Origin: Rodentibacter heidelbergensis | GTDB lineage: Bacteria > Pseudomonadota > Gammaproteobacteria > Enterobacterales > Pasteurellaceae | Assembly: GCF_002000125.1 (NCBI RefSeq) | Contig: NZ_MLHH01000002.1 | Span: 1 to 64,000, forward strand | DNA: 64,000 bases | Direction of reading: 5' to 3' | Part shown: positions 1 to 64,000 of the stretch, piece by piece | Position numbering within the stretch: the first letter of the stretch is position 1 | Layout: each line of letters starts with the position of its first letter | Made by a program: the position numbers and the translations under genes | Notes under the pieces: model-generated | Told to the model about the DNA's origin: nothing | The model's database searches: none | What the model saw: the letters and a program-made list of their open reading frames with translations, nothing else

Positions 1-151
1 ACAGATATTCAGCTTGTGACCGGAGAAGAGAGCGATTGCGGGTAGACGAGGATGAGTGTTTAATGTAGTCGTTATCGTTAAAGAAGAATAATAGTCATCG
101 CAATAGAGCGATGTTGTGATAGAGCAAACAGATTAAGTTATCGAAGAATTA
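1..151 (+). other. 23S-5S rRNA internal transcribed spacer (partial)
   Basis: This stretch lies directly upstream of the 5S gene. It does not resemble the 3' end of 23S rRNA as I know it, so I read it as the 23S-5S spacer of an rRNA operon running in the + direction, with 16S and 23S outside the window. It has no credible reading frame. This is inference from position. Confidence 0.6.
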
Positions 152-268
152 TCCCGGCGGCGAGAGTGCGGTGGTCCCACCTGAATCCATTCCGAACTCA
201 GAAGTGAAACGCTGTAATGCCGATGGTAGTGTGGGGTATCCCCATGTGAGAGTAGGGCACCGCCGGGT
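152..268 (+). rRNA. rrf: 5S ribosomal RNA
   Basis: The sequence holds the conserved 5S core: GGTGGTCCCACCTGA, CCGAACTCAGAAGTGAAACG and GCCGATGGTAGTGTGGGG. The terminal helix is closed by CCCGGCGG (153-160) pairing with CCGCCGGG (260-267), giving a molecule of about 117 nt. It is the last gene of an rRNA operon and is followed by a Rho-independent terminator at about 328. The exact ends are estimated from the helix. Confidence 0.96.
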
Positions 269-565
269 ACAATTGAGATTAGAATTAAAATTGAAATTAA
301 GATTAAAATTAGAAGAGTAGACAAGATATCCCCTGAGCAGAGCTTGGGGGATTTTTTATTGGGGTGGAACGATAAAAGATGAAAGATAAAAAATAAAAGG
401 TAAAAAATAAAAGTGGTACAGGTGTCATAGGGCTGCAAACATCACAGATATTGTAGACATCACAAATATCGCGGGTATTACAAGCATCATAAACATCACA
501 AAATAACTACCATAAGTGCCATAACTATCATATAAGCATTATCAGCACTGTAAGAACCATAAACA
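269..565. repeat. AT-rich degenerate low-complexity region
   Basis: Positions 271-316 are imperfect repeats of an ATTAAAATTGA-like unit. Positions 360-418 are purine-rich GATAAAA/AATAAAA repeats. Positions 430-560 contain degenerate copies of ACATCACA with ATAT or ATAA tails, as at about 438-476 and 490-500. I see no gene here. The region looks like decayed short-period repeats leading up to the perfect octamer tract. Confidence 0.55.
328..357 (+). terminator. rRNA operon terminator
   Basis: The stem ATCCCC/GGGGAT is followed by a run of six T residues. It lies about 60 bp downstream of the 5S gene and fits a Rho-independent terminator for the rRNA operon. Confidence 0.8.
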
Positions 566-895
566 TTGATACTAATACCAAGCCTCTCTCATATAGACTT
601 GTATAACCAATCAACCAATCAACCAATCAACCAATCAACCAATCAACCAATCAACCAATCAACCAATCAACCAATCAACCAATCAACCAATCAACCAATC
701 AACCAATCAACCAATCAACCAATCAACCAATCAACCAATCAACCAATCAATCAACCCCACTCTCCAATTTCCTTACTCCCTCTGAATGAACTTACCAACA
801 TAAAAACACCGGAAAAACTGACCGCACTTTCTGACGGTTTGTTGGTATGCGATTTCATTTTTGGCATGCAGGGGATGTTTGTTTTTGAGAAATAA
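566..895 (+). CDS. doubtful ORF spanning the octamer tract
   Basis: This is an open frame of 109 codons. It has a TTG start and no visible ribosome binding site, and a TAA stop lies two codons upstream of that TTG. Residues 14 to about 62 are the repeat peptide NQPINQST. The remaining roughly 45 residues, from [13 protein letters not shown] to the end, match no family I recognise and include an uptake sequence read as LTAL. It could be the tail of a phase-variable gene that has lost its start, or pure chance, since the repeat itself has no stops in this direction. The NQP-type repeat recalls the CCAA-encoded repeats of haemoglobin-binding proteins, but no TonB-receptor sequence follows. Confidence 0.18.
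605..748. repeat. 18 perfect tandem copies of octamer AACCAATC
   Basis: Exactly 18 uninterrupted copies of the 8-bp unit AACCAATC fill 144 bp, followed by a partial unit. The unit joins CAAC and CAAT, two tetranucleotides known separately as slippage repeats in phase-variable Haemophilus genes. Eight is not a multiple of three, so gain or loss of one unit shifts the reading frame. On the + strand all three frames are open and give the same cyclic octapeptide (NQPINQST). The - strand frames meet TGA stops. Confidence 0.97.
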
Positions 896-980
896 TAGTC
901 TTTCAAATCTCATATAGTTCGAGTTCAAATTTAACGTTAACCTTATTAATCTTTTTGAGGAGATTAAAAATTAAGATTTG

Positions 981-1006
981 TTAATCAAGTTTTGTAACTT
1001 GATTAA
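981..1006. repeat. perfect 11-bp inverted repeat
   Basis: TTAATCAAGTT (981-991) and AACTTGATTAA (996-1006) are exact complements around a 4-nt loop, about 90 bp upstream of the lipoprotein gene at 1094. No T run follows on the + strand. It could be an operator, an mRNA leader hairpin or the end of lost leftward transcription. Confidence 0.5.
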
Positions 1007-1093
1007 AGTGTAAATCCTATTAAGTTTTGAGTTGTATGTTTTTTGTTCTCTAATATAATTACTTCCGTTTTTACGTTAAACAGGAATTTAATT

Positions 1094-1909
1094 ATGAAAA
1101 AAATCTTTTTTAAATTGACCGCACTTGCACTCTCTACTTTTATTTTGAGCGCTTGTGGTGAGAAAATTTCGAGTGAAAAAGTGGAACAAACAAAGCCTAA
1201 AGTAATTTTCTTAGCTGGGGCGACGGGGGTGATTGGAGAGCCTTTAAGCAAAGCCTTGGTAGAAAAAGGGTATAAAGTTTATGGTACAACACGCAGTGAG
1301 AATAAGGCTAAAACTCTTGAAGAAATCGGGGTGACGCCGGTTGTTGTTGATGTTTTTAATGCACCGTTATTAGAAAAAGCTGTATTTGATGCCAAACCTG
1401 ATGTCGTGATTAATGAGCTGTCTTCCTTACCAAAAGGGCTGAAGGAAGAAGAAATGGCAGAAGGTTTAAAACGTGATAGCAGAATTCGTATTGAAGGAAC
1501 AAAAAATTTAGTCGCAGCTGCTGAGAAAGCGGGCGTGAAAAAATATATCGCTCAAAGTTTTATGTATTATGCACCAAGTGATAAAGCGGTAACAGAAGAG
1601 GGGGCATGGTATGACGAAAATGATGCGACTTATGGTGAGTCGATAAAATCGATCAAATCACTAGAAGCGCAGACGTTAGCAGGTAAATTTACACCCGTCA
1701 TCTTACGCTATGGTTGGATCTACGGTGGTAAATCAGGCTTTGATATGGCACCGGAAGGTTATGCGGGAATTCATATTGATGCTTTGGTTGATGCCACGGT
1801 CCGAGCTGTCGAAGCAAATTTGAATGGGGTATATAATGTTGCAGAAGAGGGTCCGGTAGTGGATTCAAGCAAATTCAAAAAAGCCGTACCGGAATGGAAA
1901 GTAAAGTAA
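1094..1909 (+). CDS. NAD(P)-binding SDR/epimerase-like lipoprotein
   Basis: The 271-residue product begins with a lipoprotein signal peptide: charged MKK, a hydrophobic stretch, then the lipobox LSAC with Cys21. The body starts with a Rossmann dinucleotide motif GATGVIG at residues 42-48 and resembles the extended/atypical SDR family (NAD-dependent epimerase/dehydratase). I cannot place a canonical YxxxK catalytic pair with confidence. ATG 1094 is chosen because the signal peptide starts there and CAGGA lies just upstream. An earlier in-frame ATG at 1043 would spoil the signal peptide. An uptake sequence lies inside the signal-peptide codons. The gene stands alone, followed by a hairpin terminator. 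The substrate is unknown. A nucleotide-binding fold on an exported lipoprotein is odd. Confidence 0.75.
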   Translation: MKKIFFKLTALALSTFILSACGEKISSEKVEQTKPKVIFLAGATGVIGEPLSKALVEKGYKVYGTTRSENKAKTLEEIGVTPVVVDVFNAPLLEKAVFDAKPDVVINELSSLPKGLKEEEMAEGLKRDSRIRIEGTKNLVAAAEKAGVKKYIAQSFMYYAPSDKAVTEEGAWYDENDATYGESIKSIKSLEAQTLAGKFTPVILRYGWIYGGKSGFDMAPEGYAGIHIDALVDATVRAVEANLNGVYNVAEEGPVVDSSKFKKAVPEWKVK

Positions 1910-1937
1910 AATAAAATAATTTCTCTTTAACCTTATT

Positions 1938-1987
1938 GCTGAACCGCTCAATATCCTATGAGAGCCGGTTCAGCTGCCATTTTTATT
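1938..1987 (+). terminator. terminator after SDR lipoprotein gene
   Basis: GCTGAACCG (1938-1946) pairs with CGGTTCAGC (1966-1974), with an inner CTCA/TGAG pairing. The stem is followed by TGCCATTTTTATTT. It is a plausible Rho-independent terminator. Confidence 0.6.
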
Positions 1988-1997
1988 TCACGATTTT

Positions 1998-3253
1998 ATG
2001 AATAGCTTTTTTAAAAAACTTGTTGATGTTAAAGAGAATGAGGTCAAGGTATTGGTTTGGTCTTGGTTTTATGTGTTTGCTCTTTTTTTAGCCTATTATA
2101 CCCTTCGCCCAATTCGTGATGAACTCGGGGCAGCAGGGGGTGTGAAATCCCTTCCTTGGCTTTTTTCCGGTACACTCGTTGCCATGTTGCTTGTTACGCC
2201 ACTTTATGGCTATTTGGTGAAACGTTGGCCTCGTGAAAAATTTATCATGATTGCCTACCGTTTTTTATGTTGAACCTTGCCGTTTTCGCCTTCCTGATGG
2301 CAACCGCAAGCGGTGATATACTTGTATGGACCGGCCGTATTTTCTTTATTTGGGTATCGGTTTTTAATCTTTTTGTGGTTTCTGTATTTTGGTCATTAAT
2401 GTCTGATGTGTTCACGACAGAACAAGGAAAACGCCTATTTGGTTTTTTAGCAACAGGAGCAACAATTGGGGGGATCACAGGCTCGGCTTTTGTTTCCTCT
2501 TTTGCCGCAACATTTAATCATTATATTTGGCTTGCTTTTTCCGTTTTACTGTTAGAAGTGAGTGTTTTTGCAACAAAACGTATCTCTGTTTTAGGCGCAA
2601 AAGAGGCACAAGACAATCATCATAATAAACCCATTGAGGGAAATATTTGGTCCGGTTTAATCCGTGTATTCCAATCTCCTTATTTACTCGGTATTTCTGC
2701 CTTTATTTTGCTTTATTCCATCACATCAACGGTGTTGTATTTCCAACAGGCCGACATTGTGAATGCGAATATCACAGATAAAGCGGAACGGACGGCATTT
2801 TTTGCCAATATTGATTTATGGGTAAATAGTCTAACCTTGCTTTTTCAATTAGGCTTAACAGGTCGATTGATGAAGTATTTTGGGATTGTTCCTGTATTAG
2901 CCATATTGCCATTACTCAGTGCTGGAAGTTTTGCCTTATTAGCAACCTATCCTAGTGTGATGGTTTTTGTTTTTGTTCAAGTTCTCAGACGGGTGAGTAA
3001 TTTTGCATTTACCCGTCCGTCCCGTGAAGTGTTATTTACCCGTCTCAATCGTGAAGATCGTTATAAAGCTAAAAATGTAATTGATACATTAATTTATCGT
3101 TCAGGGGATCAAATTAGCTCTTGGGGCTATGCGGGTCTAACAGCCTTCGGATTAAGCCTAACAACAATTTCGTGGATAACCGTACCGATTTGTGGTGTTT
3201 GGTTTCTCTTAGCCCTTTGGTTAGCGAAAAAAGCGCAGCCTTACAAAAATTAA
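1998..3253 (+). pseudogene. MFS / ATP-ADP-translocase-like transporter, frameshifted
   Basis: Two overlapping frames together encode one membrane protein of about 418 residues. The first (1998-2273) starts MNSFFKKLVDV and carries the first helices, including the YYTLRPIRDELG segment. It ends at a TGA just after a six-T run at 2261-2266. The second (2267-3253) carries the remaining helices. One added T would give YRFFMLNLAV and restore a continuous transporter. The family looks like the MFS group annotated as NTP/NDP-exchange-like or COG3202-like carriers, but the substrate is unknown. The single-base loss in a homopolymer may be a true mutation, a slippage-dependent state or a sequencing error. 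The gene ends 5 bp before the convergent galM stop. Confidence 0.8.
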
Positions 3254-3258
3254 AAAAC

Positions 3259-4305
3259 TTAAATAGAGTGGGGCGAGTTATTCGCCTCAAATTTAAACAA
3301 CGTCCATTGATAATAAGGGCTACCGGCTTTTTGAATTCCCCCATAATTTTGCCATTCTGGATGATTGGGGGTATCCGGTAAACATTGCGTTTCTAATGCG
3401 ATACCTGAAAAGTCGGTATATTCTCCGCCTTCTCTTGTTGGTGTGCCTGCAAGATAATTTCCCGTATAGACTTGTAACGCTGCTTGAGAAGTTCGGACTT
3501 CAAGCGTTAAATCCCCATTTGGCGAAATCAGCAAAACACAGGGTTTTTGCCAGGCTTTATTTACAATAAAAGAATGATCATAGCCTTTGGTTATTTTTTG
3601 CTCTTCTTGTAGAAAATCCTGTTTAATCGGTTTTAGCTGGCGAAAATCAAAACTCGTTCCAACAACATGTTTAAGAGGTGAATTGGGAATTCCTTCTCCA
3701 TCTACCGGTAAATAAAAATCGGCATTGAGACGTAAATGATGTTCACGCACGTCCGAAGCCTGCACGGCATTTTCTAAGTTGAAATAGGCGTGGTTTGTGA
3801 GATTAAGAGCGGTATCTTTGTCACTTGTTCCTTCATATTCAATTTTCACCTCATTGTCTTCGGTGAGAGTGTAAGTTACTGCTACTTCAACATTGCCGGG
3901 AAAGCCTTGATCGCCATCAGGTGAAGAAAGGAAAAAACGAACCGAATTTTCACCGCACTTTTGCATTTCCCAACGGCGTTTATCAAAGCCTTCTCCTCCG
4001 TGAAGTTGATGTTCTCCTTGATTGGCCACCAGTTGGACTATCTCACCGTTTAATTCAAATTGTGCTTTGGCAATGCGGTTAGCATAACGCCCAACCGTTG
4101 TGCCTAAATAAGCTTGTTGAATGGGGTAATGTTCTATTTTACATCCTAATAAGACTTCTCGTAATTCCCCTTTGACAGGCACTTGGCAAGAAAGCCAAGT
4201 GGCTCCCCAATCCATTAATTGAATACGCATCCCTTTTTCATTTTGCAAAGAAATAAGCTGATAGGGCCTACCATCGGGTGCATTGAAGGTCGTTTTTTCT
4301 AGCAT
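3259..4305 (-). CDS. galM: aldose 1-epimerase (mutarotase)
   Basis: The 348-residue product interconverts alpha and beta anomers of galactose, feeding alpha-D-galactose to galactokinase in the cytoplasm. Family marks include GRYANRIAKAQF, the substrate-binding GEHQLHGG and the NLTNHAYFNL segment with its catalytic His; the acid near the C-terminus lies in SGIALETQ. ATG 4305 is chosen because AAGGA lies 6 nt upstream; the frame stays open further 5' into galK without a credible start. It is the last gene of galT-galK-galM, 8 bp after galK, and is convergent with the broken transporter gene. Confidence 0.96.
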   Translation of the reverse strand: MLEKTTFNAPDGRPYQLISLQNEKGMRIQLMDWGATWLSCQVPVKGELREVLLGCKIEHYPIQQAYLGTTVGRYANRIAKAQFELNGEIVQLVANQGEHQLHGGEGFDKRRWEMQKCGENSVRFFLSSPDGDQGFPGNVEVAVTYTLTEDNEVKIEYEGTSDKDTALNLTNHAYFNLENAVQASDVREHHLRLNADFYLPVDGEGIPNSPLKHVVGTSFDFRQLKPIKQDFLQEEQKITKGYDHSFIVNKAWQKPCVLLISPNGDLTLEVRTSQAALQVYTGNYLAGTPTREGGEYTDFSGIALETQCLPDTPNHPEWQNYGGIQKAGSPYYQWTLFKFEANNSPHSI

Positions 4306-4313
4306 GATTTTCC

Positions 4314-5471
4314 TTAAAGGGTACGAACACCTTGCGATGCGGTGCAAACGTAAAATGTTTCTTTTAATCCTGTCGTTTTTTCGTAATTATCGGCAATAAT
4401 CTGGCGTATTGCTTCTACTTTGTCATGAGGAGCAAGGGCAACAATACAACCCCCAAAGCCTCCGCCCGTCATTCTTGCTCCACCGGATTGGCCGATCACC
4501 AGCTGGGCTAGTTCGACCAAATAATCAATTTGTGGCACGGTAATTTCAAAATCATCACGCATTGAAGCATGGGATTGCCCCATTAATTCCCCTAATCGGG
4601 TTAAATTATTTTGGTTTAATGCGATGACCGCATCCAGTACCCGCTGATTTTCTGTCACGACATGGCGGGCCCGCTTTGCTACTAAAGGATCAAGTGCGGT
4701 CAATTTTTTCTCTTTTTCTTTAAATTGAGAAACGGAAACATCACGCAACGCTTTTACACCAAAAAATTCTGCGGCACGCTCACATTGTTGACGGCGGGTA
4801 TTGTATTCACCGGTCACTAAATCATGGGGGACGTTAGAATTAACGATAATCACGGCAATGTCTTTCGGTATTGGTGTTGCTTTCGTTTCGAGGCTACGAC
4901 AGTCGATCATCAAGAGGTGATCTTGAAGGCCCAATGCGGAAATGAGCTGATCCATATTGCCACAATTTGCGCCAACAAACCGGTTTTCTGCCTTTTGCCC
5001 AATCAAGGCAATATCCGTATGGGAAAGGGATAAATTCGACAATTGTTGGCAGAATTTGCCCACCGCCACCTCTAATGCGGCTGATGAGCTTAAACCGGAG
5101 GAAAGTGGGACATTGCCTGAAATCACTAAATTTGCCCCCTGTTTGAAATCAGGGCAACATTCTTGAATAAATTTCACCACGCCACGCACATAATTTGCCC
5201 ATTTCTGAGGGCTTTTTTCTATTGTTTCATTAAGAGAAAATTCGTCCGTTTCATTTAAATCAGCCGCATAAACCTGCCAAATATGATCATCCCGTTTTGT
5301 TCCGCTAATTGCCGTACCAAAATTGATGGCACAAGGCATTACAAAGCCGTCATTATAGTCGGTATGTTCACCGATGATATTCACTCGCCCCGGTGCATAA
5401 ACGGTAAGTGAAGGAGAAGTATGGTATTTTTGGCTGAAAATATGCTGTGATTGTTGGATTGGATCGGTCAT
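4314..5471 (-). CDS. galK: galactokinase
   Basis: The 385-residue GHMP kinase phosphorylates galactose to galactose-1-phosphate. The galactokinase signature [12 protein letters not shown] is at residues 28-39. The ATP-binding loop [10 protein letters not shown] follows in the first half, and the GHMP C-terminal motif [13 protein letters not shown] lies near residue 340. ATG 5471 is preferred over the in-frame ATG 15 bp upstream because AAAGGA sits at normal distance before it. It is the middle gene of galTKM, 20 bp downstream of galT. An uptake sequence lies inside the gene near 4693. Confidence 0.97.
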
Positions 5472-5491
5472 ATTATATCCTTTCATTTTCT

Positions 5492-6556
5492 TTATTTAGT
5501 ATGGGTTGTTTCACGTTCTTTGTAATGAATTTCACTTAATGCACGCAATCTTTCTGCCGCTTGTTCAGCCGTTAAATCCCGCTGACTTTCTGCCAGCATT
5601 TCATAGCCCACCATAAATTTACGCACGGTTGCAGAGCGTAATAGTGGTGGGTAGAAGTGTCCATGAAGTTGCCAGTGGGCATTGTCTTCATCATTAAAAG
5701 GTGCTGCGTGAAATCCCATTGAATAAGGAAAGGAGGTTTCAAACAAATTGTCGTATTTCGTGGTTAATTTTTTCAATATCACTGCGAGATCTTTTGATTG
5801 TTCATCCGTTAATTCCGTTAAGCGTTTCACATGGTTTTTAGGAAGCAGCAGGGTTTCAAAAGGCCAAGCTGCCCAATAAGGGACAAGCGCCACCCAATGC
5901 GATGTTTCCACCACGATACGTTCTTTTAAGGCTAATTCACGTTCAACATAATCGACTAACATAACTGAACCGTATCGTTGGAAATAATCACGTTGGGTGC
6001 GATCTTCACGAGCGATTTCATTCGGTAAAAAACTGTTTGCCCAAATTTGCCCATGAGGATGAGGATTCGAACATCCCATAGTTTCGCCTTTGTTTTCAAA
6101 AATCTGCACCCATTGATATTTTTTACCCAGTTCTTGTAGCTGTGCTTGCCAAACTTTGATGACCTCTTCAATTTCAAGTGCGGTCAATAATGGCAAGGTT
6201 TTACTGTGATCCGGTGAAAAACAAATCACTCGGCTTTCACCACAGGCTTGTGAGCTTTGAAAAAGCGGATCATGAGATTGTTCCGGTGCGGGCGTGTCTT
6301 CTAAAAGTGCAGAGAAATCGTTTTTGAACACATAGGGTTTGTGATAATCAGGATTGCTCTCTCCGGTTATCCGCTTATTATTTGGGCAGAGATAACAAGT
6401 GGGATCATAATGAGGTTTTTGTGCTTCATTGATTTTTTCTTGCTGACCTTGCCATGGTCGCTTTGCCCGATGAGGGGAAATCAATATCCACTGGTCGGTG
6501 AGCGGATTATAGCGACGATGCGGATGATTCGTCGGTTCAAACACTTGCTTATTCAT
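5492..6556 (-). CDS. galT: galactose-1-phosphate uridylyltransferase
   Basis: The 354-residue enzyme transfers UMP between UDP-glucose and galactose-1-phosphate, the central Leloir step. The active-site triad HPH is at residues 166-168 in the context [12 protein letters not shown], with the metal-binding pair CYLC at 54-57. The length matches bacterial GalT. The start has GAGGA 9 nt upstream. It is the first gene of galTKM, transcribed away from galR. Its upstream region holds a GalR-type palindrome next to a TATAAA -10 and two CRP-like sites. galE is not in this window. Confidence 0.97.
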
Positions 6557-6586
6557 AATTTGACGTCCTCATTATTTTTATTAATT

Positions 6587-6600
6587 TGTAATCGATTACA
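6587..6600. promoter_or_regulatory. GalR/GalS-type operator for galT
   Basis: TGTAATCGATTACA is a perfect 14-bp palindrome matching the GalR/LacI-family pattern with central CG. It lies directly next to a leftward TATAAA (6601-6606), so it overlaps the expected transcription start of galTKM. A repressor here would block initiation. Confidence 0.75.
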
Positions 6601-6641
6601 TTTTATAGGCTGTTAAGATACTCAACTTCATCAGAAAAAAC

Positions 6642-6657
6642 CGTGATCAACCTCACA
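6642..6657. promoter_or_regulatory. CRP-like site upstream of galT
   Basis: CGTGATCAACCTCACA matches the CRP consensus TGTGA-N6-TCACA at nine of ten defined positions. Its centre is about 55 bp upstream of the inferred galT start. It is likely to carry glucose control of galTKM. Confidence 0.7.
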
Positions 6658-6682
6658 AAATCAAAATTAAGCCTGTGGATTT

Positions 6683-6698
6683 TGTGATCAGGGTTACA
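6683..6698. promoter_or_regulatory. CRP-like site near galR
   Basis: TGTGATCAGGGTTACA matches the CRP consensus at nine of ten defined positions. Its centre is about 60 bp upstream of the inferred galR start, a typical class I distance. It may serve both divergent promoters. Confidence 0.65.
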
Positions 6699-6708
6699 AA
6701 ATGAAAAA

Positions 6709-6744
6709 GTAACCGTTTTCAAATTAGTGCGAAGTCTTTATGAT
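6709..6744 (+). promoter_or_regulatory. galR promoter with overlapping operator-like site
   Basis: GTAACCGTTTTC (6709-6720) resembles the GalR operator and covers a weak -35 (TTTTCA, 6716-6721). A TATGAT -10 follows 17 bp later (6739-6744). The arrangement suggests autoregulation of galR. It is inferred from pattern only. Confidence 0.5.
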
Positions 6745-6768
6745 AATGCCAGTTATTTGGAGAATATA

Positions 6769-7773
6769 ATGATGAGTACTATTCATGATGTGGCCGAGCT
6801 TGCAAAGGTTTCTGTGGCAACGGTATCACGCGTATTAAATAATCATTCCTCTGTCAGTCCCAAAGCCCGGCTTGCCGTGCAGAATGCGATTTCACAATTA
6901 AACTATCAACCTAATGCCAATGCACAGGCACTGGCGGTACAAAATACCGATACGATTGGTGTGGTGGTGACGGATGTGACGGATGCTTTTTTTGCGATTT
7001 TGGTGAAAGCGGTAGACAAAGTGGCAGAGGCGCATCATAAAACGATTTTGATTGGTATCGGTTACCATCATGCGGAGAAAGAGCGTGAAGCGATTAATAC
7101 CCTGTTGCGTAAACGTTGTAGTAGCTTGGTGGTTCATTCAAAGGCACTTTCCGATCAAGAATTGATTGATTATTTGAATAATGTAAAAGGCATGGTGATT
7201 ATTAACCGTGTGATTAAGGGCTACGAACATCGTTGTGTGAGTTTAGATAATCAAAAAGGCACTTATATTGCAACGGAAATGTTGATTCGCCATGGTCATA
7301 AAAATATTGCTTATATTGGCTCAAACCATGCTATCTTCGATGAAGACGAACGCCGAACAGGTTACCTTGAAGCATTGAAAGCACATCATTATCCCATTGT
7401 CGAACATGCGATCACGCATAACTCACCGGATTTTGAAGGGGGCGAGCAAGCAATGATTGATTTGCTTAGCTATAACAAGGATTTAACCGCTGCCATTGCT
7501 TACAATGATTCTATGGCGGCAGGGGCGATTTCAGTATTAAATGAAAACAATATCAATGTACCTAGTCAGTTTTCGATTATTGGATTTGATGATATGCCGA
7601 TTGCCCGTTATTTAATTCCTAAACTTACCACTATTCGTTATCCCATTGATTTAATGGCGAGTTATGCGGCTAATCTGGCATTGAGTTTGGTGGATCAAAA
7701 AGTGGAAACCCCGCCGGTTATTCAGTTTAATCCCACGTTAGTGCGTCGTTTTTCTGTTGAAACGGTCAGTTAA
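6769..7773 (+). CDS. galR: LacI-family galactose repressor (GalR/GalS type)
   Basis: The 334-residue regulator has an N-terminal LacI helix-turn-helix (residues about 3-35, including [19 protein letters not shown]) and a periplasmic-binding-protein-like sugar domain. ATG 6769 follows GGAG at 6 nt; the next codon is also ATG, so the start could be 3 bp later. It sits between galTKM and mglBAC, which it probably represses in the absence of galactose. Operator-like palindromes occur before galT, before galR itself and before mglB. Whether GalR or GalS is the better name cannot be decided here. Confidence 0.92.
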
Positions 7774-7775
7774 AA

Positions 7776-7791
7776 TGTGATGGAAGTCACA
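7776..7791. promoter_or_regulatory. CRP-like site 1 upstream of mglB
   Basis: TGTGATGGAAGTCACA matches the TGTGA-N6-TCACA consensus exactly. It begins just after the galR stop. Confidence 0.78.
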
Positions 7792-7806
7792 AATTTCAAT
7801 ATTGTT

Positions 7807-7822
7807 TTGTAATCGTTTTCAT
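7807..7822. promoter_or_regulatory. GalR-type operator upstream of mglB
   Basis: TTGTAATCGTTTTCAT resembles the galT palindrome at its core, TGTAATCG-TT-CA. It lies between two perfect CRP-like sites, suggesting repressor-activator interplay at the mgl promoter. Confidence 0.65.
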
Positions 7823-7825
7823 TTA

Positions 7826-7841
7826 TGTGAGTTTGATCACA
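7826..7841. promoter_or_regulatory. CRP-like site 2 at mglB promoter
   Basis: TGTGAGTTTGATCACA matches the CRP consensus exactly. A candidate -10, TATGCT, lies at 7863-7868. That puts the site centre near -41, the class II activation position. Confidence 0.78.
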
Positions 7842-7934
7842 GACTAAAAGGCGTTTTTTCAGTATGCTCGCTGACGAGTTGTAGAAGTAAATACATATTT
7901 TTGTTCACATCAACCTTCCAAGTAGGAGAGTTTT

Positions 7935-8930
7935 ATGAAAAAAACAGCAGTATTAAGTGCAGTCGCATTGGCAATCGGTTTAAGTTCAGCAACAGCGGGT
8001 TATGCCGCAGATAACCGTATCGGTGTCACAATTTACAAATATGATGACAATTTTATGTCATTAATGCGTAAAGAAATCAATAAAGAAGCAGAGGCGTTAA
8101 AAGGTATTGAATTATTAATGAATGATTCTCAAAACGCCCAATCGATCCAAAATGACCAAGTGGATGTTTTACTTTCTAAAGGCGTGAAAGCGCTTGCAAT
8201 TAACTTAGTCGACCCGGCCGCAGCACCGACCATTATCGGCAAAGCCAAACCGGATAACATTCCTGTGGTATTTTTCAATAAAGATCCGGGCCCAAAAGCG
8301 ATTGGAAGTTATGAGCAAGCCTATTATGTGGGAACCGATCCAAAAGAATCCGGTATTATCCAAGGTGATTTAATCGCAAAACAATGGAAAGCAATGCCTG
8401 AATTAGATTTAAACAAAGACGGCAAAATCCAATTTGTTTTATTAAAAGGCGAACCGGGTCACCCTGATGCAGAAGCGCGTACCAAATATGTGATCGATCA
8501 ATTAAATAAAGTGGGTATTCAAACTGAGCAACTTTTCATTGATACCGGTATGTGGGATGCGGCAATGGCGAAAGACAAAGTGGATGCTTGGTTATCTAGC
8601 TCAAAAGCCAATAGTATCGAAGTAATTATCTCCAACAATGACGGTATGGCATTAGGTGCTTTGGAAGCGACAAAAGCCCATGGCAAAAAACTCCCTATTT
8701 TTGGTGTAGATGCGTTACCTGAAGCCTTACAACTTATCAAAAAAGGTGAACTTGCCGGAACAGTACTCAATGACGGTGTTAACCAAGGGAAAGCGGTGGT
8801 GCAATTAGCCAACAATCTTGCCCAAGGTAAAGCCGCAACGGAAGGCACAAAATGGGAATTAAAAGATCGTGTTGTGCGTATTCCTTATGTTGGGGTAGAT
8901 AAAGATAATCTGAATGAATTCTTAAAATAA
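7935..8930 (+). CDS. mglB: D-galactose/D-glucose-binding periplasmic protein
   Basis: The 331-residue protein is the periplasmic receptor of the methyl-galactoside ABC importer. A Sec signal peptide covers residues 1-24, with cleavage after GYA. The mature protein has a calcium-binding loop DLNKDGKIQ at 158-166, as in enterobacterial galactose-binding protein, and sugar-contact segments such as FFNKDPG. AGGAG precedes the ATG. It is the first gene of mglBAC, under two CRP-like sites and a GalR-like operator. A stem-loop separates it from mglA. Confidence 0.97.
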
Positions 8931-8950
8931 TAACGAATAATATAACCTTA

Positions 8951-8977
8951 GGGGAAGGGCATCTCTTCCCCGTTTTT
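8951..8977 (+). terminator. mglB-mglA intercistronic stem-loop
   Basis: GGGGAAG (8951-8957) pairs with CTTCCCC (8965-8971), followed by GTTTTT. It probably acts as a partial terminator or an mRNA 3'-end stabiliser that keeps binding-protein transcript in excess over mglAC. Confidence 0.65.
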
Positions 8978-8990
8978 AAATGAGGTTGAT

Positions 8991-10511
8991 ATGACGACTC
9001 AAAATTTAAGTCAAGATAGTGAAGTGCTACTCACTATGACGAATGTCAGTAAGTCCTTTCCCGGTGTAAAAGCCCTAGATAATGCAAATCTTACCGTCCA
9101 TTCACATTCTGTTCATGCCTTGATGGGAGAAAATGGTGCGGGAAAATCCACATTATTAAAATGCTTATTTGGTATTTATGCGAAAGATGAGGGCGAAATT
9201 CTTTTTCTAGGGAAACCCGTTAATTTTAAAACATCAAAAGAAGCTCTTGAAAACGGTATTTCCATGGTGCACCAAGAGCTTAACTTGGTACGCCAAACCA
9301 GTGTGATGGATAACCTATGGCTTGGACGCTACCCTGTTAAAGGGCCCTTTATCGATCACGCTAAAATGTATCGGGATACCAAAGAAATTTTTGATGAATT
9401 GGATATTGATATCGATCCGAGAGAAAAGGTAGCGAAACTCTCTGTTTCTCAAATGCAGATGATTGAAATTGCAAAAGCCTTTTCCTATAACGCCAAAATC
9501 GTGATTATGGACGAACCCACTTCCTCTCTTTCTGAAAAAGAAGTGGAGCATCTGTTTAAAATCATTCAAAAACTAAAAGAAAGAGGTTGTGGCATCATTT
9601 ATATTTCTCACAAAATGGATGAAATTTTCAAGATTTGTGACGAAATTACCATTCTACGCGATGGAAAATGGATTAACACGGTTTCAGTTAAAAATTCCAC
9701 TATGGAAGAAATTGTGTCAATGATGGTGGGACGTGAGCTGACACAACGTTTTCCTGAAAGAACCAATGTACCAAAAGAAGTGGTACTAAAAGTTGAGCAT
9801 TTAACCGCATTAAACCAGCCTTCTATTCAAGATATTTCTTTTGAATTGCGTAAAGGTGAAATTTTAGGCATTGCCGGTTTAGTCGGTGCGAAACGAACGG
9901 ATATTGTCGAAGCCATTTTTGGTGTGCGAGAGCTAAAAAGTGGCACGATTAAGCTCAATGATAAAATTGTGAAAAATCGAACCGCACTTGAAGCCATTAA
10001 TAACGGTTTTGCCTTGGTGACCGAAGAACGTCGTTCTACCGGTATCTATTCTAATCTCAGTATTGAATTTAATTCTTTGATTTCAAATATGAAGTCTTAC
10101 CTTACCCCTTGGAAATTACTGAGCGATAAGAAAATGCGTAGTGATACGCAGTGGGTAATTGATGCAATGAATGTGAAAACGCCTTCACATAAAACCTCTA
10201 TCGGCTCACTTTCAGGGGGAAATCAGCAGAAAGTCATCATTGGCCGTTGGTTACTTACCCAGCCGGAAGTGCTCATGCTCGATGAACCGACACGAGGTAT
10301 CGACATTGGCGCAAAATTTGAAATTTATCAACTCATTCAAGAACTTGCCAAAAAAGACAAAGGTATCATTATGATATCTTCTGAAATGCCGGAGCTTTTA
10401 GGCACAACGGATCGTATTCTCGTCATGAGCAATGGCAGAATGGCGGGTATTGTAGAAACCGCAAAAACCTCTCAAGAAGAAATTTTGCAGTTAGCAGCGA
10501 AATATTTATAA
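8991..10511 (+). CDS. mglA: galactose ABC importer, tandem ATP-binding protein
   Basis: The 506-residue cytoplasmic ATPase powers galactose uptake by MglC. It has two ABC domains. The first has an intact Walker [10 protein letters not shown] near residue 46 and Walker [12 protein letters not shown]. The second has a degenerate P-loop GLVGAKRTD, a signature LSGGNQQK and Walker [12 protein letters not shown]. Degeneration of the second P-loop is usual in this sugar-importer family. GAGG precedes ATG 8991. It is the middle gene of mglBAC, 17 bp before mglC. Confidence 0.96.
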
Positions 10512-10528
10512 CAGAAAAGGAACGAATT

Positions 10529-11539
10529 ATGAGTGCCTTAGACAAAAATAAATCCCTTGATCTCTTAAAACAAAATGCGATCTATTTTGTGTTGCTGATT
10601 TTGCTCGGCATCATCATTGCACAGGATCCTACATTTTTAAATTTAATGAATTTCAGTAATATCCTCACTCAATCCTCTGTACGTTTGATTATTGCGTTAG
10701 GGGTGGCAGGCTTATTGGTGACCCAAGGCACAGACTTATCTGCCGGTCGTCAAGTAGGGCTTGCGGCGGTGATTTCTGCAACCTTGTTGCAATCTATGGA
10801 AAATATGAATCGGGTTTTCCCTGATTTAGGCGAAATTCCTATTCCTGTTGTGATTTTGACGGTTTGTGCCGTTGGTGCGGTTATCGGCTTAGTGAATGGT
10901 TTGGTGATTGCTTATCTCAATGTTACCCCATTTATTGCTACAATGGGCACCATGATTATCGTCTATGGTTTCAACTCGCTTTATTATGATGCCGTAGGCG
11001 GCTCGCCAATTGCAGGATTTAACGAGAATTTCTCCGCTTTTGCACAAGGCTTCTTCCGATTTGGCAGTTTCAAACTCTCTTATATCACGATTTATGCCTC
11101 AATTGCGGCGTTCTTTGTCTGGGTAATGTGGAATAAAACCCGTTTCGGTAAAAACATCTTTGCAATTGGGGGAAACCCAGAGGCGGCTAAGGTTTCTGGG
11201 GTTAATGTGGCACGCAATCTTGTGGTGATCTATATTATTGCCGGGATGTTTTATGCTTTTGGTGGGATGTTAGAAGCAGGTCGTATCGGCTCGGCAACGA
11301 ACAACTTAGGTTTTATGTATGAATTGGATGCGATTGCCGCTTGTGTGGTGGGAGGCGTATCATTTGCCGGTGGTGTAGGTACGGTAATTGGGGTGGTCAC
11401 CGGGGTGATTATTTTCACCGTCATCAATTATGGATTAACCTATATCGGCGTTAACCCTTACTGGCAATATATTATTAAAGGAAGCATTATTATCCTCGCC
11501 GTTGCTATTGACTCCTTAAAATATGCGAAGAAAAAATAA
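10529..11539 (+). CDS. mglC: galactose ABC importer, permease
   Basis: The 336-residue inner-membrane protein is the channel subunit of the Mgl importer. It has many hydrophobic segments and family motifs of the ribose/galactose permease group: GTDLSAGRQVGL, the EAA-like loop FAIGGNPEAAKVSGVNV, and GRIGSATNNLG. AAGGA lies upstream of the ATG. It is the last gene of mglBAC and is followed by a strong terminator. Confidence 0.95.
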   Translation: MSALDKNKSLDLLKQNAIYFVLLILLGIIIAQDPTFLNLMNFSNILTQSSVRLIIALGVAGLLVTQGTDLSAGRQVGLAAVISATLLQSMENMNRVFPDLGEIPIPVVILTVCAVGAVIGLVNGLVIAYLNVTPFIATMGTMIIVYGFNSLYYDAVGGSPIAGFNENFSAFAQGFFRFGSFKLSYITIYASIAAFFVWVMWNKTRFGKNIFAIGGNPEAAKVSGVNVARNLVVIYIIAGMFYAFGGMLEAGRIGSATNNLGFMYELDAIAACVVGGVSFAGGVGTVIGVVTGVIIFTVINYGLTYIGVNPYWQYIIKGSIIILAVAIDSLKYAKKK

Positions 11540-11570
11540 TAGAAGTAGATAAAATAATCAAGTTATCACA

Positions 11571-11610
11571 AAAAAATCCACCCATCGTTTGATGAAGGTG
11601 GATTTTTTTG
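11571..11610. terminator. mglBAC terminator
   Basis: AAAAAATCCACC pairs with GGTGGATTTTTT around a 16-nt loop. Both strands end in a T run, so it can serve mglC and transcripts from the right. Confidence 0.88.
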
Positions 11611-11716
11611 TTCTCTTATTTTTGTGATTTCGTTGATCTTTTTCAATCCTACTGGCTGATTGTATGAGGTATTTTCACAGATATTGGAAAATTCTCTATG
11701 AAAATCGACCGCACTT

Positions 11717-12910
11717 TTATCCTTTCAAATTCCGATAAGTCAGAAAATAATAAGCCAGTGCGGCAATGATGACACAAGCGCCCATTGTCAATAGCATTGG
11801 GGCTGCGGTGTCCATTTTCATGGTGGCGACCAAACTCCCCATTACCGCACCGGTGGCAAAACGCACACTTCCTACCAAGGAGTTGGCGGTGCCGGACATG
11901 GTGGGGAATTTTTCTAAAATAGAGGCCATAGCATTAGAGGAAATCAGCGGATTTTGCCCAACGAAGAAAGCCACACCGATTGCCATCGCCCAAAAACCGA
12001 AATCAAAAAGTGCGGTTAAAATAAGCCACATTCCCGATAAAAATTGAATACTTAACCCAATACGAAGCATGGTTTCCGCCCCAAGTTTGGTGACAAACCG
12101 TCCGTTAAGGAAAGAGGCAAAAGTCATAATGGCGATATTCAGCATAAAGAAATAACCGAATTGATCCACCGGAATGCCATAAATCCCGATATACACAATA
12201 GAGCCTGCCGTGACAAAGGCAAATAATCCGCCAAATCCGAACGATGCGGTGAACATATAGCCCAGCACTTCTTTTTGCTTCCATAGGCTGATAAAGTTTC
12301 GAGCAATAATGTTCAAACGTAGGGGAATGCGATTTTCTTTTTTGTGGGTTTCGGGAATAATAAAAAATACCAGTAGGGCAGATAATGCGCCCATTAGGGC
12401 AATGACATAAAAAATCGCATGCCAATGAAAATATTTGACAATATAACCACCGATAATGGGCGCAATCAAAGGGGCAATCATAAATACCAAGGTGATGGTG
12501 GACATCACTTTTGAGAGTTCATTTTTGCTAAATAAATCTCGTAATAATGCGCCTGAAAGCACCACTGGTGCGGCACCAAAGAAACCTTGCACAAAACGAA
12601 GTACGGTGAAATTTCCAATCGCATTGATTTCTGTTAGCACCAAAGCGGTGATAGCACCAATAATCACCCCCAGCAAAATGATGGGTTTCCGTCCAAAGCT
12701 ATCGCCGAAAGGCCCCCAAAATAATTGTCCGAACGCCATGCCATAGGCAAAGGCTGTGAGGGTATGTTGAACTTGTTCCGGACTAATTTTCAGATCTTTG
12801 GCAATTTCTAAAAAAGCGGGCAGATACATATCCACACCAAAAGGCGGCAACATGGATAATATGCCGAGGGTGACAATGAAGATAAAAGTCGGTTTAATGG
12901 TTTTACTCAT
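11717..12910 (-). CDS. bcr: Bcr/CflA-family multidrug efflux MFS transporter
   Basis: The 397-residue protein has about 12 membrane segments and belongs to the drug:H+ antiporter-1 group related to bicyclomycin resistance protein. The motif-A loop GPFGDSFGRKPIILLG follows helix 2, and LPPFGVDMYLPAF in helix 1 is typical of Bcr/CflA proteins. ATG 12910 is chosen because GGAAG lies just upstream and it falls 1 bp after the rsuA stop; the frame has an earlier GTG/ATG inside rsuA. Co-transcription with rsuA is likely. The true substrate is unknown. Confidence 0.88.
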   Translation of the reverse strand: MSKTIKPTFIFIVTLGILSMLPPFGVDMYLPAFLEIAKDLKISPEQVQHTLTAFAYGMAFGQLFWGPFGDSFGRKPIILLGVIIGAITALVLTEINAIGNFTVLRFVQGFFGAAPVVLSGALLRDLFSKNELSKVMSTITLVFMIAPLIAPIIGGYIVKYFHWHAIFYVIALMGALSALLVFFIIPETHKKENRIPLRLNIIARNFISLWKQKEVLGYMFTASFGFGGLFAFVTAGSIVYIGIYGIPVDQFGYFFMLNIAIMTFASFLNGRFVTKLGAETMLRIGLSIQFLSGMWLILTALFDFGFWAMAIGVAFFVGQNPLISSNAMASILEKFPTMSGTANSLVGSVRFATGAVMGSLVATMKMDTAAPMLLTMGACVIIAALAYYFLTYRNLKG

Positions 12911-12911
12911 T

Positions 12912-13610
12912 TTAGCTTCCCAGACTAGCAATTTCTTCAGGGGTGAGAGCGCGATATTCCCCTTCTTCTAGGTTTTCGTCTAAGATCACAGCGCCGATTT
13001 TCCAACGGTGTAATGCCTCCACTTTATTGCCAAGGGCGGCAAACATTCGTTTTACTTGGTGATAGCGCCCTTCCGAAATGGTGAGATTCACATTGTAATC
13101 ATCTAAAATTTCAAGTTTTGCGGGTTTGGTGGGTGTTTTTTCTCCCCGTAACAAAATCCCCTCTTCAAAGGTTTGGGCATAATGCGCTTCAACCGGATCA
13201 GCCAAGGTGACCAAATAGGTTTTTTCACAATGATGTTTAGGTGAGGTGATACGGTGCGACCATTGTCCGTCATCGGTGAGTAAAACCAGTCCGGTGGTAT
13301 CCACATCTAAACGTCCGGCACTGTGTAATTTCCCCGCCAGAGGATAATCAAAAAATTGATAAATGGTCGGATAGTCGCCATCCTCATTGGAACAAATATA
13401 ACCTTGTGGTTTGTTCAACATAAAATATTGTCCGCTGTCCAGCCAAGTGAGCAAGGTTTCTTCAAAGTAAATCTCATCCTCTTGGGTGATTTTACGGGCG
13501 CTGTTTTTTTCAATTTCACCATTAATTTTGACCGCACTTTGGCGAATGGCTTTGGTGGCTTGAGAGCGGGTTAAACCGGTATTTTCGGCAATGAATTTAT
13601 CTAATCGCAT
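12912..13610 (-). CDS. rsuA: 16S rRNA pseudouridine(516) synthase
   Basis: The 232-residue enzyme isomerises U516 of 16S rRNA. It has an N-terminal S4 RNA-binding domain (about residues 1-50) and the RsuA/RluB-type catalytic motif GRLDVDTTGLVLL, with the nucleophile Asp102. The length equals that of the enterobacterial enzyme. It is followed 1 bp later by bcr on the same strand and preceded by the DUF1919 gene. An uptake sequence lies near 13530. Confidence 0.93.
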   Translation of the reverse strand: MRLDKFIAENTGLTRSQATKAIRQSAVKINGEIEKNSARKITQEDEIYFEETLLTWLDSGQYFMLNKPQGYICSNEDGDYPTIYQFFDYPLAGKLHSAGRLDVDTTGLVLLTDDGQWSHRITSPKHHCEKTYLVTLADPVEAHYAQTFEEGILLRGEKTPTKPAKLEILDDYNVNLTISEGRYHQVKRMFAALGNKVEALHRWKIGAVILDENLEEGEYRALTPEEIASLGS

Positions 13611-13661
13611 AAGGCATTCTCTTGCTTGAAATTGAGGTATTTTAAAGCATTTATATTGCTA

Positions 13662-14294
13662 TCATGAATTGGCTTGGTTAAACCAAGCGACATAATCAAA
13701 TTGATCATAATATTTCCTGCCATTCCAGCCTGAAAAGGCAAATAAATCGCCCACTTGATTTTGCTGTTCAAACCCTTTGATATAAAACGCACTGCGTAGC
13801 TCAGGATAAGGTTTGTGGGTGAAAACCACCTTGTTTTTAAAAGGAAGTTGATCAAATGCCACCAGATCGTCATAGGCAATGCCTTCAGCCCCGTCTTTAT
13901 CGGTCATCATAATAAATAAATTATCCGGATTAATCCGAGCAGAACGGATTTGCCACTTTTCAGCGGCTTCTTGGGCATTGTGATAATGCATAAAATGAAT
14001 ACAGATATCCGCCAATTTAGCGACAGGATAGGCTTTATCTGTGGCGATAAATTCAAGGGATTGCAGCTGATAAAAATCGATATTTTGCAAATAACGAATA
14101 AAGTCTTTCGGGCTGATATAAAGATTAACAAAAGGCGAATTAAAGGGTTGGTTGAGATCGTGCAAAATAAATGCACCGACACAATTGGCAGAAAGCACGC
14201 TCATTCCCTGATTGGTTAAGCGTAATTTTAATTGATGATTGAGCGATTTTCTTTGTAATCGGTTGACGATATTTTTGACTTTTGAACGACACAT
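13662..14294 (-). CDS. DUF1919 family protein
   Basis: The 210-residue soluble protein matches my memory of the DUF1919 family, which includes proteins near polysaccharide genes and is often loosely called exopolysaccharide biosynthesis protein. Visible marks are an N-terminal basic segment and the central MMTDKDGAEGIAYDDLVAFDQLP region, followed by VVFTHKPYPELRSA. There is no signal peptide. TCCTCC upstream on the sense-complement strand gives GGAGGAAG before the ATG. It lies between rsuA and the divergent maeB. No enzymatic role can be deduced from sequence. Confidence 0.7.
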   Translation of the reverse strand: MCRSKVKNIVNRLQRKSLNHQLKLRLTNQGMSVLSANCVGAFILHDLNQPFNSPFVNLYISPKDFIRYLQNIDFYQLQSLEFIATDKAYPVAKLADICIHFMHYHNAQEAAEKWQIRSARINPDNLFIMMTDKDGAEGIAYDDLVAFDQLPFKNKVVFTHKPYPELRSAFYIKGFEQQNQVGDLFAFSGWNGRKYYDQFDYVAWFNQANS

Positions 14295-14410
14295 ACTTCC
14301 TCCTAAACTGCTTATCCTATCCTTTTTGGGATGCCGAATTCAATCAATAAATTTTGTAACCGATTTGTAAAAATTTGCGGTTCATCACAAATTTGAAGAA
14401 TGAAAGCGAG

Positions 14411-14456
14411 TATAATCAGGCAATTTTTTCGATTTGGTTCTTAATGAACCAAATTC
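14411..14456 (+). promoter_or_regulatory. maeB -10 element and leader hairpin
   Basis: TATAAT at 14411-14416 is a good -10, but I see no matching -35 at 17 bp, so an activator may be needed. Downstream, TTTGGTTC (14433-14440) pairs with GAACCAAA (14446-14453) in the leader, about 20 bp before the ribosome binding site. Confidence 0.45.
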
Positions 14457-14481
14457 TGTATTACCACAACGGAGTATTGAT

Positions 14482-16752
14482 ATGAGCGAACAATTACGCC
14501 AAGCAGCATTGGATTTCCACGAATTTCCTATTCCCGGAAAAATTGAAGTCACCCCAACCAAATCATTGGCAACCCAACGTGATTTAGCCTTAGCTTATTC
14601 TCCCGGTGTGGCAGAACCCTGTTTAGAAATTGAAAAAGATCCCTTAGCCTCTTATAAATATACCGCAAGGGGTAATTTGGTGGCGGTGATTTCAAACGGT
14701 ACAGCGGTGCTTGGATTAGGCAATATTGGTGCACTTGCCGGTAAACCGGTGATGGAAGGCAAAGGCGTATTATTTAAAAAATTCGCCGGTATCAATGTTT
14801 TTGATATTGAGGTGAATGAACATGATCCAGATAAATTAGTGGATATTATTGCTTCTCTTGAACCCACTTTTGGCGGGATCAATCTTGAAGATATTAAAGC
14901 ACCGGAATGTTTCTATATTGAACAAAAACTGCGTGAACGAATGAATATTCCGGTTTTCCACGACGATCAACATGGCACGGCGATTATTAGTGCGGCGGCG
15001 ATTATTAATTCACTTCGCATTATTGGTAAAAAAATTGAAGAGGTTCGTCTTGTGGCTTCCGGTGCCGGAGCCGCTTCAATTGCCTGTTTGAATTTATTGC
15101 TTTCCCTCGGAATGAAACGTGAAAATATCACGATTTGTGATTCAAAAGGGGTAGTTTATAAAAATCGTGGCGATCGCATGGATAAAACAAAAGAAGATTA
15201 CGCCATTGAAGATAATGGTTGGCGTAGCCTTGCTGATGCTATTCCGAATGCGGATATTTTCCTTGGCTGTTCCGCAGCCGGCGCATTAACACAGGATATG
15301 GTCAAAACCATGGCGGCACACCCGATTATTCTTGCCCTTGCCAACCCTAATCCGGAAATTACGCCACCGGAAGCCAAAGCGGTACGTCCTGATGCCATTG
15401 TTTGTACCGGTCGCTCTGACTATCCAAACCAAGTTAATAACGTGCTTTGTTTCCCATTTATTTTCCGTGGGGCGTTAGATGTGGGGGCTACCACTATTAA
15501 TGAAGAGATGAAACGTGCGGCAGTTTATGCCATTGCAGATTTAGCCTTAGAAGAACAAAATGAAGTGGTCACTTCAGCCTATGGTGGTGAAGGGGCAACA
15601 TTCGGTGCGGATTATGTGATTCCACGTCCTTTTGATCCACGTTTGATTGTTCGTATTGCCCCTGCTGTGGCAAAAGCGGCAATGGATTCCGGGGTGGCGA
15701 CACGCCCTATTTCAGACTGGAATGAATATAGTGAAAAATTGACGCAATTTGTTTATAAAACCAGTTTATTTATGCGTCCAATTTTTAGCCAAGCCAAATC
15801 GGCAAAACAACGCATTATTCTTGCTGAGGGCGAAGAAACCAAAGCCCTACATGCGGTACAAGAAGTGGTTTCTATGGAGCTTGCCTCACCGATTTTAATT
15901 GGTCGTAAAGCAGTGATTGAGGAAAAAATCAAAAAACTGGGTTTACGCTTGGAAGTCGGGGTAAACGTTGAAGTGGTGGATAATGAAAATAATCCACGTT
16001 ATGAAGAATGTTGGAAATATTATTACCAACTCACCAAGCGCAAAGGCATCACCCCTGCCATTGCTAAACGTGTTGTGCGTTCAAATACCACGGTGTTGGC
16101 TTCTGTATTGGTGAATTTAGGCTATGCGGACGGATTAGTCTGTGGCCTGTTTGGTTCTTATGGTAAACATTTAGATTCTATTAGAGATATTATTGGCTTA
16201 AAAGAAGGCGTAAAAACCGTCGCGGCGTTAAATAGCCTTGTGTTGCCAAGTGGTAATGTTTTCTTAACGGATACCCATGTTAATGATGACCCAAGTGCCG
16301 AGGAATTAGCGGAAATTACCTTAATGGCGGCAGATGAAGTGCATCGTTTTGGTATTGAACCGGCAGTCGCCTTGCTTTCTCATTCCAATTTTGGCTCATC
16401 AAATACCCTTGGCGCACCAAAAGTGCGTGAAGCCTTGAAAAGGGTGCAAGAACATCATCCACAGTTAATGATTGATGGTGAAATGAGAGGGGATATTGCA
16501 CTCTGTGCTGCACAACGCACAGAAGTGATGCCGGATAGCCCGTTAAAAGGTTCGGCAAACTTGCTTGTGTTCCCGAATTTAAGTGCCGCACGCATTAGTT
16601 ATAGTTTATTGCGGGGCACTACCACGGCAGTGACCGTAGGGCCTATTTTGATGGGAATGAACAAATCAGCCCATATCTTAAACCCGAGTGCTTCTGTTCG
16701 CCGCATCATTAATATGGTGGCGTACGCGGCAGTAAAAGCCCAACAAGACTGA
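14482..16752 (+). CDS. maeB: NADP-dependent malic enzyme (MaeB type)
   Basis: The 756-residue protein oxidatively decarboxylates malate to pyruvate. An N-terminal malic-enzyme region (to about residue 420) contains [11 protein letters not shown], the FHDDQHGTA metal/substrate motif and the Rossmann segment [15 protein letters not shown]-terminal phosphate-acetyltransferase-like domain follows, as in long bacterial malic enzymes, where it usually has a regulatory rather than catalytic role. ATG 14482 follows CGGAG at 7 nt; an upstream in-frame start at 14434 falls inside the leader hairpin and is not credible. The gene is monocistronic. Confidence 0.95.
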
Positions 16753-16800
16753 TTTTATTCAGTTCAAAAGTGCGGTTAAAATGCTTAATGTTTTTTCGGT

Positions 16801-17044
16801 ATTATGTAGCAGTTGCACAAAAGCCAAATTTCTTGTCTGATATGGGTAAGTTCTTTCCTCTCGCCCGCTTGCGGGAGAGAGACCGACGGAAATTGCGTTC
16901 GGCAATTTTCGTCAGAGAGAGGGAATTCGATGTAAATTTCCCCCCTCTCCCTCCGAAAATTCTACGAATTTTCTCCACCCTCTCCCGTAAACGGGCGAGG
17001 GGACTGAGAAGTATGCTCCATAATTTGTGCATTTGCTACATAAT
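16801..17044. repeat. 244-bp composite inverted-repeat element
   Basis: The outer arms are ATTATGTAGCAGTTGCACAA.. (16801-16821) and its complement at 17024-17044, matching at 19 of 21 positions. Similarity between the arms extends inward to CTCGCCCG-type sequences near 16860 and 16996. Inside are four hairpins: CCCGC/GCGGG (16864-16875), GACGGAAATTGC/GCAATTTTCGTC (16885-16913), GGGAA/TTTCCC flanked by GA-rich arms (16914-16950), and GAAAATTC/GAATTTTC (16955-16973). It lies between maeB and cmoB and resembles a REP/MITE-type intergenic repeat. It carries no credible gene. I see no clear target duplication and no second copy in the window. Confidence 0.75.
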
Positions 17045-17082
17045 GTCGTGTTTTTGGCCGCACTTTTATTTTTATTTATCGG

Positions 17083-18048
17083 TTATTTATTCGCCAAAAT
17101 CAAGGCCCTTGTAGGGGCAGGGTAACCTTCAATGGTTTTGCTGTGATCTTTAGGATCTAAAAAATCAATCAGACTTTCGTTTTCTAACCAATCGGTTTTA
17201 CGCTGTTCTTCCAAGGTCGTTGGTGCAACATCAACACAGCGCACGTTGGAAAAGCCCACTTTTTCCAACCAGAGAATGAGTGCCGCAACGGAAGGAATGA
17301 AATAGACATTTTTCATTTTGGCGTAGCGATCTGCGGGGACAAGAACCGTATGGGCATCGCCCTCTACCACGAGGGTTTCCAGCACCAATTCCCCGCCTTT
17401 TTTCAATTGATTTTTGAGTTGGGTGAGATGGTCAAGGGGCGATTTTCGGTGATATAACACCCCCATTGAAAACACCGTATCAAATGCGCCGAGAGGTTGC
17501 ATTTGTTCTATGCCGAGCGGAATAAGGTTGACACGGCGATCATTATTAAGGAGTTTACGAACCGCTTCAAATTGGCAAAGGAAAAGTTCGGTCGGATCAA
17601 TACCCACCACCATTTTGGCACCTTCCCCCAACATTCGCCACATATGGTAACCACTGCCGCAGCCCACATCTAAAATGAGGCGATCTTTTAAGGGTGCAAG
17701 ATGAGGCAATACACGCTGCCATTTAAAATCGGAACGCCACTCGCAATCAATATGAATTCCAAACAAATGATAAGGCCCTTTTCGCCATGGCATAAGCTGT
17801 TTTAAATGGTGGATAATACGCTGTTTTTCACCTTCTGAGAGGGGCAAAGTGCGGTCAGATTTTACGGCGTTTTTTAAATCGATACTTTCTGCCTGTAAAT
17901 CAGGTAAAAAATCCACAATTTTTGACCATTTCCCATAATCACCATGGGTTTGTTTTTCCCATTCTTTTAATTGAAGAGGGAGCGTTTCAAGCCAATCAGA
18001 AAGTGGGCTTGTAGCAAGTTGTTGATAAAAAGGGCGAAAATCGATCAT
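17083..18048 (-). CDS. cmoB: tRNA U34 carboxymethyltransferase
   Basis: The 321-residue enzyme uses carboxy-SAM to carboxymethylate 5-hydroxyuridine at position 34 of tRNAs. The SAM-fold motif [15 protein letters not shown] lies near residues 125-140, and [15 protein letters not shown] is typical of CmoB. The ATG overlaps the putP stop by 4 bp (ATGA), so translation is probably coupled to putP. The usual partner cmoA is not in the window. Confidence 0.94.
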
Positions 18049-19559
18049 TTTGCTTCCTTATAAGCTTTTTCAGCCTGATTGAAGGTGTCTAAAATCTGTG
18101 CTTTGGGTTTGGCAGAAAGGAGAGAAACGATAACAATCGTCAGGCTGCTGAGGGCAAACCCCGGGATCATTTCATAAAGCTTAAACCAAGGATTTTCAGC
18201 AGGAATAAGGGCTTTCCAAGAGAAGACGGTGAGTGCGCCGATAATCATTCCGGCCATGGCGGCAGAAGCGGTCATTCGCCGCCAAAATAATGAAAACAAG
18301 ATCACCGGCCCAAATGCGCTACCAAACCCTGCCCAAGCGAATTCAACGAGTTTTAGCACCTTGTTGTTTTCATCTTGCGCAATCCAAATAGCAATCGCTG
18401 CGATCACCAGCACCATCGCCCGACCAAGCCAAACCAATTCTTTTTCAGAGGCTTTTGGACGAATAAAGCCTTTGTAAAAATCCTCGGTAATCGAACTGGA
18501 GGAGATTAATAACTGTGCACTGAGGGTACTCATCACCGCCGCTAAAATCGCTGAAAGTAAAATGCCACTGATCCAAGGGTTGAATAATAATTTGGCTAAT
18601 TCAATGAAAACTTGTTCTGGTTCATGGTTGACCGTGCCGGCAATATCGGGATTGGCGAAGAAATAAGGAATGGCAAAAAAACCAATTCCAATCGCACCGG
18701 CAAGACAGAGGATCATCCATGTCATACTGATTTGGCGGGCTTTAATAAGAGATTTCACTGAATAGGCTGCCATAAAGCGTGCCAAAATATGGGGTTGTCC
18801 AAAATAGCCTAATCCCCAAGCCGCAAGGCTTAATAAGCCTATGGCTGTCGTGCCATTAAATAATTGAGTGAAATTTTTATTTGCTGCCAGTTCTGCTTGT
18901 GTTAAAGCGAGAGAAAATTGGTTGAGATCACCAAGGCTGAATAACACAAAAATGGGGGTGAGAATGAGGGCAAAAATCATCAGGGTCGCTTGAATAGTAT
19001 CTGTCCAGCTGACCGCTAAGAACCCGCCAATAAAGGTATAGGCAATGGTGGCGGCGGCGCCGAACCAAAGTGCGGTTGAATATTCCATCGAAAATAAATT
19101 TTGGAACAATTTTGCCCCTGCCACCACGCCAGAGGCACAATAAATGGTGAAGAAAACCAAAATAATGCTTGCGGAGAGGATTTTTAAACCTTTATTTTCC
19201 GCTCCAAAACGATGATGAAAATATTCAGGTAGGGTCAGGGCATTATGGTTAAATTCCGTATAAACCCGTAATCTGCCCGCCACTAAACGCCAGTTGAAAT
19301 AGGCGCCGATAATTAAACCAATGGCAATCCATCCTTCCACTAATCCTGATAAATACACTGCACCGGGTAAACCCATTAATAGCCAACCCGACATATCGGA
19401 TGCGCCGGCTGACATGGCGGTGACAAAGCTGCCTAAACGGCGTCCCCCTAAAATATAATCGGATAAATTATTCGTATAATAGTAAGCCAATACACCGATA
19501 AGGAGCATACCGAAAATATAGATCGTAAATGTGATGAGTGTTGGGTCAAAACCAAACAT
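18045..19559 (-). CDS. putP: sodium/proline symporter
   Basis: The 504-residue inner-membrane protein belongs to the sodium:solute symporter family and takes up proline with Na+. Family marks include [35 protein letters not shown] in the first helices and the sodium-binding region around [17 protein letters not shown] 19559 is used; a TTG 3 bp upstream is unlikely. GGGG lies about 8 nt before the start. It is transcribed leftward with cmoB, and divergently from rng over a 91-bp gap. Confidence 0.93.
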
Positions 19560-19587
19560 CAAAATAACCCCAGAATAGATGGAAAAT

Positions 19588-19616
19588 TTGAGAAAGGGCG
19601 CATTTTACCCTATTAT
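19588..19616 (+). promoter_or_regulatory. sigma-70 promoter of rng
   Basis: TTGAGA (19588-19593), a 17-bp spacer and TATTAT (19611-19616) form a near-consensus promoter. It gives a leader of roughly 28 nt before the rng ATG at 19651. Confidence 0.7.
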
Positions 19617-19650
19617 GCAATCTCTTAAAACAAGATTCAGAGAACACAGA

Positions 19651-21126
19651 ATGGATGCCGTAGAATTATTAATGAATGTCACACCCAACGAAACACGCAT
19701 TGCCTTAATGGAAATGGGCGTATTGAAAGAAGTCCATATAGAACGCCAAGCAAAGCGGGGGATTGTGGGGAATATTTATAAAGGCCGAGTGATGCGGGTA
19801 TTGCCCGGTATGCAGTCTGCATTTGTCGATATCGGTTTGGAAAAAGCGGCATTTTTACATGCTTCAGATATTGTTTCTCACACCGAATGTGTTGATGAAA
19901 ACGAGCAAAAACAATTTAAAGTAAAAAGTATTTCAGAATTGGTTCGGGAAGGACAGGATATTGTGGTGCAAGTCGTGAAAGATCCCCTTGGCACCAAAGG
20001 GGCAAGGCTTACCACGGATATTACCTTACCCTCCCGCTATCTTGTATTTATGCCGGAAAACAGCCATGTGGGCGTATCACAACGTATCGAAAGTGAAGAA
20101 GAACGGGCACGCCTTAAAGCTTTGGTCGAACCCTTTTGTGATGATTTAGGCGGTTTTATTATTCGTACGGCAACAGAGGGTGCGATGGAAGAAGAGTTGC
20201 GACAAGATGCGGAATTTCTCAAACGGCTATGGCGAAAAGTCTTAGAACGCAAAGCGAAATATCCTGCTCGCTCGAAAATTTATGGTGAACCGGCTTTGCC
20301 ACAACGCATTTTGCGGGATTTTATTGGTACAAGATTGGAGAAAATCCGTATTGATTCCCACCTGTGTTTTAACGAAGTCAAAGAGTTCACCGATGAATTT
20401 ATGCCGGAATTAAGTGAAAAACTGGTGCTTTATTCGGGAAACCAACCGCTCTTTGATGTGTTCGGCGTGGAAAATAGTATTCAACAAGCCTTAGATAAAC
20501 GCGTGAATTTAAAATCAGGCGGTTATTTGATTATCGAACAAACGGAAGCGATGACAACAATTGACATTAACACCGGTGCATTTGTAGGCCATCGTGATTT
20601 GGAAGAAACCATTTTCAACACCAATATTGAAGCCACCAAAGCCATTGCCCAACAACTTCAGCTACGCAATCTTGGGGGTATTATTGTGATTGATTTTATT
20701 GATATGCACCTAGAGGATCATCGAACCCGTGTGCTGGAATCCTTACAAGATGCACTAGCCCATGATCGAGTTAAAACTAATGTGAACGGTTTCACTCAGC
20801 TGGGGTTGGTGGAAATGACGCGTAAGCGAACCAGAGAAAGCCTTGAGCATATTTTGTGTGATGAATGTCCAACCTGCCATGGGCGAGGGCAAGTGAAAAC
20901 CGTAGAAACGGTTTGTTATGAAATTATGCGGGAAATTATCCGCGTTTTTCATTTGTTCAGTAGTGAACAGTTTGTGGTTTATGCCTCACCGTCAGTGGCA
21001 GAGTATTTGATCAATGAAGAATCTCATGGGCTACTGCCTGAAGTGCAAATGTTTATCGGTAAACAGGTTCAGGTGAAAACCGAGCCTTACTATAGCCAAG
21101 AGCAGTTTGATGTGGTGGTGATGTAA
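19651..21126 (+). CDS. rng: ribonuclease G
   Basis: The 491-residue endoribonuclease processes the 5' end of 16S rRNA and degrades some mRNAs. It has an N-terminal S1-like RNA-binding domain (GIVGNIYKGRVMRVLPGMQSAFVDIG) and the RNase E/G catalytic region with MTTIDINTGAF and IIVIDFIDM. The zinc-link motif CDECPTCHGRG follows. It lacks the long C-terminal tail of RNase E. ATG 19651 (MDAVELLMNV) matches the family N-terminus; earlier in-frame ATGs would add an unrelated 24 residues and fall before the promoter start. Confidence 0.94.
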   Translation: MDAVELLMNVTPNETRIALMEMGVLKEVHIERQAKRGIVGNIYKGRVMRVLPGMQSAFVDIGLEKAAFLHASDIVSHTECVDENEQKQFKVKSISELVREGQDIVVQVVKDPLGTKGARLTTDITLPSRYLVFMPENSHVGVSQRIESEEERARLKALVEPFCDDLGGFIIRTATEGAMEEELRQDAEFLKRLWRKVLERKAKYPARSKIYGEPALPQRILRDFIGTRLEKIRIDSHLCFNEVKEFTDEFMPELSEKLVLYSGNQPLFDVFGVENSIQQALDKRVNLKSGGYLIIEQTEAMTTIDINTGAFVGHRDLEETIFNTNIEATKAIAQQLQLRNLGGIIVIDFIDMHLEDHRTRVLESLQDALAHDRVKTNVNGFTQLGLVEMTRKRTRESLEHILCDECPTCHGRGQVKTVETVCYEIMREIIRVFHLFSSEQFVVYASPSVAEYLINEESHGLLPEVQMFIGKQVQVKTEPYYSQEQFDVVVM

Positions 21127-21162
21127 GTAAAAGTGCGGTCAAACAGGATGATAAGGATTGTA

Positions 21163-21190
21163 ATAGGGGCATCATCGCCCCTATTTTTTT
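21163..21190. terminator. bidirectional terminator between rng and the ABC exporter gene
   Basis: AATAGGGGC pairs with GCCCCTATT around CATCATC, followed by a T run on the + strand. It lies between two convergent genes and ends rng. Its A-rich left flank could serve the other strand weakly. Confidence 0.8.
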
Positions 21191-21193
21191 ATA

Positions 21194-22978
21194 TTATTGT
21201 GGTGAGCTTAATCGCCATTCACCTTGCGGGAAAATCGCCAGTTGTTGTGAATGGAAGGATTTCAGTGTGGAGCGGTGTCCTACGCTAATGATCGTCATTT
21301 GAGGCAGTTCGGCTTTTAATAGGCGATACATGGCTTCTTCTAACCCTTCATCCAGGCTGGCAGTGGCTTCATCTAAAAAGGCTACTTTAGGCTTATGCAA
21401 TAATAATCGGGCAAATGCTAAACGCTGTTGTTCCCCAAGAGAAAGAATACGCGTCCAATCTTGCGTTTGGGTTAAGCGTTCTACTAAATGACCCAGAAAG
21501 ACTTGTCGTAACATCTCTTCTGCCAAAGTGCGGTCGATTTCTGCTTCGTTTTTAGGATAAGCCAAGGCTGTGAGCAAACTGCCTTGTGGTAAATAGGGCT
21601 TTTGTGAGAGAAACAGTGCTTCTTGAGGACAATAAATTTTGCCTAAAGAAAAAGACCAAAGCCCGGCGGCAGTACGCAATAGCGTCGTTTTTCCCACCCC
21701 TGAATTTCCTTGAATTAACAGACTTGACCCTGCCGGTAAGCGGAGGTTGAGATCTTCAATGAGCGTTTTCCCGAAAGGATTTTTAATGCTTAAATGCTCG
21801 AAAATGACCTCATTTTCAGTAGGGTAAATGGCGGTTTGAGATTCTCGGTTTGCCATATCAATGGCATAAGTAAAGCCGGTTAAACGATCAAGGGTCGCTT
21901 TATAACCGGCGAAGTTATCATAGGTGTTACGGAAGAAAGATAAATTGGCATGCAATTTGCCAAACACCTGTAATGTTTGCATTAAATCGCCCAATTTGAT
22001 TTGTTTTTCAAAATAGCGTCCTACTTGAATTAACAGAGGAAAGACCACAGAGGTTTGACTAACAATTAAATTGAACCCTGAGAATTTTAACATTCTAAAT
22101 ACAATATCCCACATATTGCCGATAACGGCACGGAATTGGCGATAAAGTTGATGATGTTCCACTTTTTCGCCGGCATAAAATGCGATGCTCTCGGCATATT
22201 CTTTAATGCGAATAAGGGAATAACGATAGTTTGCGTTTAATCGTTCATTGGCAAAATTGAGGTGGATTAATGGTCGCCCGAGCCAAAATGCAATTAATGT
22301 GGTTAAGATGACATAACCAAACACTAAAAAGACCATCATATGCGGAATTTCTTTCCCTAATATCATCATTGGACCAGCCAATCCCCATAACAAAACGGTA
22401 TAGGAAATAATGGAGGTGACCGCATCAATCACGCCGGTGCTAAGTGAAAGGGTGGTTTTAACATAAGATTGAATGTCTTGCTGAATGCGTTGATCCGGGT
22501 TGTCTAAATTGGCAGATAAATATTGCGTTTTGTAATAGGCACGGTTTGCCATCCATTTACCAACAAGTTCATCATTGAGCCAACTAATCCAATCAATCAC
22601 AAAACGTTGTTCTATGTAATAGCTGATTAAAGAGGTGGAAACAGCACTGGCTGCGATCACACAAAACAAGCCCATTTGTTGCCAAAAAATCGGTTCATTA
22701 AATTCTTGTAATGAGGTGTACATGTTGTTGTACCACTCAGAATGGACTAACCCAATACGCACGCTGACTAAGGTCAGTGCCACGATCAATAAGAAAAATA
22801 AGAGCGGTTTAATACTTCGCTTAGGCGAAAGATAGCCGCCGGCAAACAGCCAAAATTGTTTCCCCCAGTGAGTGAAACGTACTAATAGAAAAATGCCGAA
22901 ACTAAATACTACGGCCGTTATTGTTAGGGTTTTTAAAATCCATAGGAGTGAGGTAATCGCCTCTTGTCCGTAATCCAT
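21194..22978 (-). CDS. SbmA/BacA-like ABC transporter, fused permease-ATPase
   Basis: The 594-residue protein has about six membrane helices in the first 350 residues, of the SbmA/BacA and YddA type, with the segment NPDQRIQQDIQ typical of that group. An ABC ATPase follows, with Walker A GNSGVGKTTLL, signature LSLGEQQR and Walker B VAFLDEATASLDEG. Related proteins include E. coli YddA, whose substrate is not settled; SbmA itself lacks an ATPase. It is monocistronic and convergent with rng. Substrate assignment from sequence is not possible. Confidence 0.85.
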   Translation of the reverse strand: MDYGQEAITSLLWILKTLTITAVVFSFGIFLLVRFTHWGKQFWLFAGGYLSPKRSIKPLLFFLLIVALTLVSVRIGLVHSEWYNNMYTSLQEFNEPIFWQQMGLFCVIAASAVSTSLISYYIEQRFVIDWISWLNDELVGKWMANRAYYKTQYLSANLDNPDQRIQQDIQSYVKTTLSLSTGVIDAVTSIISYTVLLWGLAGPMMILGKEIPHMMVFLVFGYVILTTLIAFWLGRPLIHLNFANERLNANYRYSLIRIKEYAESIAFYAGEKVEHHQLYRQFRAVIGNMWDIVFRMLKFSGFNLIVSQTSVVFPLLIQVGRYFEKQIKLGDLMQTLQVFGKLHANLSFFRNTYDNFAGYKATLDRLTGFTYAIDMANRESQTAIYPTENEVIFEHLSIKNPFGKTLIEDLNLRLPAGSSLLIQGNSGVGKTTLLRTAAGLWSFSLGKIYCPQEALFLSQKPYLPQGSLLTALAYPKNEAEIDRTLAEEMLRQVFLGHLVERLTQTQDWTRILSLGEQQRLAFARLLLHKPKVAFLDEATASLDEGLEEAMYRLLKAELPQMTIISVGHRSTLKSFHSQQLAIFPQGEWRLSSPQ

Positions 22979-23107
22979 AAAAGTATCCGTAAATAAATCC
23001 TATTATGTTGCTTTTGTCCAATCTTATTAACTTTATTGGTGTGGCGATGCCTTGCGTTTGACATCATCGGGGAAAAAACAAAGTGCGGTCATTTTAGGTG
23101 GAGTTTG

Positions 23108-23187
23108 TGATTAAGCAAGAAAAAAATGTGATTAAGTTATCATTTTTTGAGTTTGATTAAGTTTTCAAAAAATCAAGTTGTTATAAT
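23108..23187 (+). promoter_or_regulatory. yidE promoter region with three TGATTAAG repeats
   Basis: TGATTAAG occurs at 23108, 23129 and 23154 in direct orientation, roughly two helical turns apart. A consensus TATAAT lies at 23182-23187, with no good -35 in the right place. The layout suggests an activator-dependent promoter, but I cannot name the regulator. Confidence 0.5.
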
Positions 23188-23220
23188 CCTTTTTAGTTAA
23201 ATTTAGTTTATGAGGTCATC

Positions 23221-24876
23221 ATGAGTGAAATTGCAATCACGATTAGTCTCCTTGCCCTTGTCGCCGTTATTGGTTTGTGGATAGGGCATTGGAAGATTAA
23301 AGGGGTCGGGCTAGGCATCGGCGGTGTGTTATTTGGTGGGATTATTGTGGCCCACTTTACGAACCAATATGGTTTAGCCCTTAATGAGCATACCCTACAT
23401 TTTGTTCAGGAATTCGGCTTGATTTTGTTTGTTTATACCATTGGGATTCAGGTCGGGCCGGGTTTTTTTGCTTCTTTACGCCAATCGGGGCTAAAGCTTA
23501 ATGGGCTGGCAATTTTAATTGTGCTGATAGGGTCGTTATCCGTTTTTATTTTACATAAAGCCGCTGATGTACCTTTGGATATCGCCTTAGGTATTTATTC
23601 CGGCGCGGTAACCAATACCCCCTCTTTAGGGGCAGGTCAGCAAATTTTGACTGAATTGGGGATGCCACAGGCCACTGCAACCATGGGGATCGCCTATGCG
23701 ATGGCTTATCCTTTCGGGATCTGTGGCATTTTGCTCGCTATGTGGCTTATTCGTTTGTTTTTTAGAATTAAAATTGATGAAGAAGCCCAACGGTTTAATA
23801 AGGAAAGTGGGCAAGATAAAGAAAGCTTGCACACGATTTCTGTGAAAGTGATCAATCGCAATTTAGAGGGCATTAAACTTGTCGAGATCCCGGGCTTTGA
23901 TGATGAACATGTGGTCTGTTCCCGTTTAAAACGGGGAGAAGAGGTTATCGTCCCTAAAGCGGAAACGGAAATTCATCTTGATGACATTTTACATTTGGTG
24001 GGGGATGAGCATGCCTTGAAAAAAATGCACTTGGTGATTGGTGATGAAGTGGATACACCGGTGATTTCCAGTGGCGGCGAAATCCGAGCCGAAAGGGTGG
24101 TGGTCACCAATGAGAAAGTGTTAGGGAAAAAAATTCGTTCACTTCATATTCATCAAAAATATGGGGTCGTGATTTCCCGTTTAAATCGGACAGGTGTGGA
24201 ATTGGTGCCAAGTGGAAATACTTCACTTCAATTTGGTGATGTATTACATATGGTGGGGCGTACCGATGTGCTGGATAAAGCCATTTCGATTATTGGTAAT
24301 GCCCAACAAAAACTTCAGCATGTGCAGATGCTACCGGTTTTTCTCGGGATAGGGTTAGGGGTTTTATTAGGCTCTATTCCTTTTTATATTCCGGGCTTCC
24401 CTGTTGCTCTTAAACTGGGGTTAGCCGGTGGGCCGCTAGTGGTGGCATTAATTCTTGCAAGAATTGGTAGCATTGGGAAACTTTATTGGTTTATGCCGCC
24501 CAGTGCAAACCTTGCTTTGCGTGAAATAGGTATCGTACTTTTCCTTGCCGTGGTGGGGTTAAAATCCGGGGGGAATTTTGTGGATACTCTAGTGAATGGC
24601 GCGGGGCTTGAGTGGATGGGCTATGGCATGTTTATCACCTTCGTACCACTCATGATTGTTGGCGTGCTGGCTCGTCTTTATGCCAAACTGAATTATCTGA
24701 GTATTTGTGGGCTACTGGCCGGTTCAATGACCGATCCTCCTGCTCTTGCTTTTGCCAATGAAATAAAAGAAGACAATGGGGCGGCTTCACTTTCTTATGC
24801 CACAGTGTATCCGTTAGTGATGTTTTTAAGGATTATTTCACCCCAGTTATTGGCGGTATTACTTTGGGTGGCTTAA
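23221..24876 (+). CDS. yidE: AspT/YidE-family transporter with two TrkA-C domains
   Basis: The 551-residue inner-membrane protein has two clusters of hydrophobic segments (about residues 1-180 and 370-551) flanking two cytoplasmic RCK/TrkA-C domains (about 205-350). This is the layout of the aspartate:alanine exchanger family and of E. coli YidE. Conserved loops include [17 protein letters not shown] and the matching [14 protein letters not shown] in the second half. GAGG lies before the ATG. It is convergent with lipA. The natural substrate is unknown. Confidence 0.88.
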
Positions 24877-24895
24877 GGAAAGCGTTAGAGCAATA

Positions 24896-24932
24896 AAAAA
24901 TGGGTTGGTATTTTTGATACCAACCCATTTTG
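24896..24932. terminator. bidirectional terminator between yidE and lipA
   Basis: AAATGGGTTGGTATC-type arms around a short loop (24898-24930) form a long near-perfect stem, with A and T runs on both sides. It serves the convergent yidE and lipA transcripts. Confidence 0.85.
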
Positions 24933-24965
24933 CTTGGAAAAGTGCGGTCATTTTTGAGATTGTTT

Positions 24966-25928
24966 TTACTTCACAAGCCCACCGCTGGCTTGAAGATCAG
25001 CATGATAAGAGGAGCGAACAAATGGCCCGCAAGCGGCATGTTCAAAGCCCATGGCATTCGCCTTTTCACGGAATTCATCAAATTCCTCAGGCGGTACATA
25101 ACGTGCAACGGGCAGGTGATGGCGGCTTGGTTGTAAATATTGGCCTAAAGTCAGCATCGTCACTCCGTTATCACGCAGATCTTGCATCACCGCTAAAATT
25201 TCTTCATTGGTTTCACCCAGTCCCACCATCAAACCGGATTTGGTTGGAATATGCGGGAACATTTCCTTAAATTCACGCAGGAGTTTAAGCGACCACGCAT
25301 AATCGGCCCCCGGACGAATTTCTTTATATAAACGAGGCACATTTTCTAAATTATGGTTAAAGACATCAGGTGGATTGTCTTTTAATTTTTCCAATGCTTG
25401 GGAAATGCGACCTCGGAAATCAGGCACTAAAATTTCAATTTTAATTCCCGGATTTAATGCCCGAACTTCTTTTACACATTCGGCGAAATGCCCGGCACCA
25501 CGATCGGCTAAATCGTCCCGATCCACTGAGGTGATTACCACATATTTTAGTTTCATATCTTGGATGGTTTCAGCCAGTTTGCGAGGCTCTTGTGGATCAG
25601 GAGGCAAAGGTTTTCCGTGAGCCACATCGCAGAAAGGGCAACGACGGGTACAAATTGCCCCTAAAATCATAAAGGTAGCTGTACCGTGGTTAAAACATTC
25701 GTGTAAATTAGGGCAAGAGGCCTCTTCACAGACAGAATGTAAGCCGTGGCGACGCATTCCATTTTTGATACGATCAATTTTGACAGAACTAGCCGGTAGC
25801 TTGATTTTCATCCACTCCGGTTTTTTTAGTAATTCTTGGTTTGGATCGATATTTTTAACGGGAATAATGGAGGTTTTGGCTGCATCACGATATTTGACGC
25901 CCCGTTCCATTTTAAATGGCGTTGACAT
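24966..25928 (-). CDS. lipA: lipoyl synthase
   Basis: The 320-residue radical-SAM enzyme inserts two sulfur atoms into octanoyl-proteins to form lipoate. The radical-SAM cluster motif CTRRCPFC lies near residues 93-100, and the auxiliary cluster motif [12 protein letters not shown] lies upstream. It follows lipB by 52 bp on the same strand, so octanoyl transfer and sulfur insertion are encoded together. AAAGAAA precedes the ATG. Confidence 0.97.
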
Positions 25929-25980
25929 GATTTCTTTCCTAAAGAAAAATGCCTAGAAGCGGCATTTTTTATTGTAGAGG

Positions 25981-26622
25981 TTAAATTTGCGCTGCATTAT
26001 AGCCCAAAAGTTCGACAAAGTGTTTAATTAATTTGGGCGAGACCTTGTCTAAGGTTGCCTCTTTTTTCTCGATAAAATCAGCAAGTTGACACATTTCCAA
26101 ACCGGCATAGCCACAAGGATTAATGTAATGGAAGGGGGTTAAATCCATATTGATATTGAAGGCTAATCCGTGAAAGGAACAGCCTTTCCGAATACGCAAT
26201 CCTAATGAGCAAATTTTTTTTCCATCAATATAGACACCGGGCGCATCGGCTTTGGGGTAACCCTCAATACCGTAATCAGCAAGAGTTTTCACCACCGATT
26301 GTTCAAGTGCGGTCACTAATTGACGAACATTTAAGTTTTGCTGGCGACGAATATCAATTAACACATACATCACCTGCTGACCGGGGCCATGATAAGTAAT
26401 TTGCCCGCCTCGATCCGATTGCACCACGGGAATCTCACTGGTTTGTAGCAAGTGTTCGGGTTTGCCGGCTTGGCCTTGGGTAAATACCGGGGGGTGTTCA
26501 ACCAACCAGATTTCATCAAGGGTGTCGGTTTGACGATTATCTGTAAAATTCTGCATTTTATGCCAAATTTCTTGATAATCCTGTAAGCCTAGTTGACGTA
26601 CGATAAGTTGACGTTTGGTCAT
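25981..26622 (-). CDS. lipB: octanoyltransferase
   Basis: The 213-residue enzyme transfers octanoate from acyl carrier protein to lipoate-dependent enzymes. The family motif [12 protein letters not shown] and the catalytic Lys/Cys pair are visible in [11 protein letters not shown] and [10 protein letters not shown]. It is 1 bp downstream of the ybeD stop and upstream of lipA, so all three are probably one transcript. Confidence 0.97.
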
Positions 26623-26623
26623 A

Positions 26624-26902
26624 CTAAATCACCATTTTAACGCCTTCAACTTTAGCGAGTTCCTTATAGAGGGTTTCCACTTGTTCGAAATTTTGAGCAA
26701 TCACATCAATGGAAACCGAATTATAAGTGCCTTTGCTGCTGCGTTTTTCTTTGGGAATATAATCCCCGGGGAGATATTTTTGCACGACGGCAATTAAATC
26801 CTGTGCTAAATTTTCACGATTAATGCCTGCTACTTTAAAGGTCATCGGTGCAGGAAATTCCATTAATTCTTTCAGTTTTTCGTAATCTTGTTCTGTGGCC
26901 AT
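26624..26902 (-). CDS. ybeD: DUF493 family protein YbeD
   Basis: The 92-residue protein belongs to the UPF0250/DUF493 family, small alpha-beta proteins of unknown function usually located between dacA and lipB. The N-terminal [14 protein letters not shown] is characteristic. It has no signal peptide. It lies in the dacA-ybeD-lipB-lipA order common in gamma-proteobacteria. Confidence 0.93.
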
Positions 26903-26929
26903 AATTATGCTCTATTTTGAGTGAGATAA

Positions 26930-26952
26930 AGGGCAGATCTGAAATCTGCCCC
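26930..26952 (-). terminator. hairpin after dacA
   Basis: GGGCAGAT (26931-26938) pairs with ATCTGCCC (26944-26951), followed on the - strand by TTTATCT. It is probably a weak terminator or attenuator between dacA and ybeD. Confidence 0.5.
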
Positions 26953-27010
26953 GTTTGAGATCATCGGTACCCTCATAAAATGGGGAAGTGCGGTTAAATT
27001 TCAAGGTGTT

Positions 27011-28198
27011 TTAGAAAAGGCTTTTTACGGTGAGGACTAACCAATCCCAAGCATTGCCAAAAAATCCGCCTTCTTTGACTTCTTGCATTGCCTGTAAATT
27101 CACCACCGCCACATCTTTGCCATCAAGTTGATAAATCACTTTACCCACCACTTGACCTTTTGCCAATGGGGCTTGTAAGTATTTGTTATCCAATTCATAA
27201 CGGGCTTTTAATTCCGCTTGTTTGCCTTTTGGCACGGTAATGAAACTGTCTTGTAATACCCCGAGTTTTACATTGCTTTCATCGCCATAGTAAACCGGTT
27301 GTTCGGAAACCTCTTTATTGGCCTCAAGGGTTTTTAATGTTTCAAAGTTGGCAAAGCCCCATTGCAATAATTTCTTACTTTCTACTTCACGGCCTTTATA
27401 TGTCGGCACGCCCATCACAACGGAAATTAAACGCATATTGCTTGGATTGGTTGCTGAGGCCACAAGGTTATAGCCTGCCTGACTGGTGTGACCGGTTTTC
27501 ATGCCGTCTACATTCATGGTTTTATCCCACAATAAGCCATTACGATTAGGTTGTTTGATCTTATTGAAGGTGAATTCTTTTTCCGCATAAATTTTATATT
27601 CTTCCGGTGTGTCACGAATAATATGCGCACCGATAATCGCCATATCACGGGAGGAAGAGTATTGGTTTGGATCATCTAGCCCATGAGGCGTTGTAAAGTG
27701 AGTATTTTTTAAACCAAATTGCTGGGCGTATTGGTTCATCGTATCCACAAAGTTTAATACAGTGCCTGATGTATGCTCTGCTAATGCCACGCTGGCATCA
27801 TTACCGGAAACAATAATCACCCCCTTATTGAGATCTTGCACTGAAACCTGTTGATTGAGGTTTAAGAACATTTTAGAGGAATCCGGGAAATTGCGTCCCC
27901 AAGCGCTTTCCCCGATGGTAACCATATCGGTATTGTGAATTTTCCCCTGTTTTAAGGCTTGTCCGACCACATAGCTTGTCATCATTTTGGTTAATGAAGC
28001 GGGATATTGACGTTGATCCGGATTTAACGCCGCCAGTACGGCACCGGAGTGATAATCCATCAGAATATAGGTTTGCGCATTCACTTGTGGAGGTGTGATG
28101 CCATATTGCATCTCTTCTTGGGCGATAGCTGTGGAGGAGGCAGCAAGCATACCTGAAAGAAGAAGGGTTTTCGTGAATTTAGCACTTTGCTTTAACAT
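27011..28198 (-). CDS. dacA: D-alanyl-D-alanine carboxypeptidase (PBP5/6 type)
   Basis: The 395-residue protein removes the terminal D-Ala from peptidoglycan stem peptides in the periplasm. It has a signal peptide ending near IAQ. Its catalytic motifs are SLTK (SxxK), SGN in IIVSGNDASV, and KTG in GMKTGHTSQAG. The C-terminus, VVNLQAM... to WDWLVLTVKSLF, carries the family's PBP5-C domain and an amphipathic membrane anchor. AAGGA precedes the ATG. It follows rlpA by 20 bp. Confidence 0.96.
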   Translation of the reverse strand: MLKQSAKFTKTLLLSGMLAASSTAIAQEEMQYGITPPQVNAQTYILMDYHSGAVLAALNPDQRQYPASLTKMMTSYVVGQALKQGKIHNTDMVTIGESAWGRNFPDSSKMFLNLNQQVSVQDLNKGVIIVSGNDASVALAEHTSGTVLNFVDTMNQYAQQFGLKNTHFTTPHGLDDPNQYSSSRDMAIIGAHIIRDTPEEYKIYAEKEFTFNKIKQPNRNGLLWDKTMNVDGMKTGHTSQAGYNLVASATNPSNMRLISVVMGVPTYKGREVESKKLLQWGFANFETLKTLEANKEVSEQPVYYGDESNVKLGVLQDSFITVPKGKQAELKARYELDNKYLQAPLAKGQVVGKVIYQLDGKDVAVVNLQAMQEVKEGGFFGNAWDWLVLTVKSLF

Positions 28199-28218
28199 AG
28201 TATTTCCTTAATCAAGTC

Positions 28219-29082
28219 TTAATTTTTATGAGTATAAACGATGAGCGGGTTCTCACCGGCGATTTTTTGTAATTGCGTTTTTAACTCTGTGGTGCGTTGT
28301 TTATCTTCCAATGGCCCAAAATGAATTTCATATTTGCCGTTGCGATGATTAACTTGTGCATTAATATTATCCAGTGCAAGGCGCGAAATCATCGTATTCG
28401 CTTGTTTTTCGCTAGAGAAATTTAGCATTTTTAAGGTGTAGCGCTCTTTAAATGTTTTAGGCTCATTTGAGCGATCTTTTCCCTCATTGTTCGCTATGTT
28501 GATAAGGCGTTCGGAAGCTGCCTCTGTTTTCGCATGTGCAGCGAGAGTTTGTACGCCTGCGCCGGAAATATTGCCATTAGGGGCAACATGTAATGCTTCC
28601 ACTTTCACTTTTCCTGTTCCCCGTGCGATCAAGCCGATTTCTTTTGCTGCCGCATGAGATAAATCAATAATGCGATCTCGGCTAAAAGGCCCTCGGTCAT
28701 TAATACGCACAATGGTTTTACGGTTATTGCTTAAATTGGTGACCAAAGCATAAGAATTCATGGGTAAGGTTTTATGGGCCGCTGTATAGCGTGTTGAGTT
28801 ATAAATCTCACCGTTTGATGTGCGACGCCCATTAAATTTGTGATGATAATAACTGGCGATCCCTGTTTTGGAATAATTTTTTGCCGTTTTATGGCTGTGA
28901 GTGGTATAGGTTTTGCCTCTCACCGTATAACTTGTTGATGAATGCGCCTGTGTGCTTGGCTTAAGGTTTGCCCCTTTAATACCATATAATTTATCCGTAT
29001 CGTTTTTTGCCTGAGCAGGGGATATACCCATAGAGAGGGTCAAAAAAAGTGCGGTCAATTTTATCAGTGTTTTGAATATCAT
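28219..29082 (-). CDS. rlpA: RlpA-family septal-ring protein / lytic transglycosylase
   Basis: The 287-residue exported protein has a double-psi beta-barrel domain (about residues 75-165, including GIASYYHHKFNGRRTSNGE and RINDRGPFSRDRIIDLS) and a C-terminal SPOR domain (about 215-285) that would bind denuded glycan. RlpA proteins cut glycan lacking stem peptides in some species. The signal peptide ends SPAQA-KND with no lipobox cysteine, unlike the E. coli lipoprotein. It lies between rodA and dacA. An uptake sequence overlaps the signal-peptide codons. Confidence 0.9.
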   Translation of the reverse strand: MIFKTLIKLTALFLTLSMGISPAQAKNDTDKLYGIKGANLKPSTQAHSSTSYTVRGKTYTTHSHKTAKNYSKTGIASYYHHKFNGRRTSNGEIYNSTRYTAAHKTLPMNSYALVTNLSNNRKTIVRINDRGPFSRDRIIDLSHAAAKEIGLIARGTGKVKVEALHVAPNGNISGAGVQTLAAHAKTEAASERLINIANNEGKDRSNEPKTFKERYTLKMLNFSSEKQANTMISRLALDNINAQVNHRNGKYEIHFGPLEDKQRTTELKTQLQKIAGENPLIVYTHKN

Positions 29083-29135
29083 AAAGTGAGTTTTCCATTA
29101 AGTCATATTTTGTATAAGAACCTTAAACACCTCAA

Positions 29136-30251
29136 TTAGTTCCCATTGATAAATTTTGTGCGATGAGTATGGATAGACATCACCAAGCCGAAACTTGCCA
29201 TAATCGCCACATAAGAGGTGCCACCATAGCTAAATAAAGGTAATGGCACACCGACTACGGGTAAAATCCCACTTACCATACCAATATTAACGAATAAATA
29301 CACGAAAAAAATCAGCGTGGTAGCGCCGGCTAAAATTCGTCCAAAAGAGGTTTGGGCATTGACTGCAATCATTAAGCCTCGAACGATAATGAACAGATAA
29401 ATCGCAATGAGAATACCAAAGCCGACCATGCCATGCTCTTCACTCATCACTGCAAAGATAAAATCAGTGTGAGGTTCGGGTAAAAACTCTAATTGGGATT
29501 GCGTTCCCTGCATCCAGCCTTTCCCCCAAATTCCCCCTGATCCGATAGCAATTTTAGATTGCAAAATATGATAGCCCGCACCCAGTGGATCTTTTTCCGG
29601 GTCAAGTAGGGTTAATACACGGGTACGCTGATAATCATGCATTAAATAAAGCCACATAATGGGGATAAACCCGGCTAATCCGATGATGGCAGCCAAAATG
29701 AGCCACCAACTCATTCCTGCAAGGAATACCACAAACAAACCGGAAGCACTGACAAGAATAGAGGTGCCGAGATCCGGTTGGATCGCCACTAATAATGTAG
29801 GGATGAGTATCATCGCAATGGCAATAAAGGTTTCGCTTAATTTGGGAGGAAGAGGACGGTTACCCAAATAAACCGCAACCATTAATGGCACGGCAAGTTT
29901 TACAATTTCCGAAGGTTGAAAACGGATAAAACCGAGATCTAACCACCGTTGTGCCCCTTTACTGGTTGTTCCGATAGCATCAACCAAAATGAGTAAAATA
30001 AAGCCGATGAGATAAAGGTAAGGGGCAATGCGTTGATAAAACTTCGGTGGTAATTGTGCCATGACAAGCAACACGATAAAACCAAGACAAACTTGGATAA
30101 TTCGGTTTCGGAACATGGTTTCATTGGCGCCGGATGCACTATAAAGCACCAACATGCCATAGCCTGTAATGGCGATAAGCCCCAGTAATAGCCAAAAATC
30201 TAAATGTAGCGGCCTCCATAGACGAAGCCAAAGTGGTGTTTTTTCTTCCAT
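29136..30251 (-). CDS. rodA: SEDS peptidoglycan glycosyltransferase RodA
   Basis: The 371-residue inner-membrane protein polymerises glycan strands for the elongasome together with PBP2. It has about 10 membrane helices and family motifs [29 protein letters not shown] and [11 protein letters not shown]. Its ATG overlaps the mrdA stop by one base (TAATG), so the two are translationally linked, matching their joint role in sidewall growth. Confidence 0.96.
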
Positions 30252-32212
30252 TATTCGGTTTGTCCGTTTTCCGGTAATAATTCGTGGGAGGATTTAGGTA
30301 ATGTATTATCCGTAGCGCTTTTTTGTGCGATTTCCGGCAGGCGTTTATTAAGATAATAATCCATAATTTTACGCACAACAGGGGCGGCATTGCTTGAACC
30401 TCCGCCTGCATTTTCCAAGATAATTGCCACCACCATTTGTGGGTTTTCATAAGGGGCGTAGGCGGTAAACCAAGCATGATCGTGTAATTCTTTTTTCAAC
30501 CCGGCGGCATTGTATTTTTGGTTTTCTTTTAAGCTGAACACCTGTGCTGTACCGGATTTACCTGCAACATGGTAATTAGTGCCCGCAAAGGCTTTTCGAC
30601 CCGTCCCGGCGGCGGAATTCACGACATTAAACATTCCCCGCTTTGCCGCATCCCAATAGGCCTGTTTCGGTTCGGTAATATCTTCATAAAGTAGGGGATC
30701 GCGGTAAGGCTCAATGGTTGCTCCTTCAATAGATTTCATTAAATGAGGCGTATTCACTTTCCCGTTATTGACTAAAATAGCGGTGGCTTTGGCAACTTGG
30801 AGTGGTGTGGCCGTCCAATAACCTTGACCTATCCCAACCGAAATAGTATCCCCTTGTACCCACGGGCGTTTATAACGTTTTTGTTTCCATTCTTTGGTGG
30901 GCATGTTGGCGGAAACTTCTTCATTAATTTCTATCCCTGTTGGTACACCAAAACCGAAACGTTTCATCCAAGAGGATAGGCGGTCGATCCCCAGGTTATA
31001 AGCCACTTGATAGAAATAGGTGTCGGATGATTCGGTAATGGCTTTGTTTAAATCCGTATAACCGTGTCCGGATTTTTTCCAATCACGGAAACGTTTTGTG
31101 GTATTTGGCAAGATCCAATAACCGGGGTCAAAGATAGTGGTATTTTGATTGACGATATTTTCCGTTTGTGCCGCCACAGCAATAAAGGGTTTTACGGTGG
31201 AGGCCGGGGGGTACACACCTTGGGTTGCACGGCTATAAAGCGGACGGCCAGGATCTTCTAATAAACGCTTATAATCTGCACTGGAAATGCCATCTACAAA
31301 TAAATTATTGTCATAGCTTGGGGTGGAAACCATGGCTAATACACTGCTGTCTTTAGGATCTAATACCACCACAGCGCCTTTTTGTCCGCTCAGTAAATCG
31401 GTGATGTAACGTTGAAGCGCAAGATCGATGGTTAAGTGGATACTTTTTCCGGCTGAGGCGGGTTGTTCCCGTAATTTACGCACCACTTTCCCCCGGTTGT
31501 TAATTTCCACTTCCTCAAAACCGGTTGTGCCGTGTAATTGCTCTTCGTAATAGCGTTCAATCCCCAGTTTTCCCATATCGTGAGAACCGGCATAATTGGC
31601 GAATTTTTCCTCTTTTTTCAGCCGCTCCACATCTTTATCGTTAATTTTTCCCACATAGCCGAGAATATGGGTCATCACATCACCATAGAGGTAATTGCGT
31701 TTAAAATAAGGGCGAACCTCAAGGCTTGGAAATTGGTATTGATTAACGGCAAAACGGGCAATTTGTTCTTCCGTTAAATTCGGTTTGAGCATGATTGAAG
31801 TATAACGGGTGCCACGGCGGCGCTCTTTTTTGAAATTTTCAATATCCTCGTCCGTGAGCCCCACAATATAACGGAGTTCATCAAAAGTGCGGTCTAAATT
31901 TTCCGTTTTTTCAGGCACGATATAGAGCCCAAAAAAGGTCAGGTTTTCGGCTAAAAGCTCACCATAACGATCATAAATCAGCCCACGGGTTGGCGGAACC
32001 GGTAAAAGTTTGATTCGGTTACCGTTAGAGCGGGTCTGGTAGGTATCAAAATTCATGACTTGAAGATGATAGATATTGGCAAATAACACAGTAGTGAGGG
32101 CAAGAATACCAATAAATGCCACTAATGTTCGGCGTGCAAAAAGATTTCGTTCCGCTTTTTTATCACGAATCGGCTCATGGGGTGGGGCAATGAAGAACTT
32201 TTTTAAATTCAT
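30251..32212 (-). CDS. mrdA: penicillin-binding protein 2
   Basis: The 653-residue class B transpeptidase cross-links peptidoglycan during elongation. It has one N-terminal membrane helix (about residues 30-50), a PBP dimer domain, and a transpeptidase domain with SxxK (STVKPF), SSD (ESSDTYFYQ) and KSGTAQ. It partners RodA, encoded next. It follows rlmH by 17 bp. The C-terminal tail after about residue 620 is polar and probably disordered. Confidence 0.96.
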
Positions 32213-32229
32213 CTAAAATTGACCGCGCT

Positions 32230-32697
32230 TTATTCTCGATGATAAGGATGGTTTGTTGTCAGCGACCACGCACGATATAAACTTTCTGCCACGACCACAC
32301 GCACCAACGGGTGAGGGAGGGTTAAAGGCGAAAGTGACCAACTTTGTTCTGCTGCCGCTTTACATTCCGGTGAAAGCCCTTCCGGCCCGCCAATGAGTAA
32401 GCACAGATCACGTCCATCATTTTTCCAGGCTTCCAACTGCTCGGCAAGCTCCGGCGTTGTCCAAGGTTTACCGGGAATATCAAGGGTGATGATTTTACTT
32501 TTACCGCAAGCATTTAGCATTGCCTTGCCTTCTTGTTCCAAAATCCGCTTAATATCCGAATTTTTGCCTCGCTTTCCGGCCGGAATTTCAATCAGTTCGA
32601 AAGGCATATCTTTAGGGAAACGGCGTTGATATTCCGCAAATCCTGTGGTGACCCAGGCAGGCATTTTGGTTCCGACAGCAATTAATGTGATTTTCAC
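32230..32697 (-). CDS. rlmH: 23S rRNA pseudouridine-1915 N3-methyltransferase
   Basis: The 155-residue SPOUT-fold enzyme methylates pseudouridine 1915 in helix 69 of 23S rRNA in assembled ribosomes. The SAM-binding knot motif [14 protein letters not shown] and the C-terminal [17 protein letters not shown] with NHPYHR are diagnostic. It lies between rsfS and mrdA in the conserved order rsfS-rlmH-mrdA-rodA. Confidence 0.96.
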
Positions 32698-32750
32698 AAC
32701 GTTTCCTTCTATAAATGAGGGATAAATTTAACGGTATTTATGACCGCACT

Positions 32751-33059
32751 TTATGCCCAAAGTTTCTCTAATTGATAAAGTTCTCGGGCATCCCGTTGCA
32801 TAATATGAACAATGGTTTGACCTAAATCGACCACAATCCAATCTGCGGTATTCTTCCCTTCTTCCCCAAAGGTTTCGATGCCGGCTTTCTTACATTCAGC
32901 GATTAAATTGTCTGCCATCGCCGCCACTTGACGGCTTGATGTGCCGGTACAGATCACCATATTTTCAGTGATAGAGGATTTCCCCCGCACATCAAAATGC
33001 ACAATATCACTGCCTTTTAATCCCTCTAGGGTGTCTATGATAAATTTAACTAACGACAT
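32751..33059 (-). CDS. rsfS: ribosome silencing factor
   Basis: The 102-residue protein of the RsfS/YbeB/Iojap family binds L14 on the 50S subunit and blocks subunit joining under starvation. Family motifs are VICTGTSSRQVAAMADNL and the C-terminal ADWIVVDLGQTIVHIM. It is the first gene of the leftward cluster, with GAAAG before the ATG. An uptake sequence lies in the 53-bp gap to rlmH. Confidence 0.95.
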   Translation of the reverse strand: MSLVKFIIDTLEGLKGSDIVHFDVRGKSSITENMVICTGTSSRQVAAMADNLIAECKKAGIETFGEEGKNTADWIVVDLGQTIVHIMQRDARELYQLEKLWA

Positions 33060-33221
33060 GATTTTCTTTCCCCATAAAAGTGCCGAATTCTATCATTGAA
33101 TCCGCCCAAGGACTAGGTCGGGGAAAGAAAAAGTCTGATAAAATACAAAGGATGCTCGCACTTTGTTTTAAAATCCGTAAGATCTTTTTTATGAAAATAG
33201 AGGTATTCGAATAATCTAACA

Positions 33222-33668
33222 ATGACATATAAAAATAATCAATCCGTTTTGGTGGTGGTTTATTGTAAACATTCCAAGCGGGTGTTAATGCTACAACGCT
33301 GTGATGATCCTGATTTCTGGCAATCGGTTACCGGTTCAATGGAAGAGGGCGAAACCCCAAGGGAGACGGCAAAACGTGAACTGAGGGAGGAAGTTGGATT
33401 AAAAATTTCGGAAAATTCGACCGCACTTTTTGATTGTCATCAATGTGTAGAATTTGAAATTTTTCCCCATTTCCGCTATAAATACGCACCGAATGTGACC
33501 CACTGTCGTGAACATTGGTTTTTATGTGCAGTGGAAAAAGAATTTGTGCCGCAGTTAACGGAACATTTGGCGTTTAAATGGGTTTCTATCGCTGAGGCGG
33601 TAGCAATGACGAAATCGCCGAATAATGCGGCGGCAATAAAACAATATCTCAATTTATTGAAAGATTAA
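33222..33668 (+). CDS. nudB: dihydroneopterin triphosphate diphosphatase
   Basis: The 148-residue Nudix hydrolase acts in folate synthesis, removing pyrophosphate from dihydroneopterin triphosphate. The Nudix box GSMEEGETPRETAKRELREEVGL is complete (residues about 41-63). No clear ribosome binding site precedes ATG 33222. It is the first rightward gene, 18 bp before yebC, and divergent from rsfS. The order nudB-yebC-ruvC is typical of the family, where aspS often precedes it; aspS is absent here. Confidence 0.92.
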   Translation: MTYKNNQSVLVVVYCKHSKRVLMLQRCDDPDFWQSVTGSMEEGETPRETAKRELREEVGLKISENSTALFDCHQCVEFEIFPHFRYKYAPNVTHCREHWFLCAVEKEFVPQLTEHLAFKWVSIAEAVAMTKSPNNAAAIKQYLNLLKD

Positions 33669-33686
33669 AATATAGAAGGAAATCAA

Positions 33687-34427
33687 ATGGCAGGTCATAG
33701 TAAGTGGGCTAATATTAAACACCGTAAAGCGGCACAAGATGCACAACGTGGTAAAATTTTTACTAAGTTAATTCGTGAATTAGTGACAGCAGCAAAATTA
33801 GGCGGGGGCGATGTGAGTGCGAACCCCCGTTTACGGGCTGCGGTGGATAAAGCACTGAGTAATAATATGACGCGTGATACGATTAATCGTGCGATTGATC
33901 GGGGGGTCGGTGGTGGCGATGACACCAACATGGAAACCAAAGTTTACGAAGGGTACGGCCCGGGTGGCACGGCGGTAATGGTAGAATGTTTAAGTGATAA
34001 TGCCAACCGCACCATTTCTCAAGTTCGCCCGAGCTTTACCAAATGTGGCGGTAATTTAGGCACAGAAGGCTCTGTAGGCTATTTGTTCAGCAAAAAAGGC
34101 TTAATTTTAATTAATGAAGCCGATGAAGATGCTTTAACCGAAGCGGCAATTGATGCCGGTGCAGAGGACATTCAGCCGCAAGATGACGGTTCGTTTGAAA
34201 TCTACACGGCTTGGGAAGAATTAGGTAACGTGCGTGATAACATTGAAAAAGCCGGTTTTAAAATTCAAGAAGCGGAAGTCACCATGATCCCTTCTACAAC
34301 GGTTGCCCTTGATCTTGAAACCGCACCGAAACTGCTTCGTTTAATTGAGATGTTAGAAGATTGTGATGATGTGCAAAACGTCTATCACAATGGTGAAATT
34401 AGCGACGAAGTTGCTGCACAACTTTAA
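33687..34427 (+). CDS. yebC: YebC/TACO1-family protein
   Basis: The 246-residue cytoplasmic protein belongs to the YebC family, members of which act as transcription regulators or assist translation of proline-rich stretches. The N-terminal [18 protein letters not shown] is diagnostic, and [12 protein letters not shown] follows near residue 90. GAAGGA precedes the ATG. It is followed by a strong terminator before ruvC, so ruvC may rely on read-through or its own promoter. Confidence 0.96.
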
Positions 34428-34430
34428 TCT

Positions 34431-34457
34431 AAATGGGTAGAAAGACTACCCATTTTT
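34431..34457 (+). terminator. yebC terminator
   Basis: AAATGGGTAG pairs with CTACCCATTT around AAAGA, followed by a T run. It lies directly after yebC and only about 12 bp before the ruvC ATG. Confidence 0.85.
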
Positions 34458-34469
34458 TTATGGAAAGTA

Positions 34470-35042
34470 ATGAGTATTATTTTAGGTATTGACCCCGGTT
34501 CTCGAGTGACAGGTTATGGGGTGATTCGCCAAACCGGTCGCCATTTGGAATACCTCGGTAGTGGGGTGATTCGCACGCAAGTGGAGGATCTTCCCACTCG
34601 TTTAAAACGTATTTATGCCGGCGTTACGGAAATTATCACGCAATTTCAGCCGGATATGTTTGCAATCGAACAGGTTTTTATGGCGAAAAATGCCGATTCG
34701 GCCTTAAAACTGGGGCAAGCTCGGGGGACGGCCATTGTTGCTGCTGTCAATCATGATTTACCGGTGTTTGAGTATGCGGCACGTTTGGTGAAACAAACAG
34801 TGGTGGGGATCGGTTCTGCCGACAAAATACAGGTTCAAGAGATGGTGATGCGTATTTTAAAACTCTCTGCGAAGCCTCAAGCGGATTCTGCCGATGCTTT
34901 AGCCATTGCCATTACGCATGCTCATTCAATGCAACATTCATTGCATATCGCAAGTTCTGTAAAAATAACAGAAACACAAGAAAAAATGACCGCACTTTTA
35001 AAGACTCGATATAGTCGGGGTCGCTTTCGATTAAAAATTTAA
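34470..35042 (+). CDS. ruvC: Holliday junction resolvase
   Basis: The 190-residue endonuclease cuts Holliday junctions bound by RuvAB. The RNase-H-like core has the first acidic residue in [14 protein letters not shown], the second in FAIEQVFM, and the C-terminal pair in [19 protein letters not shown] lies just before ATG 34470. It sits between two hairpin terminators, after yebC and before ruvA. An uptake sequence lies near the 3' end. Confidence 0.97.
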
Positions 35043-35067
35043 CTGGATGTTCGTCCAGTTTTATTTT
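35041..35067 (+). terminator. ruvC-ruvA intercistronic hairpin
   Basis: AACTGGA pairs with TCCAGTT around TGTTCG, followed by TTATTTT. It is probably a partial terminator separating ruvC from ruvAB. Confidence 0.7.
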
Positions 35068-35104
35068 ATGCTATGGGGCAAATTTTGTGCCTTATGGATA
35101 AACT

Positions 35105-35719
35105 ATGATTGGTCGTTTACAAGGGGTTTTGTTAGAAAAACAACCACCCGAAATTTTACTTGATGTTCAAGGCGTGGGCTATGAATTGCTTTTGCCGATG
35201 ACAAGTTTCTATAATTTGCCGGAAATCGGACAAGAAACCACCTTATTTACCCATCTTGTTGTGCGTGAAGATGCGCATTTACTTTTTGGCTTTGCACAAA
35301 AAACAGACCGTACTTTATTCCGAGAACTGATTAAAACCAATGGGGTTGGGCCTAAACTGGCGTTAGCAATTCTTTCAGCGATGTCGGTGGATCAATTTGT
35401 TTATGCCATTGAGCGGGAAGAGCTTTCCAAACTGACGAAAATTCCGGGGGTAGGGAAGAAAACAGCAGAGCGTTTACTAGTGGAATTAAAAGGGAAATTC
35501 AAAGGGGTGAAACAAAGTGATTTCTTTGTAGAAAGTTCGCATATCCCAGCGGAATCTTCCCCATTATCTGTACAAGAAAACGCCATTGATGAGGCGGTTG
35601 CGGCATTGATTGCTCTCGGATATAAACCAACTGATGCAGAGAAAATGGTGAAACGTGTTGGAAAAGCGGAATTAACCAGCGAACAACTTATTCGAGAAGC
35701 CTTAAAAGCCGCATTATAA
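35105..35719 (+). CDS. ruvA: Holliday junction helicase subunit RuvA
   Basis: The 204-residue protein binds four-way junctions and loads RuvB. It has an N-terminal OB fold beginning [12 protein letters not shown], helix-hairpin-helix motifs [13 protein letters not shown] and [13 protein letters not shown], and a C-terminal RuvB-binding helix domain (about residues 155-204). It is 13 bp upstream of ruvB. Confidence 0.97.
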
Positions 35720-35732
35720 TTAGAGTTGAATG

Positions 35733-36740
35733 ATGATTGAAACCGATAGAATTATTAGCGGTCAGGCTAAATTTGATGAAGAAGTGCTTGATCGTGCTAT
35801 TCGCCCTAAATTATTGGCGGACTATGTAGGGCAACCTCAAGTGCGGGAACAGATGGATATTTTCATCAAAGCCGCTAAATTGCGTCAAGATGCGTTGGAT
35901 CACCTACTGATTTTTGGCCCACCCGGGTTAGGAAAAACGACATTGGCGAACATTGTTGCCAATGAAATGGGGGTGAATATTCGCACAACTTCCGGCCCTG
36001 TTCTTGAAAAAGCCGGGGATTTGGCGGCAATGTTGACCAATCTCGAACCTCATGATGTTTTATTTATTGATGAAATTCATCGCCTTTCTCCCGCCATTGA
36101 AGAAGTGCTTTATCCGGCAATGGAAGATTACCAGTTAGACATTATGATTGGTGAAGGGCCGGCAGCCCGTTCGATTAAATTGGATCTTCCGCCTTTTACT
36201 TTGGTGGGCGCAACTACTCGGGCAGGTTCTTTAACTTCCCCTTTGCGTGATCGTTTTGGTATTGTACAACGGTTAGAATTTTATTCTGTTGAAGATTTAA
36301 CCGCCATTGTGGCACGAAGTGCGGGCTGCTTAAACCTTGAGTTAGAAAAAGCAGCGGCTTTTGAAATTGCCCGCCGTTCCCGTGGCACACCGCGTATTGC
36401 CAATCGACTTTTACGTCGGGTGCGTGACTATGCCGATGTGCGTAATGGCGGTGTGATTTCTGTGGAGATCGCCAAACAAGCACTTTTAATGCTGGATGTG
36501 GATGATGCAGGGTTTGATTATTTAGACCGGAAATTACTTTCAGCGGTGATTGAGCGCTTCGATGGTGGGCCAGTAGGCCTAGATAATTTAGCAGCAGCCA
36601 TTGGTGAAGAGCGTGATACCATTGAAGATGTGTTAGAACCCTATCTCATTCAACAGGGGTTTTTACAACGTACACCTCGTGGGCGGATAGCCACCTCACA
36701 AACCTATCGTCATTTTGGATTACAAAAACTAACGGACTAG
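35733..36740 (+). CDS. ruvB: Holliday junction helicase ATPase RuvB
   Basis: The 335-residue AAA+ motor drives branch migration with RuvA. Motifs are Walker [10 protein letters not shown], Walker [10 protein letters not shown] and sensor 1 VGATTRAG, followed by a C-terminal winged helix. The start is MIETDRII at 35733; ATG 35730 directly before it is possible, but GAG spacing and the usual length favour the second. It is followed by a strong terminator. Confidence 0.96.
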
Positions 36741-36744
36741 ATAT

Positions 36745-36780
36745 AAAAAAAGCTTATTGGGATAGCCAATAAGCTTTTTC
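36745..36780. terminator. bidirectional terminator after ruvB
   Basis: AAAAAGCTTATTGG pairs with CCAATAAGCTTTTT around GATAG. It serves ruvB and the convergent small secreted-protein gene. Confidence 0.9.
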
Positions 36781-36795
36781 AGTTTGAAGTTAAAA

Positions 36796-37104
36796 TTAAT
36801 TATCTTCCTCAGAATAGTTTTTCATATTATTCAATCTTGCCAAACCAATGTTGCAACTTTTTAACTGAGTTGCTAATTCCATCTCAAGAATTTGTTTTTT
36901 GCTTTGATTGAGCTTGTTTTTAATTTTGCTCACTTGTGTGTGGGTGCCCGGTTGTTTTTCTGCTTGGGCAATTAAGTTCTCTGTTTCTTTAAATAATTGC
37001 GCGCATTGTTGAGGCAATACATCACTTTTTTGTTGTGGTGCCGCAATCACTGAAAATGATATTGCTGAAAAAAGTGCGGTCAAAATAACGGAAATTTTTT
37101 TCAT
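36796..37104 (-). CDS. small secreted protein, DUF5339-like
   Basis: The 102-residue product has a clear Sec signal peptide (MKKISVILTALFSAISFSVIAA) and a mature part of about 80 mostly helical residues with two cysteines, in LPQQCAQLF and LKSCNIGLARL, that could form a disulfide. It resembles the DUF5339 family, which I recall as confined mainly to Pasteurellaceae. ATG 37104 is chosen because AAAGGA lies 7 nt upstream; the longer frame lacks a signal peptide. An uptake sequence overlaps the signal-peptide codons. The function is unknown. Confidence 0.75.
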   Translation of the reverse strand: MKKISVILTALFSAISFSVIAAPQQKSDVLPQQCAQLFKETENLIAQAEKQPGTHTQVSKIKNKLNQSKKQILEMELATQLKSCNIGLARLNNMKNYSEEDN

Positions 37105-37212
37105 TGTAAAATCCTTTAGGGAAATGTCTCCAAAAAAATCTGCCTGAAAATAACAAAATATCCCACCAATGTCTAGCCATAAAGCAAAATAATGGGAAGA
37201 AAATAGTATTTT

Positions 37213-37228
37213 TGTGATATGTATCAAG
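37213..37228. promoter_or_regulatory. CRP/FNR-like site upstream of the DUF5339-like gene
   Basis: TGTGATATGTATCAAG matches the CRP half-site TGTGA and an imperfect second half. On the reverse strand it reads TTGAT-ACAT-ATCAC, close to an FNR box (TTGAT-N4-ATCAA). It lies about 110 bp upstream of the start. Confidence 0.4.
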
Positions 37229-37304
37229 GAATAGGGGAGGAGAGAAGAAAGGAGAACAATTAAAATAATTTAATAAGTGTTATTAAATATTTTTATGTCA
37301 TACA

Positions 37305-37343
37305 AAAAAGTAACGGTTAAAATTTAAACCAATTCTAACCGTA
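37305..37343 (-). terminator. hfq terminator
   Basis: ACGGTTA (37313-37319) and TAACCGT (37336-37342) form a stem with inner GGTT/AACC pairing. On the - strand it is followed by ACTTTTTTG. It suits the end of the hfq transcript. Confidence 0.65.
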
Positions 37344-37366
37344 CTCTGATAATCACTTCAAATCAA

Positions 37367-37648
37367 TTATTCCGCTTTCGCTTCTGTTTCTTCTGCAACT
37401 TCAGGTGAAGTTTGTGCATTGTGATGGTTATTATTGTGATGAGAAACAGAACGAGCGGGAACAACTGTCGATATAGCGTGTTTATAGACCATTTGATTAA
37501 CTGTGTTTTTTAATAAAATCACAAATTGATCGAATGACTCGATTTGACCTTGTAATTTAATTCCGTTGACGAGGTAAATAGAAACAGGAATACGCTCGCG
37601 ACGTAATGCATTTAAATAAGGATCTTGTAAAGATTGTCCTTTTGCCAT
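37367..37648 (-). CDS. hfq: RNA chaperone Hfq
   Basis: The 93-residue Sm-like protein forms a hexamer that pairs small RNAs with mRNAs. It starts [20 protein letters not shown], has the Sm1 region [19 protein letters not shown], and the Sm2 motif [11 protein letters not shown]. The C-terminal tail is short and rich in His, Asn and Glu. AAAGGA precedes the ATG. It lies 93 bp downstream of rluC on the same strand. The usual neighbours miaA and hflX are absent. Confidence 0.97.
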
Positions 37649-37741
37649 TTTGCTATCCTTTTGTTTTTGTTGTTATGAAATGCAGACAGAAAACTGTCGT
37701 TTTTCGATCGCAACCAATATAACAATAAATCCTGAATTTGT

Positions 37742-38710
37742 CTATTTGCTTTCCCGTAACTTTTTCAGGACCGACTTCATTTTTTCATCAAGCGGGGCAT
37801 GTAAACGCAACATTTCATCGGTTTTAGGGTGGGCAAAATAAATAGAAAATGCGTGCAAAAATAAACGGTTTAATCCCAATATTCGCATTTTTTCATCAAA
37901 ATCTTTGTCGCCATATTTGTCATCTAAGGCAATAGGGTGTCCCGCATATTGGGTATGCACACGAATTTGATGAGTTCGCCCGGTTACGGGGGAGGCTTTT
38001 ACTAATGTGGCGTTCGGATAACGTTCTTCAATTGCAAAACGGGTTTCGGAAGGTTTACCCTGTTCATTGACGCGTACAATACGCTCGCCACCGGCGAGTT
38101 CATTTTTAAGTAACGGGGCTTTCACGATTTTGACATGGGATTGCCATTGTCCCCGTACCAGTGCCAAATAATCTTTTTGTACGCTTTTTAGACGAAGCTG
38201 TTCATGCAGATTGCGAAGTGCGGAACGTTTTTTGGCAATCAGTAAAATCCCGGAAGTATCTCTATCCAAACGATGCACTAATTCTAAAAAACGGGCCTCA
38301 GGTCGTAAGGCTCGGAGGGCTTCAATCACACCGAAATTTAGTCCGCTACCGCCATGTACCGCAATACCGGAGGGTTTATTGAGCACGATTAAACAGTCAT
38401 CTTCAAATAAAATGTGGTGTTCAAGACTAGCCACTTTATTTAAATTTTTGGAGAGCGGGAGAGGATTTTTTTCAGCCGTTTTCACTGGCGGTAGGCGTAC
38501 TACATCACCGCTTTGTAATTTATATTCAGGTTTAATTCGTCCTTTGTTTACCCGCACTTCACCTTTACGAACGATGCGATAAATTAAGCTTTTTGGCACC
38601 CCTTTAAGTTTTGCCAATAAATAATTATCTATGCGTTGCCCTGCCTCATCTTCACTAATGGTGAGCATTTTTACGGAGGCGTTGATGATATTTTCTTTTT
38701 GTTCCGTCAT
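37742..38710 (-). CDS. rluC: 23S rRNA pseudouridine(955/2504/2580) synthase
   Basis: The 322-residue enzyme has an N-terminal S4 domain (about residues 20-75) and an RluA-type catalytic domain with the motif HRLDRDTSGILLIAK. RluC rather than RluD is favoured by length and by divergence from rne, the RluC context I remember in gamma-proteobacteria. AAAGGT lies before the start. It is transcribed leftward, with rne rightward across a 402-bp gap. Confidence 0.9.
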   Translation of the reverse strand: MTEQKENIINASVKMLTISEDEAGQRIDNYLLAKLKGVPKSLIYRIVRKGEVRVNKGRIKPEYKLQSGDVVRLPPVKTAEKNPLPLSKNLNKVASLEHHILFEDDCLIVLNKPSGIAVHGGSGLNFGVIEALRALRPEARFLELVHRLDRDTSGILLIAKKRSALRNLHEQLRLKSVQKDYLALVRGQWQSHVKIVKAPLLKNELAGGERIVRVNEQGKPSETRFAIEERYPNATLVKASPVTGRTHQIRVHTQYAGHPIALDDKYGDKDFDEKMRILGLNRLFLHAFSIYFAHPKTDEMLRLHAPLDEKMKSVLKKLRESK

Positions 38711-39112
38711 GTTTTTACCTTTTGAAAATTGGTGGGGATCATATCATAAAAGCGTTTTTGAGGGTAATTCTCACCTTGCTAATTTATCGATTTCTATGGA
38801 TAATAGAGCGTCTTTTTATGCGTAAAATTTAGCATAAGAAATGACAAATTTTAGTTGGTGGAAACTCAATGCAGCATTTGGCATAAGACATTGATAATCA
38901 ACATTTTTCTCTAAATAAATATGCCGCTTGCAACGCGTGGGAAACATCGCGTTGTTTTATAAAACAATCCTTTCATTGTTTCATAACGTTATCAATGCAC
39001 CCAGCAACATACAATCGTGAGATTGACTGGCGCGAGAAACACGAGGTCGATAGCGAAGCAAAGTGCGGTTTATTTTGAGGTTGTTTTTACTATTTAAAAA
39101 AGAGAATTGACA
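38711..39112 (+). promoter_or_regulatory. rluC-rne intergenic region with long rne leader
   Basis: The 402-bp gap has no credible gene. It contains a strong hairpin, CAACGCG/CGCGTTG with a 10-nt loop (38931-38954), followed by AT-rich sequence, a second possible stem (AAAACAAT near 38957 with ATTGTTT near 38976) and an uptake sequence at 39061. RNase E genes usually have a long structured 5' leader used for feedback control by RNase E itself (Rfam rne5 type). I infer the same here. Confidence 0.5.
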
Positions 39113-41914
39113 ATGAAAAGAATGTTAATTAATGCAACGCAAAAAGAAGAGTTGCGTGTGGCGCTTGTCGATGGACAACGCCTTTTTGATTTGGATATTG
39201 AAAGTCCGGGTCATGAACAAAAAAAAGCGAATATTTACAAGGGAAAAATCACCCGTGTGGAGCCGAGTCTTGAGGCCGCATTCGTGGATTATGGGGCAGA
39301 GCGCCACGGTTTTTTACCGTTAAAAGAAATTGCTCGAGAATATTTTCCGGCCGATTATGTTTTCCAGGGCCGTCCGAATATTCGTGATATTTTGAGCGAA
39401 GGCCAAGAAATTATTGTTCAAGTCAATAAAGAAGAGCGTGGCAATAAAGGCGCGGCACTGACGACCTTTGTTTCTCTTGCCGGCAGTTATTTGGTTATTA
39501 TGCCAAACAACCCTCGTGCAGGGGGGATTTCTCGCCGTATTGAAGGCGATGAACGCACAGAATTAAAAGAGGCATTAAGTGCTTTAGAGGTGCCGGAGGG
39601 CGTAGGGCTTATTGTTCGAACCGCCGGTGTAGGCAAGTCAGCAGAAGAATTACAATGGGATTTAAAAGTCTTATTACACCATTGGGAAGCGATAAAACAG
39701 GCTTCACAGAGTCGTCCTGCGCCGTTTTTAATTCATCAAGAAAGTGATGTGATCGTTCGTGCGATTCGTGATTATTTACGCCGGGATATTGGTGAAATTT
39801 TAATTGATAGCCCGAAAATTTTTGAAAAGGCAAAAGCACATATCAAACTGGTTCGTCCTGACTTTATTAACCGAGTAAAACTTTATCAAGGTGAAGTGCC
39901 GCTGTTCAGCCATTATCAAATCGAATCTCAAATTGAATCGGCTTTCCAGCGTGAAGTGCGTTTGCCGTCCGGTGGCTCAATTGTCATTGATGTGACGGAA
40001 GCGTTAACGGCGATTGATATTAACTCTGCCCGCTCAACTCGTGGGGGCGATATTGAAGAAACTGCGCTGAATACAAACCTTGAGGCGGCGGATGAAATTG
40101 CAAGACAATTACGTTTGCGAGATCTAGGGGGATTGGTTGTCATTGACTTTATTGATATGACCCCTGTTCGCCACCAACGAGAAGTGGAAAACCGTATTCG
40201 TGATGCCGTACGCCAAGACCGGGCTCGTATTCAAATTAGCCGAATTTCCCGTTTTGGTTTATTGGAAATGTCTCGTCAGCGTTTAAGTCCGTCCTTGGGT
40301 GAATCTTCTCACCATATTTGCCCTCGTTGTCAGGGAACGGGGAAAGTGCGAGACAATGAATCCCTTTCTTTATCTATTTTACGTTTAATTGAAGAAGAAG
40401 CACTAAAAGAGAACACTAAACAGGTTCACACCATTGTACCGGTACAAATTGCCTCTTATCTTTTAAATGAAAAACGTAAAGCGATCAGTAACATTGAAAA
40501 ACGCCATGATGTAGATGTGATTGTGGTGCCAAATGAAACCATGGAAACCCCGCACTTTAGTGTGTTCCGAGTGCGTGATGGCGAAGAGGTAAATGAACTC
40601 AGCTATAATTTAGCAAAAATTCATTGCTCACAAGATGATGTAGGCGAGGAAGCTTCGGCTTCTCGACACACTGAACCACAGGCAGTACAGGAAGCCGCAG
40701 TGGAAAGTGCAGCGGTATCTCTTTCTATTTCGGAAGCCGCACCAACGCCGTCAGAGCGTAAATCCAGTGGTCCTTCATTATTGGCGAAAATAATCGCTAA
40801 AATCAAAGGGTTGTTTGCATCTGAGCCTGTTGAGGATGAAAAAAATAAAAAACAGCATCCGCGCAATCATCGCAATAACCGTCAGCGCCGTACTCAGGAA
40901 CAACGTAATACGCCACGCCGAGCTAAAACAGAAACTCACAACGTGGAGAAGTTAGAAGAGGAAAATGTACGTTTAACGCGTGAGCGTAATCAACGTCGTA
41001 CTCGCCGCCATCATCCGATGACAGATGATAATCTGACGGAAAGTGCGGTCAATTTGGCGACTGTTTCTGAGAATAAGGGAGAGGAAAAAGTAGAACAAAC
41101 GCCAGCACGCCGTCAGCGTCGTGATTTAACGAAACGTGTTCGTATTGAGGACAGTGCGCCGAGCGTTGAAGCGGTACAAACCGTTCAAGCGGAAGTAGAA
41201 GAAAAACCGACTCGTCAGGAACAACCGGAGCATAAGGAACGTCAAGAGCGTCAGCGTCGTACACCACGTCATCTGCGTGTGGCGAATAATCAACGCCGTC
41301 GCCGTTATGAAACAAAATCACCAATGCCATTATTTGCAGCGGTCGTTTCACCTGAATTAGCAAGCGGTAAGGTATGGGTGGATTATTCAACGGTAAACAC
41401 CTCAACGGAGAAAGAAAATCAATTCTTATCCGTGGATGAATTGCTTGAGCAGGAAAAAACGAAAAAAGGGTTTATCACCCCGGCGACCGGTATTGTGATT
41501 GAAAGTAACCCGGTGGAAGTCAAACCTGCTTTAGATTTTATCACTCAACCTGCGAATGAATCGGTACAGAAGAAAGTGCAAGAATCCTTAGATCGTCTTC
41601 AAGCGGAGGAAAAAGTGAAAGCAGAAGCTGAAGCCCTTTCACCGATCTCGGTAGAAGCGGAACAGGTTGATACGCATAATACCGTTGAATTTGTTCGTAC
41701 TTATGAATTCAATGGTCGTTTGGGAACCGTGTCTTCAGCATTGCACACTAAAGCGGAAATGACCTTGGCAAAAGCGAGCGAAGAGGTAAACGATTCTTTC
41801 CCTATTGTCGAATGGATGGAATCCCGTTATTACTTCTATGGTAAAGGATCGGCGGGACATCACAGTGCGATAAGCCATGTCTATTCTGAAGCCACTCAAG
41901 CTAAGGCGGAATAA
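39113..41914 (+). CDS. rne: ribonuclease E
   Basis: The 933-residue endoribonuclease is the core of mRNA decay and rRNA/tRNA processing. The N-terminal half holds an S1 domain (about residues 35-125), the DNase-I-like catalytic core with [10 protein letters not shown] and LVVIDFID, and the zinc link CPRCQGTGK. The C-terminal half is disordered, with arginine-rich RNA-binding segments ([22 protein letters not shown]). The last 30 residues contain [14 protein letters not shown], resembling the PNPase-binding end of E. coli RNase E. ATG 39113 is preferred over the TTG 6 bp upstream. Confidence 0.95.
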
Positions 41915-41920
41915 GAAAAT

Positions 41921-41950
41921 AAAATTGGTGCGTTATGCACCAATTTTTTT
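41921..41950 (+). terminator. rne terminator
   Basis: AAAATTGGTGC pairs with GCACCAATTTT around GTTAT, followed by a T run. It starts 7 bp after the rne stop. Confidence 0.88.
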
Positions 41951-42002
41951 GCCAGAAATTGAATTAAAATTAACCACTTGATAAAAATATTATTTTTTAT
42001 CC

Positions 42003-42031
42003 TTGACGAGGTAGGATAAAAACTTTATTAT
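42003..42031 (+). promoter_or_regulatory. tRNA-Ser promoter
   Basis: TTGACG (42003-42008), a 17-bp spacer and TATTAT (42026-42031) are followed by a GC-rich stretch CACCCCGC. The GC-rich discriminator is typical of growth-rate-controlled stable RNA promoters. Confidence 0.75.
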
Positions 42032-42048
42032 TCACCCCGCTTCAAAAC

Positions 42049-42138
42049 GGAGGAATGGTCGAGTGGTTGAAGGCACCGGTCTTGAAAACCGGCGAGGGTT
42101 TACGCCCTCCGTGAGTTCGAATCTCACTTCCTCCGCCA
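42049..42138 (+). tRNA. serT: tRNA-Ser (anticodon UGA)
   Basis: This is a 90-nt class II tRNA with encoded CCA. Acceptor arms GGAGGAA and TTCCTCC pair, the anticodon loop CTTGAAA gives UGA, the long variable arm is CGAGGGTTTACGCCCTCCG, and the T loop is GTTCGAATC. Promoter and terminator are both visible, so it is transcribed alone. Confidence 0.97.
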
Positions 42139-42152
42139 TCAAATCTTTAGAA

Positions 42153-42197
42153 AGTCGTAAGTTAGCTATTTAGAACAATAACTTACGGCTTTTTTAT
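42153..42197 (+). terminator. tRNA-Ser terminator
   Basis: AGTCGTAAGTTA pairs with TAACTTACGGCT around a 15-nt loop, followed by TTTTTATT. The rest of the gap to corC (42198-42461) is AT-rich and shows no gene. Confidence 0.82.
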
Positions 42198-42461
42198 TGC
42201 CTATTAATCCCTTTACTACCTATCATTCTCGCTCATGCTTTGTTGGTGGATAACGAAGTGTTTGACGTAAATTTGACATTCAACTAGTGCCAGCATTGGG
42301 GGGAATGGTTAGGATTTTTTCTTTTTGTGATTTCTCATTTTCTATTCAATAAATAGCGGCTGTTTTTCGTGGAATTGGCTTTTTAACGGCTTTATCTTTG
42401 CGAAATCAGCCAAAATATGATACTTTTCTCGCGCGAATTTGAACTCTCAACACAAAATAAT

Positions 42462-43361
42462 ATGAGCGAAGGACAACAACATTTAAGCCAATCTGAAAAT
42501 ACTAAAAAATCTTTTTTTCAATCGTTATTTGGTCGCTTTTTTCAAGGCGAATTAAAAAATCGTGAAGATCTTGTGGAAGTCATCAGGGACTCTGAGCAAA
42601 ATGACCTCATCGATCAAAATACGCGAGAAATGATTGAAGGGGTCATGGAAATCGCCGAACTTCGCGTGCGTGATATTATGATCCCCCGCTCTCAAATTAT
42701 CTTTATTAAAGATGAACAAGATTTAAATGCCTGCTTGAATACCATTATTGAATCGGCCCATTCACGTTTTCCGGTGATTGCAGATGCCGATGATCGGGAT
42801 AATATCGCAGGGATCTTGCATGCGAAAGATCTGCTAAAATTCTTGCGTGAAGATGCAGAAGAATTTGATATGGTAAAACTTTTGCGACCGGCAGTGATTG
42901 TGCCGGAAAGTAAACGGGTTGATCGAATGTTGAAGGATTTCCGTTCAGAGCGTTTTCATATGGCAATTGTTGTCGATGAATTTGGTGCGGTATCCGGTTT
43001 GGTGACGATTGAAGATATTTTAGAGCAAATTGTGGGGGATATTGAGGATGAATTTGACGAAGAAGAAATCGCTGATATTCGCCAGCTTTCCCGCCATACT
43101 TATGCCGTGCGAGCCTTGACGGATATCGATGATTTTAATGAAAAATTCAATACCGCCTTTGATGATGAAGAAGTGGACACCATTGGCGGGCTTATCATGC
43201 AAGCCTTTGGCTATTTGCCGAAACGGGGTGAAGAAATCCTTTTAGGTAATTTGCAATTTAAAGTCACTTCTGCTGACAGCCGGCGTTTAATTCAGTTGCG
43301 TGTCACCGTACCGGATGAACATTTGTCGGATATGACAGAGGTCGAAGAAAAAAGCGAGTAA
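42462..43361 (+). CDS. corC: CorC/HlyC-family magnesium/cobalt efflux protein
   Basis: The 299-residue cytoplasmic protein has two CBS domains (about residues 70-190, including [15 protein letters not shown] and [25 protein letters not shown]) and a C-terminal CorC/HlyC domain. It has no membrane domain. Such proteins are linked to magnesium and cobalt efflux and are usually encoded just before lnt. ATG 42462 gives the usual length; the frame is open to 42417, but neither start has a clear ribosome binding site. It ends 64 bp before lnt, with a hairpin between. Confidence 0.88.
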
Positions 43362-43383
43362 CGGCCTTTGCTCGAACGGTTTT

Positions 43384-43411
43384 CCCCTCATTTTGTTGAG
43401 GGGATTTTTAT
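43384..43411 (+). terminator. corC-lnt intercistronic hairpin
   Basis: CCCCTCA pairs with TGAGGGG around TTTTGT, followed by ATTTTTATG. It looks like a terminator, perhaps partial, since corC and lnt are commonly co-transcribed. Confidence 0.7.
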
Positions 43412-43425
43412 GTGATTAAAATAAA

Positions 43426-44964
43426 ATGAAACATTTATTAACTTATTTCATTGCCATTATCTCCGGTATTATCGGGGTTTTTGCCTTTTCCCCTTTTGAT
43501 TATTGGGCAATGGCCTATCTCTCTTTATTCGGATTACTGTATGTCGCAAAAAGTGCGAAAAAATCTACCGCACTTTTAGGCACTTTCCTATGGGCCATGG
43601 GCTTTTTCTGCTTTGGGGTCAATTGGTTGAATGTCAGTATTCATCAGTTTGGTGGTGCATCTCTTGGCGTCAGTTATTTCCTCGTGGCATTGCTTTCTGC
43701 CTATCTCTCCCTTTATCCGATGCTTTTCACCTATCTCGTTCAACGTTTTCAAGTGCAAAGTGCGGTGATTTTTGCGGTCATTTGGACATTTACAGAGTTT
43801 TTACGGGGATGGGTATTGACCGGTTTTCCTTGGTTACAATTCGGTTACACGCAAATCGATAGTCCCTTTGCCAGCATTGCCCCTCTCTTTGGTGTTGATG
43901 GATTAACTTTCTTTACCGTGTGGGGAAGTGCGGTCATTTTTAACGGCGTTTTGGCGTTAGTTAAAGAAAAAAATCTCAAGTTGTTATTGGCAAATGGGGT
44001 ACTTTTTACCACAGTCGGTGGTTTGGCCGCTTATGCTCAAAAAATAACCTTCGTGAAACCTGTTGAAGATAAAGCCATCACGATTACCCTTGCCCAAGGG
44101 AATATTGAGCAAAATTTAAAGTGGGATCCCGAATATTTCTACTCCACCTTGGAAATCTACCAAAAATTAATTGCACAAAATTTAGGGAAAAGCGATCTGA
44201 TTATTCTGCCGGAATCGGCGCTACCGACTTTAGAAAATCATATTGTTCCTTTTTTTGAAAGCCTTGAGCGTGCGGCAAAAGAGCAGAACACGGAAATAAT
44301 GATTGGCACGGTGTATCAACATGAACAATCAGGCAAATTGCTGAATTCGATTGTTACGGTAGGTAACCCTGATTTTCCTTATCATCTTTCTACAAATAAT
44401 CGATATAGTAAACATCATTTAGTGCCTTTTGGTGAATATGTCCCGCTGGAAAAGTGGTTACGCCCGTTAAATTCGGTATTTAATTTACCGATGTCGGCTT
44501 TTCAAAGCGGCGAGGCAATACAACCTTCTTTGATGGCAAAACAGCGTGCTTTTTCACCGGCGATTTGTTATGAAATTATTTTTGGTGAACAAGTGCGTGA
44601 AAACCTGAAAAAAGAAACGGATTATTTACTGACGATTTCCAATGATGCCTGGTTTGGCGATTCTATCGGGCCTTGGCAGCATTTACAGATGGCGAGAATG
44701 AGAGCATTGGAGTTGGGGAAACCTTTAATTCGAGCCACGAACACCGGGATTTCCGTGTTTATTGGGGCGAGAGGTGAAATTTTAGCGCAAGCACCACAAT
44801 TTATCGAAACGACACTGACTTATCATATCGCCCCAACCGAAGGGAAAACGCCTTATTCTGTATTAGGCAATATGCCGCTTTATGGCTTGTCTTTGTTGTT
44901 TTTAATGTTGCGTGGTCTGATGACGTATGTTCATCGCCGTATGAACCTTTCGTTAAAACCATAG
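43426..44964 (+). CDS. lnt: apolipoprotein N-acyltransferase
   Basis: The 512-residue inner-membrane enzyme adds the third acyl chain to lipoproteins. About seven hydrophobic segments occupy residues 1-215 and a last helix the C-terminus. The nitrilase-like periplasmic domain carries the catalytic Glu in LPESALPT and Cys in FSPAICYEIIFGE. ATG 43426 has no clear ribosome binding site. Three uptake sequences lie within its first 500 bp, an unusually dense cluster. Confidence 0.94.
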   Translation: MKHLLTYFIAIISGIIGVFAFSPFDYWAMAYLSLFGLLYVAKSAKKSTALLGTFLWAMGFFCFGVNWLNVSIHQFGGASLGVSYFLVALLSAYLSLYPMLFTYLVQRFQVQSAVIFAVIWTFTEFLRGWVLTGFPWLQFGYTQIDSPFASIAPLFGVDGLTFFTVWGSAVIFNGVLALVKEKNLKLLLANGVLFTTVGGLAAYAQKITFVKPVEDKAITITLAQGNIEQNLKWDPEYFYSTLEIYQKLIAQNLGKSDLIILPESALPTLENHIVPFFESLERAAKEQNTEIMIGTVYQHEQSGKLLNSIVTVGNPDFPYHLSTNNRYSKHHLVPFGEYVPLEKWLRPLNSVFNLPMSAFQSGEAIQPSLMAKQRAFSPAICYEIIFGEQVRENLKKETDYLLTISNDAWFGDSIGPWQHLQMARMRALELGKPLIRATNTGISVFIGARGEILAQAPQFIETTLTYHIAPTEGKTPYSVLGNMPLYGLSLLFLMLRGLMTYVHRRMNLSLKP

Positions 44965-44986
44965 TCAAAACGACCGCACTTTTATG

Positions 44987-45018
44987 GATGAGTTTACTCA
45001 TCACAAGTTGAATATTAT
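44987..45018 (+). promoter_or_regulatory. palindrome and -10 element before mlaF
   Basis: GATGAGT-TT-ACTCATC (44987-45002) is a 16-bp palindrome, followed by TATTAT at 45013-45018. The palindrome covers the -35 area, so it could be an operator for the mla operon. The regulator is unknown. Confidence 0.4.
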
Positions 45019-45057
45019 CGGTGGTGTGATAAAACCGCCTCAAAACATGAGATTTGA

Positions 45058-45852
45058 ATGAATCAAAATCTAATTGAAGTTAAAAACCTCACCTTTAAAC
45101 GAGGTGAAAGGGTGATTTACGATAACCTGAATTTGAAAGTCCAAAAGGGCAAGATTACGGCGATTATGGGGCCGTCAGGTATCGGAAAAACCACCTTATT
45201 GAAATTGATCGGCGGACAGTTACAGCCGGAAAAAGGGGAAATTTGGTTCGATGATAAAGAGATTTGTCGTCTTTCCAACAGTGAACTCTATGAGGTTCGT
45301 AAGCGTATGGGCATGTTATTTCAATCCGGTGCGCTTTTTACCGATATTTCCACTTTTGATAATGTGGCCTTTCCTATTCGGGAACACACCCGTTTGCCGG
45401 AAAAGTTAATTCGCCAGATTGTATTGATGAAATTGGAAGCGGTTGGGCTGCGTGGTGCCGCACAATTGATGCCTTCTGAGCTTTCCGGTGGGATGGCTCG
45501 CCGTGCGGCACTGGCTCGAGCGATTGCCCTCGACCCCGATTTGATGATGTTCGATGAACCTTTTACAGGACAAGATCCTATCAGCATGGGCGTGATTGTC
45601 AGTTTAATTAAGCGGTTAAATGAAGCCCTTAACTTAACCTCTATTGTGGTTTCCCATGATGTACAAGAGGTGTTAAGTATTGCGGATTACGCCTATATCA
45701 TTGCGGATAAACGGGTTATTGCAGAAGGGACTTCGGCACAGTTACTTGAAAGCCAAGATCCACAGGTCTTACAATTTTTAAAAGGCGAAGCGGATGGGCC
45801 GGTGAAATTCCATTATCCCGCTGGAAATTATGTGGAGGAATTATTCCAATGA
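45058..45852 (+). CDS. mlaF: phospholipid transport ATPase MlaF
   Basis: The 264-residue ABC ATPase powers the MlaFEDB complex that keeps outer-membrane lipid asymmetry. Motifs are Walker [12 protein letters not shown], signature LSGGMARR and Walker [14 protein letters not shown]. It is the first gene of mlaFEDCB, and its stop overlaps the mlaE ATG by 4 bp. Confidence 0.95.
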
Positions 45853-46634
45853 TCGTTGAAACAATTTCTTCTCTTGGGCGTAAGGTCATTCGTTTTTTTC
45901 GTGCTTTAGGACGAGCCGGCTTTATGCTATTTGGGGCATTGGTGGGGAAACCGCAATTGCGCCAACATTTTCCGCTTTTAATTAAACAGCTACACGTTTT
46001 AGGCGTGCAATCCTTGCTGATTATTTTACTTTCCGGTTTGTTTATCGGAATGGTGCTCGGCTTACAAGGCTATGTGGTACTGGTGGATTTTTCTGCAGAA
46101 ACGAGTTTAGGGCAGCTGGTGGCATTGTCGCTTTTGCGGGAATTAGGCCCGGTTGTAACCGCACTTTTATTTGCAGGGCGTGCCGGTTCGGCATTAACGG
46201 CAGAAATCGGTTTAATGAAAGCCACCGAGCAGCTTTCCAGCCTTGAAATGATGGCTGTCGATCCATTGCGTCGGGTGATTGCTCCCCGTTTTTGGGCAGG
46301 CGTTATTGCGATGCCGATCCTTTCTATTATTTTTATTGCGATCGGTATTTGGGGCGGCTCACTGGTTGGGGTGGACTGGAAAGGTGTGGATGCAGGAAGT
46401 TTTTGGTCTGTCATGCAAAATTCCGTAAGCTGGAGCTATGACATTCTCAATGGCTTGATTAAAAGCCTGTTTTTTGCTATCGCAGTGGTGTGGATTGCGT
46501 TATTTAACGGCTATGATTGCGTGCCGACTTCGGAAGGAATCAGTCAAGCCACAACTCGAACCGTTGTACATGCTTCGTTAGTGGTACTCGGGTTAGATTT
46601 CATCTTAACTGCCATGATGTTTGGGGCAGGTTAA
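45849..46634 (+). CDS. mlaE: phospholipid transport permease MlaE
   Basis: The 261-residue inner-membrane permease has about five helices, with the conserved segments [34 protein letters not shown] and [14 protein letters not shown]. It pairs with MlaF as an MlaFE dimer in the inner membrane. Its start overlaps mlaF (ATGA). It is followed by mlaD after 12 bp. Confidence 0.95.
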
Positions 46635-46646
46635 AAGGATATTGTT

Positions 46647-47153
46647 ATGCGACAAACTGTTAAATATGAATTTTGGGTCGGATTATTTTTGTTACTCGGC
46701 ATTGGCGCACTCGTGTTTTTAGGATTGCGTGTCGCCAACGTGCAAGGTTTTGGAGAGAATAAATCTTATACCGTAACAGCAACTTTTGATAACATTGGTG
46801 GACTAAAAGTCCGTGCACCGTTAAAAGTTGGGGGCGTAGTGATTGGTCGGGTGAGTAGTATTGAATTAGATGAGAAAACCTATTTACCGAAAGTGAACAT
46901 TGCGATTAATGAAGAATATAATGAAATTCCGGAAAATAGCGCCTTATCCATTAAAACATCGGGGCTTTTAGGCGAGCAATATATCGCATTAACAATGGGA
47001 TTTGATGATGGTGAAACGGCGATGTTGAAAAACGGTAGCCAAATTCAAGATACGAAATCGGCAATGGTATTGGAAGACCTGATTGGTCAATTCCTTTACG
47101 GCGACAAAAAAACGGAAGGGAATGCGGAAAACGCAGAACCGACAGGAAAATAA
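46647..47153 (+). CDS. mlaD: MCE-domain substrate-binding protein MlaD
   Basis: The 168-residue protein has one N-terminal membrane helix (about residues 8-28) and an MCE domain (about 38-118, including GGLKVRAPLKVGGVVIGRVS). Six copies form a ring above MlaE that holds phospholipid. AAGGA precedes the ATG. The acidic C-terminal tail is short. Confidence 0.95.
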   Translation: MRQTVKYEFWVGLFLLLGIGALVFLGLRVANVQGFGENKSYTVTATFDNIGGLKVRAPLKVGGVVIGRVSSIELDEKTYLPKVNIAINEEYNEIPENSALSIKTSGLLGEQYIALTMGFDDGETAMLKNGSQIQDTKSAMVLEDLIGQFLYGDKKTEGNAENAEPTGK

Positions 47154-47180
47154 CAGTAATCTTTAATGAGGAGATTTATG

Positions 47181-47825
47181 ATGAAATTCATTCATTTGAA
47201 AAAATGGTTGGCGGTTTTTGCTTTTGCAATGACAGCCGTTTTTATGACCCGCACGACAATGGCGGCAACCAGTCCTTATGTTTTAATGCAACAAGCATCA
47301 GATAAATTGTTTGCTGACATTAAAAACAATCAGGCAAAAATTAAACAAAATCCAAACTATTTGCGTACCATTGTGCGTAATGATTTATTACCTTATGTGC
47401 AAGTGAATTATGCGGGTTCCTTGGTGTTAGGTTCACACTTTAAATCTACCACACCGGAACAACGTGAAAAGTTCTTTAAAGCCTTTGGTGATTTTATTGA
47501 ACAAGCCTATGCACAGGTGTTAACGGCATACAGTAACCAAAATATTCAAATTGAACCGGCAAAAGAGGTAGGCGATAAGAATTTGGTGAGTATTCGAGTG
47601 AATATTCTTCAAAATGGTGGCGCAGCACCGATTAAATTAGATTTTAAATGGCGTAAAAATAGCAAAACAGGCGAATGGCAAGCCTATGATATGGTGGCTG
47701 AAGGCGTCAGTATGGTGGTAACCAAACAGAATGAATGGAGCGGTATTTTACGCCAACAAGGTATTGATGCATTAACGGCTCAAATTCAAAAATCCGCAGC
47801 TCAACCTGTCACATTAAGTAAATAA
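47181..47825 (+). CDS. mlaC: periplasmic phospholipid-binding protein MlaC
   Basis: The 214-residue protein carries phospholipid across the periplasm between the outer-membrane MlaA and MlaFEDB. The signal peptide covers about 32 residues and ends near TMAA. The mature part has the MlaC/Ttg2D fold signature LLPYVQVNYAGSLVLG. ATG 47181 (MKFIHL) is preferred because AGGAG is 7 nt away; ATG 47178 and an earlier ATG at 47166 are alternatives. It ends 4 bp before mlaB. mlaA is not in the window. Confidence 0.93.
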   Translation: MKFIHLKKWLAVFAFAMTAVFMTRTTMAATSPYVLMQQASDKLFADIKNNQAKIKQNPNYLRTIVRNDLLPYVQVNYAGSLVLGSHFKSTTPEQREKFFKAFGDFIEQAYAQVLTAYSNQNIQIEPAKEVGDKNLVSIRVNILQNGGAAPIKLDFKWRKNSKTGEWQAYDMVAEGVSMVVTKQNEWSGILRQQGIDALTAQIQKSAAQPVTLSK

Positions 47826-47829
47826 TCTC

Positions 47830-48165
47830 ATGGCGACATTAAATTGGGATTTGGTGCAAAACAATGATAAGATAGCGATCCGATTTTCTGGGGAGCTATC
47901 TCGTAACACGTTGCTAGCCTTGTGGCAGCAACGTGCTTCTTTTTTGTCTGAGGCGAGGCTAAGTCAGCCGACGATTGAATGGGATTTAACAGAGATGACA
48001 AGAATTGATTCTGCAGGTTTTGCCTTGCTTTGTAATTTCTTGCATATCAGTCAACAATTGCCGAAGAAAAGAGTACGGTTAGTCAATCCGCCTCAGCAAT
48101 TATTAACCCTTGCGGATTTAGTCAATTTATCCGATTGGCTTTCTGCTTTTATTGAACATGATTAA
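47830..48165 (+). CDS. mlaB: STAS-domain protein MlaB
   Basis: The 111-residue cytoplasmic STAS protein binds MlaF and stimulates the transporter. The motif WDLTEMTRIDSAGFALLCNFL holds the conserved Asp-Ser-Ala-Gly loop. It is the last mla gene, 13 bp before ibaG. Confidence 0.9.
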   Translation: MATLNWDLVQNNDKIAIRFSGELSRNTLLALWQQRASFLSEARLSQPTIEWDLTEMTRIDSAGFALLCNFLHISQQLPKKRVRLVNPPQQLLTLADLVNLSDWLSAFIEHD

Positions 48166-48178
48166 AATGGAAATCTGA

Positions 48179-48436
48179 ATGGAACTGAAAGAAATCGAAC
48201 GAATTTTAAAAGAAGCGTTAAAAGTTGATGGAGTCTATGCGCAGGGGGAAAACGCCCATTTTGGTGTGATAGTTGTCAGTGATGAACTGGCTGCACTGTC
48301 TAAGTTAAAACAACAACAAGCGGTTTATGCACCTCTTATGCCTTACTTTAGCACCGGTGAAATTCATGCTTTAACCATCAAAACCTACACCACTGAAAAG
48401 TGGAAAAGGGATCGTCTTTTACATCAATTCAGTTAA
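48179..48436 (+). CDS. ibaG: BolA-family protein IbaG
   Basis: The 85-residue BolA-like protein probably works with monothiol glutaredoxin in iron-sulfur handling or the acid response. The helix-turn segment HFGVIVVSDELAALSKLKQQQAVYAPL and the C-terminal IHALTIKTYT fit the family. It lies in the typical mla-ibaG-murA order. Confidence 0.9.
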   Translation: MELKEIERILKEALKVDGVYAQGENAHFGVIVVSDELAALSKLKQQQAVYAPLMPYFSTGEIHALTIKTYTTEKWKRDRLLHQFS

Positions 48437-49726
<1,290 letters not shown>

Positions 49727-49792
49727 GAAAAACGCCTTGCCGAAAAGTGCGGTCAAAATCATGAGTGTTTTACGCATTTAGCTTATTTAGAG

Positions 49793-49834
49793 AAGGGCTG
49801 TTCTCTTTATCTTGGGGAGAACAGCCCTTTTTAT
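49793..49834 (+). terminator. murA terminator
   Basis: AAGGGCTGTTCTC pairs with GAGAACAGCCCTT around an 11-nt loop, followed by TTTATTT. It closes the mla-ibaG-murA unit. Confidence 0.9.
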
Positions 49835-49977
49835 TTATGGTGATGAACTAGAGCATTGGTGAGCATTCCTATTACTGAGAAAATGTTGTGATTACTCCAA
49901 GGTGTTAAGAGGGGGGAAAAATCAGGCTTCCTATTTCATTACCATAAATAACACTAGGTTAATTGACAAATAATGTC

Positions 49978-50001
49978 TATAATAACTGTAAATTTAAACA
50001 G
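49978..50001 (+). promoter_or_regulatory. uvrD -10 element and LexA box
   Basis: TATAAT (49978-49983) is followed at once by CTGTAAATTTAAACAG (49986-50001), a perfect CTGT-N8-ACAG SOS box. LexA bound here would cover the transcription start. The only nearby TTGACA (49963-49968) is 9 bp from the -10, too close for a normal -35. Confidence 0.82.
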
Positions 50002-50014
50002 ATAATATAATGCT

Positions 50015-52195
50015 ATGGATATTTCTGAATTACTTGACGGTTTGAATGATAAACAACGTGAGGCGGTGACCGCACCGCTTGGCAACTATTTAGTATTGGC
50101 CGGGGCGGGAAGTGGAAAAACCCGTGTATTAACCCATCGTATTGCCTGGTTGGTGGCGGTGGAAAATATTTCTGAAGGCAGCATTATGGCGGTGACGTTC
50201 ACCAATAAAGCCGCAGCAGAAATGCGTCATCGTATTCAAAGCACATTAAATCAATATTCCAATTCAAATTTATTGGGTATGTGGATTGGGACTTTCCATA
50301 GTATTGCACATCGTTTATTACGAGCGCACCATTTAGATGTGGGGTTACCACAAGACTTTCAAATTTTGGATTCAGAAGATCAACTTCGTTTGGTGAAACG
50401 TTTGTTGAAATTGCATAACTTTGATGAAAAAGCTTTTCCACCCAAACAGGCTTGTTGGTACATCAATAATAAAAAAGATGAAGGTTTACGACCACAAGAG
50501 ATCGAAGATTTTAATGATCGCCAAGAGCGTGAATGGATTAAAATTTATCAGATCTACCAAGATACCTGTGATCGGGCAGGTTTGGTGGATTTTGCAGAAT
50601 TGCTCATTCGTGCTTATGAATTATTTGCCAAAAAAACGCTGATTTTGCAGCGTTATCAACAGCGTTTCCAACATATTTTGGTGGACGAATTCCAAGATAC
50701 CAACAAAATTCAATATCAATGGCTTAAAATTTTTGCAGGGCAAACAGGCAAAGTGATGATTGTGGGCGATGATGATCAATCTATCTATGGCTGGCGTGGG
50801 GCTCAGATTGAAAATATCCAAAAATTTCTTAAAGATTTTAAAGGAGAAACCATACGCCTTGAGCAAAATTATCGCTCTACCGCCAATATCCTAAAAAGTG
50901 CCAATGAATTAATCGCTAATAACTCCGATCGTCTTGGTAAAAATTTATGGACAGAAGGGGAAAAAGGCGAACCTGTTGGAATTTACGCCGCATTTAATGA
51001 ATTAGATGAGGCAAAATTTGTGGCCTCCCAAATTCAAGATTGGATTGAAAATGGCGGAAAGTTGGATGACTGTGCCGTGCTTTATCGCAGTAACAGTCAA
51101 TCCCGTGTGATTGAAGAAGCCTTAATCCGTTGTCAAATTCCTTATCGTATTTATGGGGGGATGCGCTTTTTTGAACGCCAAGAAATTAAAGATGCGTTGG
51201 CTTATTTGCGTTTGATTAATAACCGTCAAGATGATGCCGCTTTTGAACGGGTGATCAATACGCCCCCTCGTGGTATTGGTGATCGTACCTTAGATATTTT
51301 GAGAAACTTAACCCGTGAGCGACAAATTACCTTATGGCAAGCGATACAGGTTGCCATACAGGAAAATAGGCTCACAGGCCGTGCCAGTACGGCCTTATTA
51401 CGTTTCCAAGAACTGATCAATGCCTTGGCATTGGATACCTCAGAGATGCCACTTTTTGCTCAAACGGATTTTGTGATTAAACACTCCGGTTTATATGAAA
51501 TGTATAAACAAGAAAAGGGTGAAAAAGGTGAAGTTCGAATTGAAAACTTGGAAGAATTAGTCACTGCTACCCGTGAATTTGTAAAACCGGATGAGGCTGA
51601 TGAGATGGCAGAGCTGACGGCCTTTTTAACCCATGCCTCCCTTGAGGCGGGGGAAGAACAAGCATCGCCGCACCAATCTTGTGTGGAAATGATGACATTA
51701 CATTCCGCCAAAGGGCTAGAATTTCCACGGGTATTTATGGTTGGCGTAGAGGAAGGATTATTTCCAAGTTTCCGTTCTTTTGAAGAACCGGGGCGCTTAG
51801 AAGAAGAGCGCCGTCTAGCCTATGTAGGGATTACCAGAGCAAAGCAAAAACTGACGATTTCTTATGCGGAAAGCCGCCGTTTATACGCAAAAGAAGAGCG
51901 GCATTTGCCTTCCCGCTTTATCGCTGAGTTACCACAAGACTGCATCCAAGAAATTCGTTTACGGGGAACCGTAACCCGAGCGATGAATTTAGCCAAAGTT
52001 GGCACGTTGACTGCTTCCGTAGACAGTGAAAATGAATGGAAAATGGGACAAAAAGTCAAACATGAAAAGTTTGGTTTGGGTACGGTGATCAATGTTGAGG
52101 GAACGGATAATAACACAAGATTACAAATCGCTTTCCAAGCACAAGGCATTAAATGGCTGATTGCCCATTTGGCAAAATTAGAGAAAGTGCGATAG
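50015..52195 (+). CDS. uvrD: DNA helicase II UvrD
   Basis: The 726-residue superfamily 1A helicase acts in nucleotide excision and mismatch repair. Motifs in order are Walker A LAGAGSGKTRVL, motif Ia VTFTNKAAAEM, motif II ILVDEFQDTN, motif III GDDDQSIYGWRGA, motif IV RLEQNYRS, motif V MTLHSAKGLEFPRVF and motif VI RRLAYVGITRAK. A C-terminal Tudor-like part follows (GQKVKHEKFGLGTV). It is UvrD rather than Rep by length and C-terminus. The start lies 13 bp after a LexA box. Confidence 0.96.
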   Translation: MDISELLDGLNDKQREAVTAPLGNYLVLAGAGSGKTRVLTHRIAWLVAVENISEGSIMAVTFTNKAAAEMRHRIQSTLNQYSNSNLLGMWIGTFHSIAHRLLRAHHLDVGLPQDFQILDSEDQLRLVKRLLKLHNFDEKAFPPKQACWYINNKKDEGLRPQEIEDFNDRQEREWIKIYQIYQDTCDRAGLVDFAELLIRAYELFAKKTLILQRYQQRFQHILVDEFQDTNKIQYQWLKIFAGQTGKVMIVGDDDQSIYGWRGAQIENIQKFLKDFKGETIRLEQNYRSTANILKSANELIANNSDRLGKNLWTEGEKGEPVGIYAAFNELDEAKFVASQIQDWIENGGKLDDCAVLYRSNSQSRVIEEALIRCQIPYRIYGGMRFFERQEIKDALAYLRLINNRQDDAAFERVINTPPRGIGDRTLDILRNLTRERQITLWQAIQVAIQENRLTGRASTALLRFQELINALALDTSEMPLFAQTDFVIKHSGLYEMYKQEKGEKGEVRIENLEELVTATREFVKPDEADEMAELTAFLTHASLEAGEEQASPHQSCVEMMTLHSAKGLEFPRVFMVGVEEGLFPSFRSFEEPGRLEEERRLAYVGITRAKQKLTISYAESRRLYAKEERHLPSRFIAELPQDCIQEIRLRGTVTRAMNLAKVGTLTASVDSENEWKMGQKVKHEKFGLGTVINVEGTDNNTRLQIAFQAQGIKWLIAHLAKLEKVR

Positions 52196-52348
52196 GTTTT
52201 ATCTCCAGAGAATATGGCGGCTGAACCGGCAAAAGCCCCTTGGTATATTCTGGAAAAGCATAATTAATAACAATTGATGATTTGAAAAAAGGGGAAAAAG
52301 TGCGGTAGAATCCGAAAGCATTTTATTTTAGGTATAGCGACTTTATGG

Positions 52349-52380
52349 TAAAAGTGCGGTGAAAATGACCGCACTTTTGC
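52349..52380. terminator. inverted uptake-sequence pair, terminator after uvrD
   Basis: AAAAGTGCGGT and ACCGCACTTTT, both full uptake cores, are inverted around GAAAATG and followed by GCTTTC. The stem would end uvrD transcription about 155 bp after the stop and just before dppB. A third uptake core lies at 52298. Confidence 0.75.
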
Positions 52381-52401
52381 TTTCTATTACAGAGTGATTG
52401 C

Positions 52402-53403
52402 ATGTTTAAATTTATCTTCAAACGAATTTTAATGGTGATTCCAACCTTTATCGCTATTACTTTTGTCACCTTTGCTCTCGTACATTTTATCCCGGGAGAT
52501 CCGGTGGAAATTATGATGGGCGAACGTGGGTTAACACCTGAAGTTCATCAGCAAATGATGCGTCAATTAGGGTTAGATCTTCCTTTGTATCAGCAATATT
52601 TCAACTATATTGGCAATGTGCTTCAAGGGGATTTTGGTGCTTCATTTCGCACTCAACAACCGGTTCTGAGCGAATTTTTTACCCTTTTCCCCGCTACGGC
52701 AGAATTGGCTTTTTTTGCACTCTTTTGGTCGCTACTCGGTGGCGTGATATTAGGCACGATCGCCGCAGTAAAAAAAGACAGCTGGATCTCTCATACGGTC
52801 ACTACTTTGTCATTAACCGGTTATTCCATGCCCATTTTCTGGTGGGGCTTAATTCTGATTTTATATGTATCCCCTGCCTTAGGTTTACCACAAGGGGGGC
52901 GTTTAGAGAATGATTTTTGGATTGACACGCCAACCGGGTTTATGTTGATTGATACTTGGCTTTCCGGTGTGCCGGGGGCTTTTGAAAATGCAGTCAAATC
53001 GCTGATTTTGCCGGCGATTGTGTTAGGTACGATCCCCCTTGCTATCATTACCAGAATGACCCGCTCGGCGATGTTAGAAGTATTAGGTGAAGATTATATT
53101 CGCACAGCGAAAGCAAAAGGGTTGAGTTATCCCCGAGTGGTGATTGTGCACGCTTTGCGTAATGCCTTAATTCCGGTAGTGACCGTGGTGGGGTTAATTG
53201 TCGGTCAGCTGCTTTCCGGTGCGGTATTAACGGAAACTATTTTCTCATGGCCGGGTATCGGTAAATGGATTATTGATGCCATTCATGCGCGGGATTATCC
53301 CGTGCTACAAGGTTCTGTGTTAATTATCGCCACAATCATCATCGTGGTGAATTTAACCATCGATTTACTTTACGGCGTGGTAAATCCGCGTATTCGTCAT
53401 TAA
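52402..53403 (+). CDS. dppB: dipeptide ABC importer permease DppB
   Basis: The 333-residue inner-membrane permease has about six helices. The EAA loop EDYIRTAKAKGLSYPRVVIVHALRNALIP and the N-terminal MFKFIFKRILMVIPTFIAI are typical of DppB/OppB. It is the first gene of dppBCDF. No dppA-like binding protein is encoded next to it, so one must come from elsewhere. Confidence 0.93.
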   Translation: MFKFIFKRILMVIPTFIAITFVTFALVHFIPGDPVEIMMGERGLTPEVHQQMMRQLGLDLPLYQQYFNYIGNVLQGDFGASFRTQQPVLSEFFTLFPATAELAFFALFWSLLGGVILGTIAAVKKDSWISHTVTTLSLTGYSMPIFWWGLILILYVSPALGLPQGGRLENDFWIDTPTGFMLIDTWLSGVPGAFENAVKSLILPAIVLGTIPLAIITRMTRSAMLEVLGEDYIRTAKAKGLSYPRVVIVHALRNALIPVVTVVGLIVGQLLSGAVLTETIFSWPGIGKWIIDAIHARDYPVLQGSVLIIATIIIVVNLTIDLLYGVVNPRIRH

Positions 53404-53417
53404 TGGTGGGTGAAAAA

Positions 53418-54305
53418 ATGACAGAAACGACATCAATGTTAGCGCCTAAAACACCTCTACAAGAATTTTGGTTTTATTTTAAGCAAAATAGAGGGGCGCT
53501 TATCGGGTTAACTTTTATTTTAATCGTGGCATTAATTAGCCTCTTTGCGCCTTATATTGCCCCTTTTGATCCCGCTGAGCAAAACCGCAGTGCACTTTTA
53601 TTACCACCGGCTTGGTATGAGGGCGGGAATGCGGCCTATTTACTGGGAACCGATGATATCGGTCGGGATATTCTCTCTCGTATTATTTATGGCACGAGAA
53701 TTTCCGTATTTGCCGGGTTTGTGATCGTGATCCTTTCTTGTTTATTGGGAACGAGTTTAGGGTTGTTGGCAGGTTATTACGGTGGGCTGTTAGATACGGT
53801 GATTGTGCGTTTAATTGATATTATGCTTGCCATTCCTAATTTATTACTGACGATTGTTGTGGTATCCATTCTTGAACCTTCTTTAGTGAATGCAACATTG
53901 GCGATTGCGGTGGTTTCCATTCCAAGTTATGTGCGCTTAACCCGAGCGGCGGTGATGAATGAAAAAAATCGGGATTATGTCACCTCTTCAAAAGTAGCGG
54001 GAGCCGGTGTTTTACGTTTGATGTTTATTGTGATTTTGCCTAACTGTTTAGCGCCACTGATTGTGCAAATGACCATGGGTATTTCTAATGCTATTTTGGA
54101 GCTTGCTACTCTGGGTTTCCTCGGTATTGGGGCAAAACCACCTACACCGGAACTTGGCACGATGCTTTCTGAGGCTCGTAGTTTTATGCAGGCGGCGAAT
54201 TGGCTTGTCACTATTCCGGGATTAGTGATTTTATCCTTGGTATTAGCATTTAATTTAATGGGGGACGGTTTGCGTGATGCCCTCGATCCAAAACTGAAAC
54301 AATAG
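53418..54305 (+). CDS. dppC: dipeptide ABC importer permease DppC
   Basis: The 295-residue permease pairs with DppB. It has an OppC-type N-terminal helix, the segment LLGTDDIGRDILSRIIYGTRIS and the EAA loop SKVAGAGVLRLMFIVILPNC. ATG 53418 (MTETTSM) is favoured because GGTG lies upstream; the frame also opens with ATG 53403, overlapping the dppB stop. Confidence 0.93.
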   Translation: MTETTSMLAPKTPLQEFWFYFKQNRGALIGLTFILIVALISLFAPYIAPFDPAEQNRSALLLPPAWYEGGNAAYLLGTDDIGRDILSRIIYGTRISVFAGFVIVILSCLLGTSLGLLAGYYGGLLDTVIVRLIDIMLAIPNLLLTIVVVSILEPSLVNATLAIAVVSIPSYVRLTRAAVMNEKNRDYVTSSKVAGAGVLRLMFIVILPNCLAPLIVQMTMGISNAILELATLGFLGIGAKPPTPELGTMLSEARSFMQAANWLVTIPGLVILSLVLAFNLMGDGLRDALDPKLKQ

Positions 54306-54314
54306 GGGAGCGCT

Positions 54315-55310
54315 ATGGCATTGTTAGAAGTCAAGGATCTTTCTGTTCATTTCGGTGAGAAAGACAGCGCTTTTAAAGCGGTAGATAGAGTGAGTTATCA
54401 AGTCGAGCAAGGAGAAGTGCTGGGCATTGTGGGCGAATCCGGTTCGGGGAAATCCGTGAGTTCCCTTGCCATTATGGGGTTAATTGATTATCCGGGAAAC
54501 GTGTCGGCAAAATCCTTAGTCTTTGAGGATAAAGATTTATTAACGTTGAGTGATAAAGACAAGCGTTCTCTCATTGGCGCCGATGTGGCAATGATTTTCC
54601 AAGACCCGATGACAAGCCTTAATCCAGCCTATACGGTAGGTTTCCAAATTATGGAAGCGCTCAAAATTCATGAAGGCGGTTCAAAGCAATCACGCCGTGA
54701 ACGCACTTTGGAGCTTCTACGTTTGGTTGGCATTCCCGATCCACAATCACGCATTGATGTTTACCCTCACCAACTTTCGGGCGGAATGAGCCAACGGGTG
54801 ATGATTGCCATGGCGATTGCCTGCAGACCTAAATTACTGATTGCCGATGAACCAACCACCGCATTGGATGTAACTATTCAAGCACAAATCGTGGATCTGC
54901 TACTCGATTTACAGAAAAAAGAGTGTATGTCGCTCATTTTAATTACCCACGATCTTGCACTCGTTGCCGAAGCGGCACATCGCATTGTGGTAATGTATGC
55001 CGGTCAAGTGGTGGAAGAAGGCCGTGCTGAGGAGATTTTCCGAGAACCAAAACATCCTTATACCCAAGCTTTATTGCGATCTTTACCGGAGTTTGCTGAA
55101 GGAAAATCACGTTTACAATCCCTGCCCGGGGTTGTGCCGGGGCGTTATGACCGACCAAGCGGATGTTTATTAAACCCTCGTTGCCCTTATGCAACGGAAT
55201 ATTGCCGCCAAGTTGAGCCTGAATTACATCAGTTCGGTGAGCGTAAAGTGAAATGCCATACCCCACTCAATGGGAATGGAGAACCGGTTGCATGCAGTAA
55301 AGGAGAATAA
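54315..55310 (+). CDS. dppD: dipeptide ABC importer ATPase DppD
   Basis: The 331-residue ATPase has Walker [12 protein letters not shown], signature [14 protein letters not shown] and Walker [15 protein letters not shown]. The oligopeptide-transporter C-terminal domain has cysteines in [14 protein letters not shown] that are known in this family to bind an iron-sulfur cluster. GGGGAG precedes the ATG. It is 3 bp from dppF. Confidence 0.94.
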
Positions 55311-55313
55311 TCA

Positions 55314-56297
55314 ATGACAGATCCTATCAAAGAGAATACGCCTTTATTGAATGCTATCGGGTTAAAAAAATACTATCCGGTTAAAAAAGGTTTATTGGCA
55401 AAACCTCAGTGGGTAAAAGCGTTAGACGGTGTTTCTTTTCAGTTAGAAAAGGGCAAAACTCTTGCTGTGGTAGGGGAATCCGGTTGCGGTAAATCCACCT
55501 TGGGGCGTTTGCTTGCGATGATTGAGCAACCCACAGAGGGCGAACTCTATTATAACGGACAGAATTTTTTAGAGAATAATGCAAAGACCAAAGCCTTACG
55601 CCGTAAGAAAATTCAAATTGTCTTTCAAAATCCTTATGCCTCATTGAATCCACGCAAGAAAATAGGCGCAATTTTGGAAGAGCCACTTGTTATCAATACA
55701 AAACTTTCTGCTCAACAACGTAAGGAAAAAGTCCTTTCGATTATGGAAAAAGTGGGATTACGTTCGGAATTTTACGATCGCTATCCTCATATGTTTTCCG
55801 GTGGACAACGCCAACGTATTGCCATTGCTCGAGGCTTAATGTTAGAACCGGATATTGTGGTGGCTGATGAACCGGTATCGGCGTTAGATGTATCGGTACG
55901 GGCGCAAGTGTTAAATCTAATGATGGATTTACAGGATGAATTAGGGCTTTCTTATGTGTTTATTTCTCACGATCTTTCTGTGGTGGAGCATATCGCCGAT
56001 GAAGTGATGGTGATGTATCTCGGGCGTTGTGTGGAAAAAGGCAGCACAGCACAGATTTTTTCTAATCCACAGCATCCTTACACACAAGCCTTACTTTCGG
56101 CTACCCCCCGTCTTTCACCGCATTTACGCCGTGAACGTATTAAATTAACCGGGGAATTGCCAAGCCCGATTAATCCGCCAAAAGGTTGTGCTTTTAATCC
56201 TCGCTGTTGGAAAGCCACTGAGAAATGTCGTGAAGAAAAACCTATCTTATCGTCTTATCCTGATGGTAAGCTTATCGCTTGTTTTCATCTGGATTGA
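55314..56297 (+). CDS. dppF: dipeptide ABC importer ATPase DppF
   Basis: The 327-residue ATPase completes the Dpp importer with DppD. Motifs are Walker A GESGCGKSTLGRLL, signature FSGGQRQRIAIARG, Walker B IVVADEPVSALDVS and the C-terminal GCAFNPRCWKATEKC. AGGAG precedes the ATG. It ends the dppBCDF operon. Confidence 0.94.
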   Translation: MTDPIKENTPLLNAIGLKKYYPVKKGLLAKPQWVKALDGVSFQLEKGKTLAVVGESGCGKSTLGRLLAMIEQPTEGELYYNGQNFLENNAKTKALRRKKIQIVFQNPYASLNPRKKIGAILEEPLVINTKLSAQQRKEKVLSIMEKVGLRSEFYDRYPHMFSGGQRQRIAIARGLMLEPDIVVADEPVSALDVSVRAQVLNLMMDLQDELGLSYVFISHDLSVVEHIADEVMVMYLGRCVEKGSTAQIFSNPQHPYTQALLSATPRLSPHLRRERIKLTGELPSPINPPKGCAFNPRCWKATEKCREEKPILSSYPDGKLIACFHLD

Positions 56298-56373
56298 TGT
56301 TGGCATCATAAAATTCGTCATCAGATAGGTGCGTTTTTAAAAATAGCGGAATAGCTAACACTTTCCCAAAAAC

Positions 56374-56420
56374 AACCGCACTTTGGTTTTATCGATCCAA
56401 AGTGCGGTTAATTTTTATTG
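56374..56420. terminator. inverted uptake-sequence terminator between dppF and pepA
   Basis: AACCGCACTTTGG pairs with CCAAAGTGCGGTT around TTTTATCGAT, followed by AATTTTTATT. Both arms are uptake cores. It lies between the convergent dppF and pepA genes. Confidence 0.85.
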
Positions 56421-56425
56421 GGTTT

Positions 56426-57901
56426 TTATTTCACTTGATTAATCAAAAATTGAGTGAGTAAGGAAACCGGGCGGCCGGTTGCCCCTTTGTTGGCGCCTTG
56501 CAGCCAGGCGGTGCCGGCGATATCTAAATGAGCCCAACGGTATTTTTTCGTGAAATGGGATAAGAAAGCCCCAGCAGTGCTTGCGCCCCCCCAACGTCCA
56601 CCAATATTAGCGAGATCGGCGAAAGGGGATTTGAGCTGTTCTTGATATTCTTCCCCTAATGGCAAACGCCAAGCTTTATCTGTGGTTTGCTGTGCGGCAT
56701 TGAGTAAGTCACTGACAAGAGCTTCATCTTCAGACATTAAACCGCTGTTATGTTGCCCCAATGCCACCACACAAGCACCGGTGAGGGTGGCGACATCGAT
56801 CACTAATTCCGGATCAAAGCGTTCCACATAGGTGAGGGCATCACACAGGACAAGGCGACCTTCTGCATCGGTATTGAGTACTTCCACCGTCAAACCATTC
56901 ATGGTGGTGAGAATATCCCCCGGGCGATAGGCATTGCCATCGGGAAGGTTTTCACAACCGGCAAGTACACCAATCACATTTAAAGGCAAATTCAGTTCAG
57001 CGAGCACTTTCATTGTCCCGAATACCGAAGCCGCACCGCCCATATCATATTTCATTTCATCCATATCTGCGGCAGGTTTTAACGAGATCCCACCGGCATC
57101 AAAGGTTAAACCCTTGCCAACAAGAATAATCGGTTTCGTATTTTTATTCGGTGCATTGTTAAAGTGAAGCACTGACATATAAGCGGGGTTTGTCGATCCT
57201 CGAGAAACCGCAAGATAGGCATTCATCCCTAAATCCGCCATCATAGTTTCATCAATGACTTCAAGGGAAAGTGCGGGAGATTTTTCCGCTAAATTTTTCG
57301 CTTGGCAGGCAAGATAGGCAGGGTTGCACACATTTGGTGGCATATTGGCGATATCCCGTGCTGCTTTCACGCCGTTTGCAATGGCTTGAGCGTGGGCGAT
57401 AGCGAGTTTTGCCTGTTGGCAATCGCTGTTGAAAATGAACGTTTCTAAGGTGATTAATTCGGCTTTTTGAGATTTAAATTGATCGAATTGATAGTTGCTA
57501 TGTTCAATGGTTTCAATGGCGAAGCGAACATTCCAATAAAGGTCACGATGGCTGAGTTCTAGCTCGGTTAAATAACACACCGCTTCACGAATATTGCTCT
57601 CTTTTAAGGCTTTTAGCATCGCTTGAATAAGTTGTTTGTATTGACGCTCGCTAAGTTCACCTTTTTTACCACAGCCAATAATTAAGATTCGTTTGGCTGC
57701 AAGACCATTAAGATCTCGTAATAATAAGGTTTGACCTAATTTCCCGGTGAGCTCGCCTGATTGGATTAAACCATTAAGATAGCCTTGGGTGGCAAGGTCA
57801 ATTTCATTGAAACTTTTTGAAAATTCACTGTTCTCATACACACCGATGATAAGACATTCGGCGGCTTGTGAAAGTGCGGTTAATTTGGCTTGATATTTCA
57901 T
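56426..57901 (-). CDS. pepA: leucyl aminopeptidase (PepA, M17)
   Basis: The 491-residue cytoplasmic metallopeptidase removes N-terminal residues from peptides. The M17 signature [10 protein letters not shown] and the metal-binding [16 protein letters not shown] are intact. A seven-G run in the coding strand (56586-56592) is in frame. GAAGGAAAT precedes the ATG. It is divergent from lptF, the usual pepA/lptF arrangement. In E. coli PepA also binds DNA in plasmid-dimer resolution; nothing here shows that. Confidence 0.95.
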
Positions 57902-58068
57902 TTGATTTCCTTCTTTTTTGACTGTTTAAATCAGCGAAAATAAGGTATCATATGCGGTCAATTTTATCTAGGGGGAGGGGTAATTTAGGCTGATAATACA
58001 GGTAAAAAATGATGCATCCAAAGTGCCTATTTCCCCTCAATTTTAATGATAAACAATAATTCTATAAG

Positions 58069-59163
58069 ATGATTTTAACGCGATATCTAACGAAAGAAGT
58101 GTTTAAGAGCCAAGTGGCAATTTTGTTCATTTTGCTACTGATTTTTTTCTGCCAGCAACTTGTGCGGGTGCTAGGTTCGGCTGCAAATGGTAATGTGCCT
58201 GCGGATTTAGTATTTTCTTTGCTTGGCTTAGGCATGCCGACCATGGCGCAACTCATGTTGCCATTGTGTTTGTTTATTGCCATTTTATTGACCTTTGGGC
58301 GTTTATATGCGGAAAGTGAAATCACTGTGATGCGGGCCTGTGGTATCGGGCAGGGAATTTTGGTGCGTGTGGTGTTGATGCTTTCTCTCATCACCGCAGG
58401 ATTAGCCGCCTATAACGCCTTATGGCTTTCCCCTTGGGCTGTTCAAAAACAAAGCACGCTGGTGGAAGAGGCAAAGGCTAACCCAACCATGGGGGCGCTT
58501 TCTTCCGGTCAATTTATGTCCACTAGTAATAATAATTTTGTGTTGTTTATTGACAGTATCAAAGGCAACGAAATTAATGATGTTTACCTGTTTCAAACCG
58601 CCCCTAAAGGACAGACTAAACCTTCAGTTGTTACTGCAGAAAAGGGGCAATTAAAAGCCTTACCTAATGGCGATCAAGTGCTGAATTTACAAAATACACA
58701 ACGTGTAGAAGGCACTGCGGCCTTACCTGATTTTCGTCTTACCCATTTTGATGAATATCAGGCTTATTTAGGCTATCAAACCACAGAAAACCAATCTGAT
58801 GAGGCGGCAACCCTTTCTTTTGGTGCATTAATCAAGCAAAATGACCCTGCGGCAAAGGCAGAATTACATTGGCGAATTAGCCTGATTTTAGCGGTGCCGT
58901 TAATGGCTTTGATTGCCGTGCCATTAAGCCGTGTGAACCCAAGACAAGGGCGTTTTGCGAAGATTTTGCCAGCATTATTGCTTTATCTCATTTATTTTTT
59001 ATTGCAAAGTTCATTAAAATCCGCCGGTTCTGCGGGCAAATTAGAGGCATCAATTTTAATGCCTCTTGTCAATGTAGCCTTTTTATTCCTTGGCATCGTA
59101 TTAAATGGTTGGGATAGTGCTGCCATGTATAAACTTCGCCATCTCTTTAGCCGAAAAGGGTAA
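58069..59163 (+). CDS. lptF: LPS export permease LptF
   Basis: The 364-residue inner-membrane permease has six predicted helices in two groups of three flanking a periplasmic beta-jellyroll (about residues 125-260). It extracts lipooligosaccharide with LptG and the LptB ATPase, which is not in this window. The N-terminus [15 protein letters not shown] is typical. No ribosome binding site is obvious. It is 5 bp from lptG. Confidence 0.93.
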
Positions 59164-59168
59164 ACAAC

Positions 59169-60248
59169 ATGATGATGAACACCTTAGACCGTTATATTGG
59201 TAAAAGTATTTTAGGTGCAATTTTTGCCACGTTACTCACCCTTGTTGGGTTATCTGCGATCATTAAATTTGTTGAGCAATTCCGCAGTGTAGGGAAAGGC
59301 ACTTACGATGTGTTACAGGCGGTAGCCTTTACTTTTTTAACCATACCGAAAGATGTGGAAACCTTTTTCCCCATGGCGGCATTATTGGGGGCATTGATTG
59401 CACTCGGTAATTTGGCAAGCCGTAGTGAGTTGGTGGTAATGCAATCTGCCGGTTTCTCACGTTTTAAAATCGGCCTGGCTGTGATGAAAACCGCTTTGCC
59501 GTTAGTGATTTTAACCATGGTTATTGGTGAATGGGGTATTCCGCAAACCGAGCAATTTGCCCGTGATATGCGAACTCGCGCTATTTCCGGCGGTTCAATG
59601 CTTTCTGTGAAAAACGGCGTTTGGGCGAAAGATGGAAATCATTTTATTTATGTGCGTCAAGTCTCGGAGAATACGACATTAAACGATGTGTATATTTATA
59701 CCTTTGACGACAAGCGAACCCTTACACAATTAAAGCATGCGAATCAAGCAACCTATTTAGCAGAAGACAATAAGTGGCAATTGCGTCAAGTGAGCGCCTC
59801 AAAAATTCAAAAGGAAGAGATTAGTACCACAAATCGTTTAACGGAATCTTGGGAAACAAATTTAACACCGGATAAATTAGGAGCCGTCTCTTTTCGACCA
59901 ACTTCCTTATCGATCAGTGGGTTATATGAATATATCACCTTTTTAAAAGAAACAGGGCAAGATGTTCGCCGTTTTGAGCTGACCTTTTGGCGTAAAATAT
60001 TCCAACCGCTGTCTGTGGGGGTAATGATGATGTTGGCGCTATCGTTTATCTTTGGCTCCTTGCGCAGTGTGACAGCAGGGGCGAGAATTGTAACGGGAAT
60101 TTGCTTTGGTTTCCTCTTTTATGTGGTGAACGAAATCTTCGGGCAAATGAGCGTGGTTTATAATATGCCGGCAATCTTTGGGGCACTCATTCCAAGTTTA
60201 TTGTTTATTACCATTATTTGGTGGCTGCTGAGCCGAAAACGGGATTAG
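59169..60248 (+). CDS. lptG: LPS export permease LptG
   Basis: The 359-residue partner of LptF has the same six-helix plus jellyroll layout, beginning NTLDRYIGKSIL. Three ATG codons in a row (59169, 59172, 59175) leave the exact start open by up to two residues; AGGG at 59157 suits the first. It is followed by an inverted uptake-sequence terminator. Confidence 0.93.
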   Translation: MMMNTLDRYIGKSILGAIFATLLTLVGLSAIIKFVEQFRSVGKGTYDVLQAVAFTFLTIPKDVETFFPMAALLGALIALGNLASRSELVVMQSAGFSRFKIGLAVMKTALPLVILTMVIGEWGIPQTEQFARDMRTRAISGGSMLSVKNGVWAKDGNHFIYVRQVSENTTLNDVYIYTFDDKRTLTQLKHANQATYLAEDNKWQLRQVSASKIQKEEISTTNRLTESWETNLTPDKLGAVSFRPTSLSISGLYEYITFLKETGQDVRRFELTFWRKIFQPLSVGVMMMLALSFIFGSLRSVTAGARIVTGICFGFLFYVVNEIFGQMSVVYNMPAIFGALIPSLLFITIIWWLLSRKRD

Positions 60249-60267
60249 GTTTCATCAAGTTATTAAT

Positions 60268-60324
60268 AAAGTGCGGTCGATTTCAAATGCGTTTTAAAAC
60301 ATCAATGAAATCGACCGCACTTTT
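60268..60324. terminator. inverted uptake-sequence terminator between lptG and fbp
   Basis: AAAGTGCGGTCGATTTCA (60268-60285) is the exact complement of TGAAATCGACCGCACTTT (60306-60323), an 18-bp stem with a 20-nt loop and flanking T or A residues. It serves the convergent lptG and fbp genes. Confidence 0.85.
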
Positions 60325-60362
60325 GTCCATTAAGCCTTTGTTTTTATATGAAATTGAAAGGA

Positions 60363-61367
60363 TTAATCTTCTTTAAATTCCCTCATCATTTCTTCGGCTT
60401 TGCGAACCATTTCTTCCGAACCCACAAACAAAGGCACCCGTTCGTGCAATTCTTTAGGTTCAATATCTAAAATTCGGCGATAACCGTCAGTGGCTAATCC
60501 CCCGGCTTGTTCTGCCAAAAATGCCATAGGGTTGCCTTCATAAAGTAGACGTAATTTTCCTTTTGGATAGTTGGTTGCACTCGGATAAATATAGATCCCA
60601 CCTTTTAATAAATTGCGGTGAAAATCTGCCACAAGCGAGCCGATATAGCGTGAGGCATAAGGGCGTTGGGTGGCTTTATCTTCCTCTTGGCAATATTTAA
60701 TGTATTTCTTCACCCCTTGTGGGAATTTGAGATATTGCCCCTCATTAATGGAATAAATTCGCCCTGTTTTCGGCATTTTCATATTTTCATGAGAAAGGCA
60801 AAATGTGCCGATTGAAGGATCGTAGGTAAATCCGTTCACCCCGTTTCCGGTGGTATAAACCAACATAGTGGATGAACCATAGACAATATAGCCGGCTGCT
60901 ACTTGCTTGTTGCCGGGTTGAAGGAAATCTTCCATCGTCACCGGGGTACCAATGGGTGAAATACGGCGATAAATGGAGAAAATAGTTCCTACGGAAACAT
61001 TGACATCAATATTAGAAGAGCCATCAAGCGGGTCGGTTAAAATCACGTATTTTGCATTGCGACCCCGTTCCGTATCAAAGGCAATAAAACTTTCTTCTTC
61101 TTCGGAAGCAAATCCTGCCACTTCTTCATGGGCCATTAATGTGGCTTTCATCGTGTTATGGGCAAACAGATCGAGTTTCATTTGGCTTTCGCCCTGTACG
61201 TTTTCCACACCGGACAGCCCGAGAATATTGACTAATCCTGCTTTGTTAATGTCTCGGTGAATGATTTTGGCGAGTAATCGAATTGATGACAAAATCCCGC
61301 TTAATTCTCCTTTCGCATTCGGATATTCAGCTTGGCGTTCCACAATAAATTCACTTAAGGTTTTCAT
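60363..61367 (-). CDS. fbp: fructose-1,6-bisphosphatase, class I
   Basis: The 334-residue enzyme dephosphorylates fructose-1,6-bisphosphate in gluconeogenesis. The metal-binding motif [16 protein letters not shown] and the C-terminal substrate loop [22 protein letters not shown] are intact. ATG 61367 (MKTLSEF) follows AAAGGA at 7 nt; the frame runs open 66 bp further, but that part is not family-like. It flanks an AT-rich patch. Confidence 0.96.
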
Positions 61368-61790
61368 ACTATTTCCTTTCAGGTTGAGATTGCGGAGATT
61401 ATATGCCATTTGACATTTTCCCAAAAAAGCCAAATTTCAATAATGAGATCTCGATCACAAAGATTTTACTTTTTATAAAGCAAAAATTTTACTCTAAAAA
61501 AATTGCTTGTAGCTTGTATCATAAGGGGATAGCGGTGAAGGAAATTTATGTACAAATGAATGATTGGGAGGGGTTGAAAATAGAAGAAAATTAGGTTTTG
61601 TTTTACATGAAATTATTAATAGGTTGGCTTTTTTTATAGTTTTAAAATTTTAAAGCTCATTTTAAACGAGGTTTAAATAAGGTAAATTAGATTTCAGTAT
61701 GTTCTGGCTTTGCTGTATTTTTGAGCGAAAAATATGATGATATGGAAAAACAAATCTGACAACCCCGATTAAAATTGTAAGTTTTCCAGG
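61368..61790. other. AT-rich gap between fbp and the cation-efflux gene
   Basis: This 423-bp stretch is clearly richer in A and T than its flanks. The only possible coding signal is a 19-codon ORF on the + strand at 61535-61594, described separately. I see no known RNA gene, repeat family or mobile element. Confidence 0.5.
61535..61594 (+). CDS. possible small ORF, 19 codons
   Basis: A GTG at 61535 lies 6 nt after AAGGGG, a strong ribosome-binding sequence, and opens a frame MKEIYVQMNDWEGLKIEEN ending in TAG. The peptide is charged, soluble and unlike anything I recognise. It may be a leader peptide, a truncated gene remnant or chance. The frame also extends upstream to 61403 with poor composition. 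Confidence 0.2.
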   Translation: MKEIYVQMNDWEGLKIEEN

Positions 61791-62402
61791 TTAATTTGAA
61801 TTTTCTCTGAATTCATTCATCCCCAAAATAAACAACTTTTTGAACCCATATAGAATAAAAAAAGCAACTGAAAGGCTAATAGATGTATCTAACCATTTTC
61901 CAAATTTAAAGAAAGAGCTTGTCAGTGCAACAAGAGTAATTACAGAGCCTAACATATCACCTAAGACATGGTAATAAGAAGCAAGTAAATTTGGGTCTTC
62001 TCGATTTGCTCTTGAGATAAATATAGCCACAAAAAGGTTGACTAATAGGCTGGCTATAGCAATAAGAAATGCATATAAATTAAATCCGTAAGGTTTTTCA
62101 AAACGCCATAGACTTTCATTTAAAATATAAAAAAATGAGGAGAATAAAAATAATGCATTTAATAAAATCAAACTTGCCCGAAGTTTTTTATGTTTTTTAT
62201 CGCCTATATAAATAGCGACTAATGATAATAATAAACCAATACTATCAATACTCATATGTCCTGCGTCACGAATTAATGGTAGGCTTTTAATAAAATAACC
62301 ACCCCAAAATTCAATAGACATAAAGAGAGTGACAATAATAAAACTGATTAAAATAATTTTTCTGTCTTGTGGACTATCTATATGTGAGTGTGAATGAGCC
62401 AT
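61791..62402 (-). CDS. short cation diffusion facilitator-like protein
   Basis: The 203-residue membrane protein has about six hydrophobic segments and two CDF-type metal motifs: DAGHMSIDS, with HxxxD in helix 2, and SYYHVLGDMLGS, with HxxxD in helix 5. The N-terminus MAHSHSHID is histidine-rich. It stops right after the sixth helix, so it lacks the cytoplasmic C-terminal domain of typical 300-residue members such as CzcD or DmeF. A minimal active form or a truncation are both possible. The gene and its flanks are AT-rich compared with neighbours, and no ribosome binding site is clear, suggesting transfer. The metal is unknown. Confidence 0.72.
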   Translation of the reverse strand: MAHSHSHIDSPQDRKIILISFIIVTLFMSIEFWGGYFIKSLPLIRDAGHMSIDSIGLLLSLVAIYIGDKKHKKLRASLILLNALFLFSSFFYILNESLWRFEKPYGFNLYAFLIAIASLLVNLFVAIFISRANREDPNLLASYYHVLGDMLGSVITLVALTSSFFKFGKWLDTSISLSVAFFILYGFKKLFILGMNEFRENSN

Positions 62403-62558
62403 AAATATAGTTAGATAAGTATATTATTTTGATGATATTCTACTAGAAATTTGGTAAAAATAATATTAATTCATCAAAATGAGTGAATAAAAATAAATTA
62501 ATTGGTTCACTAGTTAGTTAAGATAATAATTTATTTGTGTGTAACTCTATAAGTAAAC

Positions 62559-63254
62559 TTAGGGATCATGCAAAATATTTGGTAAATTTATAAGATGTTT
62601 TTCCAAATGAATATCCACAATATCCACTAAATGCTTGAGGAAGGAAATGTCCTGCCCAGGGTGAAATCGTTGTGTATCACGGGAGCGGAAGAGCAAAAGT
62701 GCGGTGGGTTTATGGGTATTTTTTGTACCCAGTAAACAGCAAGCGATAGAGCCAATAGGAAATTCTTCCGGCAAAAAGAGTAGGGATTTTTCTTTACCGT
62801 TTAATTCCCCCAAATAGAATTGACGCAAGCCCAAACGCTCTAGCCGAATAATTTCAAAGGCGTTGCGATCAATCCAAAAAGAGGAGGGGAGAGTTGCCGT
62901 TTTTTTCCAACTATCGGTAAAAAGAAGAAGTTTAGCGCCCTCTAATTCATAAGATTTCGCCCATTGATCTAATTTCTTTTCTACTGAAAACAAATCTTGA
63001 GCTTGAAATAATTTCTTTTGGAGTGGGATTAAGGCGAAGAAAATGTCCGCTTCTTGGCGGCCTAATTGGTGAAATTTTTCAAGTTGTGCGGTTAGGCTGG
63101 TAATCTCTTGACGATATTGGGCGAGTTGGGCTTCAATGAGTGAAACCGTCCCTTTTGTTGAATGATGAAAAGTCAGTTTTTTTAAGAGTAAAGGGTGGTT
63201 GTTAAAGAAATCGGGATGGGTTTCAAGATAATCAATAATAGCTTGTTCGTTCAT
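62559..63254 (-). CDS. DUF484 family protein
   Basis: The 231-residue cytoplasmic protein has the DUF484 N-terminus, IIDYLETHPDFFNNHPLLLKKL, a coiled-coil segment near residues 35-65 and a GAF-like domain (about 80-220). It has no known reaction. In many gamma-proteobacteria DUF484 lies upstream of xerC; xerC is not next to it here. It follows purA on the same strand, with a terminator between. Confidence 0.82.
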   Translation of the reverse strand: MNEQAIIDYLETHPDFFNNHPLLLKKLTFHHSTKGTVSLIEAQLAQYRQEITSLTAQLEKFHQLGRQEADIFFALIPLQKKLFQAQDLFSVEKKLDQWAKSYELEGAKLLLFTDSWKKTATLPSSFWIDRNAFEIIRLERLGLRQFYLGELNGKEKSLLFLPEEFPIGSIACCLLGTKNTHKPTALLLFRSRDTQRFHPGQDISFLKHLVDIVDIHLEKHLINLPNILHDP

Positions 63255-63274
63255 AATTTATGGATAAAACAGCA

Positions 63275-63310
63275 GAAAAAAAGACCGCACTTTCAAAGTG
63301 CGGTCGGAAA
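63275..63310 (-). terminator. inverted uptake-sequence terminator after purA
   Basis: GACCGCACTTT and AAAGTGCGGTC are inverted around C (63283-63305). On the - strand the stem is followed by TTTTTTTCTGC, a good terminator for purA. Confidence 0.85.
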
Positions 63311-63321
63311 ATTGAAAATAT

Positions 63322-64000
63322 TTAAGCACCAAACGGATCACGTAAAATCATAGTTTCCACACGGTCAGGTCCTGTTGAGAGAATATCAACGGGCACGCCG
63401 GTCACTTCTTCGATACGTTTGATGTAGTTTAGGCAGTTTTGCGGCAATTTATTGACATCAGTCACACGGAAAGTGTCTTCTTTCCAGCCCGGTAAAGTTT
63501 CATAAATCGGTTCAACCCCTTCCCAATCTTTGGCGGCAAGCGGGGCATATTCCACAATCTCGCCATTTGGCATTTTATATGCCACGCAGATTTTGACTTC
63601 ATCAAAGCCATCTAATACATCCAGTTTTGTCATACAGAAACCGGAAATCGAATTGAGTTGGATCGCACGGCGAATAGCAACGGCATCAAACCAACCACAA
63701 CGGCGGGCACGACCGGTTACCGCACCAAATTCATTCCCCTTACGGGCAATCTCTGCACCGATCTCATCAAATAATTCGGTCGTGAATGGCCCTCCGCCCA
63801 CACGGGTACAGTAGGCTTTAATGATACCCAACACATAATCAAGATGACGAGGACCGAAACCTGAGCCAGTTGCAACGCCCCCTGCGGTAGTGTTTGAACT
63901 GGTGACGTACGGATAAGTACCATGGTCGATATCTAACATCGTCCCTTGTGCCCCTTCAAAGAGAATGTTATCGCCATTTTTACGGGCAGTGTCTAAAATT
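63322..64000 (-). CDS. purA: adenylosuccinate synthase, C-terminal part
   Basis: The window holds the last 226 codons; the start lies beyond 64000. The enzyme joins IMP and aspartate using GTP in AMP synthesis. Visible family segments are [35 protein letters not shown], the IMP-binding [17 protein letters not shown], and the C-terminal guanine-binding [12 protein letters not shown]. The frame is intact to the window edge. Confidence 0.97.

Follow-up and report, generated by a model that had tools for sequence, protein, structure and literature searches.

What is the nest of inverted repeats that separates the convergent genes maeB and cmoB in Rodentibacter heidelbergensis, and how did it come to lie there? 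The window, the 64,000-nucleotide stretch of DNA analyzed here, had been described in an earlier note as carrying at this position a 244-bp element with 21-bp arms (19 of 21 matching), without coding capacity and placed between a rightward and a leftward gene, and a MITE or a composite REP-like element was proposed. The gene arrangement is confirmed, no open reading frame of at least 150 aa overlaps the element, and the arms at 16801-16821 and 17024-17044 were recomputed as 19/21 complementary; they are the only two matches to the arm pattern in the window, with 0.02 expected in shuffled sequence. The extent is larger than claimed, with the true ends 4 bp outside these arms; the outer CGGTA/CGACA, overlooked previously, belong to the ends of an element that spans 252 bp (16797-17048) and has terminal inverted repeats of 25 bp, matching at 21 of 25 positions. 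These limits were set because the ends of related large elements, described below, stay conserved exactly to base 25, where conservation halts in an alignment of 70 such ends. The features of the locus are as follows.

14434 to 16752, plus strand: maeB (NADP-dependent malic enzyme), flanking gene
16766 to 16776, plus strand: uptake signal sequence (USS) AAAAGTGCGGT, the left half of the USS hairpin that was invaded
16789 to 16796, no strand: left copy of the target-site duplication, TGTTTTTT, from the sequence and the 8-bp rule of the family's duplications
16797 to 16821, plus strand: left terminal inverted repeat, CGGTATTATGTAGCAGTTGCACAAA, the same as the large-transposon repeat, from the arm match and end alignment
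16822 to 17023, no strand: noncoding interior of nested palindromes, from sequence and folding
16856 to 17003, no strand: core, interpreted as a composite of REP-like palindromes, which recurs without terminal repeats in L168, L169, L171, and L181
17024 to 17048, minus strand: right terminal inverted repeat, CGACATTATGTAGCAAATGCACAAA on that strand, from the arm match
17049 to 17056, no strand: right copy of the target-site duplication, TGTTTTTG, 7/8 matching, from the sequence
17058 to 17067, minus strand: uptake signal in inverted orientation, CCGCACTTTT, the right half of the same hairpin
17083 to 18048, minus strand: cmoB, convergent flanking gene

The USS form a second inverted pair outside the element (16766-16781 and 17052-17067), and this pair is older than the insertion. 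In eight relatives the maeB-cmoB junction is intact and lacks the insert, carrying only a hairpin of two inverted USS that is typically as tight as AAAAGTGCGGTTAATTTTAACCGCACTTTTTT, and it is this hairpin that the insertion broke up. The element itself is bounded by the 8-bp TGTTTTTT and TGTTTTTG, and a second 252-bp copy elsewhere in the genome (2.03 Mb in 33 contigs), with 5 substitutions and 2 indels relative to the first (98% identity), is bounded by a perfect 8/8 duplication, GTTTTTTA. There are about seven paired copies in this genome, and further arm pairs enclose different, mostly palindromic interiors. Among 40 MITE duplications collected, 21 match at 8/8 and 28 at 6/8 or better, against only 2 of 160 shifted controls that reach 6/8. 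The searches that the earlier note had called for, for copies, empty sites, and target duplications, thus all favor its MITE reading, and the contrary outcome, a single copy fixed at this site in relatives, was looked for and did not occur. Because of the duplications, the second copy, and the empty sites, the element is read as a MITE rather than a local RNA structure, and we consider it highly probable that it is a non-autonomous 252-bp MITE that inserted between maeB and cmoB, in the loop of a hairpin formed by a USS pair.

We found no literature on MITEs of Pasteurellaceae, and a search with the terminal-repeat string returned unrelated papers only. The terminal repeat is widespread in the family, being present in 96 of 140 Pasteurellaceae genomes, with no match to a reversed control pattern in the same genomes among the matches listed; outside Pasteurellaceae, most matches are about the number that a pattern of 17 fixed bases would yield by chance in 257 Gb. 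One record, CABDVE010000001.1 (loci L088 and L116), is titled Pseudomonas stutzeri NCTC11607 and is probably mislabelled (compare genome G012, a member of the Pasteurellaceae genus considered here).

The likely autonomous partners came to light in a search of the genus for IS1595-type transposases, which adjoined the same repeats. The left repeat of the window MITE is identical at 25/25 bases to the repeat of these large transposons, including one in the same genome, and the right repeat differs from it at 4 of 25; the match is confined to the repeats, and the MITE interior does not derive by deletion from any of the large units seen. From 46 loci, in many Pasteurellaceae genera, 35 units carry the repeat at both ends, together with an 8-bp duplication that is exact and in no case extends to 9 bp; these units were chosen for readable ends and a duplication, so 35/35 describes that set rather than all copies. 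Their 25-bp repeats are near-invariant, and their median size is 9.1 kb; the range is 6.3 to 11.6 kb, except for two units that are nested or tandem and measure 15.5 and 19.6 kb. In one genome (G002, L205 5389 to L206 4995) an A+B transposon is nested in another, the outer bounded by AAATTTAT and the inner by ATTCATTG, both perfect. Intact loci code for an outward-facing pair of paralogous IS1595-family transposases, one A and one B, of 350 to 390 aa and ∼40 to 45% identity, which form sister clades in a quick tree (SH-aLRT support of 99 for A and 97 for B). Both keep an N-terminal zinc ribbon and the catalytic residues D154, D241, and E276, and both exceed the cut-offs for PF12762, PF12760, and NF033547; judged by sequence, with a DDE transposase and 8-bp duplications, the large partners are members of the IS1595 family. 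A-like transposases are present in 55 of the 140 Pasteurellaceae genomes, and the few related proteins in other Enterobacterales (5 genomes) are not clearly paired. The A end also carries one or two small accessory genes, one family of which adjoins A at 43 of the 46 loci, a contig end being among the exceptions; these genes are possible transposition cofactors. Two examples (L208:13003-13911 and L210:1518-2612) appear as small coiled-coil and winged-helix-like proteins, with no family match above cut-off.

Two IS1595-type transposase genes flanking cargo could also describe ordinary composite transposons built from two insertion sequences, with the MITE as an insertion-sequence remnant, and in Rhodovastum two identical copies are indeed arranged in a composite-like way. 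In the large units, however, there are no comparable inner terminal repeats (other internal matches have 7 mismatches, nested and tandem units aside), duplications are present at the outer repeats only, and intact loci have one A and one B that are substantially diverged rather than two copies of one gene; the composite reading is therefore improbable, albeit the best placed of the alternatives. On the preferred reading, with single A+B transposons sharing ends with the MITE, transposases A and B would act jointly in trans, binding the MITE at its 25-bp repeats and moving it by cut and paste to A/T-rich 8-mers, with a preference for the gap between two inverted USS.

A candidate helper, its A and B genes both intact, appears to persist in the window genome, split over two contigs. 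Contig C15:1-2621 (L210:1-2621) carries transposase A followed by the repeat at its end, and C32:1-7197 (L209:1-7197) carries a type III restriction-modification system, transposase B, and the repeat. The outer flanks share the duplication AAAAAAAC, inside a USS pair, and are oppB and oppA, so the two are best read as halves of one transposon between oppA and oppB, at least 9.8 kb in total, the middle of which falls in an assembly gap. Not every genome with the MITE also has a helper, because genomes G001 and G003 have no A-type transposase match at the threshold used. These two genomes have ∼140 to 160 arm matches each, among the highest copy numbers, a possible relic or trans-driven MITE burst; some MITE populations, such as these, may be relics.

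The MITE interior has a history of its own. Its ∼150-bp core (near 16856-17003) recurs in relatives, lying between decayed copies of the MITE ends in L167 and having no recognisable ends in L168, L169, L171, and L181. Because relatives hold the core without terminal repeats, it is most readily explained as a composite of REP-like palindromes that was captured by the MITE and travels with it. Other MITEs of the same genome (L034, L040, L043, L044, and L025) have the same ends and a different palindrome, GTAGGGACACACTGCGTGTGTCC, which suggests that REP-like palindromes have been captured repeatedly as MITE interiors. The proposal of a composite REP-like element therefore holds for the inner core and not for the whole; membership of the core in the REP class is itself not established, because no RAYT-type transposase was found beside it.

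These same hairpins, arm-less in several relatives, are what a REP/BIME-type composite spread by a RAYT (Y1) transposase would offer, with the outer arms coincidental, and Y1-transposase genes are present in all 15 genomes. Yet none of the Y1 genes examined has core-like palindromes beside it (the nearest is ∼2.9 kb away), the same arms enclose other interiors, and arms and core move as one unit bounded by 8-bp duplications, which RAYT elements are not known to produce. A RAYT as the mover of the core was rejected, largely refuted by the duplications at the arms, and this reading is very unlikely.

The fold of the element has been taken to imply a large branched RNA, and folding does give −120 kcal/mol for the plus strand (z = −12) and z = −10.5 for the minus strand, both far more stable than shuffled sequences. 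Such a fold is possible, as expected of any nested inverted repeat, and an RNA function is unsupported, with no Rfam family matching the element above its threshold. That a conserved local RNA, a riboregulator or bidirectional terminator, accounts for the locus is hardly credible despite the very stable fold and the convergent genes, as eight relatives have the short USS hairpin instead and a near-identical copy lies at an unrelated locus. The MITE probably has no host function beyond spacing two convergent genes. USS pairs can act as terminators, and the hairpins of the MITE may stand in for the split USS hairpin in this role. The relation between USS and terminators is the topic of PMC1852404.

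Target choice was scored by complementary arms at free offset and by pairing of USS cores, with noncoding sites as controls. Each flank has an inward-facing USS core no more than 40 nt away at 21 of 35 large insertions and 8 of 28 MITE insertions, compared with 3.2% of 10,481 noncoding A/T-rich sites, and 15 of 35 large insertions, against 2.7% of controls, lie between complementary arms 12 nt or more in length. Two other scores were set aside: a test for base pairs spanning the center of the empty site, which 67% of controls also pass, and strictly symmetric stems, which are too narrow. Because some targets (L295, L316, and L322) have a hairpin and no USS, the recognized feature may be an A/T loop or dyad symmetry. 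The large units contain 0.048 USS per kb, 11-fold fewer than the 0.524 per kb of the sequence outside them, and they have a lower GC content (34% versus 40%). By inference, USS targeting would aid spread via transformation.

The cargo of the large units is mostly anti-phage, and chiefly restriction-modification. A motif scan, the individual matches of which are unverified, finds a methyltransferase motif in 25 of 37 loci, and scans of all cargo proteins give the same kinds of cargo; Pfam adds further such loci at L289, L317, and L320, and L300 is added by its likeness to L289. Other cargo includes AbiL (L296), PD-T4-4 (L207), a zeta toxin (L205), and YadA-type adhesins (L291, L295, and L297), and one A+B transposon (L311, 7291-9600) carries a retron with a St85-like reverse transcriptase and a type I-B Toprim-ATPase.

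Bacterial MITEs, such as the Correia elements of Neisseria, are short, noncoding, multicopy, and intergenic, with terminal repeats and target duplications. The window MITE shares these features, but its family differs from Correia elements in its repeats, the 8-bp duplication, insertion into USS pairs, and captured REP-like cores. Like REP/BIME elements, the core is built of inverted pairs of short, GC-rich palindromes, although it is bounded by transposon ends and no RAYT was found beside it. IS1595-family elements with passenger genes were reportedly described by Siguier and colleagues in 2009 (cited in PMC3339403 and PMC12561309), and the large units likewise have transposition-unrelated genes between the ends of an element with an IS1595 transposase; relative to that description, they differ in having different transposases at the two ends, mostly defense cargo, and targeting of USS pairs. 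IS1016-type elements are common in Pasteurellaceae (PMC8777487), and this subgroup of the IS1595 family, exemplified by ISApl4, makes 8-bp A/T-rich target duplications and has GGGG-type ends and a ∼217-aa transposase; ISApl4 is 712 bp long, with 14-bp ends GGGGCTGTACTAGA and a single 654-bp transposase gene (PMC12561309). The large units share the transposase superfamily and the 8-bp A/T-rich duplications with this subgroup, but they have 25-bp ends (CGGTATTATGTAGCAGTTGCACAAA), two zinc-ribbon paralogues, and cargo. They fall outside the subgroup, with ends starting CGGTATTATG, longer transposases, and a separate branch, and the IS1016-like transposases of the genus lie far outside A+B in the quick tree.

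The window MITE itself is ordinary, and its value is as a handle to a transposon family with ends in 96 of 140 Pasteurellaceae species. The family raises the question of why an element with two identical ends, of the IS1595 type, needs two different transposases. One tentative reading, which we put somewhat below an even chance, is that A and B form an obligate hetero-oligomer aimed at the A/T loop between inverted USS, such that USS-poor defense cargo would become flanked by two USS and would be preferentially taken up and spread by transformation. Such a family would link three usually separate things: transposition, the signals by which natural transformation recognizes self DNA, and the dissemination of defense systems.
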